DNA of 64,000 nt from Nitrosomonas sp. (GTDB taxonomy: Bacteria; Pseudomonadota; Gammaproteobacteria; Burkholderiales; Nitrosomonadaceae). Position 1 is the first letter of the stretch, and the number at the start of each line of letters is the position of its first letter. The position numbers were made by a program, and so were the translations under genes. This document shows, in pieces, positions 1 to 64,000 of this stretch. The notes below the pieces were generated by a model, which did not search any database, was not told the origin of the DNA, and saw only the letters and a program-made list of their open reading frames with translations. The stretch spans positions 1-64,000 of the forward strand of contig NZ_JAHBZY010000019.1 in NCBI RefSeq assembly GCF_019635155.1. The letters are read 5' to 3'.

Positions 1-9864: not shown

Positions 9865-12800
9865 ATGCAACTATCCTTAAAACTAACTACAACGCTTTTT
9901 TTGTTTTTCATCATATTATTCGGTATCCGTATCGCCTCCGCCGGCAATTCCATTTTCCACCACACCATGCAAATCCAGTTGTTGCCGGAGTCCTCCGAGA
10001 TCCGCGTCAAGGATCGGATTCAAATCCCGGAACATTTGCATAATGTCGGCGAGCCGGTGAAACTGAAGTTTTATTTACATGCCGCACTAGCGATCACTGA
10101 TGTGCAGGATGCGACACTCGAAGCGGATGGCGATGAGATTGCACTGAAATCCCGGCCGATTTCGGTGCGGCAATACGCGATCACGCTGCCACCCGGCCAG
10201 AAAGCATTCACGTTGCAATACGGCGGTCAGATCCATCATGCAGTGCAGGGTCCGGGGCAGGAATATTCGCGCAGTTTCGGTTCAACGCCAGGCGTTATTT
10301 CGCCGGAAGGTGTGTTTTTGGCAAGCGCCAGCGCATGGTATCCGCATTTCGGCGATGCTTTAGTGTCGTTCCAGTTGGATATTCAGGTGCCTTCCGACTG
10401 GGATGTGGTGAGTCAGGGATCGCTCGTGCGCGAAAACAGCACCAGTGAAGCGCAACACATCGTTTGGGAGGAAAAACAGCCGCAGGACGATATCTACTTG
10501 ATTGCGGCAAAATTCCACCGGTATGCGCAATCCGCCGGCGCGGTGAACGCGATGGTGTATCTACGGAGCGCCGATCAACCGCTGGCGCAGAGGTATCTGG
10601 ACGCCACCGCGCAATACATCGCGATGTACAACAAGCTGATCGGCCCTTACCCTTACAGCAAGTTCGCGTTGGTCGAGAATTTCTGGGAAAGCGGCTACGG
10701 TATGCCATCGTTCACACTGCTCGGCTCCAAGGTGATCCGTCTGCCGTTCATTTTGCATTCGTCGTATCCGCACGAAATTCTGCATAATTACTGGGGAAAC
10801 GGTGTTTTCGTCGATTACGCCAAAGGCAATTGGGCTGAAGGCTTAACCGCTTACCTGGCCGATCATCTGATCAACGAACAACGTGGCAAAGGCGAAGAAT
10901 ACCGCCGCGACGTACTGCAAAAATACGCGGATTTCGTCAATCACGAAAAAGATTTCCCGATCATTCGCTTCGTGTCACGTCATAGCGCCAGCTCGGAAGC
11001 AATCGGTTACGGCAAGACTATGATGTTCTTCCATATGCTGCGGCTGGAATTGGGTAACGATGCCTTCACCAAAGTGCTGCGGCGCTTCTATCAGCAATTC
11101 AAATTCCAACAAGCGACGTTTGCCGACTTGCTCACCACGTTCAACACCGTCGCCGGCAAGGATTTGTCACAGCAATTCGAGCAATGGGTGCATCGCGCCG
11201 GCGCGCCGGATCTGGTGCTGCGCAGCGCCGAAACCGAACCGCACGACGATGGCTATAAGCTCACACTGACCGTCGAGCAAACCCAAGCGGGTGAACCGTA
11301 TCGCTTGCAAATGCCATTAGCCATTACATTGCGCGGTGAAGATATGGCCGTCGAATCGCACATCATTCTCGAACAGAAAAAACAAACGTTCGAGTTGGAA
11401 TTCGCCAGCCGCCCGGTGCGCATCGACCTCGATCCGCATTTCGACGTGTTCCGCCGCCTGGATAGCCGCGAAATTCCCTCGGCATTGTCGCAAGGATTCG
11501 GCGCGGAAAAACCGCTGCTGATCTTACCGGCACGGGAGCAGAAAACTATGCTGGAAGCTTACCGCACACTCGCGGCCAATTGGCAGAAAACCCAGGCAAG
11601 TCCGCTGGAAATCGTCACCGACGATCAATTGAAAACGCTCCCCGATAATCGTACCGTCTGGATTCTCGGTTGGCAAAACCGGTTTGCGAACAATGTTTTA
11701 AAAAACCTTGCCGAGCGCGATGTCTCGTATCAATCCGGCCAATTGCAGCTCAATCATAAACGCTACCCGCAAAATGGTCATGCGATCGTGTTAAGCGCGC
11801 GGCAATCCGCCAATCCCGATAAAACTTTGCTGTGGGTCGCCGCCGACACGCCGCAAGCAGTCACCGAACTCGCCATCAAACTGCCGCACTACCGCAAATA
11901 CAGCTATTTGGTGTTCAAAGGCGATGAGCTGACCAATATCGACAAAGGCCAATGGCCGATTTTGCAGTCACCGCTGTCGCAGCCGGTAGCGCAAAAAGAC
12001 GGATTTAAGGTCGACGCCGCACACGCGGCGCATGCCGGCATCACCAAGCCGCGCCGGGCATTGGCGGAACTGCCGCCGGTATTTTCCGAAAGCCGCATGA
12101 TGGCGGATATTCATCACCTGGCGCATGAATCGTACAAAGGCCGCGAACTCGGCACGCCGGAACTGGACGAAGCCGCGACTTACATCGCCAAGCAGTTCCA
12201 GCAAATCGGCCTGCTGCCGGGCAGTGATAGCGGCAGTTTTTTCCAGACCTGGCAACAGGATGTCGGTCTGCCGAAAGGCAACATCACCTTGCGTAACGTC
12301 GTCGGCATTCTGCCCGGCACCAACCCGCAACTCGCCGGGCAAAGCTTAGTAATCGGCGCGCATTACGATCACCTCGGCACTGGCTGGCCCGACGTGCGCG
12401 CCGCGCATCAAGGCAAAATCCATCACGGCGCGGACGACAACGCCAGCGGCATCGCGGTGATGCTGGAACTCGCGCGCCAGATCGTGCCGAAATGGCAACC
12501 GGAGCGCACCGTCATCTTCGTCGCATTCACTGGCGAAGAAGCCAACCTGCTCGGCTCCAAACATTATGTCCGCAGCAGCGAAAAATTCCCGGTCGATAAA
12601 ATCATCGCGATGTTGAATCTGGACACCGTCGGGCGGCTGGAAAACAATCCCGTTACGGTATTCGGCACCGGCACTGCGCGTGAGCTGGTGCACATCTTCC
12701 GCGGCGCGAGCTTCGTCACCGGCATTCCGGTCAACCCCGTGCAAGACGACTTCGGCTCCAGCGACCAAGCGGCGTTCATCCAAGCTGGCATTCCGGCGGT

Positions 12801-13401
12801 GCAATTCTTCGCCAGCGCGCACGAGGACTACCACGCTCCCGGCGACACCGTCGATAAAATCGACTCCGCCGGATTGGTCAAAGTCGCCGCGATCCTGAAG
12901 GAAGCCAGCGAATACCTCGCCAACCGCATCGAACCGCTCACGGTCACACTATCGGCAGCGTCCGCCGAATCCACCGAACCGAGGGAAATGCTGAGTAATT
13001 CGGCGAACGAGAGGAAGCACGAGGCGCACGGAACGCAGCAACCAAGACATATCAACAAGATAGGCAAGGATGCGAGTACCGCGCAACGAAGTGATTCGCT
13101 CGTGCAGTCAATTAATCAGGATTTCCCTAAAGAAAAACGCACAGCCAGTCTAGGCACGGTGCCTGATTTCTCCTATCAAGGCGAAGGCGTGCGCATCGAC
13201 AACACCCTCCCCGGCTCCCCGGCACAACAAGCAGGACTGCAACAAGGCGACATTTTGATTCAACTGGCCGGGCAACCGGTTAGCGACTTGGCGTCGTATG
13301 CGGCGATTTTGCGATCGTTAAAGGCGGGAGAGAAAGTGGAATTGAAATATCGAAGGAATGATGCGGTTATGGAAGCTGAGGCGGTGCTGGTGGAACGGTA
13401 G
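9865..13401 (+). CDS. Exported M1-type/M28 double metallopeptidase with C-terminal PDZ domain
   Basis: A very large protein of 1178 aa from the ATG at 9865, which begins the signal peptide; an ATG at 9820 would add 15 residues. Domain 1 is gluzincin-like (M1): HEILH is encoded at 10771-10785 and the third ligand Glu follows in NWAEGLTAY, 17 residues after the second His rather than the usual 18. Domain 2 is an M28 aminopeptidase with the full metal set: [37 protein letters not shown] and [13 protein letters not shown] domain ([20 protein letters not shown]) ends the chain. Between M28 and PDZ lies a 50-residue insert from a palindromic repeat element (12981-13129). It probably degrades peptides in the periplasm or outside the cell. 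The combination of two peptidase folds is unusual. Confidence 0.85.
12981..13129 (+). mobile_element. Palindromic MITE-like element, copy 1, inserted in frame in the peptidase gene
   Basis: About 149 bp with imperfect terminal inverted repeats: left GAGGGAAATGCTGAGTAATT, right end reverse-complemented TTAGGGAAATCCTGATTAAT. The interior (GAGGCGCACGGAACGC to AGTCAATTAATCA) is nearly identical to the copy at 17371-17520. Read in the peptidase frame it encodes [13 protein letters not shown] through [14 protein letters not shown], so the insertion left the host frame open. Confidence 0.8.
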
Positions 13402-13634
13402 CAAATGGTTGCTGATTCCGGATTGCTTCGATTGCTGGAGCATTATTCGATTAGCCAAAGGAAGCTTGCCATCAAAAATAATAGAGTGTTACTCTATGAA
13501 ATGCTTGTTTTTCATGTTGAAACGATCGTGCTCGCATCTTTCAAGGATAGATCGAGTAAATTGTTAATTGAGCCACTTGTTCATTCACACGAATTAACCG
13601 AACCTCCTTCACAAGAATCAAACAAACAGAAATC

Positions 13635-15107
13635 TTGAAACGAATAAATATCCAATCGCTACTACAAGCAAAAGATTCATTGAAAGAAGGTAGTTTCAAG
13701 GAGTTCTTGAAGCACTATGGCATAGAAATCAAAGGTGCAGAAATTGAGGATCTAAGAATTCTAGCCAAAGCCCTGAGCGGCATTGGGTGCAGCATAGGAG
13801 CTTTAGATAGGTTTTATGTGGGTTACAAAATTCCGCAGATAGGCAAAGAGTTTGACTTGCTACGTTTTGGCCGAAAGTGCATTATAAACGTAGAACTCAA
13901 GAATAACTGCTCGGAAGACAAAATTAAGAAGCAACTAATACGAAACAAATACTACTTGAGCTTCATTGGAAGGAAAGTTTACGCCTTCACTTTTATATCC
14001 GAATCCCAAGAGCTGCACTTTCTACGAGATGACGAACAACTAGAAAAAACCAAAGTTGACCACTTAGCGGAATTACTCACCAATCAGGATATAGATGATG
14101 CGGAAGTTCCGGATGCATTATTCAATCCATCTGACTACCTAGTTTCACCTTTCAACTCCACGAAAAAGTTCTTAGCTGGGGAATATTTCCTAACACATCA
14201 GCAAGAAGATGTGAGAAATCAAATCATTGATTCCCTGAAGCTACCCAAAGCAGCGAAATTCATTTCAATCATTGGCAGCGCGGGAACAGGAAAGACCCTA
14301 TTAACATACGATATCGCAAAGCATCTTATAGGCAACAAGAAAAGTCCGCTCATCATCCACTGCGGACTACTAAATAACGGTCACGCAGAGTTGATAAAAA
14401 ATGGCTGGGTGATTACTCCAATAAAAAACTACAGCAACCACGATCTTGCAAATTATGATTTAGTTATCATCGATGAGGCTCAAAGAATCTATCCCAAACA
14501 ACTAGACACTATCATCGAGAAAGCAAGGCTAGCAAACTGCTGCTGCATCTTCTCACACGACAAACTTCAAACGCTAGCAAACTGGGAAAAAAAGAGCGAT
14601 ATTAGCGCGAAGATTGGCTCAATCAATCCAATTACCCAATACAAACTATCGGAGAAGATAAGAACAAACAAAGAAATAGCCACATTCATAAAAATGCTCT
14701 TCAACAACAAGAAATCTCTGCCCATTTCAAGTAATGGCAACATCGAATTAAATTATTTCAACACCACAATAGACGCAAAAAGTTACCTAGACGCACTCGA
14801 TGAAAGCAGATGGGAAATTTTGCGATTCACCCCATCACAGTACAATAATGAACATCACAAGAAATACTCGGAAGTATCGAACAGAACATCACATCAAGTA
14901 ATCGGGCAAGAATTTGACGGCGTTGCTGTAACGATTGATCAGTTTTTCTCCTACGATGACAATGGCGATCTGATTTATAAAGGTGGCGCATACTACGACC
15001 TACCCAAGATGTTATTCCAAAACATCACAAGAGCCAGAAAGAAATTGAATCTAGTAATTATAGGCAATGAAGAATTGCTAAATAGATGTATCACCATCCT
15101 ACAATAG
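13635..15107 (+). CDS. PD-(D/E)XK nuclease fused to a DUF2075-type SF1 helicase/NTPase (probable defence protein)
   Basis: A 490-aa protein starting at TTG 13635. The N-terminal part fits a restriction-endonuclease-like fold: IPQIGKEFDLL then INVELKNN, giving E72, D74, E87 and K89. The C-terminal two thirds are a P-loop NTPase of the DUF2075/UvrD-like group: Walker A GSAGTGKT near residues 213-220, Walker B LVIIDEAQRI near 279, KLSEKIRTNKEIATFIK and a final helicase-like block NITRARKKLNLVIIG. Proteins joining such nucleases and SF1 motors are frequent in phage-defence and restriction loci. It stands alone, is AT-rich compared with its neighbours and lies in an accessory patch, all signs of transfer. 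The function is inferred from domains only, and no Shine-Dalgarno sequence is clear for the TTG start. Confidence 0.72.
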   Translation: MKRINIQSLLQAKDSLKEGSFKEFLKHYGIEIKGAEIEDLRILAKALSGIGCSIGALDRFYVGYKIPQIGKEFDLLRFGRKCIINVELKNNCSEDKIKKQLIRNKYYLSFIGRKVYAFTFISESQELHFLRDDEQLEKTKVDHLAELLTNQDIDDAEVPDALFNPSDYLVSPFNSTKKFLAGEYFLTHQQEDVRNQIIDSLKLPKAAKFISIIGSAGTGKTLLTYDIAKHLIGNKKSPLIIHCGLLNNGHAELIKNGWVITPIKNYSNHDLANYDLVIIDEAQRIYPKQLDTIIEKARLANCCCIFSHDKLQTLANWEKKSDISAKIGSINPITQYKLSEKIRTNKEIATFIKMLFNNKKSLPISSNGNIELNYFNTTIDAKSYLDALDESRWEILRFTPSQYNNEHHKKYSEVSNRTSHQVIGQEFDGVAVTIDQFFSYDDNGDLIYKGGAYYDLPKMLFQNITRARKKLNLVIIGNEELLNRCITILQ

Positions 15108-15126
15108 CCATTAAACAAAAAACAAA

Positions 15127-15428
15127 GGGTCAGACTCGATAGATTATGCTTCGCACAAGGGGTCAGATCTTGAATTTTCCTTAACAAGAATACCAAGAAA
15201 TGAAGATCATTCTAAAAACAACACTTTCCAAAAAAGACCAAGTAATCCTGGATTCGCTGCAAAAAGCCGTGCCCCAGGCACTTGAAAGGAAACGCCGCTT
15301 GGGCCATTACGCCGTAGTCTGGCGGAATGGCAAACCAGTGATGATCGGTGAGGATGCACCGAAGATATCTGAAGATTCCGCCAGTTATGAAGCTGGTAAA
15401 GGCTTTTAGAGCAATGAAGTCTGACCCC
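15127..15428. repeat. GGGTCAGA motifs in inverted orientation around the orphan 69-aa gene
   Basis: GGGTCAGAC at 15127-15135 and GGGGTCAGA at 15159-15167 lie upstream of the gene at 15200, and the reverse complement TCTGACCCC at 15420-15428 lies just behind its stop. GGGGTCAGA-type palindromes often border small mobile units linked to REP-associated tyrosine transposases; no such transposase is in the window. Confidence 0.5.
15200..15409 (+). CDS. Orphan copy of the 69-aa zeta-kinase partner (putative antitoxin)
   Basis: A 69-aa protein closely similar, end to end, to the one at 16652, which directly follows a zeta-toxin-like kinase. Shared blocks are [25 protein letters not shown] and the N-terminal MKI-LKTT. 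Here no kinase gene accompanies it: the neighbours are the nuclease-helicase gene and a secreted protein gene. It may be the survivor of a duplicated two-gene module or an anti-addiction copy. The GGGTCAGA motifs on both sides suggest that it was mobilised as a unit. I do not recognise a named family; the toxin-antitoxin reading rests on gene order. Confidence 0.6.
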   Translation: MKIILKTTLSKKDQVILDSLQKAVPQALERKRRLGHYAVVWRNGKPVMIGEDAPKISEDSASYEAGKGF

Positions 15429-15495
15429 CATCGATTTTCAGATTCCCTCCGTGTTACGCACTGCGACACCGGTTATTTCAAACATTAATAACCGC

Positions 15496-15981
15496 ATGCG
15501 ATACCACCACCTTTTACTCTTGGTTTTTCTATTTCAGTCAATTCCTGCCCTCCCAGCATCGAGCACATGCCCGGAAGTTTCAAATTACGAATGTTTGGTA
15601 AAAAATTCGATGCAGGTGTATCAAGAAGATGCTGAGCAATGGTGGAAAATTTACCATCACACCGCCGCCAAAGCCAAGAAATGCGAGAATTTCATCGACG
15701 TTACGCTTTTCTTGCGACTGTGGTCTGGCGGCACTGACGGAGAAATGGCCGAGGGTCTTACCACCGATACCGAGGAAATTCTGATCACGAACAGTCCGTG
15801 TTTTTTTGAAGGATTATTGGAGCTATCAAAGGTAGAAATAGCTGCGTTCATTACGCACTATTGCCCACTGACAGAACCGGGGCTCATTGTCAAAGCACTC
15901 AAGCAAGCCTTGGAAAATGCACGCTACCGGCACATAGCAGCGCAATTACTGCATGAAACTTGCATTCAAGCCACAGATTGA
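15496..15981 (+). CDS. Small exported protein of unknown function
   Basis: From the ATG at 15496 this is a 161-aa protein with a signal peptide (MRYHHLLLLVFLFQSIPALP, ending ASS) and a cysteine-containing mature part: CPEVSNYECLV, CENFIDVTLFLRLWSGGTDG, NSPCFFEGLLEL, THYCPLTEPG and HETCIQATD. It is mostly helical and carries about six cysteines, so it probably folds in the periplasm. The longer open frame starts 15 codons upstream without a signal peptide. A broken copy of its 5' half and upstream DNA lies at 17945-18143. I do not recognise the family. Confidence 0.6.
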   Translation: MRYHHLLLLVFLFQSIPALPASSTCPEVSNYECLVKNSMQVYQEDAEQWWKIYHHTAAKAKKCENFIDVTLFLRLWSGGTDGEMAEGLTTDTEEILITNSPCFFEGLLELSKVEIAAFITHYCPLTEPGLIVKALKQALENARYRHIAAQLLHETCIQATD

Positions 15982-16023
15982 CGAAATTATATCCATCATT
16001 CACGGCGCATCCTCACAATCCAC

Positions 16024-16083
16024 ATGAAAGCCAAGATCATTCAACTTAAACGAATACAAAAAAATCACAGGGAGATTGTGTAA
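16024..16083 (+). CDS. Possible 19-codon leader peptide overlapping the zeta-like gene
   Basis: ATG at 16024 opens [19 protein letters not shown] and stops at TAA 16081-16083, whose last A is the first base of the kinase ATG (TAATG). Such overlaps allow termination-reinitiation coupling, and the kinase site GGGAG lies inside this frame. It is very short, so it may be chance or the tail of a lost antitoxin. Confidence 0.25.
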
Positions 16084-16655
16084 TGCCTACCTGCTGGATC
16101 ATTGCCGGTCCCAACGGCGGAGGCAAAACCACCTTCGCACTGGAATATCTATCCAAGGTGGCGGACTGTTCTCATTTTGTTAATGCCGATCTGATCGCGG
16201 CGGGTCTTTCCCCGCTGGCACCGGAACGCGAACTGATTGCGGCAAGCCGTATCTTTTTGAACGAAATCGAAGAAAACATCAATCGCCGCGAGAATTTTGC
16301 ATTCGAAACCACGCTTTCAGGCCGTAGTTATCTGCGTCTGATTGATCGGCTGCAACGTGATGGCTGGCGAGTAGAGTTGATCTATCTTGCTTTGCCCAGC
16401 GCCAGAATATCGGAAATGCGTGTCGCGGAAAGGGTTGCGCATGGCGGCCATAATATTCCGTTGCACGACATCGAGCGGCGTTTCCCGCGCAGCCTAGCTA
16501 ATTTGCTCAATATATTTAGCCACAAAGTTGATCGCTGCACTTGTTTCATGAATGATGGTGAAAGTCCCATTTTAGTGTTTGAACAAAAAGGCGGCAGTCG
16601 TGATATTCTTCACGAAGGATATTATCACCAGTTATTAACAAGCATCACCAAATGA
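16083..16655 (+). CDS. Zeta-toxin-like P-loop kinase (COG4185 type)
   Basis: A 190-aa protein with Walker A GPNGGGKT at residues 9-16, [15 protein letters not shown] (the zeta substrate-binding region), [20 protein letters not shown], and the arginine-rich [22 protein letters not shown] lid. This is the compact zeta-domain group, whose larger relatives phosphorylate UDP-N-acetylglucosamine and stop cell-wall synthesis. The next gene starts within the stop codon (ATGA), giving a two-gene module with a 69-aa protein. In classic epsilon/zeta systems the antitoxin comes first, here the small gene comes second. Toxin activity has not been shown for all COG4185 proteins; some may act in housekeeping, so toxicity is an inference. 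Confidence 0.75.
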
Positions 16656-16861
16656 AAATTACACTAAAAACAACGCCTTCCAAAGAAAGTCAAGTGATCC
16701 TGGATGCGCTGCAAAAGGCCGTGTCCCAGACGCTTGAAAGGAAACGCCGCTTGGGGCATTACGCCGTCGTCTGTCGTGATGGCAAGCCGGTGATGATCGG
16801 TGAGGATGCGCCGAAGGTATCGGAAAATCCTGCCAGTTATGAGACTGACAAAAACTTTTAA
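16652..16861 (+). CDS. 69-aa partner of the zeta-like kinase (putative antitoxin)
   Basis: The start overlaps the kinase stop by four bases (ATGA). The protein reads [20 protein letters not shown], then [20 protein letters not shown] and [11 protein letters not shown], and has a second copy at 15200. The C-terminal half looks like a short beta hairpin ([13 protein letters not shown]), the N-terminal half like a helix. Tight coupling to the kinase and its small size suggest an antitoxin or regulator of the kinase. There is no recognisable DNA-binding motif, so autoregulation like that of VapB/MazE types is not indicated. Confidence 0.65.
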
Positions 16862-16932
16862 ATTAAAACACCCTGCCGCAAGCTCTCATTAAAAATTACA
16901 TTCTGTTTTTATTCAATTTACGTTAGGCGCTT

Positions 16933-17319
16933 ATGAGCATGCTCTCTTCATTGAAGACTCAGGCCAAGCAGCTTAAGCAGCACATCCTCACGGTGTATTT
17001 CGCTGCGCGTGATCCACGCACGCCCCTTCTTGTCCGCGCTCTGGCGGTATTCGTGGCTGCATATGCCCTCAGTCCCATTGACCTCATTCCAGATTTCATT
17101 CCGGTCATTGGCTACCTTGATGATCTATTGCTGATTCCGCTTGGTTTGGCCTTGGTTGTCCGGCTTACGCCACCAGAGGTTTTAGAGTCCGCCCGGGCGC
17201 GAGCGAAACAGGCCGCCAGCAAGCCAATCAGCTATACCGCCGCAGCATTCTTCGTAGCGTTATGGCTTGTCGTGGCATGGGTTGCTGTCAGTTGGGTCGT
17301 CAGTGTTGTTCGCACCTAA
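16933..17319 (+). CDS. DUF1232 (YkvA-like) membrane protein
   Basis: A 128-aa protein. The DUF1232 signature is clear: [20 protein letters not shown], then [20 protein letters not shown] and [20 protein letters not shown]-terminal hydrophobic stretch ([20 protein letters not shown]) adds a membrane anchor, so the protein should have two or three membrane-associated helices. The family is widespread and without established function. It is separated by 71 bp from the 69-aa gene and followed by the second palindromic element. Confidence 0.78.
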
Positions 17320-17370
17320 CATGATGTTCGAGAGAGACGCGCCAAAAGCGATGTTTTCCTCAACTTTACA

Positions 17371-17520
17371 TAAGGGAAGCGCTGATTAATTCAACGAACG
17401 TGATGAAGGGCGAGGCGCACGGAACGCAACAACCGAGACATATCAATCTGGTAGGCGAGGGAGTGAGTACCGCGCAACGAAGCAATTCGCTCGTGCAGTC
17501 AATTAATCAGCGCTTCCTTA
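17371..17520 (+). mobile_element. Palindromic MITE-like element, copy 2 (intergenic)
   Basis: About 150 bp with well preserved terminal inverted repeats: left TAAGGGAAGCGCTGATTAAT, right end reverse-complemented TAAGGAAGCGCTGATTAATT (one base shorter in the G-run). The interior matches copy 1 at 12981-13129 and is also open in one frame ([12 protein letters not shown] to STAQRSNSLVQSIN). Its right end abuts AGGAG, the ribosome site of the gene at 17529. Confidence 0.82.
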
Positions 17521-17528
17521 GGAGCAAT

Positions 17529-17882
17529 ATGAAACGAAGCATTGTTACCATCCTCCTGCTGCTAGCTGCCTTACCTATTGCTGCCTGGCAGTACAAATCA
17601 CTTTCCGGCCAATACCGCATCGCGGGTAAAACCATTATTGATCCGCCACTATCCGAAGCTAATGACACACACTTACACCTCACGTTGTCCGGCGCTGCCG
17701 CGCGAGATTTATACAACGCAATGAAAGTCGCCCCAAAACCTGACGAGTGTGCCGGCAACGGAACCATGATAAAGACCGTCGGAGAAATGCAGTGCCTTCG
17801 CTCCGGGGATGGAAAAAAGTATGAATGTTCATTCGCAATCGACATTGCAAACCAAACGATAACGGGAGCCAGCGTGTGTTAA
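17529..17882 (+). CDS. Small exported protein of unknown function
   Basis: A 117-aa protein with a signal peptide (MKRSIVTILLLLAALPIAAW) and a mature part with four cysteines: KPDECAGNGT, GEMQCLRSGD, KKYECSFAID and a C-terminal ASVC. The start at 17529 is supported by AGGAG and by the signal peptide. The open frame extends 43 codons further upstream, but that part is entirely the palindromic element and should not be counted as native protein. The family is unknown; the layout (two putative disulfides, beta-rich) suggests a periplasmic protein, perhaps an inhibitor or binding protein. Confidence 0.6.
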   Translation: MKRSIVTILLLLAALPIAAWQYKSLSGQYRIAGKTIIDPPLSEANDTHLHLTLSGAAARDLYNAMKVAPKPDECAGNGTMIKTVGEMQCLRSGDGKKYECSFAIDIANQTITGASVC

Positions 17883-17990
17883 TAGTTTTCCACCCGCCCC
17901 TAACCCGCAGTGAACCGGATGTCGGAACAGTATGTTGTTGGGATTTCTTCCGCGCTTCGCACCCCGGCGATTACTTCAAACGTTAACTCT

Positions 17991-18143
17991 ATGTGATTCC
18001 CCCGCTTTTTTCTCTTGGCTTTTCTAATTCAGTCAATTTCCGCCCTCCCAGCATCGAGCTCATGCCCGGAAGTTTCTGACTGTGCGAGTTTGTTAAAAAA
18101 CTCGCTTCAGTTGTATCAAGAGGATTTTGAGCAATGGTGGTAA
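17991..18143 (+). pseudogene. Truncated decayed copy of the exported-protein gene at 15496
   Basis: The DNA matches 15496 onward, and the similarity starts before the ATG (from about 17945). The copy reads ATG then TGA at codon 2, continues FPRFFLLAFLIQSISALPAS, CPEVSDCASLLKNSLQLYQE, and meets TAA at 18141-18143 where the intact gene has AAA. Similarity ends there. The rest of the 17883-18350 gap holds no gene that I can see. Confidence 0.75.
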
Positions 18144-18350
18144 GCCTCCAACCCCACCACCAACTCACACTCTTTCACTAATATTTCAATAATGCAGATT
18201 TCTCGGGAAATCTTTCATCACATTTTACAAAGACTTTACATTGTCTCAACAATTGAGGGGGATTGTTATTTTATAGTTTCACCATCGCAGCTTTGCTCAA
18301 CGATTAAATGAAACTTAAACAAATTTGAATGAAATATTAAGGAGACAATC

Positions 18351-18797
18351 ATGACAACCATCACTTTTTTAGTTAATGGCAACACCGCAGCAGACAAACA
18401 ATCCAAAGTACGCGTCGATGTAACCGAGCGGCAGGACGGTTCACTGTTCTTTGAAGTCAAGCAGCATGGTTTTTCAATCAACCAACTGTACGGTGTTTAT
18501 TTCGATGTGACTGATAAATCTCTACTCAATACCCTCAGAGTCAACGAAGATTCCAATATCAAGTATGTCAGCAGCGAATCGGCTGCTGCGACGGGTACAC
18601 ACGGCACCGATCATGCGGTCACACGTAATGGCATCGGTCACAGTTTCATCCGCACTTACAATTTTATTCTCACAAGCGTCCAACGCAGACTTACTTTAGC
18701 TGATTTTGCAAATATCAAACTCGACTGCGCTAACGACAATACTGCATTCCAAGACGACGAGGATAGTCATCGCTGGTTGTACATGAGCTTGGCTTAA
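18351..18797 (+). CDS. Hypothetical 148-aa protein
   Basis: Starts at ATG 18351 behind a strong ribosome site (AAGGAGACAATC). No signal peptide or membrane segment. The sequence is beta-rich and polar: ITFLVNGNTAADKQSKVRVD, VTERQDGSLFFEVKQHGFSI, YGVYFDVTDKSLLNTLRV, and ends in HRWLYMSLA. The pattern of alternating hydrophobic residues suggests a beta-sandwich. I do not recognise the family. It precedes the chemoreceptor gene by 67 bp in the same direction, and the two may be cotranscribed. Confidence 0.6.
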   Translation: MTTITFLVNGNTAADKQSKVRVDVTERQDGSLFFEVKQHGFSINQLYGVYFDVTDKSLLNTLRVNEDSNIKYVSSESAAATGTHGTDHAVTRNGIGHSFIRTYNFILTSVQRRLTLADFANIKLDCANDNTAFQDDEDSHRWLYMSLA

Positions 18798-18864
18798 CAG
18801 CCTGTTAATGGCAGCGGATTATTTGAACTGAATATTAATAGAACTCAACAAGGGAGGCATTATC

Positions 18865-20397
18865 ATGAGAATCAACGAACCCGTAACCCAGCGTGATATG
18901 GGCATGAACAATGAAACCGAAATTATTTCAACGACCAACCTGAAGGGCATTCTGACATCCGCCAATGATGACTTCATCCGTATGAGCGGTTTTACCTGGG
19001 ATGAACTGAACGGCAAGAATCATAACATCATCCGTCATCCCGACATGCCGCCTGAAGCATTTGCCAACCTATGGGAAACTTTGAACAGTGACAAGCCGTG
19101 GATGGGCATCGTCAAAAACCGCAACAAATGCGGCGACCATTACTGGGTGGATGCTTTCGCCAGCGCACAATACGAAGACGGTCAAGTGATCGGTTACCAA
19201 TCGGTCCGGGTCAAACCGAAACAAGAATGGGTCGACCGTGCTGAGGCGCTGTATGCCAAAATCATGTCGAAAAAAACGGATTCCGACAAACGCCGTTCGA
19301 CGCTGAGCAGCGTAAAGCTGACACGTTTTCCACTGTCATTTACCAACCGGGTCGGTTTGAGCGTATCGAGCCTTTTCATCATACTGTTCACGATCCTGGC
19401 CGCTGCCGGGCAAATCGCGTGGACACCGGCATTGATGGGCGCCATCGCGGGAGCGGCGGTCAGTTATGCCACTGTATACACCTTATTGTCCGGACTACGC
19501 AAAATGGCCGCACGCTCCGAGAAAATCGCCAACGATGCGCTGACACGTTATATCTATACCGGCAGAACCGACGAAATCGGTCAAATAGAATACGCACTGA
19601 TCTTTATGAACGCTAAACTGCGCACCGCAATCGGGCGCGTCAAAGAATCATCATCCGTGCTAAATCATGTCGCATCTGAAATCGCAACCGGCAACATGCA
19701 CTTATCCGAACGCACCGAAAATCAGGCATCGAGTCTGGAAGAAACAGCATCCAGCATGGAGGAAATCACCTCTACCGTACAGCATAATGCCGACAATGCA
19801 CGCCAAGCCAATCAACTAGTACGTGATTCGCAACATTATGCGGAAAAAAGCGGTGCGGTGGTTACCAGTGCCATGCATGCGATGGCTGAGATCCACGACA
19901 GCAGCAAAGAAATTGCAGAGATCATCAATGTCATTGATGGCATTGCGTTCCAGACCAATCTGCTGGCACTCAATGCAGCCGTTGAAGCAGCCCGGGCAGG
20001 TGAACAAGGGCGCGGATTTGCGGTAGTCGCGAATGAAGTACGTAACCTGGCTGGCCGCAGCTCAGATTCTGCCAAACAGATCAAAGTATTGATTAACGAC
20101 AGCGTGGCCAAAGTGGAGAAAGGTACTAGCTTGGTTAACGAATCCGGTGAAGCACTCAGAATGATCACCGAGAGCGTCAAAAAGGTTTCCGATATCGTGG
20201 CCGAAATCTCCGAATCCTGCCAAGAGCAAGCCAACGGCATCGGGCAGATCAATCAGGCGGTATCGCAGATCGATGAAACCACGCAACAAAATGCCGCACT
20301 GGTCGAAGAATCAGCCGCTGCAAGTGAAGCAATGTCACAAAAAGTCAAATTGCTTGCCGGTTTGGCGTATCAGTTCAAGCAAGAGAATGCCCATTAA
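18865..20397 (+). CDS. Aer-like methyl-accepting chemotaxis protein with PAS sensor
   Basis: A 510-aa receptor. The N-terminal PAS domain (LKGILTSANDDFIRMSGFTW, KNHNIIRHPDMPPEAFANLW, YWVDAFASAQYEDGQVIGYQ) is of the Aer type that binds FAD and senses redox state. Two hydrophobic stretches near residues 165-210 form a membrane hairpin, then a HAMP-like segment and the cytoplasmic signalling domain with the invariant hairpin tip EAARAGEQGRGFAVVANEVR near residue 375. The length equals that of E. coli Aer (506 aa). Candidate methylation region: NQASSLEETASSMEEITST. It should steer swimming by energy or oxygen level through CheW and CheA, none of which is in this window. AGGGAGG precedes the start. 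Confidence 0.9.
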   Translation: MRINEPVTQRDMGMNNETEIISTTNLKGILTSANDDFIRMSGFTWDELNGKNHNIIRHPDMPPEAFANLWETLNSDKPWMGIVKNRNKCGDHYWVDAFASAQYEDGQVIGYQSVRVKPKQEWVDRAEALYAKIMSKKTDSDKRRSTLSSVKLTRFPLSFTNRVGLSVSSLFIILFTILAAAGQIAWTPALMGAIAGAAVSYATVYTLLSGLRKMAARSEKIANDALTRYIYTGRTDEIGQIEYALIFMNAKLRTAIGRVKESSSVLNHVASEIATGNMHLSERTENQASSLEETASSMEEITSTVQHNADNARQANQLVRDSQHYAEKSGAVVTSAMHAMAEIHDSSKEIAEIINVIDGIAFQTNLLALNAAVEAARAGEQGRGFAVVANEVRNLAGRSSDSAKQIKVLINDSVAKVEKGTSLVNESGEALRMITESVKKVSDIVAEISESCQEQANGIGQINQAVSQIDETTQQNAALVEESAAASEAMSQKVKLLAGLAYQFKQENAH

Positions 20398-20427
20398 ATT
20401 AGAAAAGATTCAACCGGGCTAACATAG

Positions 20428-20466
20428 CAGGCTTTTGGCAAGTCAACAGCGCTTGTCAAAAGCCTG
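20428..20466 (+). terminator. Long hairpin downstream of the chemoreceptor gene
   Basis: CAGGCTTTTGGCAAG at 20428-20442 pairs with CTTGTCAAAAGCCTG at 20452-20466: a 15-bp stem with one G-T pair. It lies 30 bp after the stop of the chemoreceptor gene. Only a weak T-run follows (TTCCTCCTG). Confidence 0.55.
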
Positions 20467-20553
20467 TTCCTCCTGTTGATAGAAGTATCACTCAGCGTAT
20501 AAAACTAATTGAAGAGAAGCAGTGCCAGTAGCATCGTTATGCTCCTCGGCTAG

Positions 20554-20667
20554 CCAGGTACTTCGATCAATTTGATAGCCTGGTGGAATTTTCCATCACC
20601 TACCACAACGGATAAAACCAAAATATTTTGCCACATCAAAATACTATCGGATCAATTTGATAGTATT
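20554..20667. repeat. Two hairpins with the same GATCAATTTGATAG core but different stems
   Basis: GATCAATTTGATAG occurs at 20565-20578 and 20650-20663. The first is enclosed by CCAGG/CCTGG (20554-20583), the second by AATACTATC/GATAGTATT (20640-20667). The core contains the 11-base palindrome ATCAA-T-TTGAT. The 449-bp gap 20398-20846 holds no gene but four hairpins in all. Confidence 0.5.
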
Positions 20668-20671
20668 TTTT
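20640..20671 (+). terminator. Candidate Rho-independent terminator in the 20.4-20.8 kb gap
   Basis: AATACTATC (20640-20648) and GATAGTATT (20659-20667) form a perfect 9-bp stem followed by a T-run and then TGAGAT. The stem is AT-rich, so termination would be moderate. It may end the chemoreceptor transcript or act in the leader of the gene at 20847. Confidence 0.45.
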
Positions 20672-20796
20672 GAGATACAGTGTGAAATGTCACATTGTCG
20701 CTCGGTTAATTCTGTTAAGCTAATTTTGCAGTGGTTGGTAAATACGACAATCAACTGCGTTTCAATCTGTCATTTGCTCCAAATTCTGATTCTCTA

Positions 20797-20818
20797 CAGG
20801 CTATTAATCGATAGCCTG
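20797..20818 (+). promoter_or_regulatory. 5'-leader hairpin just upstream of the 741-aa gene
   Basis: CAGGCTAT-TAATCG-ATAGCCTG is a perfect 8-bp stem with a 6-base loop, ending about 28 bases before the ATG and shortly before the ribosome site AAGGAG. It could stabilise the mRNA or modulate translation. Confidence 0.4.
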
Positions 20819-20846
20819 CCCACATTATTCTGATAAGGAGAACATC

Positions 20847-23072
20847 ATGGCCATAAAAGACAATCCCAGATTCTACGATCTTGCCGTCATTACCGAATTA
20901 GTTGACGTTACAAGCGACAGCAAACCACCGGAAGTTTTTGCGTATGCATTCTCGGCGGATGGGCGGATGCTGACATCCGCGCCGGTTAAAGATGGCAGTA
21001 AAGCGTCATTGCGCGTGCCCGTGATGGCAAATAAAGACCGGGTGCGCATCCTGATCGGTCCGGCATCCGAAGAAAAAGAAGTCGGGTACGATGATTTGAT
21101 GCGCCGCGGTGCACAGCAACAGTTTTTATTGGTCGACCCCAAAACTCCAATCAAGGAAGTAAGGTTCCGCGTATTCCCGGATATTTGGCGTTGCTGGTTA
21201 CTTCATGCTTGTTTCGTGCGCGGAAAATTGATGAAACGAATTACCGTTGGCGGTACCGTCGTCGAGTATCCGGTGTGCAATGCGACCGTCGAGGTTTTTG
21301 AAGTCGATCCATTGCATATCCTGATTCCAAAGCTGCCGGATGCCGTGATCGACCGGTTGCGCGATGTGATCGTTCATCCGCGCCCATGGCCGTCAGTTGC
21401 CGATCTCCCTCGAATTCCCGAGCCATTCCCGTGGCCAGGCCCAGGACCCGATCCGGCACCGTTTGAGCGGCGCATGATGATGGCGGCCGCCGGCCCTGTG
21501 CAAGCAACCGTTCCGGCGGAAGATACCGCCGATGCCTTCGATCAAATCGCAAATGCGACGGAATTGAAATATATCGCCCAAGCCGGCAGCCGGCTGCAAT
21601 TTCAGCAAGCATTGATCGACAATGCGTTCATTATCCGCCCTCTGCTCTGCCGATTTTTTCCACTGTTGGTTACCAAGCAGAAAGTCGCTACTGCGACCAC
21701 GGACGCTTGCGGGAATTTTCAAACGGTGTTTTTCCGGGGCTGCAACGATACCGACATTCCCGATCTCTATTTCAAAGCGCGCCAGCGTTTATTCGGCTTC
21801 TTGGACGTGACGATTTACGAACCCAAACCGGTCTCGTGCCATACGCATTGGGATTACGTCTGCGGCACCGAAGTCACGTTGTACACCACGCATCCTTTGG
21901 CGCAAATTTGTTCACCTTGTCCGCCGGTGATCGGTCCCGCCAATTGGGTGGCGTTTCTTGCCATCGGCGCGCATGCGTTAAGCCACATTTACGGAACCGC
22001 ACCGGCGCTGCAAGGCAGTACCGACGACAGTAATCGCGGCTTGACCGATAGCGGCGCGCCGTGGGGTGGATTACTGCGGCCGCGGCTGGAGTTTTCCAAT
22101 GCATTGGAAGCACTCGGCGTGAAGTATTACCGGATTTTCTGGCGCAAGGGCGATAGCGGTGATTTCGCGCCGCTGAGCAGCGCGGTTTATCATTACTACC
22201 GCCACGATGTGAATACGCCGACCGGACCGATGCCCGCATGGACACCGTATCTGCTCGGACCTAAAAATGCCGATGACGGCGCCGGCCATATGGTGCCCGA
22301 TTTGTTTGAAATCCCCTATCCATCGGTTGCGCCCGAAGGCGTTTGGGATGCGCCGCCGCATATCAGCGAGATCGTCGAGCATTTCACCAATGCAAAATTC
22401 CCGACGCAGGAATTGGCGGCGGGTATGACGTACGATGACAATGGCAATACCATAGGAACGGATAACAGCGGCAAGTATCAACTCAAGCTGGATTTGTTCA
22501 ATGCTAATGGTCAACAGGTCAACATTGCAGCATTAGGTATCCAGTATGTGGTGCCGGATGTACCCGATCTTACCGGCACCATTTATACCACCGCCGCAGC
22601 ACCGCTCGGTTTGGTCGTTGGCAACAGTATGATTGTTGCGTTACACGTCGATAATAATCACTGCTTTGCCAATATTGATGCGCCAACCATCGGGGCTTTA
22701 GCAGCGGATCCATGCTGCGGTGTGTTAAGTTATACCGCCAGCGACTCTGTGACGATGACATGGCAGGCCAAGCATCCGCATGGATTCGCACGCTACCACT
22801 TCGGCGTGGTTCGCGGTGTTAATTCCGTGTTGCAGTTGCCTTCCCCCGGCGGTTGGGATCCAGTCGGCGGCGGTTCGTTCTCAATCTCCCGGACAGTATC
22901 GAATTTGCTGAACGACAACTTGCCGCCGGGCTGCCCGGTCGATGGTTGCCCGGTCGCCGGCTTCAGCGAAAATCTTTATGTGGATGCGATGGCAACCGAT
23001 GGCTGGAGCAGCGAACTCGGCTATGATGCCAGCGCGGTTCGCGCGTTTGTGCTGTCGAAAGCACCGGTTTAA
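20847..23072 (+). CDS. Large 741-aa protein of unknown function
   Basis: Starts at ATG 20847 with AAGGAG. No signal peptide and no membrane segment is visible although the protein is rich in cysteine and proline. Regions in order: a beta-rich start (LAVITELVDVTSDSKPPEVF), a stretch FRVFPDIWRCWLLHACFVRG followed by VVEYPVCNATVEVFEVDPLH that resembles a carboxypeptidase-regulatory or transthyretin-like beta domain, a proline-rich linker (PFPWPGPGPDPAPF), a second beta domain (TTDACGNFQTVFFRGCNDTD) and a long C-terminal part with YNDxNG-like segments and CPVDGCPVAG. The pattern of prealbumin-like modules suggests a surface or matrix protein, but secretion would need a non-Sec route. I do not recognise a family; the call is deliberately unspecific. 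Confidence 0.6.
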   Translation: MAIKDNPRFYDLAVITELVDVTSDSKPPEVFAYAFSADGRMLTSAPVKDGSKASLRVPVMANKDRVRILIGPASEEKEVGYDDLMRRGAQQQFLLVDPKTPIKEVRFRVFPDIWRCWLLHACFVRGKLMKRITVGGTVVEYPVCNATVEVFEVDPLHILIPKLPDAVIDRLRDVIVHPRPWPSVADLPRIPEPFPWPGPGPDPAPFERRMMMAAAGPVQATVPAEDTADAFDQIANATELKYIAQAGSRLQFQQALIDNAFIIRPLLCRFFPLLVTKQKVATATTDACGNFQTVFFRGCNDTDIPDLYFKARQRLFGFLDVTIYEPKPVSCHTHWDYVCGTEVTLYTTHPLAQICSPCPPVIGPANWVAFLAIGAHALSHIYGTAPALQGSTDDSNRGLTDSGAPWGGLLRPRLEFSNALEALGVKYYRIFWRKGDSGDFAPLSSAVYHYYRHDVNTPTGPMPAWTPYLLGPKNADDGAGHMVPDLFEIPYPSVAPEGVWDAPPHISEIVEHFTNAKFPTQELAAGMTYDDNGNTIGTDNSGKYQLKLDLFNANGQQVNIAALGIQYVVPDVPDLTGTIYTTAAAPLGLVVGNSMIVALHVDNNHCFANIDAPTIGALAADPCCGVLSYTASDSVTMTWQAKHPHGFARYHFGVVRGVNSVLQLPSPGGWDPVGGGSFSISRTVSNLLNDNLPPGCPVDGCPVAGFSENLYVDAMATDGWSSELGYDASAVRAFVLSKAPV

Positions 23073-23084
23073 CACAAAAAATAA

Positions 23085-23112
23085 GGGGCTGTAGTAAACT
23101 CGCTACAGCCCC
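23085..23112. terminator. Hairpin behind the 741-aa gene
   Basis: GGGGCTGTAG and CTACAGCCCC form a perfect 10-bp stem with an 8-base loop 13 bp after the stop. On the plus strand no T-run follows, but on the minus strand TTATTTTTTG does, so it may terminate transcription from both sides. Confidence 0.6.
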
Positions 23113-23281
23113 GAATTGTAGACAATTCGAGAAAAATAATAGGAAAGTTGCGGCAAACTTACACACTCCAACAAACAATCAATAAAGCCTGAAGAAAGAA
23201 GGTTTATTGCCCCGCGCTGTGTGGCGAGGCTGTTTATTGAAATACTAGGACTTAAGAGAAATTAAGCAACTGCTTTATTGC

Positions 23282-23395
23282 CTAGGAAAAATACATCGAC
23301 ACAAAAATCAAAGCCACTGCTACCGCACCAATGACTACTAAATTAATACCTAATTTTTTAAACGCTACAACATCGACTTCCTCTAACATATTCAT
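23282..23395 (-). CDS. 37-aa single-pass membrane peptide
   Basis: A short frame from ATG 23395 to TAG 23282-23284 with an exceptionally good ribosome site (GGAGGAAATT then ATG). It reads MNMLEEVDVVAFKKLGINLV and continues VIGAVAVALIFVSMYFS: an acidic/basic cytoplasmic start and one membrane helix. It is the only gene-like signal in 23113-23552. A CAATAAA/TTTATTG hairpin lies downstream. Peptides of this kind often are small subunits or regulators of membrane complexes, but no partner is indicated by the neighbours. Confidence 0.55.
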   Translation of the reverse strand: MNMLEEVDVVAFKKLGINLVVIGAVAVALIFVSMYFS

Positions 23396-23552
23396 AATTT
23401 CCTCCAATAAAAAGCTCTAGTGGAGTATGAATTCTGAATCAAAACAAACCTAAATTTATTGATATAGATCAAAAAATATCAAATTGATTCTGATGGTTAT
23501 TTTCGTATACCTCACATACGCAACTTCGATGCCCTGTACCATTAAACCGCAG

Positions 23553-24332
23553 TTACTTCAGATTCCGGCTTTTCTTGATTAAATCGTAGGCGATTTGAAC
23601 TTCCTGGGCTCGCTCGGTTGCGACCGCGACCATGTCTTCCGGCACCCCCTGCCCCATCAATTTGTCCGGGTGATATTGGCTCATCAATTTGCGGTAGGCG
23701 CGTTTAACTTCTTCGTCAGTGCTGTCGCTACCAACCCCCAGCGCCCGGTAAGCATCCTCCAGCGCATTCACGGAATCGGCACCGCCACCGGCAGCGAAAT
23801 GCATTTGATTCAACACCATGTCGAGCAGTTGCTCGAACGCTCCCGGGGGATAACCCAGGCGACTGGCGATGATTCGCAGCAATTCCTCTTCCTCAGCATT
23901 TAAGTGACCGTCGGATAATGCCATGATGATCAGATACACGAGCAGCATTTGCTTCAGATCCGGCGAATGCCCGCAAGCCGCTAAAAATTGGCTGAGTTGC
24001 GGCTGAAGATCGTAATCCTTGGCTGCGCCTTGCTTGAATAACGCGATCGCTTGCAGCCGGTGTTCACGTGTCATGCGCAGCTTTTGCATAAACTGTTCGA
24101 CATGCGAAACTTCGCTTTCGGAAACACGGCCATCCGCCTTGGCCAATTTTCCCATCAGAATAAATACTGTTTCCAGAAAAACCGATTGGCGGCGCGCCGC
24201 ATTGAATGGATTGACTCCGCCGGGACCATAAGCCAATAGCCGGTCGATGAAACTGCCGCCGATCAGGCCGAGAATCAAGCCTATAAAACCCAGCACCAGA
24301 AATCCGGAAAGTGCGCCCAGTATCTTAAACAC
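23553..24332 (-). CDS. djlA: DjlA-type membrane-anchored J-domain co-chaperone
   Basis: A 259-aa protein with an N-terminal membrane segment (LSGFLVLGFIGLILGLIGGS), a TerB/DjlA-type helical middle domain with acidic repeats (MGKLAKADGRVSESEVSHVE and MALSDGHLNAEEEELLRIIA) and a C-terminal J domain with the HPD motif (RKLMSQYHPDKLMGQG). The layout and length match E. coli DjlA, which stimulates DnaK ATPase at the inner membrane. It stands 90 bp downstream of the bolA-type gene in the same direction and may have its own promoter. Confidence 0.9.
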   Translation of the reverse strand: MFKILGALSGFLVLGFIGLILGLIGGSFIDRLLAYGPGGVNPFNAARRQSVFLETVFILMGKLAKADGRVSESEVSHVEQFMQKLRMTREHRLQAIALFKQGAAKDYDLQPQLSQFLAACGHSPDLKQMLLVYLIIMALSDGHLNAEEEELLRIIASRLGYPPGAFEQLLDMVLNQMHFAAGGGADSVNALEDAYRALGVGSDSTDEEVKRAYRKLMSQYHPDKLMGQGVPEDMVAVATERAQEVQIAYDLIKKSRNLK

Positions 24333-24421
24333 GATTAACCCGGATTAGCGATAAAGCGATCATAGTAAATTGACTACAAAATCAATATACGAGCTTGTAC
24401 TTTCGGCTGCAGCAAATGCGA

Positions 24422-24667
24422 TCATTGTGTTTGTTCCGCCCATTGTTCCGGGGTCAGTGTTTTCATTGACAGTGCGTGAATCTCCTGCTTCATCCGGTCT
24501 CCCAATGACTTGTAAACCAATTGATGCTGCTGAATCATGCTCTTTCCTTGAAAGTGCGTGCTGACAATCAGTGCGTGAAAGTGATGACCGTCGTCGCCTT
24601 CGACCTGTACGTGTTCACAAGGCAACGAAGATTCGATATAGGTTTTTACATTCTCTGCGGTCAGCAT
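24422..24667 (-). CDS. ibaG: BolA/IbaG-family protein
   Basis: An 81-aa class II KH-like protein: MLTAENVKTYIESSLPCEHV, QVEGDDGHHFHALIVSTHFQ, GKSMIQQHQLVYKSLGDRMK and EIHALSMKTLTP. BolA and IbaG proteins bind monothiol glutaredoxins through an Fe-S cluster and affect acid response and envelope shape. The place directly behind the mla genes and an ABC exporter fits the IbaG (YrbA) branch, which in E. coli also follows mlaB. The fallback is a generic BolA-like call. Confidence 0.85.
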   Translation of the reverse strand: MLTAENVKTYIESSLPCEHVQVEGDDGHHFHALIVSTHFQGKSMIQQHQLVYKSLGDRMKQEIHALSMKTLTPEQWAEQTQ

Positions 24668-24712
24668 GGTTGTTCTCCTTTTGTGTGGTTTGCAGGCAAA
24701 ATGACCCGCCGG

Positions 24713-25468
24713 TTAATGTCGTAATTTGTAGCCGGTTCTAAGCATCCGTATCGCCAGCATGGAAATGATCATCAGGCATGATGCCACAATCAACAAACTA
24801 ATATAAGGTGAGATATCCGAAACGCCCAGGAAACCGTAACGGAAACCGTCGATCATATAAAAGAACGGATTGAGATGCGACAAGTATTGCCAGCCGGATG
24901 GCAATGAATGGATGGTATAAAACACCCCCGATAGAAATGTCAGCGGCATGATGATGAAATTTTGGAAAGCAGCCAGTTGATCGAATTTATCCGCCCAGAT
25001 TCCTGCGATCAATCCGAGCACGGCAAGAATCCCGCTGCCAAGCAACACGAAAATGATTGACCAAATTGGAAGTTGCAGCGGAATATCAAAAAACACCCAG
25101 GTAACGATATATACACCCAAGCCGACCAGAATGCCTCTGACCACCGAAGCGAGAACATAGGCTAGAAAAATCGTGTGATACGACAGCGGCGACAACAGGA
25201 TAAACACGATATTACCGCTGATTTTCGATTGAATCATGCTGGACGATGAATTGGCAAAGGCATTCTGAATAATTGCCATCATCACTAAACCGGGAATCAG
25301 AAAATGCGTGTAGGCAATGTCCGGATATACTTCCACATGCGCTTCCAATACGTGAAAGAACACCAGCAAATACAATAGTGTCGACACCATCGGAGCAAGG
25401 ATGGTCTGGAAGCCGACTTTCCAGAAGCGCAATAACTCCTTGTAAAACAGTGTGAAAAATCCCGTCAT
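24713..25468 (-). CDS. ABC-2 type exporter permease (YadH-like)
   Basis: A 251-aa integral membrane protein with about six hydrophobic helices (FQTILAPMVSTLLYLLVFFH, GILVGLGVYIVTWVFFDIPL, LPIWSIIFVLLGSGILAVLG) and the ABC-2 permease motif LTFLSGVFYTIHSLPSGWQY. It overlaps the ATPase gene by 4 bases (ATGA), so the two form one transporter. E. coli YadGH is the closest familiar pair; substrates are unknown, and family members export drugs or polysaccharides. Confidence 0.87.
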   Translation of the reverse strand: MTGFFTLFYKELLRFWKVGFQTILAPMVSTLLYLLVFFHVLEAHVEVYPDIAYTHFLIPGLVMMAIIQNAFANSSSSMIQSKISGNIVFILLSPLSYHTIFLAYVLASVVRGILVGLGVYIVTWVFFDIPLQLPIWSIIFVLLGSGILAVLGLIAGIWADKFDQLAAFQNFIIMPLTFLSGVFYTIHSLPSGWQYLSHLNPFFYMIDGFRYGFLGVSDISPYISLLIVASCLMIISMLAIRMLRTGYKLRH

Positions 25469-26379
25469 TTCGTTAAATTATTATTCTTCATGATGTTGAT
25501 AAACACATCTTCGAGATCCGGCTGTTGCAAGTGCATTTCGACGATTTCGATATTCGCGGCACGTAACGCCGCCAACACGGATTCGATGTGCACGTAATGA
25601 TCGATGCGCAATTCATGAATCCCATCCTCATGTTTCGACAAGCGATCTTGCAATCCTTCCGGCAAAGTATCCGGTGACAATCGCAATCGCAACGAGTTGC
25701 CGGCTGTCATTTGGCCAATCAAATTATGCGTGTTATCGAGCGCCACAATCCGGCCTTGCTTCAGCATCGCCACCCGGTTGCATAATGTTTCCGCTTCTTC
25801 CAGATAATGCGTAGTCAATACGATGGTATGCCCATCACGGTTGAGCTGCTTGATGAATTCCCACAATGTCTGACGCAATTCCACGTCGACACCGGCGGTC
25901 GGCTCGTCCAGAATGATCACCGGTGGTTTATGCACCAACGCTTGCGCCACCAGCACACGGCGTTTCATACCGCCGGACAAAGCACGCATATTGGCATGCG
26001 CTTTATCGCTCAGATCAAGGCGTTCGATAATCTCATCGACCCACCGGCCATTATTGCGAAGTCCATAATAACCGGATTGAATCAGCAAAATTTCTCGTAC
26101 CGTAAAAAACGGATCGAACACCAATTCCTGTGGGACGATCCCCAGATTCAATCGTGCTTGCTGGTAATCGCTCAATACATCATGCCCCATGACTTGCACA
26201 ACCCCGTTATCTGCCAGCGACAAACCGGCAATGATATTGATCAGCGTAGTTTTTCCGGCACCGTTAGGGCCCAGTAATGCAAAAAACTCTCCGGGGTAAA
26301 TGCTTAGACTAACGTCAGCTAGCGCATGAATTTGGCCGAAATGCTTGCTGACATGTTGAACTTCAAGTGCGGGTAACAT
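25465..26379 (-). CDS. ABC-2 type exporter ATPase (YadG-like)
   Basis: A 304-aa ATPase with Walker A GPNGAGKTT, Q-loop (GIVPQELVF), signature ALSGGMKRRVLVAQAL, Walker B VIILDEPTAGVD and the switch His (VLTTHYLEE). The roughly 80 C-terminal residues match the CcmA/DrrA-type extension. It is encoded directly before its permease and 54 bp after mlaB. A 15-base palindrome lies in that gap. The association with mla genes is conserved in betaproteobacteria, as far as I recall, and suggests a joint envelope role. Confidence 0.9.
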   Translation of the reverse strand: MLPALEVQHVSKHFGQIHALADVSLSIYPGEFFALLGPNGAGKTTLINIIAGLSLADNGVVQVMGHDVLSDYQQARLNLGIVPQELVFDPFFTVREILLIQSGYYGLRNNGRWVDEIIERLDLSDKAHANMRALSGGMKRRVLVAQALVHKPPVIILDEPTAGVDVELRQTLWEFIKQLNRDGHTIVLTTHYLEEAETLCNRVAMLKQGRIVALDNTHNLIGQMTAGNSLRLRLSPDTLPEGLQDRLSKHEDGIHELRIDHYVHIESVLAALRAANIEIVEMHLQQPDLEDVFINIMKNNNLTK

Positions 26380-26412
26380 CAGAATCAGTCGAAGAAGCTT
26401 TTTACTAAGAAT

Positions 26413-26429
26413 CGTAACCGGCGGTTACG
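26413..26429. repeat. Palindrome between mlaB and the ABC ATPase gene
   Basis: CGTAACCG-G-CGGTTACG is a perfect 8-bp inverted repeat with a single-base centre. It lies in the 54-bp gap of the operon. It may be a weak attenuator or processing site; no T-run follows. Confidence 0.3.
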
Positions 26430-26432
26430 TGA

Positions 26433-26777
26433 TCAGGCTGCACCGAATTCCGAGGCGTGATCGCGTGAAACCGGAAACAGCTCCATGACTCCGTATAGTT
26501 GAATGAGGCTTTTGAGACTCTCGGACATATGAATAAACTGCAGTGACCGCTTTGTTTTTTGGGCGGCTCGTTGCCATTCCAACAGCATGCTGATGATCGT
26601 GGAATCTACATCGGTCACTCCCTCTAAATCAACCATGAGCGATTGATTCCCAAATAATGCAACCCCTTGGCGGGTCAACCGCACGACATGATCAATCGTA
26701 ACCGGTCCCTGCAAAACGATGCAATCACCTTCGCGCATAATGGTAGGAACCGGCATTTTCAAGTCGTTCATCGGCAT
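26433..26777 (-). CDS. mlaB: STAS-domain protein of the Mla phospholipid transporter
   Basis: A 114-aa STAS protein: DCIVLQGPVTIDHVVRLTRQ, SLMVDLEGVTDVDSTIISML, and LEWQRAAQKTKRSLQFIHMS. The segment VDSTIISML corresponds to the helix bearing the conserved Ser/Thr of anti-sigma-antagonist-like folds. In the Mla complex MlaB binds MlaF in the cytoplasm and stabilises it. It follows mlaC after only 4 bp. Confidence 0.85.
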   Translation of the reverse strand: MPMNDLKMPVPTIMREGDCIVLQGPVTIDHVVRLTRQGVALFGNQSLMVDLEGVTDVDSTIISMLLEWQRAAQKTKRSLQFIHMSESLKSLIQLYGVMELFPVSRDHASEFGAA

Positions 26778-26781
26778 TAAT

Positions 26782-27402
26782 TTACTTTTTACCTTCCAGC
26801 GATTTGTTCTTATCAGACAACGCCTTCAACAATCCCTCGACACCGCCTTTGCGGACCTGGCTATTGAACGTACCACGATAATTAGTTACCAGACTCACAC
26901 CGGCAACCGTGACATCGTACACTTTCCAGCCATCCGGTTTTTTCTCCATACTGTAATCGATCGGTACCGGTTCTTTACCATTGCCTTGAATTACCATCGT
27001 GCGCACCGTCGTTTCGACTCGATCACCTAATGCCGGCAATGGTTTGACTTTGATGGTTTCATCCTGATAGCTCGTTAGCGCATTGGAATAAGTGCGCACC
27101 AGCAGCGTACGGAATTCGTCCACCAATTTGTTTTGTTGTTCCGGTGCCGCTTTTGACCAATGCTGCCCCATCGCCAGTTGCGTCATACGCGTAAAATTAA
27201 AATGCGGCAGAATCTTGGTTTCGATCAAATGCAGCATTTTGTCTTTATTGCCATTTTTCAATTCGGCATCTTTATTAATAATTTCAAGAACTTCTTTAAC
27301 AGTTTGATCGACAAGCCTATCCGGCGCCAACTCCATCGACCATGCTGGAGATATCAACAGACAGGAAAATATCAATCCAATTGTTCCAATTATTCTTTTC
27401 AT
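26782..27402 (-). CDS. mlaC: Periplasmic phospholipid-binding protein MlaC
   Basis: A 206-aa protein with a signal peptide (MKRIIGTIGLIFSCLLISPA then WSMELAP) and the MlaC fold: TKILPHFNFTRMTQLAMGQH, LVDEFRTLLVRTYSNALTSY, GWKVYDVTVAGVSLVTNYRG and FNSQVRKGGVEGLLKALSDK. MlaC shuttles phospholipids between the outer-membrane MlaA complex and MlaFEDB at the inner membrane. The gene lies between mlaD (80 bp gap) and mlaB. No mlaA is in the window. Confidence 0.92.
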   Translation of the reverse strand: MKRIIGTIGLIFSCLLISPAWSMELAPDRLVDQTVKEVLEIINKDAELKNGNKDKMLHLIETKILPHFNFTRMTQLAMGQHWSKAAPEQQNKLVDEFRTLLVRTYSNALTSYQDETIKVKPLPALGDRVETTVRTMVIQGNGKEPVPIDYSMEKKPDGWKVYDVTVAGVSLVTNYRGTFNSQVRKGGVEGLLKALSDKNKSLEGKK

Positions 27403-27482
27403 TGTTACCTCACCAAGTTTTAAGTTGTTTGCAATACTAAACCAATCAGAATAAAAAAAATATCCGTTCGCTGATCAGACGA

Positions 27483-27950
27483 CTAGAAAGAATCATCGTC
27501 CGCCGCTTTATTAAATAGGAAACGTCCGATTAATTCTTCCAGAACCATGGCCGAATTGGTTTTCATGATTTTATCACCTTCTTTGAGCATCACTTCGTCA
27601 CCGCCCGCTGCCAGGCCGATATATTGCTCACCCAGTAAGCCCGACGTCAGAATGCTCGCAAACGTATCTTTTGGAAATTGAAAGCGACTGTCCATATCCA
27701 TGGTTACGACAGCGTCGTAAGTTTGTGTGCTGAACTGAATATCGGTGACACGCCCAACCACAACCCCCGCGCTTTTGACCGGTGCGCGTACTTTTAGGCC
27801 GCCGATGTTTTCAAAATTTCCGGAAATGGTATAGCTGTGCGAGGGATTATAAACATTCAGGTTTCCGACTTTGAGACTCAGGATCATGAGCGCAACGACA
27901 CCCATAACGACAAACAATCCCACCCACAAATCCATTGTTGTCCGCTGCAT
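27483..27950 (-). CDS. mlaD: MCE-domain protein MlaD
   Basis: A 155-aa protein: one N-terminal membrane anchor (LWVGLFVVMGVVALMILSLK) and an MCE domain with SHSYTISGNFENIGGLKVRA, PVKSAGVVVGRVTDIQF and LTSGLLGEQYIGLAAGGDE, then a C-terminal helix that forms the hydrophobic pore of the MlaD hexamer. It overlaps the mlaE stop by one base. Length fits the family. Confidence 0.93.
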   Translation of the reverse strand: MQRTTMDLWVGLFVVMGVVALMILSLKVGNLNVYNPSHSYTISGNFENIGGLKVRAPVKSAGVVVGRVTDIQFSTQTYDAVVTMDMDSRFQFPKDTFASILTSGLLGEQYIGLAAGGDEVMLKEGDKIMKTNSAMVLEELIGRFLFNKAADDDSF

Positions 27951-28747
27951 TAACTGACTCCTCTAAACATGAAAGCGGTCAATATAAAATCAAGTCCTAA
28001 AATTACTAACGACGATGTCACCACCGTGCGCGTAGTGGCCCCGGATACGCCTTCCGCTGTCGGCGGCGCATCATAACCCTCAAACACCGCAATGGCAGTC
28101 ACCGCGACACCAAAAAAACAGCTTTTAATAAATCCGTTTAAAATATCGATGCGAAAATCGACCGCACTTTGCATTTGCGACCAATAGGAGCCTTCGTCCA
28201 CGCCGATGAATACAACGGTCACCAGATAACCGCCGTAAACACCCATCACGGAAAAAATAGCCGCCAGCAACGGCATCGAAATCACACCCGCCCAAAACCG
28301 CGGCGCCACCACCCGCGCAACCGGATCGACCGCCATCATCCCCATCGCCGCCAACTGCTCGGTGGCTTTCATCAGGCCGATCTCCGCAGTAATAGCGGAA
28401 CCCGCGCGACTGGCAAAAAGCAGCGCTGCCACTACCGGCCCCAGCTCTCGAACCAGCGACAATGCCACCAAAGTGCCAACCGCGGATTCCGAACCATACT
28501 TCTGCAATGTTTCATAGCCTTGCAATCCCAGCACCATGCCGACAAACAAGCCGGACACGACGATAATGATGAGCGATAACACCCCGGTAAAGTACAATTC
28601 CCGGATCACTAAATTGAACCGGCGGAAACTGGTTCCGGATTTTAGCAGCACCAGCAAGAAAAAACGGCTGGCAATGCCAAGACGCCAGACGCTTTCGATC
28701 GTCCGATGACCGATGTTCCGGATGTTGGAAACAATCCGTTTAGGCAA
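27950..28747 (-). CDS. mlaE: Phospholipid ABC transporter permease MlaE
   Basis: A 265-aa membrane protein with five to six helices. The conserved parts are FSGVLSLIIIV-type helices (VLSLIIIVVSGLFVGMVLGL), LVRELGPVVAALLFASRAGS, AITAEIGLMKATEQLAAMGM and the C-terminal GYDAPPTAEGVSGATTRTVV. It forms the permease dimer of MlaFEDB. It overlaps mlaF by 8 bases. Confidence 0.95.
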   Translation of the reverse strand: MPKRIVSNIRNIGHRTIESVWRLGIASRFFLLVLLKSGTSFRRFNLVIRELYFTGVLSLIIIVVSGLFVGMVLGLQGYETLQKYGSESAVGTLVALSLVRELGPVVAALLFASRAGSAITAEIGLMKATEQLAAMGMMAVDPVARVVAPRFWAGVISMPLLAAIFSVMGVYGGYLVTVVFIGVDEGSYWSQMQSAVDFRIDILNGFIKSCFFGVAVTAIAVFEGYDAPPTAEGVSGATTRTVVTSSLVILGLDFILTAFMFRGVS

Positions 28748-29552
28748 GATCGTTCTCCAGATTCAAATCCTTCCGGTACGGCTGCGCCGGGTAATGAAAC
28801 GGTACCGGTCCGTCTTCCTCGCCGTGCACAAACTGATGCACGAATGGCGCGACCGACGCGCGCACTTCTTTCGGCGTACCTTCCGCTGCGATCACGCCAT
28901 CCGCAATAAAATAAACATAATCAACAATTTTTAACGATTCCTGCACATCGTGCGTCACCACGATCGAAGTCATCCCCAGCGCGTCGGTCAAACGGCGGAT
29001 CAGATTACCGATCACGCTCAACGATATCGGATCGAGACCGGTGAACGGCTCATCGTACATGATCAACATCGGATCCAATGCGATCGAACGCGCCAATGCC
29101 ACCCGCCGCGCCATGCCGCCGGACAGCTCGTTCGGCATCAAATGGTGCGCGCCGCGTAAACCGACGGCATTCAATTTCATCAACACTAAATCGCGAATCA
29201 TCGACTCCGGTAAGTTGGTATGCTCGCGCATTTGAAATGCGACATTATCGAACACCGATAAGTCGGTGAACAACGCGCCAAACTGAAACAGCATGCCCAT
29301 CTTGCGGCGCAATTTAAACAGCGCATCACGATCCAGTTCATGCACCACTTGATTGGCAAATTTGACATATCCCGACGATGGTTGCATTACACCGCCGATC
29401 AGTCGCAACAAAGTCGTTTTACCGGATCCGCTCCCACCCATGATAGCGACCACCTGTCCGCGCTTCATGGTCATATCAATGCCTTTCAGAATCGCGCGGG
29501 TATCGTAAGAAAAATTCAACCCGTTGATCTCGATTAAGTTTTCAGATGACAT
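28740..29552 (-). CDS. mlaF: Phospholipid ABC transporter ATPase MlaF
   Basis: A 270-aa ATPase with Walker A GGSGSGKTT, signature ELSGGMARRVALAR, Walker B MIMYDEPFTGLDP and the switch His in VVTHD. It powers retrograde (or bidirectional) phospholipid movement for outer-membrane asymmetry. It is the first gene of mlaFEDCB followed by the ABC-2 exporter and ibaG-like gene. The 159-bp gap upstream should hold the operon promoter. Confidence 0.95.
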   Translation of the reverse strand: MSSENLIEINGLNFSYDTRAILKGIDMTMKRGQVVAIMGGSGSGKTTLLRLIGGVMQPSSGYVKFANQVVHELDRDALFKLRRKMGMLFQFGALFTDLSVFDNVAFQMREHTNLPESMIRDLVLMKLNAVGLRGAHHLMPNELSGGMARRVALARSIALDPMLIMYDEPFTGLDPISLSVIGNLIRRLTDALGMTSIVVTHDVQESLKIVDYVYFIADGVIAAEGTPKEVRASVAPFVHQFVHGEEDGPVPFHYPAQPYRKDLNLENDLA

Positions 29553-29711
29553 GATGCTGCACAGTAAAATTGATTTTCCGGAAGATGCAGGTGATTAATA
29601 CGATTGCTTTGAGTTTAAGATCAGCGCTGGAATCGATGGCCTGGCATAAATTACGATAAATGACATTAATGCCAATTTTAATCCAGTTTCAGTGAAAATA
29701 TCGCGCTATAT

Positions 29712-31160
29712 TCATCCTTCAGGTGATTTTTGTGTTTTTTGCTTCAATTGTTGTAAATATCGTTTCAAATCATTTTTGATTTCCGGTGCAAGCATGTATA
29801 AACCGATAATATTCGGAACCGCCATAGCAAATATCATAGCGTCGGTAAACAGAATAATATTCGACAGTTGCGCCGATGCACCGATAATAATGAATATACA
29901 GAACAATAACTTGTAAATCCATTCGATAGACAATCGCTCACCGAACAAATAGGTCGTACATACCAAACCGTAGTAAGACCACGAAATCATGGTCGAATAA
30001 GCAAAAAGGAAAACTGTTAGCGATAGCACGTATGGAAACCACGAAATACCGGATGCAAAAGCACGCGAAGTCAATTCCACTCCTTCGATGCCGCTTCCTT
30101 CAACATAAGATCCGGAAATAATGATCACCAAAGCGGTCACCATGCAAATAATCACAGTGTCGATAAACGGTCCTAACATACCCACCATGCCTTGACTGAC
30201 CGGTTCACTGGTTTTTACCGCGCAATGCGCAATGGCCGAGGATCCGAGCCCCGCTTCATTGGAAAACGTAGCGCGTTGCACCCCCATCAGCAATGCGCCC
30301 ATCAGAGCGCCCAATCCCGCTTCCGGGTATAGCGCCATGGCAATAATGGTGCTTAACGCGCCGGGAATCGCCTGATAGTGAATTCCTATTACAATGATTC
30401 CGGCGACAATATAAATGACTGCCATGAGTGGAACAATACGTCCCGCTACAGCCGCAATCCAACGAATACCGCCGATGATCACCATTCCAACCAAAATTGC
30501 CATGAACAAGCCGAAGAGCCAACCTCTATCCGCCAAAAACCCGGCTTCGCCGCCAGTGACAATTAATGCTTGCTGGTACGCTTGATTTGCCTGGAATAAG
30601 CCCCCGGCTCCGATGGTACCGCCAATGCAACAAACTGCAAACAATCCTGCCATGAATTTTCCCAACTGCGGTTTTTTCAAGCGCTCGAAGGCACTGTATA
30701 AATAATGCATGGGGCCGCCTGAAATCATATTCTTGTTGTCGCACTGGCGGTATTTGATACCGAGCGTCACTTCGACAAATTTGGTCGACATACTGAATAT
30801 GCCCATAACCGCCATCCAAAACGCCGCGCCCGGCCCGCCGACGGAAATAGCAACCGCCACGCCGGCAATATTACCCAAGCCGACCGTTGCGGAAAGCGAA
30901 GTCATCAATGCTTGAAACCGGCTAATCTGACCGGTTAAATTACCACTATCGTGTTTTCCTCGTAACACTTCGATCGCATGACCAAAGCAGCGAATATTTA
31001 TAAAACCCAGGTAAAGCGTAAAAAATACAGCAGCGATCACCAACCAGATTAAGATCAATTTGATCTCAAGATCCAATAACTGAATGCTGTAAAAAATTAC
31101 GGAAGCCACCGCATTTGAAACGGGTTCAAACGCGGAATCAATTAACTTATCAATTTCCAT
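29712..31160 (-). CDS. Sodium:alanine/glycine symporter (AGCS family)
   Basis: A 482-aa transporter with about eleven helices. AGCS signatures: FQALMTSLSATVGLGNIAGV, AVAISVGGPGAAFWMAVMGI, GGPMHYLY, and GVQRATFSNEAGLGSSAIAH. These proteins import alanine or glycine with Na+. It ends in a basic, glutamine-rich tail (YLQQLKQKTQKSPEG). It is monocistronic. The divergent 304-bp region (31161-31464) contains no further gene that I can see. Confidence 0.9.
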   Translation of the reverse strand: MEIDKLIDSAFEPVSNAVASVIFYSIQLLDLEIKLILIWLVIAAVFFTLYLGFINIRCFGHAIEVLRGKHDSGNLTGQISRFQALMTSLSATVGLGNIAGVAVAISVGGPGAAFWMAVMGIFSMSTKFVEVTLGIKYRQCDNKNMISGGPMHYLYSAFERLKKPQLGKFMAGLFAVCCIGGTIGAGGLFQANQAYQQALIVTGGEAGFLADRGWLFGLFMAILVGMVIIGGIRWIAAVAGRIVPLMAVIYIVAGIIVIGIHYQAIPGALSTIIAMALYPEAGLGALMGALLMGVQRATFSNEAGLGSSAIAHCAVKTSEPVSQGMVGMLGPFIDTVIICMVTALVIIISGSYVEGSGIEGVELTSRAFASGISWFPYVLSLTVFLFAYSTMISWSYYGLVCTTYLFGERLSIEWIYKLLFCIFIIIGASAQLSNIILFTDAMIFAMAVPNIIGLYMLAPEIKNDLKRYLQQLKQKTQKSPEG

Positions 31161-31464
31161 GGATTAAAGCATTCTCCAGTTACAAAAACTGTCTGTGTTC
31201 CGGCATGGCTCATGCAATAATTTATACAACCAGACTGAGTTCAAATGCGGTTAATGTTGTGAAATAGGAATCATGATACCGTTTAATCCTATTTATTCGG
31301 ACTTTAATTTAACTGATAGTATTCCATTTTCTGCTTAGCGCTATTGCACCATCATGCCGCAATCGCCCGGCAGAAAATTATTCATTTTGCCATAATTTCC
31401 GGTGATACGCATACCATACAAAGAGTTATTAAACTTACTTAACTTCACGAAGGAAGACGCCTGC

Positions 31465-32301
31465 ATGAGATTTTGTAATAAACTCGCATGGTTACATTGC
31501 ATCATCCTGGTAACACTGCCAGCAGCATTGGAAGCGGGTGAGATTTACCGCAGCATTGACAGCCAGGGACGAGTCACCTACTCGGATCAACCTTCAGCCG
31601 ATGCGCGACAGCTCGCCCTCACCAATCAACCAAGCCGTCATTTATATTCCGTTGTCAGAGTTTACGATGGCGATACCATTATCTTGGAAGATAAAAAGCA
31701 AATCCGGTTACTCGGTATCAACACGCCTGAAATTCAAAGTCGCGTACGCGACAAGGAGCCGGGCGGCATTGAAGCCAAACAGTGGCTGCAAAAACAGATA
31801 CAGGGTAAGAAAGTGTATTTGGAATTTGATCAAGTGCGGCAAGATAAATATAAACGCTCGCTTGCACATGTATTCACCCCGGATGGCAAGCACTTAAACT
31901 TGATGCTGTTGGAAAACGGTCTGGCGGCGGTTAGCATCATTCCGCCCAATGGCCGGTACGCCGGGAAACTGATTCGTGCGCAAGAGAAAGCCGAGAAACA
32001 AAAACTGGGCATCTGGTCCATGCCAGAATATCAACCCCGTCCGATTGCACAAATCGCCCATCACAACAAAGGTTGGCAACGATTTACCGGAATCCCCGTA
32101 GCCATCAAGAAAAACCGCAAATATACGCGCCTGATATTTGATGATAAAACCGACATCCGCATCTCCAATGCGAATCTGAATCTATTCCCATCGCTCGATA
32201 CCTATGTGGGAAAATTGCTGGAGATCCGGGGCTGGGTGTCGCGCAAAAAAGATAACTATACGATGTTGATACAGCACCCCAGTGCATTAGTGCCGCGATA
32301 A
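31465..32301 (+). CDS. Exported thermonuclease-like (SNase) protein with DUF4124 start
   Basis: A 278-aa protein from ATG 31465 (AAGGAAG upstream). A signal peptide ends near LEAGE and is followed by a DUF4124 motif (IYRSIDSQGRVTYSDQPS), then a staphylococcal-nuclease fold: VRVYDGDTIIL, IRLLGINTPE (Arg and Glu of the active site) and DKYKRSLAHVF (second Arg). A C-terminal OB-like extension follows (KLLEIRGWVSRKKDNYTM). All three catalytic residues are kept, so it should be an active secreted or periplasmic Ca2+-dependent nuclease. The open frame begins 21 codons upstream without a signal peptide. Confidence 0.85.
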   Translation: MRFCNKLAWLHCIILVTLPAALEAGEIYRSIDSQGRVTYSDQPSADARQLALTNQPSRHLYSVVRVYDGDTIILEDKKQIRLLGINTPEIQSRVRDKEPGGIEAKQWLQKQIQGKKVYLEFDQVRQDKYKRSLAHVFTPDGKHLNLMLLENGLAAVSIIPPNGRYAGKLIRAQEKAEKQKLGIWSMPEYQPRPIAQIAHHNKGWQRFTGIPVAIKKNRKYTRLIFDDKTDIRISNANLNLFPSLDTYVGKLLEIRGWVSRKKDNYTMLIQHPSALVPR

Positions 32302-32408
32302 TCCTGCAGGTATTGCCGCCGCCACGCTATCTGATTCGTAAGCTGTCAGTATTTAAACTTTTATCGTAACTTCAAATCAATAATAGTTATTCACATTTGC
32401 TAAATCTT

Positions 32409-35138
32409 ATGCCGATGCAGAAAGCGCATTTAACAACGGCCACTGAAAATAACCAACCCTTATGGCACCATACCGCCATTGATCAAGTGCTGGAATCCCT
32501 TGACACCGTACCGGCAGGCTTAAGCGATCAGGAAGCCGAATCACGTCTGCATACCTTCGGCGCCAACCGGCTGCCGGATCCTCCCGAACGCAGCGCCATC
32601 ATCCGCTTTCTCTCACAGTTTCGTAATATTTTGATTTATGTTTTGCTCGGTTGCGCTTTGATCACATTAATACTGGCGCATTGGGCGGATACGACGGTGA
32701 TTCTGGCGGTGGTATTCGCCAATGCCATCATCGGCTTTGTACAAGAAGGTAAAGCGGAAAAAGCGATGGGCGCTATCCGGCAAATGCTGGCACCTACTGC
32801 GGCTGTACTGCGTAACGGTGTGCGCCGCAGTATCGCCGGAGAAAAGCTTGTACCCGGCGATATCGTGCTACTGGAAGCCGGTGATAAAGTGCCTGCTGAC
32901 TTGCGGTTATTCAAAACCCATGGATTGCAATTGCAGGAAGCGATTCTCACGGGCGAATCCATGCCGGTGCAAAAACAAGTCGCCGCGGTTGCCGGCCATG
33001 CATTGCTCGGGGATCGTTCCTGCATGGCTTATTCAGGCACTCTTGTAACGGCTGGTCAGGCTAAAGGCATCGTAGTTGCCACCGGTGCTGCAACTGAGAT
33101 AGGCCGGATCAACAATTTGTTATCGGAAGTGGAGGTTTTAACTACACCGTTGGTAAAACAAATGGCGGTGTTTTCCCAATGGATCACCATTTTTATATTA
33201 ATTTTGGCAGCATTATTGCTGACCTATGGTTATTTTTCCGAGCATTATGAATTTTCCGAACTGTTCATGATCGTGGTTGGATTATCGGTTGCAGCCATTC
33301 CTGAAGGTCTGCCTGCGGTGCTGACCATCACGCTTGCAGTCGGCGTGCAATCAATGGCAAAGCATAATGCCATTGTGCGGCGTTTACCCGCGATTGAAAC
33401 CATAGGCTCGGTTTCGGTTATCTGCACCGATAAAACCGGGACTTTGACCCGCAATGAAATGATGGTTGCATCGGTGCTAACTCATCAACATTTATTTACG
33501 TTGCAAGGCAACGGCTATGAACCACAAGGCGCTTTATTGCTGGAAAACACCAAGGTTTCATTAGCCGAACACGCCGTTCTGGATGAACTCGCACGCGCCG
33601 CTGCCTTATGCAACGATGCCTCGTTGCATAGCCATAGCGGCACATGGGCAGTCGAAGGCGATCCTATGGAAGGTGCTTTGCTGGCATTTGCCTGTAAACT
33701 CGGTATCGATATTTATCAGACGCAAACGGCATGGACTCGTACCGACGCCATCCCATTCGACGCAAAACACCGCTTCATGGCAACTCTGAATCACGATCAC
33801 GAACGTCATGCCTGCATTTTTATAAAAGGCGCGCCTGAACAAATTCTCACCATGTGCTCGCTGCAAAGCATCAGTCACGGCACGGAACAATTAAATAAAA
33901 ACTATTGGCTGGAACAAGCCGACAAAATTGCGACGCTTGGCCAACGAGTATTGGCGTTCGCCGTCAAAACAGTAAAAGCGGAACATACCGTTCTTGAATT
34001 TTCCGATACTGAAAGTGATTTCGTGTTACTCGGAATGACGGGCATGATCGATCCGCCTCGCACCGAAGCAATCGCTGCAATCGCCGATTGTCATACCGCA
34101 GGCATTCGCGTCAAAATGATTACCGGCGATCACGCTAAAACAGCAGCAGCCATTGGCGAACAAATCGGATTGCAAAATCCGGCGACAGTTCTGACCGGCG
34201 CCGATTTGGATAAAATGGACGACAACGCATTGAAATCGGCGGTAATGGCCTGCGATATATTCGCCCGTACCAGTCCGGAGCACAAATTACGCCTGGTGAT
34301 GGCGTTACAATCACACGGATTATCGGTCGCTATGACTGGCGATGGTGTTAACGACGCGCCGGCGCTCAAGCGCGCCGATGCGGGCATCGCAATGGGTAAG
34401 AAAGGTAGCGAAGCTGCCAAGGAAGCCGCCGAATTGGTGCTGGCTGACGATAATTTCGCTTCCATCGCCAACGCAGTACGGGAAGGCCGGACTGTTTACG
34501 ACAATATTAAAAAAGTCATCACCTGGACTCTGCCGACCAATGCCGGAGAAGCGATGATAATCATTGCCGCATTACTCTTCGGGCTCGTATTGCCGATCAC
34601 CCCCATTCAAATTTTATGGATTAATCTGATCACTGCTGCAACCTTGGGAATCGCGCTTGCTTTTGAACCGACCGAAGAAAACACCATGCATCGTCCACCG
34701 CGAACCCGCGGGGAGCCACTGCTCAATGGTGGTTTAATATGGCAGATTTTTATGGTATCCATTCTGTTTCTTTGCGGTGTTTATGGCGTTTACACATACG
34801 CCATCGCCCAAGGATATCCGATTGAACTGGTGCGGACACTTACTGTAAATACGATCGTGGTATTGGAAATTTTCTATTTATTTTTTATCCGCAATATCTA
34901 CGGAACTTCGTTCACCTGGAAAGCCATTCGCGGCACCAAGGTCGTATGGCTGATGCTCCTGATCGTCACCACCGGACAATTCGCCATCACCTATCTGCCA
35001 CCGCTGCAAGCAATATTCGGTACTGCCGCGGTCCCGTTTCTCGACGGATTGCTGGTAATCGGTTGCGGCATTGCGCTATTTGTCGTCATCGAAATCGAAA
35101 AACAAATCCGCTTGCGTATTAAGGTTTCAAAATCTTGA
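32409..35138 (+). CDS. P2-type cation-transporting ATPase (Ca2+ ATPase/PacL-like)
   Basis: About 909 aa from ATG 32409; a TTG four codons earlier and an ATG two codons later are alternatives. Key motifs in order: LTGESMPV (actuator), PEGLPAVLTITLAVGVQ (ion-binding helix 4), DKTGTLTRNEMM with the phosphorylated Asp, MITGDHAKTA and MTGDGVNDAPALKRADAGIA, then the C-terminal six-helix module. The N-terminal part (GLSDQEAESRLHTFGANRLP) is the cation-ATPase N domain. The PEGLP helix resembles SERCA-type Ca2+ pumps, but Na+/K+-type bacterial pumps share it, so the ion is left open. Convergent with the DUF4071 gene. Confidence 0.88.
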   Translation: MPMQKAHLTTATENNQPLWHHTAIDQVLESLDTVPAGLSDQEAESRLHTFGANRLPDPPERSAIIRFLSQFRNILIYVLLGCALITLILAHWADTTVILAVVFANAIIGFVQEGKAEKAMGAIRQMLAPTAAVLRNGVRRSIAGEKLVPGDIVLLEAGDKVPADLRLFKTHGLQLQEAILTGESMPVQKQVAAVAGHALLGDRSCMAYSGTLVTAGQAKGIVVATGAATEIGRINNLLSEVEVLTTPLVKQMAVFSQWITIFILILAALLLTYGYFSEHYEFSELFMIVVGLSVAAIPEGLPAVLTITLAVGVQSMAKHNAIVRRLPAIETIGSVSVICTDKTGTLTRNEMMVASVLTHQHLFTLQGNGYEPQGALLLENTKVSLAEHAVLDELARAAALCNDASLHSHSGTWAVEGDPMEGALLAFACKLGIDIYQTQTAWTRTDAIPFDAKHRFMATLNHDHERHACIFIKGAPEQILTMCSLQSISHGTEQLNKNYWLEQADKIATLGQRVLAFAVKTVKAEHTVLEFSDTESDFVLLGMTGMIDPPRTEAIAAIADCHTAGIRVKMITGDHAKTAAAIGEQIGLQNPATVLTGADLDKMDDNALKSAVMACDIFARTSPEHKLRLVMALQSHGLSVAMTGDGVNDAPALKRADAGIAMGKKGSEAAKEAAELVLADDNFASIANAVREGRTVYDNIKKVITWTLPTNAGEAMIIIAALLFGLVLPITPIQILWINLITAATLGIALAFEPTEENTMHRPPRTRGEPLLNGGLIWQIFMVSILFLCGVYGVYTYAIAQGYPIELVRTLTVNTIVVLEIFYLFFIRNIYGTSFTWKAIRGTKVVWLMLLIVTTGQFAITYLPPLQAIFGTAAVPFLDGLLVIGCGIALFVVIEIEKQIRLRIKVSKS

Positions 35139-35269
35139 GAATTGAAACAGTATCATGAGCGGCAAATATTAATTCGCTCAAATAAGAGATCTTGCGAGTG
35201 TTTACAAAAAGACAAATAATGCTTTACTTTTGATTCAATTGATCGCTGATCAGATCGACTAATATTCCC

Positions 35270-36601
35270 CTAGATTGCAGCCCGTGCTGTCAGCGATTTT
35301 TCAATTGTTTCAATCCAAGCCAGTAACTCCCCCCGTTTTCTCCAGGTATCAATCAGCAATCTCAGATTCCGCACAGTTGTTTCAGGTTCCCACGATTCCC
35401 GGACAGCAGCGAGTGCGGAACTTAGCGCATAGGTTGCACTCTCTTCGTCCTTCGCGAGCACCGCGAGTTCTAAGCGTGTTGCATAATCCCAATAATCCGG
35501 CCTTCCCGAGGCGATACGCCGTTCAACCGCATAAGCTACCACCGGTAATACTTTTAAACGTCTCGGATCAGGTGGATCGGCAAGCTCCATTAATGTCACC
35601 GCGTTAATCCCCGGATAAGCATCGCGCCAATCCGCTTCAAAACCTTGCAAATACGCATCAATTGCCTTTTTAAGTAATCCCTTGGCGAGAAACTTGTCAC
35701 CGTTTTTGCAAGCATTCTCCCAGCGATCTTTAAACACCCGCCCGAGTATGCCGTAGGTTTTGCTTGGACCACGTTTGGCGATGACATCCAATAACACTTT
35801 TTCAGCTTCATCGCTGCGACCGGCACGGTTCAAAGCCAAGCCCAATTGCTCTTGCACCATCACGGTAGCCGCGAGCGGCAGAGACATTTTTGCCACCAAA
35901 TCAATCATTTCCTGCCACCCGCGCACGGCACGATACGACAAAAACAAATCAATCACGATACCGGATTCTATATCCGCCACTTTCGCATTTTGTGTAAGAT
36001 CGCGCTCAACCGCACTAACGGCTGCCAATCCTTGCTTACGAGCATTTGCCAATGTTTGCTTGATCTGCTCCGAATAATTCACTCGGTTACGAAATACATC
36101 TGTTTTTAACCGTTGAATATCGGGAAATCCCTCTACTAACTGGAATACCGGGCTGTCGGCGAGTTGCTGACGTGCTTCCTGGAGCTTGGTTGTCAAACTC
36201 GCAACAACAATTTCAGGGTCTTTGGGCTTGCCGTCAGCGCCAAGATCATAGGGCAAACTGCGCAGCGGCGCCACATCAAACGGAAGCTGACCGGTATCCT
36301 TCGCAAACAGCAGCAGGGTCGAAGAAGGGCGAATCGCATGGCGCAAACCCAATTCATAAAACACATTCGCATTGGCCGTGGTTAAATCGGCAATAGCATA
36401 TTCACATAAAATCAAGCGTTCGAACATCGGCTTGTGAATAATGCCACCCGCCATTTCCTCATCGGCCCGTAACGGTTCAAGTCCCGCAGCACGAATAGCC
36501 GGAGCAATTAATTCCTGATAAACCGCATCGAAATCCACCAAAATGCCGGAAATTGCGGGTTTCTTGCCAAAAGGCATTAATACAAAGCAGAGCGGCTTCA
36601 T
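35270..36601 (-). CDS. Nucleoside deoxyribosyltransferase-like domain fused to DUF4071/TPR domain
   Basis: A 443-aa protein. The first 110 residues resemble the TIR-like/nucleoside-2-deoxyribosyltransferase superfamily: CFVLMPFGKK (5-14), FDAVYQELIAPAIRAAGLEP (24-43), then EYAIADLTTANANVFYELGL with E83 as the likely catalytic Glu. The rest is alpha-helical repeat (LAATVMVQEQLGLALNRAGR, ENACKNGDKFLAKGLLKKAI, and LRLLIDTWRKRGELLAWIET) matching the DUF4071 family, the TRAF-binding region of animal ASK/MAP3K5 kinases. From the literature on conflict systems, this pair in bacteria is thought to act in NAD- or nucleotide-linked immune signalling; that role is inferred here. It is encoded directly downstream of sdhA. 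Confidence 0.75.
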   Translation of the reverse strand: MKPLCFVLMPFGKKPAISGILVDFDAVYQELIAPAIRAAGLEPLRADEEMAGGIIHKPMFERLILCEYAIADLTTANANVFYELGLRHAIRPSSTLLLFAKDTGQLPFDVAPLRSLPYDLGADGKPKDPEIVVASLTTKLQEARQQLADSPVFQLVEGFPDIQRLKTDVFRNRVNYSEQIKQTLANARKQGLAAVSAVERDLTQNAKVADIESGIVIDLFLSYRAVRGWQEMIDLVAKMSLPLAATVMVQEQLGLALNRAGRSDEAEKVLLDVIAKRGPSKTYGILGRVFKDRWENACKNGDKFLAKGLLKKAIDAYLQGFEADWRDAYPGINAVTLMELADPPDPRRLKVLPVVAYAVERRIASGRPDYWDYATRLELAVLAKDEESATYALSSALAAVRESWEPETTVRNLRLLIDTWRKRGELLAWIETIEKSLTARAAI

Positions 36602-36719
36602 TTTGATCCTTCGGTACGAAAAAGCGCAGCCAACATTTTATATATTTAAGACTATGAGTATCAATTTCATCTTGAAAAGCAGGATTCTGATCTCCAATTT
36701 TGGCAAGGTGATCTTTCTT

Positions 36720-36797
36720 TTATTGTTTAGTTTCTTCAACAATCGCATAAAGCGTACTAAGTTCGCTAAAAACTTTATCGATTCTATCAATATCCAT
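36720..36797 (-). CDS. Possible 25-aa remnant frame upstream of the DUF4071 gene
   Basis: In the 359-bp gap 36602-36960 one minus-strand frame reads MDIDRIDKVFSELSTLYAIV then EETKQ and stops. The frame stays open after that stop for another 40 codons (KKDHLAKIGDQNPAFQDEID). It has no ribosome site. It could be the rest of a small gene or chance. Otherwise the gap is AT-rich and contains only the hairpin at 36818-36845. Confidence 0.2.
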   Translation of the reverse strand: MDIDRIDKVFSELSTLYAIVEETKQ

Positions 36798-36817
36798 GAA
36801 TTCACATTTAACTAGAA

Positions 36818-36845
36818 AGATTCTTCTTTTCTACAAGAAGAATCT
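36818..36845 (-). terminator. Terminator-like hairpin behind sdhA
   Basis: AGATTCTTCTT and AAGAAGAATCT form a perfect 11-bp stem with a 6-base loop, 116 bp after the sdhA stop. On the minus strand TTTCTAGTT follows. The stem is AT-rich but long, so it probably ends the sdhCDA transcript. Confidence 0.55.
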
Positions 36846-36960
36846 AAATTTAAACATAAAATCTACTCTTTGCATTTTAGCGATTTAAATAATCTCTATT
36901 ACAAACACTCTCACATAAATATGCAGTTTAATTTTTAGTGCTGACAAACACCCAGGATCT

Positions 36961-38724
36961 TTAATAAGTCCTAGCTTTCGGTGGAAACGATTCGACTGTA
37001 ATCGGTTTCAAGCGCACCGGCTTGTAATCCAGCCGGTTGCCTTCGCTGAAAAATAGCGTGTGCTTTAACCATTTGACGTCGTCACGTTCAGGGAAATCGT
37101 TGCGGGCGTGGGCGCCGCGGCTTTCGCGGCGGGCTTCGGCGGAGATCATGGTGGCGATCGCGACTTCTTTCAGATTATCGAGTTCCAATGCTTCGATACG
37201 CGCGGTATTGAAGACTTTGCTTTTATCCTTGATTTCCGTTTGTTCGACACGTTTGCCCACTTCCAGGATCTTCTCCACGCCTTTCATCAGCATATCCTCA
37301 AATCGGAACACGCCGCAGTAGGTTTGCATGGTTTTGGCCAATGCTGCGTGCACTTGTGCGACACTTTCGCCATCTTTTTGATTTTCCAAGCGCGCCAATC
37401 GCGCCAGCGTTTTATCGGCAGCATCCTCCGGTAACGGTTTATGGTGTGGTTTAGTTTTTAAATCTTCGATGACTTGATGAGCCGCGGCACGGCCAAACAC
37501 GACGAGATCAAGCAGTGAATTCGTCCCCAAACGATTGGCGCCGTGCACCGATACGCAGGCGCACTCACCGATCGCATAGAAACCGGATACGATCTCTTCC
37601 GGGCCGGTTTTGTACGGTGCTACCACTTGCCCAAAATAATTGGTCGGGATACCGCCCATCATGTAATGCGCCGTCGGAACTACCGGAATCGGTTCGTTGA
37701 TCGGATCGACATGTGCAAATTTCATCGCCAGTTCACGGATTCCCGGCAGGCGCGTCTTGATGATTTCCGCGCCGAGATGATCGAGTTTCAACAACAAATG
37801 ATCGCTTTCCTCGCCGCAACCACGACCGTCTTTAATTTCCGTCGTCATCGCCCGGGATACCACGTCACGGCTCGCCAGATCTTTGGCATTCGGCGCATAG
37901 CGCTCCATAAAGCGCTCGCCGCCGCGGTTCAACAAATAACCGCCCTCGCCGCGCACCGCCTCGCTGATCAACACGCCGACCCCATACACACCGGTTGGGT
38001 GAAATTGCCAGAACTCCATATCTTCCAGCGGAATCCCGGCACGCGCCGCCATACCCAGTCCGTCACCGGTATTGATCAAGGCATTGGTGCTGGCTTGAAA
38101 AATGCGCCCACCGCCGCCGGTTGCGAATAAGGTCGCTCGCGCTTGCAAGATCGACACTTCACCGGTTTCCATCTCGAGCGCGGTTACACCTAACACGTCG
38201 CCTTGCTCGTCGCGAATCAGATCCAACGCCATCCATTCGACAAAAAATTGCGTATTGGCACTGACATTGCGCTGGTATAGCGTGTGCAACAGCGCATGAC
38301 CGGTGCGATCCGCCGCCGCGCATGAGCGCGTGGCCTGCGCACCGCCAAAATTTTGCGATTGTCCGCCAAACGGGCGCTGGTAAATTTTGCCGTTTTCCAA
38401 ACGATCGAACGGCATACCGAAATGTTCCAATTCGTACACCACTTCATTGGCCTGGCGGCACATAAATTCAATGGCGTCTTGATCGCCAAGATAGTCCGAG
38501 CCTTTGACGGTATCGTACATGTGCCAATGCCAATTATCTTCGGTGACATTACCCAGCGATGCGGCAATGCCGCCTTGAGCCGATACCGTATGCGAACGCG
38601 TGGGAAAAACTTTGGATAGTACTGCGACTTTTAAGCCCGCCTCCGATAGCTGCAACGCCGCGCGCATGCCGGCGCCACCCGCGCCGACGATGACTACATC
38701 GAATTTTCTTTTGGTTATCGCCAC
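36961..38724 (-). CDS. sdhA: Succinate dehydrogenase flavoprotein subunit
   Basis: A complete 587-aa subunit that oxidises succinate in complex II. FAD-binding [11 protein letters not shown] at the start, the flavinylation site [19 protein letters not shown] and [20 protein letters not shown] with catalytic residues, and the usual C-terminus ending FPPKARTY. It follows sdhD by one base. Normally sdhB comes next in sdhCDAB operons, but here an AT-rich gap and the unrelated DUF4071 gene follow, so SdhB must be encoded elsewhere. Confidence 0.97.
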
Positions 38725-38725
38725 A

Positions 38726-39079
38726 TCAACCCCATAAAATATCCGCCGTCCACACCAAATAAAATAGCAATGCGGTAATCACCGCGATTTGCGCGAGCAA
38801 GCGAATCGCCACCGGATGCACATAATCCATCAAAATATTACGCATACCGATCCAAGCATGCCAGAACAAGCAAATGAAAAACACCAATGTCGCAATGCGC
38901 ATCCCATGATGGCTGAATAAGGTTTTCCATCCAACATAGTCTTGCGGAGCCGCAACAAACAGCACTACAATCAATCCGGCTAAATAGAGTGCCATCAGCA
39001 CAGCCGTCACGCGTTGCGCCAGCCAATCCTTTAAACCGTAATGCGCACCGGTGACCGCTAATTTGGCTGGTTTCACCAT
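38726..39079 (-). CDS. sdhD: Succinate dehydrogenase membrane anchor subunit
   Basis: A 117-aa anchor from ATG 39079: [40 protein letters not shown], then [20 protein letters not shown] with the haem-ligand region ([14 protein letters not shown]) and [20 protein letters not shown]. Three membrane helices. The start overlaps the sdhC end by 7 bases. The longer open frame (to 39325) is the antisense-like shadow of sdhC and not part of the protein. Confidence 0.93.
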
Positions 39080-39462
39080 ATTAATACTCCCGCTATCACC
39101 GTCAACGAAAATCCGGCTATTAAAACCACAACGCTGCTGGCTCGCGCTGGCGATAATGCGACACCAATATGCAAATCCAGTAGCACATGACGAATACCGG
39201 CACACAGATGATGCAGAAAGAACCACAGCGATAACAGCAGTAGCCCCTTGATCGCCGGCATCTGCCAGTAACCGATTAATATTTCGTAACTTTCCGGCGA
39301 TTGCAGCAATAGCTGCATGCCGCATAATACCAAGGGTATACCGGGAAAAAACAGCAAGGCACCGCTGATTCGATGCAGTATGGAAACCACCGCGGGTAAC
39401 GGTTGCTTGATCTTGAACAGATTCAGATGCTTGGGACGTTTAGGGTGTATTTTCGCTTCCAT
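39073..39462 (-). CDS. sdhC: Succinate dehydrogenase cytochrome b556 subunit
   Basis: A 129-aa anchor: RPKHLNLFKIKQPLPAVVSI, LHRISGALLFFPGIPLVLCG (the SdhC signature with Ser-Ile-x-HR), LWFFLHHLCAGIRHVLLDLH with the haem-binding His, and a third helix at the end. Complex II anchors the flavoprotein and iron-sulfur subunits to the membrane and reduces ubiquinone. First gene of sdhCDA. Confidence 0.93.
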   Translation of the reverse strand: MEAKIHPKRPKHLNLFKIKQPLPAVVSILHRISGALLFFPGIPLVLCGMQLLLQSPESYEILIGYWQMPAIKGLLLLSLWFFLHHLCAGIRHVLLDLHIGVALSPARASSVVVLIAGFSLTVIAGVLIW

Positions 39463-39560
39463 GCGGGAAATTCTAACGTAGAAAATTCAGTCACCAACCT
39501 TACAACGGAGTTTAGTCGGTTATGCTGCATGTTACAAGCGCTAACTGGGAGTTAAAATAA

Positions 39561-39585
39561 CCCGGCCTTAGCTTGCCGGGGGGTT
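39561..39585. terminator. Terminator hairpin between sdhC and the DUF4143 gene
   Basis: CCCGGC at 39561-39566 and GCCGGG at 39575-39580 form the stem, followed by GGTTTTTAG on the plus strand; on the minus strand TTATTTTAAC follows. It lies downstream of the minus-strand DUF4143 gene and beside a decayed doxX end whose parent also ends in a T-rich hairpin. Confidence 0.6.
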
Positions 39586-39604
39586 TTTAGATTAACAACT
39601 TCAA

Positions 39605-39658
39605 TTACAGAGTGCGGCGGCTATCCAAACTATAGCTTCCGGCGTCCTGTACCGCCAG
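39605..39658 (-). pseudogene. 3'-terminal remnant of a doxX gene
   Basis: The minus strand reads LAVQDAGSYSLDSRRTL and stop, against LAIHGAGSYSLDSRRLH and stop at the end of the intact doxX gene at 61835. The DNA is nearly identical over CGGCTATCCAAACTAT and neighbouring bases, and the 3' flank (TTTTTAGATTAAC against TTTTTATGATTAAC) is also similar. Nothing of the rest of the gene remains. Confidence 0.75.
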
Positions 39659-39705
39659 TGACAATTCACCTGACTTACCTACCTGCATAATTTATCATCG
39701 CCATC

Positions 39706-40887
39706 TCAAGACAACCATTGCTCCGAAGCCAAGCAGGAAGCAGGCATTGCCGTCACACCTTCCGACATTGGCCAAGGCTCACCTTCACTATGACATATCA
39801 CATACAAATGATCCAACTTTAATATTTCTGTTGCAGAACGCATTGATACAGTCATTTGCGGCGATTTGGTTAATTTAATCTCAAACCCCAAGCGCCGCCC
39901 GTCCTGAATTATCAACAAATCAAGCTCACCCCCTGAATGCACGCCCCAGAAAAAAGCTTCACCCCGTTTAACATTCATGCGATGAATAATCTCTCGCAGA
40001 ATAAATCCTTCCCAAGAAGCACCGCACTTGGGATGCGCCAACAAGGCATCTTCATCGCCTATACCTAGCAAGCTATGCAGCAAACCGCTATCCGTCACAT
40101 AAACCTTAGGCGATTTAATTTCCCGCTTACCTACGTTGGCATGCCAAGGCATCAACCGGTAAGCCATAAAAGTTCCTTCCAGAATATCCAGATAACGTGA
40201 TACCGTTTTGTCACTGACCCCCAACGACCGTGCCAACTCACTCCCGTTCCAGGTTTGCCCGTGATAATGGGCTAGCATTGTCCAGAAGCGGCGTAGCGTT
40301 AATGCAGGAAGGTTGATGCCGAGTTGCGGCAAGTCGCGTTCAAGATATGTGCGAATAAAAGCATCACGCCATTCCCGGCTGAGTTGCATGGTATCCACCA
40401 GCAAAGCCCTCGGAAAACCGCCACGCAGCCAGCGATTGTTCAGCCAAGCGGAGGAAGTATCCGCTTGTGCAATCTCACGCAATGACAATCCATCCAGTTC
40501 ATGAAAAATCACCCTCCCCGCCAAACTTTCCGCTGCGTGCTTAAGCAACTCAGGAGCCGCGCTCCCCAGAATCAGAAAACGCGCCGGCAAATCCGGCCGG
40601 TCAGCCAGTACTCTCAGCAACGAGAAAATATCCGGACGCAGTTGAATTTCGTCGAGCACCACCAATCCTTTAAGTTCACGCAAAACAAACGCAGGATCAG
40701 CAAGCCGCGCTTGATCATCCGGATCTTCCAGATCGAAATGCCGCTTGGGGCCATCCCAATCACTTTCTAATTGGCGAGCAAGCGTTGTTTTCCCTACCTG
40801 ACGCGCACCCAGAATAGCGACAATGGGGAAGTTTGCAAGTTGCCACTTAAGCGATTCAAGATGATGAGCTCGTTGAATCATCAGCAC
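39706..40887 (-). CDS. AAA+ ATPase with DUF4143 C-terminal domain
   Basis: A 393-aa protein: Walker A GARQVGKTT near residue 28, Walker B-like LKGLVVLDEIQLRPD, sensor LILGSAAPELL, a helix-turn-helix-like stretch (GSELARSLGVSDKTVSRYLD) and the DUF4143 domain with a PD-(D/E)XK-like core (GGELDLLIIQDGRRLGFEIK). The family is abundant in mobile and accessory DNA. It is sometimes discussed as toxin-antitoxin or archaeal-type (ExeA/Fic-like) ATPases, but no function is established. It is single and lies between the sdh operon and the polysaccharide locus. Confidence 0.85.
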   Translation of the reverse strand: MLMIQRAHHLESLKWQLANFPIVAILGARQVGKTTLARQLESDWDGPKRHFDLEDPDDQARLADPAFVLRELKGLVVLDEIQLRPDIFSLLRVLADRPDLPARFLILGSAAPELLKHAAESLAGRVIFHELDGLSLREIAQADTSSAWLNNRWLRGGFPRALLVDTMQLSREWRDAFIRTYLERDLPQLGINLPALTLRRFWTMLAHYHGQTWNGSELARSLGVSDKTVSRYLDILEGTFMAYRLMPWHANVGKREIKSPKVYVTDSGLLHSLLGIGDEDALLAHPKCGASWEGFILREIIHRMNVKRGEAFFWGVHSGGELDLLIIQDGRRLGFEIKLTKSPQMTVSMRSATEILKLDHLYVICHSEGEPWPMSEGVTAMPASCLASEQWLS

Positions 40888-41008
40888 CTTATCTATGAAA
40901 ATCCGGAATTATACTCCGATATTTCATAATAAAAAGAATGCTAGAATTAGAAAAAAAGCGTTTCTAGTAAATGCAGTTTGTGGAGGAACTACATGGATTC
41001 CACTATGT

Positions 41009-41995
41009 TTACGCTGATCGCACTGAATTAGCTTGTTGATACCAGCGATAAGTATCTTCCAAACCATCCTTGAGATTAATTTTTGCAGACCATCCCATCT
41101 GTTTTAGCCGTGAAACGTCCATTAATTTCCTCGGCGTGCCATCCGGCTTAGTTGAATCAAATATAATCTTTCCAGTAAAGCCGGTTACCTGGGCAATTGA
41201 TTCTGCAAGTTGGGCAATGGAAACTTCCTGGCCTGTTCCCACGTTAATGTGAGACAGCATCGGCTGTGTATTGGCTTCGTATGTTTGTTTTGGTAAATCA
41301 AGTACAAAGAGTGATGCTTCCGCCATGTCATCGACGTGCAGAAATTCGCGATAAGGCTTACCACTGCCCCAGATGGCAACTTCAGGCGCATCTGAAATTA
41401 CTGCTTCATGAAAACGCCGTATCAAAGCTGGTACCACGTGGCTGTTTTCAGGATGAAAATTATCTCCGGGCCCATACAGATTAGTCGGCATTACACTACG
41501 ATAATCCACGCCATGCATTGCTCCGTATTGCCGGTTATAGCTCTCACACAACTTGATACCTGCAATCTTCGCAATCGCATAAGGTTCGTTGGTCGATTCC
41601 AGCGTTCCTGTTAGCAAAGTATCTTCTCGCATCGGTTGCGGCGCTAATTTGGGATAAATGCATGAACTTCCCAGAAACAACAAACGCTCCACACCGGCCA
41701 TCCATGCTTGATGTACAACATTGCATTCCATCATCATGTTTTGGTAAATAAAATCTGCTGGATACGTATTATTGGCATATATTCCACCCACCTTCGCTGC
41801 AGCCAGTATAACCACATCTGGTTTTGCTTCCGAAAAAAAATCCCTGACAGAAGCTTGTTCGGTTAAATCCAGCTCAGCATGTGTGCGGGTAACCAGTTCA
41901 ATCGCTTCGCCTTTCTCCTGCCTCGCTCTCAAGAGCCGGACAATTGCGGATCCGACCATGCCACTATGCCCAGCCACATAAATCTTTGTCATCAC
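41009..41995 (-). CDS. fcl: GDP-L-fucose synthase
   Basis: A 328-aa short-chain dehydrogenase/epimerase: NADP-binding [58 protein letters not shown], catalytic Tyr and Lys in [10 protein letters not shown], and [15 protein letters not shown]. It converts GDP-4-keto-6-deoxymannose to GDP-L-fucose (epimerase and reductase). It pairs with Gmd at 50306, so fucose is predicted in the polysaccharide. It is the last gene of the leftward locus. Confidence 0.95.
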
Positions 41996-42039
41996 TTACC
42001 CTCTAAAAATCCAGAAAAAAACCTTTCATTGGTAAACAT

Positions 42040-42091
42040 CAGAATGACTCTGAAGAAAACCATTTGTCATTCCGAATGTAGTGAGGAATCT
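42040..42091. repeat. Intergenic repeat of the GTCATTCCGA...GAGGAATCT type
   Basis: GTCATTCCGAATGTAGTGAG continues to GAATCT at 42091. It resembles a family of dispersed intergenic sequences known from many bacterial phyla (GTCATTCTGAG...GAAGAATCT). TCAGAATGAC at 42040-42049 is the inverted form of its first ten bases with one mismatch. Only one copy lies in this window. Confidence 0.4.
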
Positions 42092-42188
42092 TCAGGAATC
42101 AACAATCCGGTTTTATCTGACCACTAACTACACAACACGAGCGCCCTTAATCCGTCTATCTTTCATCTGTAGCACATCACTTAAGCTT

Positions 42189-42950
42189 TTAGCCAAAAAA
42201 CTGCCTCAACTTGCTCACATTCTTCCAAAGCAGAGCTCCCATTCCGCCAACCCCAGTACGGCGCAGGGCGTCGTAATCCTCACGCGATTTGTGGATGATA
42301 TTTTTCAGCGAACGGTTACTGGCTCCCCCGAGGCGCATCTTCACCATCACTTGCGGCAGATAAACTGCCTTGAAACCTGGCTGGGAGAACAAGCTCAAAA
42401 TACTAAAGTAATCTGCTGCGATCCGATAGCGGGTTTCGAAACCGCCGATGCGCTCGTACCACTCACGCCGTACATAAAGCGTTGGATGCGGGGGCATCCA
42501 GCCCCAAGCCAGTAGCCACCTGCTGTACGGATTTGACTTCCAATACCGCACCACTCGGCTGACATCATCCTTCTTCACGTACTGCAAATCACCATAGACC
42601 GCGCATACAGCCGGGTCTGCAAATGCATCGGCCACCCACGTCAGTACGTCCGGAGAACCATAGATGTCATCCGCATGGAGGAACCCCACTACCTCGCCAG
42701 TTGATCGTGCGATACCCTTGTTCAATGCGTCGTAAATCCCCTTATCCGGCTCACTCACCAGTACTGCCAAGCGATTAATACGCGACTCCAGTAGCTCCAC
42801 GGTACCGTCCCAACTGGCACCGTCGATCACCACATGCTCTTTGTTCGAATAAGCTTGTGCTTCCACCGAATCAAGGCAGTCACTTACCGTTTCCACGCAA
42901 TTCCGAGTGACAGTGACCACCGAAATCCTTACTGATTTAAAGTTGAGCAT
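42189..42950 (-). CDS. Family 2 glycosyltransferase (WcaA/WcaE-like)
   Basis: A 253-aa GT-A enzyme: ISVVTVTRNCVETVSDCLDS, HVVIDGASWDGTVELLE, DKGIYDALNKGIARSTGEVV and the metal site region FLHADDIYGS. WYERIGGFETRYRIAADYFS is typical of colanic-acid WcaE-type transferases. It should add one sugar to the lipid-linked repeat unit in the cytoplasm. It lies between fcl and the polymerase gene. Confidence 0.85.
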   Translation of the reverse strand: MLNFKSVRISVVTVTRNCVETVSDCLDSVEAQAYSNKEHVVIDGASWDGTVELLESRINRLAVLVSEPDKGIYDALNKGIARSTGEVVGFLHADDIYGSPDVLTWVADAFADPAVCAVYGDLQYVKKDDVSRVVRYWKSNPYSRWLLAWGWMPPHPTLYVRREWYERIGGFETRYRIAADYFSILSLFSQPGFKAVYLPQVMVKMRLGGASNRSLKNIIHKSREDYDALRRTGVGGMGALLWKNVSKLRQFFG

Positions 42951-43013
42951 AGATGTTGATCAATGAATTAACGACTATCAATTATTCCGAGCTATCTCTG
43001 TGTTTTGTTGCTA

Positions 43014-44483
43014 CTACTCTTTTTTCATAGGCCTGGACGTGAATTGAGAATGCCGATTACTTAAGCACATCATACCGATGAACATGAAGAATAATAGAAA
43101 CAACAATGGGTAAAACTTACCGAACGTGAAATCTCTCAATGAAATAAACATAATCGCATTCAGCATGGCAGCCACCAGTATGCGATTCAAGCTGATAAAG
43201 GGGCGGTTCGTCATCATTCGATCAAATAGCCTCCAAAGTAGACCAAAAATCAGGCCGATCTGGATGACGCCGGGGAGACCGTAATTAATATAGTATCGCC
43301 CAGGTATTGTGGGCGTGATATTAGATGATGCACCAAAACCGGTATGCCCCGTGCGTAACTCGTTGTATGGACCAAAGCTCGGATCTACAGGTTTGTTAGT
43401 CCAGAATTTGCGCGGAATTGGGTTAGAAATGAATACCGCAAATGTTTCGAACAGGGGCAGCACGATGCGTGGAATCACATCGGGACCATGTATAAAGGGT
43501 ATCCTCTCCCCATAGGCATCAACTATGAAGGCGATCTCGCGATTCAAAGCGTAGCCGCGGAAAGGAGAGTGTTCATAGGAGTCCATGTCAATCTCGCCCA
43601 TATCCCGAAAGTTGGCCTGTAAGCCGAGAATAACTATGGACAGCAATCCAAACAAAACCATGCGCAATATCTTAGGCCGTGCACTCAGACGCACGATTTG
43701 GTATAAAACAATAGTTAACAACACGAAAATTACGCCACTGCGCCCACCCAGAAGAATGTAGAGAATAAATAGGAAGAGTCCCATCAGTACAGCAAGGACA
43801 GACCAGCGCCACCGCTGCCAGTTAATCGAAATCAGCCACAGGATCACCACAGTCGGAATGGCTTGTCCAAACAAAGCAATCAAAGGGTCATCTGTGCCCA
43901 ATCCTGAGCTTGAGAAAGCCACGTAGCCTCGTGCTCTCGCAGTCAAAGTATTTATTAGGTTTTCTAGCCCAAAACCGCCTCCGTTCATAAGGAATGCGAG
44001 AAGAGAAATTAATGTCCCAAGCATTAGGATTAGAGGTGTCGTAATCTTGAGCGCCATTGTAGGATCCATCACTACGTGGCTCTGCGTACAGGATGTGCGA
44101 ACCAACACTCGTCCGAGATAGAAACACAAACAGAAAACAGTAATCACCAGTCCAGCCATGTTGCCTACTGAGTTGCCAGAATAGAAGGATTCATCCACCC
44201 CTGGAAAATCCGTACCCATCCAGACCGCGAAGATCGGATCCGCCACGGTGAAGACTAACATGCCCAGGCTAAATAACAGTGCATCGAAAACGTAGAAGCG
44301 CGCACTGAGGTCATGTAGGCTCTGGAACAATTCTAGCGAGAGTGCAACAAACAGAAGACACCAATTGATCTGCCAAGGCAAATCTAGTGCGATACTTAGG
44401 GTAAAAGACATTAACGCAACACCCAGCAGAATAATGGAGACCGGTCGTGTAGCGCCCCACCGAGAGCGGCGTAACTGGCTCAT
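43014..44483 (-). CDS. O-antigen/oligosaccharide polymerase (Wzy-like)
   Basis: A 489-aa membrane protein with about twelve helices and a large loop (residues roughly 300-400: DMDSYEHSPFRGYALNREIA, NPIPRKFWTNKPVDPSFGPY and TGHTGFGASSNITPTIPGRY). This loop with a conserved NP-P-KFW region is typical of oligosaccharide repeat unit polymerases (O-antigen polymerase family). It starts one base after the stop of the nucleotidyltransferase-like gene. Sequence conservation is low in this family, so the call rests on topology, the loop and the locus. Confidence 0.78.
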   Translation of the reverse strand: MSQLRRSRWGATRPVSIILLGVALMSFTLSIALDLPWQINWCLLFVALSLELFQSLHDLSARFYVFDALLFSLGMLVFTVADPIFAVWMGTDFPGVDESFYSGNSVGNMAGLVITVFCLCFYLGRVLVRTSCTQSHVVMDPTMALKITTPLILMLGTLISLLAFLMNGGGFGLENLINTLTARARGYVAFSSSGLGTDDPLIALFGQAIPTVVILWLISINWQRWRWSVLAVLMGLFLFILYILLGGRSGVIFVLLTIVLYQIVRLSARPKILRMVLFGLLSIVILGLQANFRDMGEIDMDSYEHSPFRGYALNREIAFIVDAYGERIPFIHGPDVIPRIVLPLFETFAVFISNPIPRKFWTNKPVDPSFGPYNELRTGHTGFGASSNITPTIPGRYYINYGLPGVIQIGLIFGLLWRLFDRMMTNRPFISLNRILVAAMLNAIMFISLRDFTFGKFYPLLFLLFFMFIGMMCLSNRHSQFTSRPMKKE

Positions 44484-44484
44484 A

Positions 44485-45180
44485 CTATATCCTCCCGACC
44501 TCGTTGTTAAGCTGCTGACGGTTGTTCCACCTCTGGCGAGTCCACATCAGAATTGCTTCTGGACGTAATAACTCAGTGAAACGTGGTCTAGGCCAACCTG
44601 CCACGGATGGGTCGATCAATGCGCGCGCCACCAAGCGGCAGCCCTTTTCCGTCAATCGACCCGAGAAGAGCTTTAAAGCTGCGGCCAGGCTTGCTTTCGC
44701 TTCATGACCCGCCAGACGCTTATGGTAACGCGAGCGGATACGCCCGTAGGCGAACAACTCCTTCGCAGCAATTAACAGCAACTCATGTAGCGGATCAGGG
44801 ATGCAGAAGAGCGGATGGATTTGTCTACGCGCGGCAAGGATGATCTCGGAATCTGCATAAGTAATCCAGGCCTTGCTCATTGCAGTGTAAAAATCGATCT
44901 GAAGTTCACGATCGACACAAGGCAGATTGATTGACCAGAAATTCAGCCGCTCCATCATACGGGCGGCGGGAAGATGGGGACTGCGCCGGAGTATGCCGAG
45001 GGTAATCTCGCGCGCAGCGGGTAGATCAGAGGGATGGATCAGAATATCCACATCATTCCCCCAGGTTTCGGGCAACCCTTCGTAGTTGCGCAGGATAACG
45101 AAGGGCAAAGCCAAACCGAGTGCTTCAAGAAGTGCAATCAGCACTTGAGGGGCGGTATCGAGAAGCACGTTATCAGTCAT
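44485..45180 (-). CDS. Nucleotidyltransferase-like protein in the polysaccharide operon
   Basis: A 231-aa protein: PFVILRNYEGLPETWGNDVD and ILIHPSDLPAAREI contain the pattern G(N)DVDILI of the polymerase-beta nucleotidyltransferase fold, and RELQIDFYTAMS gives a further Asp. The C-terminal half is helical with basic patches. Related proteins occur in exopolysaccharide and teichoic-acid loci together with thymidylate-kinase-like proteins, with unknown substrates. The start overlaps the flippase stop by 4 bases. Not assigned to a pathway step. Confidence 0.6.
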   Translation of the reverse strand: MTDNVLLDTAPQVLIALLEALGLALPFVILRNYEGLPETWGNDVDILIHPSDLPAAREITLGILRRSPHLPAARMMERLNFWSINLPCVDRELQIDFYTAMSKAWITYADSEIILAARRQIHPLFCIPDPLHELLLIAAKELFAYGRIRSRYHKRLAGHEAKASLAAALKLFSGRLTEKGCRLVARALIDPSVAGWPRPRFTELLRPEAILMWTRQRWNNRQQLNNEVGRI

Positions 45181-46376
45181 TGGATGGGGTCTTTAGATTG
45201 AGGAGTGCGGCGCAAGTAGTTCACCACTAAGGCTGTGACAGGAAGCAGAGCAAAGAGCGCGATCATCACAAGGGTCCAGCCTGTCCACCCCAGCAGCACC
45301 AGCGCAGGTAATACCGCGACGATCAGGAGTTGACTGTAGAGGTTCAAGGCTCCTGTATCCCCTGCCAATCGCCAATTGACAAAGATCGGCCGGGTCAGCG
45401 CATGGGCCAGTGAAGCCATGAGCAGCAGCGGTAACAATACCCAGTACTTTGCGAGATCTTCACTGAATAACAGATCCACTATTAGGGGTCCCAGAAACGT
45501 GGTCAGCAATAGGAGCACAATGGATGCTATTAAAGCAAAGCGCATCGCATAACCTATACTATTAGTCAAACTGCGGCCTGAGCGCGCCAGATCGGCACTG
45601 AGGTGATTATCGATCACTTGGCTTAACAACCCAATCGGATTGGTGGCCGAGCGAAGTGCCTGGAAGGCCGCTAGTCCGGCGCCACCAAGACCTCGGTCCA
45701 CCAGCGCCACCGTTGCGAAATTTGTCAGGAAATTAGCCACTGCGGTACCAAAGTTTGAAAGATGATGGATGGCAGTCCTATCCGGCAGTACAACGCGTAT
45801 CTCGTGAAATAGCGCGCGTGAAGTAAAGATGAAGCCGATCATTGCTATGACATTTACTGCGACTTGCGCGATGACAAAGCTCAATGCGTCAAGATGATCT
45901 GCCCCAATCAAAAGGATGCCAGAAAAAAAAAGTGCGAAACGCGTTAATGTCACAACAAAGGCTGCGCGCGCGCCCTTGAGCCGAATGGTTAACCAGCGTG
46001 TAGCCTCGTACATGCATTGTGAGGCAAAAAAGCCGAACGATAGCAGCCAGAGTTGCTGAGTGATCCGCCCCTCGAAACTGGCGAAGAAATGCATCACCAG
46101 AGGACTGACGAGCGCAAAGCCTAATAGCAAGACTCCCAGCAGAACAATAGAAATACCGAGTTGCTTTCCCGCGTTCACCCCTGTGCTGGAAGCCATAGGT
46201 AGTAACACTAATCCGAAGAGAAAGAAGCTGAAAGATTGATTGAGGCTAAAAAGTGCTGTGTAGAGTTCCAGCGCAGGCTGGTCGAGCAATCGCACCGCTG
46301 CTAAAAAAAGGCAAAACGTGAAACCGCTGGCAAAAGCCTGCTCACACAACGGAAGCACCGCCTTCGGTAGCTTCAC
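45177..46376 (-). CDS. Polysaccharide flippase (Wzx/MOP-like)
   Basis: A 399-aa membrane protein with about twelve helices (AVLPLCEQAFASGFTFCLFL, QSFSFFLFGLVLLPMASSTG, SIVLLLLTTFLGPLIVDLLF). The block GGAGLAAFQALRSATNPIGL is typical of MOP-family flippases. It should move the undecaprenyl-linked repeat unit across the inner membrane. It overlaps both neighbours by 4 bases, which makes it part of a tightly coupled string. Confidence 0.75.
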   Translation of the reverse strand: MKLPKAVLPLCEQAFASGFTFCLFLAAVRLLDQPALELYTALFSLNQSFSFFLFGLVLLPMASSTGVNAGKQLGISIVLLGVLLLGFALVSPLVMHFFASFEGRITQQLWLLSFGFFASQCMYEATRWLTIRLKGARAAFVVTLTRFALFFSGILLIGADHLDALSFVIAQVAVNVIAMIGFIFTSRALFHEIRVVLPDRTAIHHLSNFGTAVANFLTNFATVALVDRGLGGAGLAAFQALRSATNPIGLLSQVIDNHLSADLARSGRSLTNSIGYAMRFALIASIVLLLLTTFLGPLIVDLLFSEDLAKYWVLLPLLLMASLAHALTRPIFVNWRLAGDTGALNLYSQLLIVAVLPALVLLGWTGWTLVMIALFALLPVTALVVNYLRRTPQSKDPIQ

Positions 46377-46978
46377 AATTTCGTCCTTTTACGGATTTGA
46401 CGCACCGTATCCTCAACCCCTGCAGATGCATCGATGCATGTGAAATAGCAGTAGCACTCCAGTTCGTCAGTGATACGATGGTATTGCTCGCTGATCTCTT
46501 CGATCGTCAATTCAGGCTTGGCATGGTGGACGGCGACGGCATCTCGTACAGGCAAGGCGACGAGGTCAGGTTTGGGGCCAAGTGCAAGAAACAAGCGTGG
46601 TACGGCGCGGTGAAGGTTCAGATAGGCACGCTGATACAGGAAGTCATGATAGGAGCGGGCGAAGATGATCACTTCACCCGGTTTCGTGCGGTGCAGGGTA
46701 ATGCGGCCCAGCACGTGATCGATCCCGTACCAGATACCCAGAAATACTGATTTGGCACTTCGCAAGGGTTTGACCATACCGGCGTTGCGCAGCCCCTCCG
46801 GAGCGGCTTTCTGCGGAGCACGGCCAAGCACACGCGACACGGATGGCATGATTCCGAAGGAGAAGTTCATGCGCCGTACAGAATAGTTTTCGGCTAGAAC
46901 CTCGGCTAGGCGATCGGCGACTGTCGTTTTGCCGCTGCCATCCGGGCCGACTACTACAATATAGCGAGCACGATTCAT
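46373..46978 (-). CDS. Thymidylate-kinase-like P-loop kinase in the polysaccharide operon
   Basis: A 201-aa kinase: Walker A VGPDGSGKTTVADRLAEVL near residue 10, RITLHRTKPGEVIIFARSYH (DR-like site with Arg), and LVALPVRDAVAVHHAKPELT IEEISEQYHR toward the lid. The fold is that of thymidylate kinases, but the housekeeping tmk motifs (ERY, TREPG) are absent. Such proteins recur in polysaccharide clusters next to nucleotidyltransferase-like proteins and may phosphorylate a sugar, lipid or polyol. The real substrate is unknown. Confidence 0.65.
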   Translation of the reverse strand: MNRARYIVVVGPDGSGKTTVADRLAEVLAENYSVRRMNFSFGIMPSVSRVLGRAPQKAAPEGLRNAGMVKPLRSAKSVFLGIWYGIDHVLGRITLHRTKPGEVIIFARSYHDFLYQRAYLNLHRAVPRLFLALGPKPDLVALPVRDAVAVHHAKPELTIEEISEQYHRITDELECYCYFTCIDASAGVEDTVRQIRKRTKL

Positions 46979-47838
46979 TGATGATGCCCCTGTGTCTTTT
47001 TGTCTGCTGTACGGACTTCGTCAAGCTTCAGGTTGATGAGGAACTCATAAAAGGCTCGTAGTAGTGCGAATCGCAGTCCTGCCTTGCCATCAAGGAATCC
47101 ACCATTGAATACGTAGAGATAAAGAAATCCCGCCAACGGGCGAAAGGGTAGCCGCATGTATAGCTGTTTAAGACCCTTCCGCCTCAGACCTGGGTCACGG
47201 GAAAAGATCAGCTTCGACTCCCCCTTCACACCTTTCGCTTTTTCTTCGGCTTCTGCGGTAGAATACCGATTGTGTCGGTCAATCCAGTATGCAAGGCCTT
47301 TAGCAAAAGGGTAATGTAACAGATGGCCTGAAAGTCGCATTGTTTGAAGATCGCAATGATATTCCTCATTGATTTCCCGCTCCACTCGTACTGATGGTGC
47401 ATGACATAATCTTCCAAACCATGTAGGGTAACCCGAAGAACGGCGGATCCATTGCCCCATAAAGAAATCTTTTCGGCGCATATAAGCCATACCAAAACCT
47501 TCAGTAACAAGACGTTTAAAAACTTGATGCAATTCAAGAACAAGCTCCTCGGAGATTGCCTCGTCGGCATCAAGAAAAAAGACCCACTCATTTACTTTGG
47601 GCATTTCCTTAAGTGCAAAATTGCGCTGGCTAGCATATCCAACAAAGGTGTTCTGGAATACTTTAGCACTGTTCAATAGCGCTAACTCAACTGTAGAATC
47701 ATCGCTAAAGCTATCGAGTACAATAATCTCAGAAAAATGATGTATCGCTGATTTTATTGCGTTTGCAATCACTTCCTCTTCATTTTTTGTGAGAATTACA
47801 ACAGTGATAGGAAGTTTTTCACCGTTTATTGAATTCAT
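46975..47838 (-). CDS. Family 2 glycosyltransferase (WaaE/LpsC-like)
   Basis: A 287-aa GT-A enzyme: PITVVILTKNEEEVIANAIK, SEIIVLDSFSDDSTVELAL, FVGYASQRNFALKEMP and VFFLDADEAISEELV with the metal-binding DAD. The motif GYASQRNFAL and the aromatic tail region are typical of LPS-core transferases of the WaaE type. It overlaps the next gene by 4 bases and the preceding one by 20. Confidence 0.88.
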   Translation of the reverse strand: MNSINGEKLPITVVILTKNEEEVIANAIKSAIHHFSEIIVLDSFSDDSTVELALLNSAKVFQNTFVGYASQRNFALKEMPKVNEWVFFLDADEAISEELVLELHQVFKRLVTEGFGMAYMRRKDFFMGQWIRRSSGYPTWFGRLCHAPSVRVEREINEEYHCDLQTMRLSGHLLHYPFAKGLAYWIDRHNRYSTAEAEEKAKGVKGESKLIFSRDPGLRRKGLKQLYMRLPFRPLAGFLYLYVFNGGFLDGKAGLRFALLRAFYEFLINLKLDEVRTADKKTQGHHQ

Positions 47839-48913
47839 TATATATCTCAGCTAAACGTTGTACTGAATTATCCCAACTGAACAAATTTGAACGTTCTTGA
47901 ATACGAGCACGTTCAGTTAGTGCCGTTGTATTATCAAAACCAAGCGCTAGAACACGCAAAATTTCATCTTTACGATTTAAATCAAAGGAATATTCAGTCT
48001 CCCCCACAATTTCGTCTAGAGCCGATCCTCTGGCTGCCAGAACAAGAGCACCACAACGAGCTGCTTCCAATGCTGGTAAACCGAATCCCTCATAAATAGA
48101 AGGAATCAAAAGTGCTGTACAATTACTATAAAGCTGGCGCAGCGAAATATTATTAATCCCGTATAAATGAAGAAACGTATTGGTCGACAATCCGAGTGAA
48201 GTTGCGTAAGCATACTCGTCGGCAGAGAGCGAATTACTTCCCACTATAACAAGCCGGTTCTCTAAACCTTGTTTACGTGCTTCTGCCATAAATGACAGTA
48301 CATATGGAAAATTCTTACAATATCCACGAGTACCTACATAGAGAAAATAACCTTGTGGTTCGATAAGTTCCTCACCAATTACAAAAGGAGCAGTAAAAGG
48401 TTCTGGAAAAAATTCCTCATCAACACCGTTATAAACTACTTCAACAATGCCAGAATTTATGTCAGGGTAGTGACGCAATAAGTCTTGCTTCGTTCTTTCA
48501 GAAACTACAATTATCCGATCAGCAAAGTTACATGCACGCTTTTTGATATATGCTAGTAGCGGATCACGGAAGTTAGAAGGAAATAATTCATTCATAAAGT
48601 CGTGGATAGTAACTACGTTGAACCGTGCCTTCTTAGATATACGATAGTAACTTGAATGAAATATATCTGATTCTATTTGTGAACCGAGGAATCTACGCAC
48701 ATAAGTTGGGCTACTTTCTGAAATTATTGGGTGTGTAAGTGTAAGCTCTCGACGAAAAACATTATTTTTTGCTCCGGATCCTTCAAGAAAGTATAAATCC
48801 AATGCTATTTTATCTAGGCGTTCAATGTTTTTCGCCCATACTCTGCTCACACCACCAACAGTCTGCAATTCGAAAATGAAATTATCACAAAGAATCACTT
48901 TACTATACCGCAA
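47819..48913 (-). CDS. Family 4 (GT-B) glycosyltransferase
   Basis: A 364-aa transferase with GT-B fold. The GT4 signature is near the C-terminus: CTALLIPSIYEGFGLPALEA, ARCGALVLAARGSALDEIVG. The N-terminal half holds ARFNVVTIHDFMNELFPSNF and the linker ADRIIVVSERTKQDLLRHYP. It should use a nucleotide-activated sugar with retention. Base composition is AT-richer than that of the genes at 44-47 kb. It overlaps its neighbours by about 20 bases. Confidence 0.9.
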   Translation of the reverse strand: MRYSKVILCDNFIFELQTVGGVSRVWAKNIERLDKIALDLYFLEGSGAKNNVFRRELTLTHPIISESSPTYVRRFLGSQIESDIFHSSYYRISKKARFNVVTIHDFMNELFPSNFRDPLLAYIKKRACNFADRIIVVSERTKQDLLRHYPDINSGIVEVVYNGVDEEFFPEPFTAPFVIGEELIEPQGYFLYVGTRGYCKNFPYVLSFMAEARKQGLENRLVIVGSNSLSADEYAYATSLGLSTNTFLHLYGINNISLRQLYSNCTALLIPSIYEGFGLPALEAARCGALVLAARGSALDEIVGETEYSFDLNRKDEILRVLALGFDNTTALTERARIQERSNLFSWDNSVQRLAEIYNEFNKR

Positions 48914-49884
48914 ACGCGTTCGGCCAAATCATTTCCTTGATGCAAGAGTGCAAGAAGTGCAAGAACTGCTGCAGCCTCTCCACCAGGAGTGTTTCTGAAT
49001 TCATTAAGAAAGTAGATCGCAGATTCTCTAGCATTCCAGGAGCCGAATTCACGTTTAAAATTGCGATGATGTTGACCTAGCCAATATGCAACACGATCCG
49101 TCATAGCTGGTGCAAATTCAGTGAAGAATTCCCAATCAATTATTGCAAAAATTGATTTATCAAAATCTGTTTCTAATTTACTAAAAACATTTTCTGATCC
49201 AAGATCACAATGAGCAGCACATACTGCAAAAAAGTTATCTGAAGCAATCTGCTGCACAACTTCAATAATTGCTGGATTAGTAATTCTTTTTTTTATGGAA
49301 GAAAACCATCCAAAAGCGCTTATTGGTTGTGATATGGGAGCATCTGATGAACGCAATGAAGCAATTGCATTAAAAATATAATCAGGTATTCCTTTTGATT
49401 TCTCGTGGATACTCAAATTATCATTAATAGCACTCATACTTAAAGCACAAATACCATTTGAATCAATAAAATTCACAGCTCGAGGAATATCGAAGGGTAA
49501 TTCAACATGCTCTAGCTGCTTTAAAATTTCACGTTCACGTACTATTCCTGAGCGTGCAGCCTCGGTTAACGCAATCTTGGTAACAGTTAATGGCTTACCT
49601 TTCCCATCAAGTTCGAATACATAGACACGGCCATTTTGTGCAATTTTGTGCAATAAGATGGCTAAAGCTCCATCCGGTGCTTTGACTGGTATCTTTGATA
49701 CTACATCTGAAATTAGTTTCAATCTTCGTGGAACTCTTCGAAAAATCAGAAGGTTTATAGCATTCATTAAATATGCAATTTTTCTTTTTAAAGAATAACG
49801 TGGATAAAACCTATGTAATGCAGCCAAGGAATCGATTATGTTCGCTCCTGAATAATAAAAATCTATAAGATACATCATCCTCAT
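48895..49884 (-). CDS. Phosphotransferase/kinase-like protein (APH fold)
   Basis: A 329-aa protein. Kinase-type motifs of the aminoglycoside/choline kinase fold are visible: CAAHCDLGSENVFSK (catalytic Asp and Asn) and FAIIDWEFFTEFAP (metal-binding Asp), with KGKPLTVTKIALTEAARSG as the probable lysine region. It is first in the coupled string. Related kinases in polysaccharide loci are thought to phosphorylate sugars, but the substrate is unknown here. It starts with MRMMYLIDFYYSGANIIDSL, so Met-1, -3 or -4 could be the start. Confidence 0.6.
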   Translation of the reverse strand: MRMMYLIDFYYSGANIIDSLAALHRFYPRYSLKRKIAYLMNAINLLIFRRVPRRLKLISDVVSKIPVKAPDGALAILLHKIAQNGRVYVFELDGKGKPLTVTKIALTEAARSGIVREREILKQLEHVELPFDIPRAVNFIDSNGICALSMSAINDNLSIHEKSKGIPDYIFNAIASLRSSDAPISQPISAFGWFSSIKKRITNPAIIEVVQQIASDNFFAVCAAHCDLGSENVFSKLETDFDKSIFAIIDWEFFTEFAPAMTDRVAYWLGQHHRNFKREFGSWNARESAIYFLNEFRNTPGGEAAAVLALLALLHQGNDLAERVCGIVK

Positions 49885-50305
49885 AATTCAAATTATTTCA
49901 TCAAAATAGCATGTGTTGATTTCTATAAAGAATCAAAGATTCTATTTTAACTATCACCACATAATTTGTTGTAAACATTCAAGGCATTCCTAAAAAGTTC
50001 CAAGAAAATCCTAAATAATTTCGTATTGAATACTCCAAAGCTTCATCCATTCATTCGCATTTGCCACTTTTCCGAGCTGTTTATAACCTATTACCTCGTC
50101 AAGAGCCGCCATGAACAAAAGTCCTCAATATGAGGTACCACCAAGCATGGCTAGTATAAATTCACCCCCTAAATCATCCTTTAATCAATTATGCAAATTA
50201 ACCAACTAGATAGATTACTAAAATCGTTCTTGCTCCAAACAAATTCTTTAATTCTAAAACTGAAAATTAACATTGATTCTTTTATAGCACCCACGATACA
50301 TCGAC
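49885..50305. other. Gene-free 421-bp gap inside the polysaccharide locus
   Basis: AT-rich, with no convincing gene. A 33-codon minus-strand frame (MAALDEVIGYKQLGKVANAN, then EWMKLWSIQYEII) lies near 50.0-50.1 kb without a ribosome site; it could be the end of a lost gene. The gap separates gmd, wecA-like, wzc and wza from the glycosyltransferase string and may hold a promoter for it. Confidence 0.5.
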
Positions 50306-51391
50306 CTATTCCTTGTAGTCATATGCCTGATAACCATTTTGTTTGATCAGGGCATATTTCTCAGCAGATTTCAAATCCTCTCGCATCATTTCCGCAACCA
50401 ATTCCTCAAAACTGATTTTGGGTGTCCACCCCAATTTTTCTTTAGCTTTGGCCGGATTGCCTAGCAATGTTTCGACTTCCGCCGGACGGAAGTAACGAGG
50501 ATCGACACACACAATTACATTCCCTTTCTGGTCGATGCCGGTTTCATTGATACCTTCCCCTTGCCAGGTTATTTCGAGCCCTACTTCTTTTGCTGCAATG
50601 GTTACAAAATCTCGAACTGAGTATTGCACACCGGTTGCAATGACAAAATCTTCCGGTTCTTCCTGCTGCAACATCATCCATTGCATACGCACATAATCCT
50701 TGGCATGCCCCCAATCCCGTTTGGCGTTCATATTCCCGAGATACAAACAATTCTGCATCCCTAACTTGATACGTGCCAATGCCCGTGTAATTTTGCGGGT
50801 TACAAAAGTTTCTCCTCGAATGGGAGATTCATGATTAAACAAAATACCATTGCAGGCATACATACCATAAGATTCCCGGTAGTTTACTGTTATCCAGTAG
50901 GCGTATAACTTGGCAACGCCGTATGGTGAGCGAGGATAAAACGGAGTCGTTTCCGATTGAGGTATCTCTTGAACTTTTCCATATAATTCGGATGTAGAAG
51001 CCTGATAAAAACGAGTCTTTTTTTCCAAACCAAGAATGCGTATGGCTTCCAACAAGCGTAATGTGCCAATGGCATCCGAATCAGCGGTATATTCCGGTTC
51101 TTCAAAAGAAACCGCAACGTGTGATTGCGCCGCGAGATTGTAAATCTCATCCGGCTGCACCTGTTGAATGATACGAGTCAAGCTGGAAGAATCGGTCATG
51201 TCACCGTGATGCAAAATAAAACGCACATGCTTTTCGTGCGGATCTTGATAGAGATGATCGATACGATCGGTATTAAATAGCGACGTGCGGCGTTTGATAC
51301 CGTGTACTTCATAGTCTTTATCAAGAAGAAACTCAGCCAAATAGGCACCATCCTGGCCAGTCACTCCAGTAATCAATGCTTTTTTATTCAC
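50306..51391 (-). CDS. gmd: GDP-mannose 4,6-dehydratase
   Basis: A 361-aa enzyme: NADP-binding [57 protein letters not shown], the catalytic [20 protein letters not shown] and [20 protein letters not shown]. It removes water from GDP-D-mannose to give the 4-keto-6-deoxy intermediate used by Fcl. Its Fcl partner is 9 kb away at the other end of the locus, which is unusual because the two are often adjacent. Confidence 0.96.
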
Positions 51392-51421
51392 AACTTATTG
51401 TTTTCCTCTGTTTTTTTAAAT

Positions 51422-52921
51422 TCAACGCACAACTTCGAATGACAATGCTTGTGGCCCTAGTCTACGGCGGCTCTTGACTTTAGATTCCCCAAAGGCCCCG
51501 CCTGCAGCATCAATGGCAGAATCAAAATCGGTTTTGCGATTGGAGAAACGATGCAGGTGAATACCCTGTCGATCAATAAGCTGCCGCTGAAGAGATGCTA
51601 TATATAATCTCACCATGTCCTTTGAAGCACGATCTTTCTTATCAAGCCAAATATGGAGTGTTATTGCAAATTTTTTCCCGGAATCGCCTGGCTCCGGTGA
51701 TTTTTTGAACACCCTCAACCAATAATCCAATTCGGGTCCAAGCTCATCACTGACCGTCTTGGCAATAACTTCTGTTTCATTCTTAGTGTAGTTACCGATC
51801 AGAACTTTGTTATTCGAGACAGGTGCAAACCCTAGCCGGGTATTCAGCAGGATATGAAAATTCCGCAGCAAAGCGATAAAACGTAGCGGTTTATACGTTA
51901 AGTAGAAATATCCGGTTGATACAATAATAAAACCTAGCAGCATGGTAAATTCCGGAACACCCAGATACATACCGGTAAGTCCAATTATTCCAAGTAAACA
52001 GTGTAAAAAAACCATGGTAAAAACGATTTCCGTAACCCTGAGACCGGATCTCATCAGTAAATGGTGCAAGTGTTGCCGATCCGCAGCAAAAGGAGATTGC
52101 CCGGCACTCATCCGGCGCAGCATGACTCCGAACATATCCATCAGTGGAACAGAAAAGAGCCAAATTGCCGTTACCGGCGTAATTGCAGGATTGGGATTTT
52201 GAGAAAGATCAACCAGCAACCAGGCAAACATCAATCCCAGCAACATACTGCCATTATCACCAAGAAAAACCCGTGCACGGTGTTGATAAAAATGCCGGAG
52301 GTTATAATATAAAAAACCAATTACTCCTCCTGCAAGCGCACAGATCAATATTAGATTATGATGATCTTCTGCTAAATACGCTGTCACACCAATTAACAAC
52401 AAACTCGTAAGAGCAATGGAACCAGACAGTCCATCAATACCGTCGATCATGTTCAGTGCGTTGATTCCACCAATAGTAGCAATCAAAGTAAAAGCAATAC
52501 CAAAGACTCCAAGTTGCAAAGGAAATCCAAATAACAACCCGCCGAGTTCGTGCAGTACTACTCCTCCAAATATGATCATGAGAAGCGCAACAATTGTCTG
52601 AATTACGAAACGTAATTTGTAGCCGAGCTTAATTGCATCATCAACAAAGCCGGTGATATAAATAAGAATGGAACAAGCCGCCAAAACAATACATTTTTGC
52701 AAATGTTCAGGATAATGATTAATCAAAATAGTGAGCGCGTAACATAGCGCTGCTAATACGCCAATTCCCCCTACAAACGGCGTATGCATATCATGCAATT
52801 TATGCGCATCGTCTGGTTCATCCGCCAAACTAAAGACGTACATTAAGGAAACAGTTACTCGAATAATAAGTATTGACAAAAAAATACTGATTAAGAACAC
52901 AACAACTAAGTTGATATCCAT
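51422..52921 (-). CDS. WecA/MraY-family glycosyl-1-phosphate transferase with C-terminal extension
   Basis: A 499-aa membrane protein. The first 350 residues are a polyprenyl-phosphate N-acetylhexosamine-1-phosphate transferase: DDAHKLHDMHTPFVGGIGVL, NALNMIDGIDGLSG, FLGDNGSMLLGLMFAWLLVD and QHLHHLLMRSGL. It starts assembly on undecaprenyl phosphate. After the last helix a 150-residue soluble part follows (VSNNKVLIGNYTKNETEVIA, LDKKDRASKDMVRLYIASLQ) that standard WecA (about 360 aa) does not have. It is 9 bp behind wzc. No wecB/C genes are near. Confidence 0.85.
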   Translation of the reverse strand: MDINLVVVFLISIFLSILIIRVTVSLMYVFSLADEPDDAHKLHDMHTPFVGGIGVLAALCYALTILINHYPEHLQKCIVLAACSILIYITGFVDDAIKLGYKLRFVIQTIVALLMIIFGGVVLHELGGLLFGFPLQLGVFGIAFTLIATIGGINALNMIDGIDGLSGSIALTSLLLIGVTAYLAEDHHNLILICALAGGVIGFLYYNLRHFYQHRARVFLGDNGSMLLGLMFAWLLVDLSQNPNPAITPVTAIWLFSVPLMDMFGVMLRRMSAGQSPFAADRQHLHHLLMRSGLRVTEIVFTMVFLHCLLGIIGLTGMYLGVPEFTMLLGFIIVSTGYFYLTYKPLRFIALLRNFHILLNTRLGFAPVSNNKVLIGNYTKNETEVIAKTVSDELGPELDYWLRVFKKSPEPGDSGKKFAITLHIWLDKKDRASKDMVRLYIASLQRQLIDRQGIHLHRFSNRKTDFDSAIDAAGGAFGESKVKSRRRLGPQALSFEVVR

Positions 52922-52929
52922 GATTATGA

Positions 52930-55203
52930 CTACCTTGGTTTATGGTAACTATATTGATAAACATACTTGCCATAGCGATAGCCATATCCGTAGCGGGAAG
53001 AGGATTGCGGCATATCATTAAATACGATGCCCTTAATCGGAATACCCGACTGAGAGAATCTTCTAATACTTTGTTCCAATTCACGTTTGGTATGTGATCC
53101 AGCTTTTATGACCATAAATACCGCACCTGCCAATCGGCTGATAATTGCGGCATCGGTCACTGCCAAGATAGGCGGGGAATCGATAATGATCAGATCATAT
53201 TGTTTGGTCAATCCATCCAGAAGCAAACCAAAACGTTCATGAAGTAATAATTCGGATGGATTGGGCGGAATAGTTCCGGTAGGAATAAAATTGATATTGG
53301 CTGACGGTATTTCACGCGTGGCATCTTGAACAGATCGTGTATTAAGTATAACTTCGGATAAGCCATTTTCACGATTTGTCCCTAATGATTTATTGATCTC
53401 GCCTTTGCGCATATCGGCATCGATCAATAATATTTTCTTGCCTGCATCGGCCATTACTATCGCGAAATTCATAGCAACGAATGATTTACCGACACCCGGA
53501 CTTGGTCCGGTAATGACAATAATATTGTTCTGCGCTTCCAATAAAGAAAAATGAATCGTCGTACGCAAACTCCGCAGACTTTCAACGGCCACGTCTTCTT
53601 TGTTACGAAGCGATAGAACAGCCGGCCTGTTATGTCTGATTGATTTGCTCGGTTTACTCAATTCCTTATCGAGTAGTTCTTGATCCTTACTATGGTGAAT
53701 AGTGGCGTACACAGGAATGTGCAATTGCTTTTCGACCAGATCCGGATCCTCGATCCCGCGCAACAGCGATTTACGGACAAAAACTGCTACGATTCCAAGG
53801 AATAAGCCCAGAATAAAAGCTACGCCGATAATCAACAATTTATTCGGCTTAATCGCCTTATCCGGTAATACCGCGTAATCGATGACTCTGACATCTCCCA
53901 CCGTACCTGCTTTTGCCACACGCAATGTCTGCGCATTATTCAGCAAGGTGGTATAAAGGTTAGTGCTCACCTTGACATCGCCCGATAATTCCAAGACGAC
54001 TTGCTGGGTTTCCGGCAATGCTTTGATCATTTGATTATGTGATTGCAGTTGTGCTTGCAGCCGTGCAATCTGTTTATCCACTGCAATTACATTCGGATGA
54101 GATTCGGTAAATTTTTGCCGCAATTCATCGCGCTTCTGCTGCAAAAGGGTAATTTGTGTTTTTATTTCGACGACCCCGGTCAAGGTATTTTGTGTCTCAA
54201 TATCCAGATTGACAGAGCCTTTCTGATTTTTATATTCATTCAGAGCAGCTATCGAAGCTTCCATCTGTTCTTTGAGAATTGGCAATTGTTTATCAAGAAA
54301 TTCCAATGTTTTTTGCGACTCGGCAGATTTATGCTCAACGTTCTGCTGCACATAAATATTGGCAATCTCATTTAGTACCCGGACAGCATGTGCAGCATTT
54401 GCCGATTCCAGCGTCAACTCCAAGATTCCCGTGCTTTTCCCTTTTTCAGACACGGTCAAATTATTTCTAAGTTGCCGTATTGCGTTATGTGCAGATTGCC
54501 GCATCAGGGTAAATTGCGTTCCGGGGCGTGCTTTTAATAACGATATGAATAAGCTGATAGGTTGCTGATGATTTCCAATTTGCTGATTTAACAGTTTTCC
54601 TACCTCACCCTCAGCAATCAATTCATCATGATAAAAAAGTTGGAACTGACCTTGATGACCTGCTAGCAAGACGAATTCCTTATCCCTAAACGCATCCGGC
54701 ATCGTCAGCGTGTTAACCTGGATCGCTTCTCCGCCCCAGGCATATCCAGTTTGCCCAAAGAGCGGACTGGACACTGCATTCTCCGGATTATTGCGTCCAA
54801 ACCTTCTCGCAATTGCTTCACCAACAAAAGGGAAAGTCTTTGGTTTGGCAATAACTTCCAGATCCAGATTATTAATGACGGCCCCAAGCACCTTTCTGGA
54901 TTTGATCAGCTCGATTTCAGCCATTACCGGAAGTTTACCTCCAAACATATCGGTTAATGGCTCCACACCGATCATTGATTGTGATTTCTCATTCACTTGC
55001 AGCATCGCATCGACTTTATAAATCGGTGTATCGATAAAGGCTTTACCAATGCCCAGCAGGAAAACAATAAGCGTTATTATCAGGATTAGCCATTTGCCAT
55101 CCATCACAATACTTAACAACTCACCCAAATTGATTACATCGTTCTCGTTATCTGGACCGAACTGGGTTAAGTGACTCGAATTATCCGGGTGCGAATTAGG
55201 CAT
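52930..55203 (-). CDS. wzc: Wzc-type tyrosine autokinase/chain-length regulator
   Basis: A 757-aa fusion. An N-terminal Wzz domain spans two helices (LILIITLIVFLLGIGKAFID and LLIIGVAFILGLFLGIVAVF) with a long coiled-coil periplasmic region between. The C-terminal BY-kinase has Walker A GPSPGVGKS, Walker A' LLIDADMRKGEINKSL, Walker B LIIIDSPPIL and a tyrosine-rich tail (SSRYGYGYRYGKYVYQYSY) for autophosphorylation. It works with Wza in export and is dephosphorylated by Wzb (58955). The length exceeds E. coli Wzc (720 aa) slightly. Confidence 0.93.
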   Translation of the reverse strand: MPNSHPDNSSHLTQFGPDNENDVINLGELLSIVMDGKWLILIITLIVFLLGIGKAFIDTPIYKVDAMLQVNEKSQSMIGVEPLTDMFGGKLPVMAEIELIKSRKVLGAVINNLDLEVIAKPKTFPFVGEAIARRFGRNNPENAVSSPLFGQTGYAWGGEAIQVNTLTMPDAFRDKEFVLLAGHQGQFQLFYHDELIAEGEVGKLLNQQIGNHQQPISLFISLLKARPGTQFTLMRQSAHNAIRQLRNNLTVSEKGKSTGILELTLESANAAHAVRVLNEIANIYVQQNVEHKSAESQKTLEFLDKQLPILKEQMEASIAALNEYKNQKGSVNLDIETQNTLTGVVEIKTQITLLQQKRDELRQKFTESHPNVIAVDKQIARLQAQLQSHNQMIKALPETQQVVLELSGDVKVSTNLYTTLLNNAQTLRVAKAGTVGDVRVIDYAVLPDKAIKPNKLLIIGVAFILGLFLGIVAVFVRKSLLRGIEDPDLVEKQLHIPVYATIHHSKDQELLDKELSKPSKSIRHNRPAVLSLRNKEDVAVESLRSLRTTIHFSLLEAQNNIIVITGPSPGVGKSFVAMNFAIVMADAGKKILLIDADMRKGEINKSLGTNRENGLSEVILNTRSVQDATREIPSANINFIPTGTIPPNPSELLLHERFGLLLDGLTKQYDLIIIDSPPILAVTDAAIISRLAGAVFMVIKAGSHTKRELEQSIRRFSQSGIPIKGIVFNDMPQSSSRYGYGYRYGKYVYQYSYHKPR

Positions 55204-55224
55204 GGGCGATATGCAAGTAAATTA

Positions 55225-56469
55225 TCAAGGGATGGTTCTGAATGGCTGGACACGTAAGGATCCGTCAAACAAATTCAGCAAATCGACGGTCGGTTGAATT
55301 TGTCCGATGATCTGATTCCAGCGGATACCTTCCGCCCGGTCTACAAAAACCACGTCACGCGGTTGTAAAGGGAAGCGTTCCGCTAAAATAAACGCATCGG
55401 GCGATTTCGCATCCAAATGGTATATGGCGGATTTTCCCAGAGCGCTTCTAAACACGAAGACTCTCGCTGCGTCCGATGTTTCTTGATCAATCCCAGCCGC
55501 TTCGGTCAGCGCTTCGGTCAAAGTCATGCGTGCTTTATTCATCACGACACTCCGCGGCCGAACACCAAAACCGCGCCCCAGGTTGGTCTCACCCAATACA
55601 AAAACCTTATTAAATTCGTTATCCGGCACGTTAAGAACATCACCATGCCTGAGCAATACGTTTTGCTTAACATCACCACCTTCGTAAAGGCTTAATAGAT
55701 TGATGCTGTAGGTTTGATCATTCCGCGTTAAAGTGATATTGCGTAGATCCGCTCTCGGCGTTACGCCGCCAGCACTATTGATCGCTTCCAGAACGGTTAG
55801 CGGTATATCTCTAACTAAATGAATTCCAGGCTGCGCAACCTCGCCCACCACATAAACCCGTTGACTGCGATAGCCGGCCACGCGAACATCAAGCTGAACA
55901 TTCTCAATATACTTGGAAAGTTTGAACGTTAATTCATCGCGAATTTCTTCAACTGTTCTACCTGCCGCTCGAATGACACCGGCGTAAGGGTAAAAAAAAG
56001 TACCGTCTTCGCCTACTACATTGCCAGCCATTTCCGCGCTTCTAAATTCACCTGCAGGAATCGTTAATTCCGGATGTCCCCAAACCGTGATATTCAGAAT
56101 ATCCCGTGGCCCCACCCGGTATTGATCATAAGGCTCTACTTCTGGAGTACCTTTTATAGTTTTGGAACCAATACGGTAATCGAAATAATGATTGGCAACA
56201 TTGTCAGGTCCGAGGCTGCGATTATTGATATCCTTTTCCATATCAATAATTAGCTGCGCATTAATCGTTTGAATATTGAGTCTTTTTAGAATTGTTTCAT
56301 TATCCTCGTCAACTGGCATTTCCACGCTTGATTTGGTCGCAAATGCCCTCATATGTTGCCCTGGAATCAGAGTGCAGGCAGCCAAATGACTCAATATGAT
56401 TGGAATGAAAATAATAATTACCCACTTGAGAATTACTTCATCGATATGCAGTAATTTATATAACTTCAA
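55225..56469 (-). CDS. wza: Outer-membrane polysaccharide export lipoprotein Wza
   Basis: A 414-aa protein with a lipobox LAAC after the signal helix (residues about 12-32: VILKWVIIIFIPIILSHLAA). The polysaccharide-export domain reads YRVGPRDILNITVWGHPELT, VRAAGRTVEEIRDELTFKLS, followed by SLBB domains (VYVVGEVAQPGIHLVRDIPL). Octamers form the export channel of Wza type. It is the first gene of wza-wzc-wecA-gmd. The 274 bp before it up to glmS hold no gene. Confidence 0.92.
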   Translation of the reverse strand: MKLYKLLHIDEVILKWVIIIFIPIILSHLAACTLIPGQHMRAFATKSSVEMPVDEDNETILKRLNIQTINAQLIIDMEKDINNRSLGPDNVANHYFDYRIGSKTIKGTPEVEPYDQYRVGPRDILNITVWGHPELTIPAGEFRSAEMAGNVVGEDGTFFYPYAGVIRAAGRTVEEIRDELTFKLSKYIENVQLDVRVAGYRSQRVYVVGEVAQPGIHLVRDIPLTVLEAINSAGGVTPRADLRNITLTRNDQTYSINLLSLYEGGDVKQNVLLRHGDVLNVPDNEFNKVFVLGETNLGRGFGVRPRSVVMNKARMTLTEALTEAAGIDQETSDAARVFVFRSALGKSAIYHLDAKSPDAFILAERFPLQPRDVVFVDRAEGIRWNQIIGQIQPTVDLLNLFDGSLRVQPFRTIP

Positions 56470-56743
56470 CCTGAAATCCTTTTGTGTTGTAACGAAAAAA
56501 TAACCTTTAAAAGATTAGCTACCAGATCAAGAATGGAAAAACCTTCTCATCTTTGCCAATATCTCTCTTCACAAACCATTGGAATCGAAATGCTCAAATA
56601 TTTTATTCTGATGTAAATTATGCAATTGCTTTAAAACGAGGCTAAGGTTAGATGTATTTGATCTTTTAGGGCTTTTATCACATTCTCTATATATTTAATT
56701 AAAATTATGATCTCGAATAGAAATCAGCTTGATTCGACTGTAT

Positions 56744-58591
56744 TTATTCAACTGTCACCGCTTTAGCTAGATTCCTTGGTTTGTCGACATCAGTACCTTT
56801 TACGAGAGCAGCATGATAAGCAAGTAATTGCAATGGGATAGTATGCAAAATCGGGCTTAATAATCCAGTATGCTCGGATAGACGGATGACATGCAAATGA
56901 TCGCTTGGTACGATTTGAGAATCAGCATCGGCAAATACATATAATTCACCCCCACGCGCTTGCACCTCCTGCAAATTGGATTTAAGTTTTCCGAGTAGCT
57001 GATCATTTGGAGCAATGGCAATCACCGGCATTTCATTATCCACCAGGGCGAGCGGGCCGTGCTTTAATTCGCCAGCTGCATAAGCTTCAGCGTGGATATA
57101 TGAAATCTCTTTAATCTTGAGCGCACCTTCCAGTGCTATCGGGTAATGCACGCCACGACCTAGAAATAATGCATGGTGCTTCTGAGCAAAACTTTGCGCC
57201 CAGATTTTGACTTGTTCCTCTACTTGCAGCGCATGTTGTAATGCATTTGGTAAGTGGCGCATAGCTGCAATCATTTCACACTCGGCTTGTTCAGTCAGCT
57301 TGCGTTGCACCTTAGCCAATGTAACAGTCAGCAACAATAGTGAAGCGAGCTGTGTAGTAAATGCTTTGGTCGATGCTACACCGATTTCCGGGCCAGCACG
57401 GGTCAGGAAGCGCAAATTAGTTTGTCGCATCAATGCACTTTCGGGTACATTGCAGATCGCAAGACTATAGCTGTGACCAAGTCTTTTGGCATAATCAAGC
57501 GCTGCTAGCGTATCGGCAGTTTCGCCTGATTGCGAAATGGCAACAACCAATGTCGCCGGACTAACAACCGGGGTTCGGTACCGGTATTCACTGGCAATCT
57601 CAACATTGCATGGAAGACCGGCAACCGTTTCCAGCCAATAACGAGCGACCAATCCGGCATGATAGCTGGTACCGCATGCCAGAATTAGGATCTGTTTAGT
57701 GTTGGTGAATACTGACTCTGCCTCACTCCCGAATAAATTTGGAGTGATCAACTGAGTATTCGATAGCATTTCCAAAGTATTGGCAACAGCGCCCGGTTGC
57801 TCAAAAATTTCTTTCTGCATGTAATGCGTGTACGAACCTAGACCGATTTCTTCATTAGACAAAAGCGATTCGTGTACAACTCGATTTACTGGTTCACTCA
57901 GTTGATTATTTAAGTAATTGACGATATGAAAACTGTGACTATAAATTTCCGCAATATCGCCCTCTTCGAGGTAAATTACATTGCGTGTCACTTGCAGCAA
58001 TGCAGAAACATCCGATGCCACATAATTGCCATCTTCACTTACCCCCAGAATTAGCGGTGCGCCATGGCGAGCCGCGACGATTCGCTCCGGATCCGCTTCT
58101 TCCATAATAGCGATGGCATAAGCGCCTTGCAGATCTGCTATTGCTAAACAAACTGCTTTGAATAGATCCGATGTTTGCTTGAGTTTGAAATCAATCAGAT
58201 GTGCGATAACTTCGGTGTCGGTATCCGACAAAAAATGGTATCCGTGATTTTTGAGATTTGCACGAATAGCCTCGTGATTTTCTATGATGCCATTGTGCAC
58301 GACCGCAATGCGTGATTCTTCTCCGGAAAAATGTGGATGTGCATTACGTTCTGAAGGCTCCCCGTGCGTTGCCCATCGGGTATGAGCAATACCTGCAAGA
58401 CCTTTTGCTTTGTGTTGCTCTACCAGCTTGCCAAGCTCATTGACACGCCCTGCTGTGCGCAATCTTTTTAGACCGTAATCGGTAAATACAAGACCTGCGG
58501 AATCGTAACCTCGATATTCAAGACGTTGCAATCCTTCCAATAGAACAGGAATTACATTTGCTTTTGCAATTGCACCAATAATTCCACACAT
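56744..58591 (-). CDS. glmS: Glutamine-fructose-6-phosphate aminotransferase
   Basis: A 615-aa enzyme that makes glucosamine-6-phosphate from fructose-6-phosphate and glutamine, the first step to UDP-GlcNAc. Cys-2 is the glutaminase nucleophile (MCGIIGAIAK), with GLQRLEYRGYDSAGL and HTRWATHGEPS; two SIS domains follow (ACGTSYHAGLVARYW, SQSGETADTLAALDY) and the C-terminus KPRNLAKAVTVE is complete. It can feed the WecA-like enzyme and cell-wall synthesis. It is set apart from wza by 274 bp and is probably constitutive. Confidence 0.95.
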   Translation of the reverse strand: MCGIIGAIAKANVIPVLLEGLQRLEYRGYDSAGLVFTDYGLKRLRTAGRVNELGKLVEQHKAKGLAGIAHTRWATHGEPSERNAHPHFSGEESRIAVVHNGIIENHEAIRANLKNHGYHFLSDTDTEVIAHLIDFKLKQTSDLFKAVCLAIADLQGAYAIAIMEEADPERIVAARHGAPLILGVSEDGNYVASDVSALLQVTRNVIYLEEGDIAEIYSHSFHIVNYLNNQLSEPVNRVVHESLLSNEEIGLGSYTHYMQKEIFEQPGAVANTLEMLSNTQLITPNLFGSEAESVFTNTKQILILACGTSYHAGLVARYWLETVAGLPCNVEIASEYRYRTPVVSPATLVVAISQSGETADTLAALDYAKRLGHSYSLAICNVPESALMRQTNLRFLTRAGPEIGVASTKAFTTQLASLLLLTVTLAKVQRKLTEQAECEMIAAMRHLPNALQHALQVEEQVKIWAQSFAQKHHALFLGRGVHYPIALEGALKIKEISYIHAEAYAAGELKHGPLALVDNEMPVIAIAPNDQLLGKLKSNLQEVQARGGELYVFADADSQIVPSDHLHVIRLSEHTGLLSPILHTIPLQLLAYHAALVKGTDVDKPRNLAKAVTVE

Positions 58592-58954
58592 CGGCTGTTT
58601 ATCTCCTCACATTGGTATAAAAAGGATAAAGCTTAATTAAACAAAACATTGCAGGATAATTCTTTTAATTATAAAAAAATACTCAAACTACCCCATTTTG
58701 ATCACGACTTGTAAATCAAAATAATAGAATTCACAACATTGATTGTTTCGAGGTCTAATATCTTCTGCTTAACCCGTCAATTCATATTTAAGAGGTAAGA
58801 GATAAAGGGAATTTATTCTATCTTTTTATAATTTTACCAGAAAATCACTTGATTGAAATAGAGTCATTTGTCCCTAACAAACTCATTATTATGATTATTT
58901 CTCATAGAAAATATCCCAATTTTGAATAAACTAACGATCGATGTGCTTAGTAAA
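58592..58954. other. AT-rich gap upstream of glmS, no gene seen
   Basis: 363 bp with no open frame of note. It should contain the glmS promoter and the 3' end of the wzb-like transcript. I saw no glmS-riboswitch-like core. Confidence 0.4.
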
Positions 58955-59395
58955 TTACAATTTCTTTATCCACTGTGATACTCCTTGTTCAATCGACAAC
59001 AGTGTTTTTTCAAAGATATGAATTTCTTTTTGATACGGATCCGGGATATCGAATCTTCCCCATTCACCCAATCGAAAAATCTTACCTCGCGCAGTCGGTT
59101 CAATTTCTTCAATTGTATTTTTCTGACTAGATTCCATTACTAAAATGAGCTCTGATTTACGAATCATTTCTTGATTGAGCTGGCGAGCACGATAACCAGA
59201 AATATCTATGCCTTTTTCCAGCATCAGTTGGCATGCTTTTGGATCTGGTGGATGCCCTACTAATGCACCAAGACCGGCTGAACTTATTTTGCTATCTAAC
59301 TTGCCAGCCTCAATGAATTCTTGTTTAAATAATCCTTCAGCCATCGGACTTCTGCATATATTTCCGATACATATGACAAGTATATTATTGAGCAA
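58955..59395 (-). CDS. wzb: Low-molecular-weight protein tyrosine phosphatase (Wzb-like)
   Basis: A 146-aa phosphatase. The catalytic loop is CIGNICRSPMAEG near residue 9 (CX5R), and the general acid DPYQKE lies near 119 (IPDPYQKEI). LRARQLNQEMIRKSELILVM is the typical core. It removes phosphate from Wzc's tyrosine tail and so allows polymer export. It is separated from wza by glmS, but in the same direction. Confidence 0.9.
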   Translation of the reverse strand: MLNNILVICIGNICRSPMAEGLFKQEFIEAGKLDSKISSAGLGALVGHPPDPKACQLMLEKGIDISGYRARQLNQEMIRKSELILVMESSQKNTIEEIEPTARGKIFRLGEWGRFDIPDPYQKEIHIFEKTLLSIEQGVSQWIKKL

Positions 59396-59438
59396 ATTAA
59401 TTTATCCAATGGTCGTTAGTTATCAAACACTCAAACAT

Positions 59439-60545
59439 CTAGCGAAATACTGAATTTTTTTCATTCATGTAATAAAGCTCCATAAAACCGAAGCCGGTAT
59501 GTGTGCCTTGCACACTCACTGCACCTTCCCAATAGATATTATAAGTCGTTAACTTAGCATCAAATTCATTACTTTCATTCCTACTCTTAATCGTGATTCT
59601 GATATTCTTCGATGGAATTTCAATGTTCCATTCTGTCGGATAAACAATATTTGTCTTTTTACTGGTCCACTCTTTCTTAGGAATAACATTAAAATCTTCT
59701 GCAGAGAGAGTTTCAACATTTCCATTCTGATTAAAGGTACCCATATAAAGAATTTTTTCACTTGTTTTCTTATCGCGTAGTTGATAAATCATCAGATCTA
59801 TGGAATCACTCAGTTGAAGACTGAACCAATCCCATGTCAGTTGCCCCACAGAAAAATCACCCCATTGATGATCAAACCAGGAAATTCCTGTTACTTTTTC
59901 TACAGTATTACCTATTTTCAAAACCCCTGAGATTTTCATACGCGAGCGTGAGTAATAGTAACTATCACCCGCATCTTTTAACAAAATAACGCCATTTCCG
60001 CCATGGATAATCGGCGGCTGTGTACTAACCACATTTAGTTCGAGACTTATATTCTCGATGTTAAATTTTAGCTGATCGACACCATTGCCCCCTGTCATCA
60101 ACCAATTGCCTTGGATAAATTCAAAACCATTTTCTTTGCTTTTCGATGGATTACCAGCTGTTCTTCGCTGAGCAGTCAGGTATTTGCCTGTTTGATAATC
60201 ATTGATTGAGGCATGACTAACCATATGATGAGCAACATTGTTTAGCAAAAATACCGTATAGTGAAAACTATATTGCTTCCCCGAATCTGTATTCAAATAG
60301 CCATTGTAGTACCACCATTCCATTTCGGCGTAATGCGGCGTATCATCTTTTGGCAATGTTACTAAACTGCTATTGCGTGCGATGCTTTCAAACCAGTCAT
60401 CTGATGGTTTAGTGAATAATACTTCGTAAAAAATCCATGTACTAAAAGCTCCAATCGCACTTATTAGAACCAATATAATTAACTGTCTTTTAGAGAAGTC
60501 GTGTCTACTGAAGATTATGCGAGTTTTTCCGCTTTTTCTCATCAT
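59439..60545 (-). CDS. CrtC/AttH-type lipocalin-like protein
   Basis: A 368-aa protein from the ATG at 60545 (a second ATG follows at once). One membrane anchor (LIILVLISAIGAFSTWIFYE), then the CrtC/AttH domain: EMEWWYYNGYLNTDSGKQYS, HYTVFLLNNVAHHMVSHASI, ISWFDHQWGDFSVGQLTWDW and a C-terminal GTHTGFGFMELYY. Family members include hydroxyneurosporene synthase (carotenoid 1,2-hydratase) and AttH proteins of unknown role. No carotenoid genes are nearby, so the enzyme activity should not be assumed. The longer open frame covers a terminator hairpin, which rules out a start upstream. Confidence 0.78.
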   Translation of the reverse strand: MMRKSGKTRIIFSRHDFSKRQLIILVLISAIGAFSTWIFYEVLFTKPSDDWFESIARNSSLVTLPKDDTPHYAEMEWWYYNGYLNTDSGKQYSFHYTVFLLNNVAHHMVSHASINDYQTGKYLTAQRRTAGNPSKSKENGFEFIQGNWLMTGGNGVDQLKFNIENISLELNVVSTQPPIIHGGNGVILLKDAGDSYYYSRSRMKISGVLKIGNTVEKVTGISWFDHQWGDFSVGQLTWDWFSLQLSDSIDLMIYQLRDKKTSEKILYMGTFNQNGNVETLSAEDFNVIPKKEWTSKKTNIVYPTEWNIEIPSKNIRITIKSRNESNEFDAKLTTYNIYWEGAVSVQGTHTGFGFMELYYMNEKNSVFR

Positions 60546-60578
60546 TGTTTCTGTTGTACTTTTAGATGCAAGAGCATA

Positions 60579-60612
60579 TAAAAAAACAGCGCATCTTATC
60601 AAGAGCGCTGTT
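60579..60612 (-). terminator. Rho-independent terminator behind the PEP-CTERM gene
   Basis: On the minus strand AACAGCGC, a 12-base loop, GCGCTGTT and then TTTTTTATAT: a perfect 8-bp stem with a T-run. It lies between the PEP-CTERM gene and the CrtC-like gene, inside the longer open frame of the latter. Confidence 0.75.
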
Positions 60613-60737
60613 GAGCGGTTTATGGTTATTTTACAGAATCCTACCAGCGTATATTTATTCAAATAATACTGGTGTAAAACATTTACTTCTGCATTATTAT
60701 TTTAGTAGTAATTTAATTGCAAGATTAATTCAAAGAA

Positions 60738-61532
60738 TTAATTTTTACGTATAAACAATTTTTTAGACATTAGCATACCGCACAAACCTAGAATTAATAG
60801 AAGATACATGGATGGCTCGGGAACTGCAGAAACCGTTAATTGTGCACCGGTAAAAAGAAAATCTTCATAAGTTGTTTGTGCGAGCGCAGTATCAAACCCG
60901 AAAATCGCTGCTGCTGCCACAAATGCAGGAGGCAAAGAGGCTGGATCATACAAATTTAAAGCCATTAAATCGAAAGATAAATTCCCTGACAAGCCTGCAT
61001 TATTCATCAGAGCAGTTATATCGAAATCGTATGCTGCAACACTTGGTGCCAGCAGACCAATGCCCGCTGCCGCTGCAATTAATGCAATATCAGTTATAGG
61101 ATTTGAAGTCAAAGGACTTTCAAAACCATCGCTTCCAGGAAACGTAGAATTAAATGGGAAAACGTTCGCTGTATCAAACAAAGGATTGGTTTGTTCCACT
61201 TCAACAGGTGCATACGAACCAGTATTAAAAGCACCATCGCTGATGTTTGTCACTTGTGCCCATTCTCTTGGGATATCAATTGCACCAAATCCTTTCAGGG
61301 TAGTCGAAATATCATCAGACAAAAATAAAGTTAATTTTGCCGATGTTACTGTACCTGGACTCCACAACGGTGTATAACCGATCGAACTATTATATATTCC
61401 ACTATTTTCAGTAATCAGGTCTGATGTCGCTGCACTATTAAAAGTGTAAGTAGTGCTACCAATTGCAGTATTAATACTAAACATTGTTGACGAAATTACT
61501 GTCACAATAAAAATTTTGAATAGTTTCTTCAT
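60738..61532 (-). CDS. PEP-CTERM sorting-signal protein
   Basis: A 264-aa exported protein: signal peptide MKKLFKIFIVTVISSTMFSI, beta-rich mature part (LTLFLSDDISTTLKGFGAID, LSFDLMALNLYDPASLPPAF) and a C-terminal sorting signal: the motif VPEPSMYLLL, a short hydrophobic helix (ILGLCGMLM) and a basic tail (SKKLFIRKN). PEP-CTERM proteins are cut by an exosortase and typically occur in bacteria that make exopolysaccharide. No exosortase gene lies in the window. The Shine-Dalgarno site AGGAAG supports the start. Confidence 0.9.
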   Translation of the reverse strand: MKKLFKIFIVTVISSTMFSINTAIGSTTYTFNSAATSDLITENSGIYNSSIGYTPLWSPGTVTSAKLTLFLSDDISTTLKGFGAIDIPREWAQVTNISDGAFNTGSYAPVEVEQTNPLFDTANVFPFNSTFPGSDGFESPLTSNPITDIALIAAAAGIGLLAPSVAAYDFDITALMNNAGLSGNLSFDLMALNLYDPASLPPAFVAAAAIFGFDTALAQTTYEDFLFTGAQLTVSAVPEPSMYLLLILGLCGMLMSKKLFIRKN

Positions 61533-61834
61533 TTTTTCTTCCTCTATTATTATTCAAACAATAAACTAAATCTTAATCACAACATGCAACCTGGTCATTC
61601 TGAAACAAACTTACATTCAATCACCATCCAATGGAAAATCAAGAAATCTCATTCCAAACTTAAATATTTGATACTTATATTTCTTTACCTATATACATTT
61701 GCGCTATAAGAGTTAGCGGGTTTGAAGTATATAGGAGCTTATTCGATTTTTATAGTATAGATATATTATTTTTTTCTCGAGCATAAAAAAACAAGCCTAT
61801 AAAATTAGGTTTTTTTATGATTAACCTTTCCGAT
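61533..61834. other. AT-rich gap with the doxX terminator
   Basis: 302 bp. Close to doxX, AAGCCTA and TAGGTTT form a short stem (with a G-T pair) at about 61793-61812; on the minus strand GGCTTGTTTTTTTATG follows, a plausible terminator for doxX. Otherwise only the promoter region of the PEP-CTERM gene is expected. Confidence 0.45.
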
Positions 61835-62212
61835 TTAGTGCAGGCGGCGGCTATCCAAACTATAACTTCCGGCACCGTGTATCGCCAACAGCAACAATCC
61901 GCCCGTAATCGCGATATTTTTCATAAACATGATCATCTGTATCTGATCCGCAAGATTATTATGAAAAATAACCGCTGCCACGAGCGTGAAACCAGCCAAC
62001 GCCAGCGACACCCATTTTGTTTGCCAGCCGGCGACCAACGCCAGTCCTCCGCCAATTTCCAATGCGATCACTAACGGCAGTAACATACCAGGCACTCCCA
62101 TGGCTTCCATGTAACCTTGCGTACCTTCATAACCGCCTATTTTAAATATTCCGGACAATAAAAAGATTTGCGCCAGAAAAACTCGTGCTACCAATTGACC
62201 TATTTTTTCCAT
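61835..62212 (-). CDS. DoxX-family membrane protein
   Basis: A 125-aa protein with four helices from ATG 62212 (AAGGAG upstream): VARVFLAQIFLLSGIFKIGG, MLLPLVIALEIGGGLALVAG, WVSLALAGFTLVAAVIFHNN and IAITGGLLLLAIHGAGSYSL. It belongs to the DoxX/YphA family; members are found next to pirin genes and are often tied to oxidative or thiol stress. It follows the pirin gene by 31 bp. The 3' end of this gene has a decayed twin at 39605. Confidence 0.85.
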   Translation of the reverse strand: MEKIGQLVARVFLAQIFLLSGIFKIGGYEGTQGYMEAMGVPGMLLPLVIALEIGGGLALVAGWQTKWVSLALAGFTLVAAVIFHNNLADQIQMIMFMKNIAITGGLLLLAIHGAGSYSLDSRRLH

Positions 62213-62243
62213 TTTGAATCTCCTTAAATTGTAATGTATAAAA

Positions 62244-63113
62244 CTATTGTTTATGCTTAGTCCACGCACGATCGCGCACAAAACGATTGGATTGAAAATC
62301 CTGCAACGCCTGATCGATTTCCTCCCGAGTATTCATCACAAACGGACCATATTGCACCACCGGTTCGCCAATCGGCTTACCGCTGACCACCAGCAATCGC
62401 GCCCCCTTTTTTCCTGCGGTAAAATCGAGCGTTTCACCAGCGCTATTCAATGCCACCAACGAATGCAGCGCGACGGTTTGGTGTTGTAATTGTCCATCGC
62501 CTTCGAATAGATACAAGAAACTATGGTGTTGCGCTGACAAGTGGTGTTGAAAATGCTTGCCGGGGTGTATCCGAACATCGAAATAAGAAACATCCGTAAT
62601 GTGATCGACGATCGGCGATTGCACGTCGGCAAAGCCGCCGATCAGCACTTTTACCTGGTAATCGGGCGCATCGACCACCGGGAAAGCTTCTGCAGCGTAC
62701 TCCTGATATTCCGGATGATCCATCTTATGCATCGCCGGCAAATTGATCCATAATTGAAAACCGCGCATCAAGCCGTTTTGCTGTTTCGGCATTTCCGAAT
62801 GAATCACGCCGTTGGCGGCTTTCATCCATTGCGCCGATCCCGGCCCCAAGTTACCGCTGTTACCCATACTATCCTGGTGTTCCATACGACCATCGAGCAT
62901 ATAGGTAAAAGTAACAAATCCGCGGTGCGGATGCGAAGGGAAACCGGCCAGATAATCCTCCGGTTTGTCGCTGCTGATATGATCCAGCAACAAAAATGGA
63001 TCGTAATTGCGTATCACGGGCATACCGATCGTGCGATAAACAGTAACACCGGCACCCTCCGGCACTGCTACTGCCGGAATAACTCTTGCTGCATTGGCTG
63101 TCGTCGTATCCAT
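62244..63113 (-). CDS. Pirin-family cupin protein
   Basis: A 289-aa bicupin. The metal site is visible: FPSHPHRGFVTFTYMLDGRM with HxH, then EHQDSMGN with the further His/Glu ligands. The rest follows the YhhW/pirin layout (AQWMKAANGVIHSEMP, and QLWINLPAMHKMDHPEYQ). Pirins of this group may oxidise quercetin or act as redox-responsive regulators. It forms an operon with doxX and is divergent from a LysR gene, a frequent arrangement. Confidence 0.9.
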   Translation of the reverse strand: MDTTTANAARVIPAVAVPEGAGVTVYRTIGMPVIRNYDPFLLLDHISSDKPEDYLAGFPSHPHRGFVTFTYMLDGRMEHQDSMGNSGNLGPGSAQWMKAANGVIHSEMPKQQNGLMRGFQLWINLPAMHKMDHPEYQEYAAEAFPVVDAPDYQVKVLIGGFADVQSPIVDHITDVSYFDVRIHPGKHFQHHLSAQHHSFLYLFEGDGQLQHQTVALHSLVALNSAGETLDFTAGKKGARLLVVSGKPIGEPVVQYGPFVMNTREEIDQALQDFQSNRFVRDRAWTKHKQ

Positions 63114-63239
63114 GGTTCACTCCTTTTAAACATTGTGTTCATTTAATCGACGGAAAGCATTATCATCGTTGTTATAATAAGAATAAATACTCATTAACAT
63201 AAATGACTGTTCTTATATCAGCAACAATAAGGAACCTCT
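63114..63239. promoter_or_regulatory. Divergent promoter region between pirin and LysR genes
   Basis: A 126-bp spacer; LysR regulators usually bind such spacers. ATTATCATCGTTGTTATAAT at about 63158-63177 ends in a -10-like TATAAT reading toward the LysR gene. A clear T-N11-A box was not established. Confidence 0.35.
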
Positions 63240-64000
63240 ATGGATCGATACGAAAATATGAGCACGTTCGTGCGCGTGGTCGAAACCGGCAGTATCAGCG
63301 CTGCTGCGAATCGCATGGATGTTGCAAAATCCGTCGTAAGCCGGCGTTTGAAAGAACTTGAAATGCATCTGGGCGTGGAGTTGTTTCACCGTACGACGCG
63401 GCAAATGAATCTAACCGATAGCGGCCGGGCGTTTTATCAGCAAGCGGTGCGCATTCTCGCGGACATCCTCGAAACCGAGCTGGCCACCTCGCAATCGCAC
63501 GGCGCATTAAAAGGTAATTTGAAGGTGGCGGTGCCACTCAGTTTCGGATTGATGCACTTAGGACCCGCCATCAACGAATTTTTGCAGCAACACCCTGACA
63601 TTGAATTCAACCTGGACTTCAATGACCGGCAAGTCGATTTGCTGGCGGAAGGCTTCGATCTGGCCATTCGTATTGCCAGTTTGCCCGATTCGAGTCTCAT
63701 CGCACGCCGTCTTGCGCCTATCCAAACTGTCTTGTGCGCCAGTCCGGATTATCTGGCGAAAAATGGCACGCCACAAACACCGGAAGAGCTGCGCCAGCAT
63801 CGCTGCCTGGCGTACAACCTGATCAGTAACATCGAGCAATGGCAAATTCACGATGTCAACGAGCAACTAATCAAAATCACCATTAAACCCTATCTGAAAG
63901 CCAGTAATGGCGAATTTCTTCGGGACGCTGCCGTAACCGGTCTGGGCATTATCCGGCTACCGACGTTTATCGTCTATCAGGAAATCGAACGCGGTGCTTT
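63240..64000 (+). CDS. LysR-family transcriptional regulator (3' end off the right edge)
   Basis: The ATG at 63240 with AAGGA upstream opens a frame that reaches the edge (253 codons). The N-terminal helix-turn-helix reads MDRYENMSTFVRVVETGSIS, AAANRMDVAKSVVSRRLKEL and LGVELFHRTTRQMNLTDSG, followed by the substrate-binding domain (GALKGNLKVAVPLSFGLMHL, LDFNDRQVDLLAEGFDLAIR). It belongs to the common LTTR subgroup with AhpC-like effector folds. The divergent pirin-doxX genes are the likely target. Perhaps 40-50 residues are missing. Confidence 0.92.
   Translation, partial: MDRYENMSTFVRVVETGSISAAANRMDVAKSVVSRRLKELEMHLGVELFHRTTRQMNLTDSGRAFYQQAVRILADILETELATSQSHGALKGNLKVAVPLSFGLMHLGPAINEFLQQHPDIEFNLDFNDRQVDLLAEGFDLAIRIASLPDSSLIARRLAPIQTVLCASPDYLAKNGTPQTPEELRQHRCLAYNLISNIEQWQIHDVNEQLIKITIKPYLKASNGEFLRDAAVTGLGIIRLPTFIVYQEIERGA

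What the first reader, a model, noticed from the sequence alone, without database searches (positions are those of the whole stretch)
12981..13129. A palindromic mobile repeat inserted in frame inside a peptidase gene
The 150-bp element has terminal inverted repeats and a second copy at 17371-17520. Copy 1 sits between the M28 and PDZ domains of a 1178-aa exported peptidase and is translated as part of it (about 50 residues), without a stop or frameshift. In both copies one frame stays open and encodes nearly the same peptide ([11 protein letters not shown] to STAQRS). This behaves like the Rickettsia palindromic elements, which spread inside protein genes; a counterpart in a nitrosomonad would be noteworthy.
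Basis: partly seen in the sequence, partly recalled or inferred. Interest (0 to 1): 0.8.

Follow-up and report, generated by a model that had tools for sequence, protein, structure and literature searches.

The report
Transposon fragment inserted inside peptidase gene
A 143-base "hitch-hiking" piece of mobile DNA, one of a large family scattered mostly between the genes of ammonia-oxidising bacteria, has landed inside a peptidase gene and is read through as 49 extra amino acids; a few other genes carry it in the same way, and the family has an unexpectedly conserved folded core.

Summary
Confirmed: window 12984-13126 and 17375-17517 are copies (119 of 143 bases identical) of a 143-bp repeat with terminal inverted repeats; copy 1 is read in frame inside a peptidase ORF. 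With a 4-bp target duplicate it adds 49 codons. Of 49 orthologue loci covering the site, 2 carry the insert and 47 do not.

It is a MITE of the IS5 family: its ends match the right end of a 1195-bp IS that makes 4-bp duplications (CTAR in 5 of 6 copies).

It resembles Rickettsia palindromic elements only in a minority of copies. Of 144 copies, at most 21 could lie well inside an ORF (1083 of 1415 control sites would). Four are read in frame in genes with Pfam domains: this peptidase, MsrB in the same genome, two porin-like genes in a relative. The family shows no codon-position signal.

The peptidase allele looks recombinant.

Beyond the finding: the core recurs in other families of the order, inside mostly 143-bp elements with different ends, and forms a hairpin with strong covariation (16 of 21 pairs change on both sides). 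Its function is unknown; selection seems to act on transposing masters, not resident copies.

The parts
9820..13401 (+). Host gene: peptidase ORF, 1193 codons (M1-like domain, M28 peptidase, PDZ)
12984..13126 (+). MITE copy 1, 143 bp, translated in frame (residues 1055-1103 of the ORF)
12980..12983 (+). CGAG, left junction; reads like the empty allele of L177 rather than a YTAR duplicate
13127..13130 (+). CTAA, right target duplicate; same bases as the empty site of L215 and both duplicates of L181
13008..13102 (+). Structured core of copy 1 (covariance model R1, 100.4 bits)
17375..17517 (+). MITE copy 2, 143 bp, intergenic
17371..17374 (+). TAAG, left junction of copy 2 (not identical to the right one)
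17518..17521 (+). TTAG, right junction of copy 2
17399..17493 (+). Structured core of copy 2 (model R1, 104.2 bits)

Best explanation
The repeat is a non-autonomous miniature transposon (MITE) of Nitrosomonas, moved in trans by IS5-family transposases that recognise GGAAACGCTGATTAATT-type ends and duplicate a 4-bp YTAR target (ends, duplications and a partner IS shown; movement in trans inferred). Because 143 + 4 = 147 bp is a multiple of three and one frame of the consensus lacks stops, a copy landing in the right orientation and phase can be read through. One did so in the variable M28-PDZ linker of a peptidase at a CTAA site (shown by empty and filled alleles), where 49 extra residues were tolerated (inferred). 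At least three other copies appear to have done so near the N-termini of other proteins. The host's peptidase allele was probably assembled by recombination with an insert-bearing allele of another species (inferred). Most copies are intergenic, presumably because most gene insertions are selected against (inferred).
For: Empty site GAGCCTAAAGAAAAACGC in L215, filled site with exact CTAA/CTAA in L181, 147-bp length difference. 49 loci cover the site, 2 with insert, 47 without (by length; by sequence for the 16 empty ones shown; covariance model R1 finds the core at the site only in L180 and L181 of the 49). Partner IS: 1195 bp, the 6 copies examined identical, duplications CTAG, CTCT, CTAA, CTAG, CTAA, CTAA; its right end matches the two ends of MITE copy L023 over 19/19 and 17/17 bases; transposase fits NF033581 (IS5 family), E 1e-100. 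144 copies: 95 of exactly 143 bp, 79 with identical flanking 4-mers, 89 YTAR on both sides; among the 95, 62 identical against a mean of 15.1 when partners are shuffled. Intergenic bias. Other in-frame copies: L003, L079, L114. Recombinant allele: window groups with L177 (empty; support 1.0), not with L180 and L181 (filled); pS window-L180 is 0.03 in the insert and 0.57 in the rest of the gene.
Against: In the host genome the best match to the IS transposase is only 53% identical, and no matching ends lie beside the 5 of its 10 PF01609 matches that were fetched as loci. Several MITE-rich genomes (G066, G064, G071, G059, G013) have no transposase match at E <= 1e-100. The junction choice favours equal YTAR flanks, so 79, 89 and 62 are upper estimates. 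Expression and tolerance of the 49 residues were not tested. pN and pS of the insert (0.042 and 0.032 window-L180) give no sign of selection for its sequence.
Confidence: 0.87

Rival explanations
1. A counterpart of the Rickettsia palindromic elements: a selfish element adapted to spread inside protein genes through a protein-coding frame.
For: About 150 bp, palindromic, the 147-bp footprint keeps the frame; one frame open in 52 of 95 copies of 143 bp against 0.159 expected from a first-order Markov model; in-frame copies in four different genes, all in the same orientation and phase.
Against: At most 21 of 144 copies 40 or more codons inside an ORF against 1083 of 1415 control sites; 43 of 95 have stops in that frame; diversity by codon position 0.162, 0.143, 0.147. 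The open frame can be explained by descent from a master that lacks stops, and the common phase by its being the mostly open one.
Confidence: 0.08
2. The peptidase alleles received independent insertions at the same CTAA site rather than one insertion shared by recombination.
For: The gene tree separates window from L180 and L181; other copies in G066 and G067 are nearly as close to the window insert (7 or 8 differences) as L180's is (6).
Against: Same base, same orientation; window and L180 share two rare states (position 30 G in 6%, position 137 G in 1% of 94 other copies); the window left flank lacks a YTAR duplicate and reads like the empty L177 allele, as a recombination junction would.
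Confidence: 0.2
3. The repeat is a host regulatory or structural RNA element rather than a mobile one; the peptidase insert is incidental.
For: Core hairpin with strong covariation; more G.T than A.C cells on the modelled strand (58 against 23).
Against: Target duplications and matching IS ends, a plasmid copy, from 0 to 93 forward end matches per genome within one genus, no clear strand preference towards neighbouring genes (83 sense, 64 antisense within 100 bp, summed, not tested formally), stem and non-stem positions of resident copies vary alike (0.100, 0.092).
Confidence: 0.07

Closest known systems
IS5-family MITEs (IS5 subgroup with 4-bp CTAR/YTAR duplications; subgroup rule recalled)
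   Same: Short, no transposase, ends shared with a 1195-bp IS5-family element, 4-bp YTAR duplications, many copies
   Different: Core conserved in sequence and fold across families whose end sequences differ
Rickettsia palindromic elements (review PMC10969869: passages and section 13 read; the original papers were not held)
   Same: About 150 bp, palindromic, in-frame insertions in protein genes
   Different: Most copies intergenic, no coding constraint seen, IS5-type ends with duplications
Enterobacterial RU-1/ERIC, RU-2 and RU-3 (PMC2759123: abstract, discussion and part 1 of 3 of the results read)
   Same: MITE-like intergenic repeats with an open frame, sometimes fused to genes
   Different: That paper places fusions in domain-bearing proteins at C-terminal regions; here one is internal, between two domains, with empty alleles known, and three are near N-termini
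Correia/NEMIS elements of Neisseria (recalled; named)
   Same: About 150-bp palindromic MITE-like elements that can fold as hairpins
   Different: Other ends (recalled); no homology tested here

Membership tests
IS5-family MITE | Terminal inverted repeats shared with an autonomous IS5-family element | tested here: met
   copy L023: 19/19 and 17/17 bases against the right end of the 1195-bp IS; transposase NF033581
IS5-family MITE | Target duplication of the same length and type as the IS | tested here: met
   YTAR 4-bp; 62 of 95 identical against 15.1 shuffled; IS copies CTAR in 5 of 6, CTCT in 1 of 6
IS5-family MITE | No transposase, many copies | tested here: met
   143 bp; 19 matches in host; 165 end matches in G066 and 156 in G067
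IS5-family MITE | Mobilised in trans | not testable with these tools
   needs a transposition assay
Rickettsia palindromic element | Insertion in genes in frame at high frequency (nearly half, per the review) | tested here: not met
   4 of 144 in frame in genes with Pfam support; at most 21 of 144 deep inside an ORF. Recurrent, but a minority
Rickettsia palindromic element | Conserved encoded peptide | tested here: not met
   stops in 43 of 95; no codon-position signal
Rickettsia palindromic element | Sequence homology to a Rickettsia family | not tested
   no Rickettsia sequences were fetched
Known Rfam RNA | Match to a curated family | tested here: not met
   no match in the window at gathering scores nor in 5 loci at E up to 0.1

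The most novel reading that the evidence does not exclude
The window copies belong to an order-wide superfamily of 143-bp MITEs in which a folded core (hairpin with tandem G.A pairs) is kept by selection while the ends have repeatedly changed to match different IS5-family transposases; the core is a cis-acting device that master elements need to be amplified, so that the element survives by switching helper transposons, and now and then becomes part of a protein.
Probability: 0.4. Interest if true: 0.72.

Novelty: new variant of a known kind. Interest (0 to 1): 0.55.

Why it matters
It gives an empty/filled case of a bacterial MITE becoming 49 residues of a multidomain enzyme and apparently passing between species by recombination, with further candidates in other genes. 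More broadly, it points to a MITE superfamily whose folded core is better conserved between end types than its ends, which makes a testable question of what the interior of a non-autonomous element contributes to transposition.

Tried and rejected
Tried: reading the family as protein-coding (rejected); as mainly gene-dwelling (rejected). My codon-usage score proved weak: its coding mean is 0.12 with SD 0.13 against -0.03 for random open stretches, and it missed L003, L079 and L114, which I found only on re-checking; the score-free count of 21 of 144 is therefore the one I rely on, and it does not count insertions within 40 codons of an ORF end. Pfam scans of flanking pieces of other candidate sites (30 pieces from 17 copies) gave domains in 5 of the 17: L135 (poly(A) polymerase upstream, a PEP-CTERM match downstream, so probably two genes, the first running into the element), L087 and L167 (glycine-zipper, below the cut-off), L111 (LRV repeats, below the cut-off), L139 (GIY-YIG downstream only). 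Strand preference relative to neighbouring genes: 83 sense, 64 antisense within 100 bp; copies lie nearer to gene 3' ends (99) than 5' ends (48) (summed, genes called by the same weak score). Phages: no match. IMG/VR with one strict 60-base core pattern: 0. Rfam: none. Papers with a 10-base core string: 35, 20 listed, none of those listed on bacterial repeats by title. Nitrosomonas with MITE: one unrelated paper; of the papers listed none mentions Nitrosomonas, one does (casposons; listing only). So no printed description was found in this library, which lacks most subscription journals. Quasi-palindrome correction as the cause of the covariation: the conserved tandem G.A mismatches (39 and 38 of 42) speak against it. 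No structure prediction was run: the insert sits in a variable linker. Change of odds after the self-check: the Rickettsia-type rival rose from 0.04 to 0.08 and interest from 0.52 to 0.55 because of the three further in-frame copies.

Full report
What is there. The repeat is real. Copy 1 is 12984-13126 and copy 2 17375-17517, both 143 bp, 119/143 identical, with the same frame open. Copy 1 is inside ORF 9820-13401 (1193 codons; M1-like, M28 and PDZ domains). With the 4-bp target duplicate the footprint is 147 bp, 49 codons.

Empty and filled alleles. A scan of named genomes with the peptidase gave 64 loci. Forty-nine cover the insert site; 2 have it (L180, isolate JAMMSM_AOB_3; L181, isolate RBC022) and 47 lack it: by length for all, by sequence for the 16 empty ones aligned, and by covariance model, which finds the core at the site only in L180 and L181 of the 49 (its other three matches, in L182, L183 and L201, lie elsewhere). 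One of the six search patterns spanned the insert edge, which favours finding filled alleles. L215 keeps the empty site GAGCCTAAAGAAAAACGC; L181 has exact CTAA on both sides. The linker varies in length among orthologues anyway, which fits tolerance.

How the host got it. On a tree of the gene without the insert (28 sequences; 31 were assembled and L196, L215 and L225 dropped because the stretch I cut contained stops, in L215 through a wrong frame on my side) the window pairs with L177 (support 1.0), which is empty; L180 and L181 form another group. Yet the window insert differs from L180's by 6 of 143 bases, with pS 0.03 against 0.57 in the rest of the gene. Its left junction reads like L177's empty allele and its right junction like L180 and L215. 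Sliding comparison shows a patchwork. I read this as recombination between species; independent insertion at the same base is the main rival. L177's contig has the length of G066's contig C2 (324,009), so the nearest empty allele probably sits in a MITE-rich genome (165 end matches).

What the repeat is. The host genome has 19 matches; 17 of its copies entered the set of distinct copies. In the genus 65 of 85 genomes match the end pattern, with 0 to 93 forward matches per genome. In G067, whose 78,633-base contig has the length of plasmid record NZ_CP133084.1 of Nitrosomonas sp. sh817, a copy lies on that plasmid, predicted conjugative. A 1195-bp IS in G067 (transposase found 7 times; the 6 copies examined identical) has an IS5-family transposase, a right end identical to the ends of MITE copy L023, and 4-bp duplications (CTAR in 5, CTCT in 1). 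A 93% identical IS is in G007. Thirteen of 85 genomes have a transposase match at E <= 1e-100, four of them with a best match only 52-66% identical; several MITE-rich genomes (G066, G064, G071, G059, G013) have none at that threshold, so helpers may be lost, diverged or unassembled.

Is it like the Rickettsia elements? I gathered 144 distinct copies of 13 genomes, one of them outside the genus (nhmmer, at least 120 model positions; 18 of 162 hits dropped as short or duplicate). The searches that supplied them scored only 40 candidates per genome in G059, G066 and G067, and I fetched 40, 34 and 26 regions of G067, G059 and G066, so the sample favours well-preserved copies. Twenty-one of 144 have, at the empty site, any ORF with 40 codons on each side, against 1083 of 1415 random sites in the same loci; with a positive codon-usage score on both sides it is 4 against 951. 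That score is weak and missed real cases. Reading the ORFs themselves and scanning them with Pfam gives four copies in frame with a conserved gene: the window peptidase; L003 in the host genome, an MsrB (SelR, E 2e-47; solved MsrB chains match from residue 63 or later, after the element) with the element after MSNNPSEHF; L079 in G067, an Alginate_exp porin (E 3e-25) with the element right after what I read as a signal peptide; and L114 in G067, a BBP2 porin (E 1e-85) with the element before what I read as a signal peptide. All four share orientation and phase. For L003 and L114 the true start might lie in or after the element, and no empty alleles were sought for the three. In the 95 copies of 143 bp, that frame is open in 52; this exceeds the Markov expectation of 0.159, but copies are related, so it reflects the master; variability is even over codon positions. 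So in-frame insertion is recurrent but a minority outcome.

Beyond the finding. With the MITE as query, 15 of 250 genomes of the order match at E <= 1e-10, 12 of them outside the genus; with the core from another family as query, 38 of 399 genomes in 20 of 158 genera match at E <= 1e-8, 33 outside the genus. Of 44 distinct places examined, 20 have at least 9 of 12 matching end bases and at least 3 of 4 duplicate bases (16 outside Nitrosomonas); 13 of the 20 have identical duplicates and 16 are exactly 143 bp (the search optimises ends and duplicates, so these are upper estimates; it did not fix the length). The other 24 places lack clear ends. Ends differ, for example CAGGCCGTTGAAAAACG, GGAAACGCTGAAGAAGG, GGAAGCGCTGATTTATT. 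Between end types, ends are 44-78% and cores 68-87% identical, whereas within the Nitrosomonas type ends are more alike (85%) than cores (75%) (only 5 sequences of 4 other types). G103 and G230 each hold elements of two end types. PF01609 elements with CAGGCCGTTGAAAAA-like ends on both sides are in G230 (1) and G103 (2); their flanking 4-mers are TTAG/CTAG, CGAT/TTAA and TTAA/CTAA, so not clean duplicates. No partner was found for the GGAAACGCTGAAG type, and G126 and G339, which carry CAGGCC-type copies, have no PF01609 match: results against a simple helper-switching picture.

Core structure. 42 cores (from 45 chosen for diversity; L285, L280 and one L271 unit left out) align with few gaps. 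RNAalifold gives a hairpin of 21 pairs, 16 with changes on both sides. Against 500 shuffles: 94.2% of cells paired (mean 80.3), 107 double-change cells (25.5), covariation score 0.431 (0.165), 0 of 500 reaching any; sliding by 1-3 columns drops pairing to 24-41%. Shuffles ignore relatedness and the structure was derived from the same alignment, but the slid controls and the number of pair types make chance implausible to me. A tandem G.A mismatch is kept in 39 and 38 of 42. G.T cells exceed A.C cells 58 to 23, 21 of them from one pair, so the strand preference is weak. Within the 95 Nitrosomonas copies, stem and non-stem positions vary alike (0.100, 0.092), ends less (0.061), with 56 compensated core cells against 21.7 by shuffling and 42 against 22.4 in the ends: resident copies drift, while lineages of copies change in a compensated way. 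I infer that the fold matters for propagation rather than for the host.

Verdict. Observation confirmed. Rickettsia-like in-frame insertion occurs in at least four genes, but the family is mainly intergenic and not coding-adapted. It is an IS5-type MITE with an unusual conserved, folded core.

Noticed in passing
L003 1061-1702 (host genome G000:C34, element at 23413-23558): A second in-frame copy in the window's own genome: MsrB (SelR domain) with the element near its N-terminus.
   Followed up: partly
L079 1382-3061 and L114 173-1876 (G067): Two porin-like genes (Alginate_exp, BBP2) with the element in frame next to the signal-peptide region.
   Followed up: partly
window 15198-15408 and 16650-16860: Two 83% identical stretches, each seeming to encode a small protein of roughly 68 codons (read by eye); the second begins at the end of a Zeta_toxin-family kinase ORF (16083-16655), so they may be a partner protein and its orphan copy. 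Similar DNA in L177, L179, L182, L198, L215, L243.
   Followed up: partly
window 15489-15666 and 17984-18161: A second duplicated pair (78%) in the same cluster, the first overlapping ORF 15451-15981.
   Followed up: partly
window 13635-15107: ORF with weak Schlafen-group-3/PhoH-like helicase matches next to the peptidase, possibly part of a variable island with the kinase.
   Followed up: no
L271 386-856 (G161): The MITE core occurs as a near-perfect tandem array, 3.9 copies of a 122-bp unit.
   Followed up: no
G000:C45 139171-139241 and 67613-67727: Miniature derivatives with both ends but only about 71 and 115 bp.
   Followed up: no
window 39614-39657 and 61844-61887: A 44-nt repeat pair, 89% identical.
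   Followed up: no
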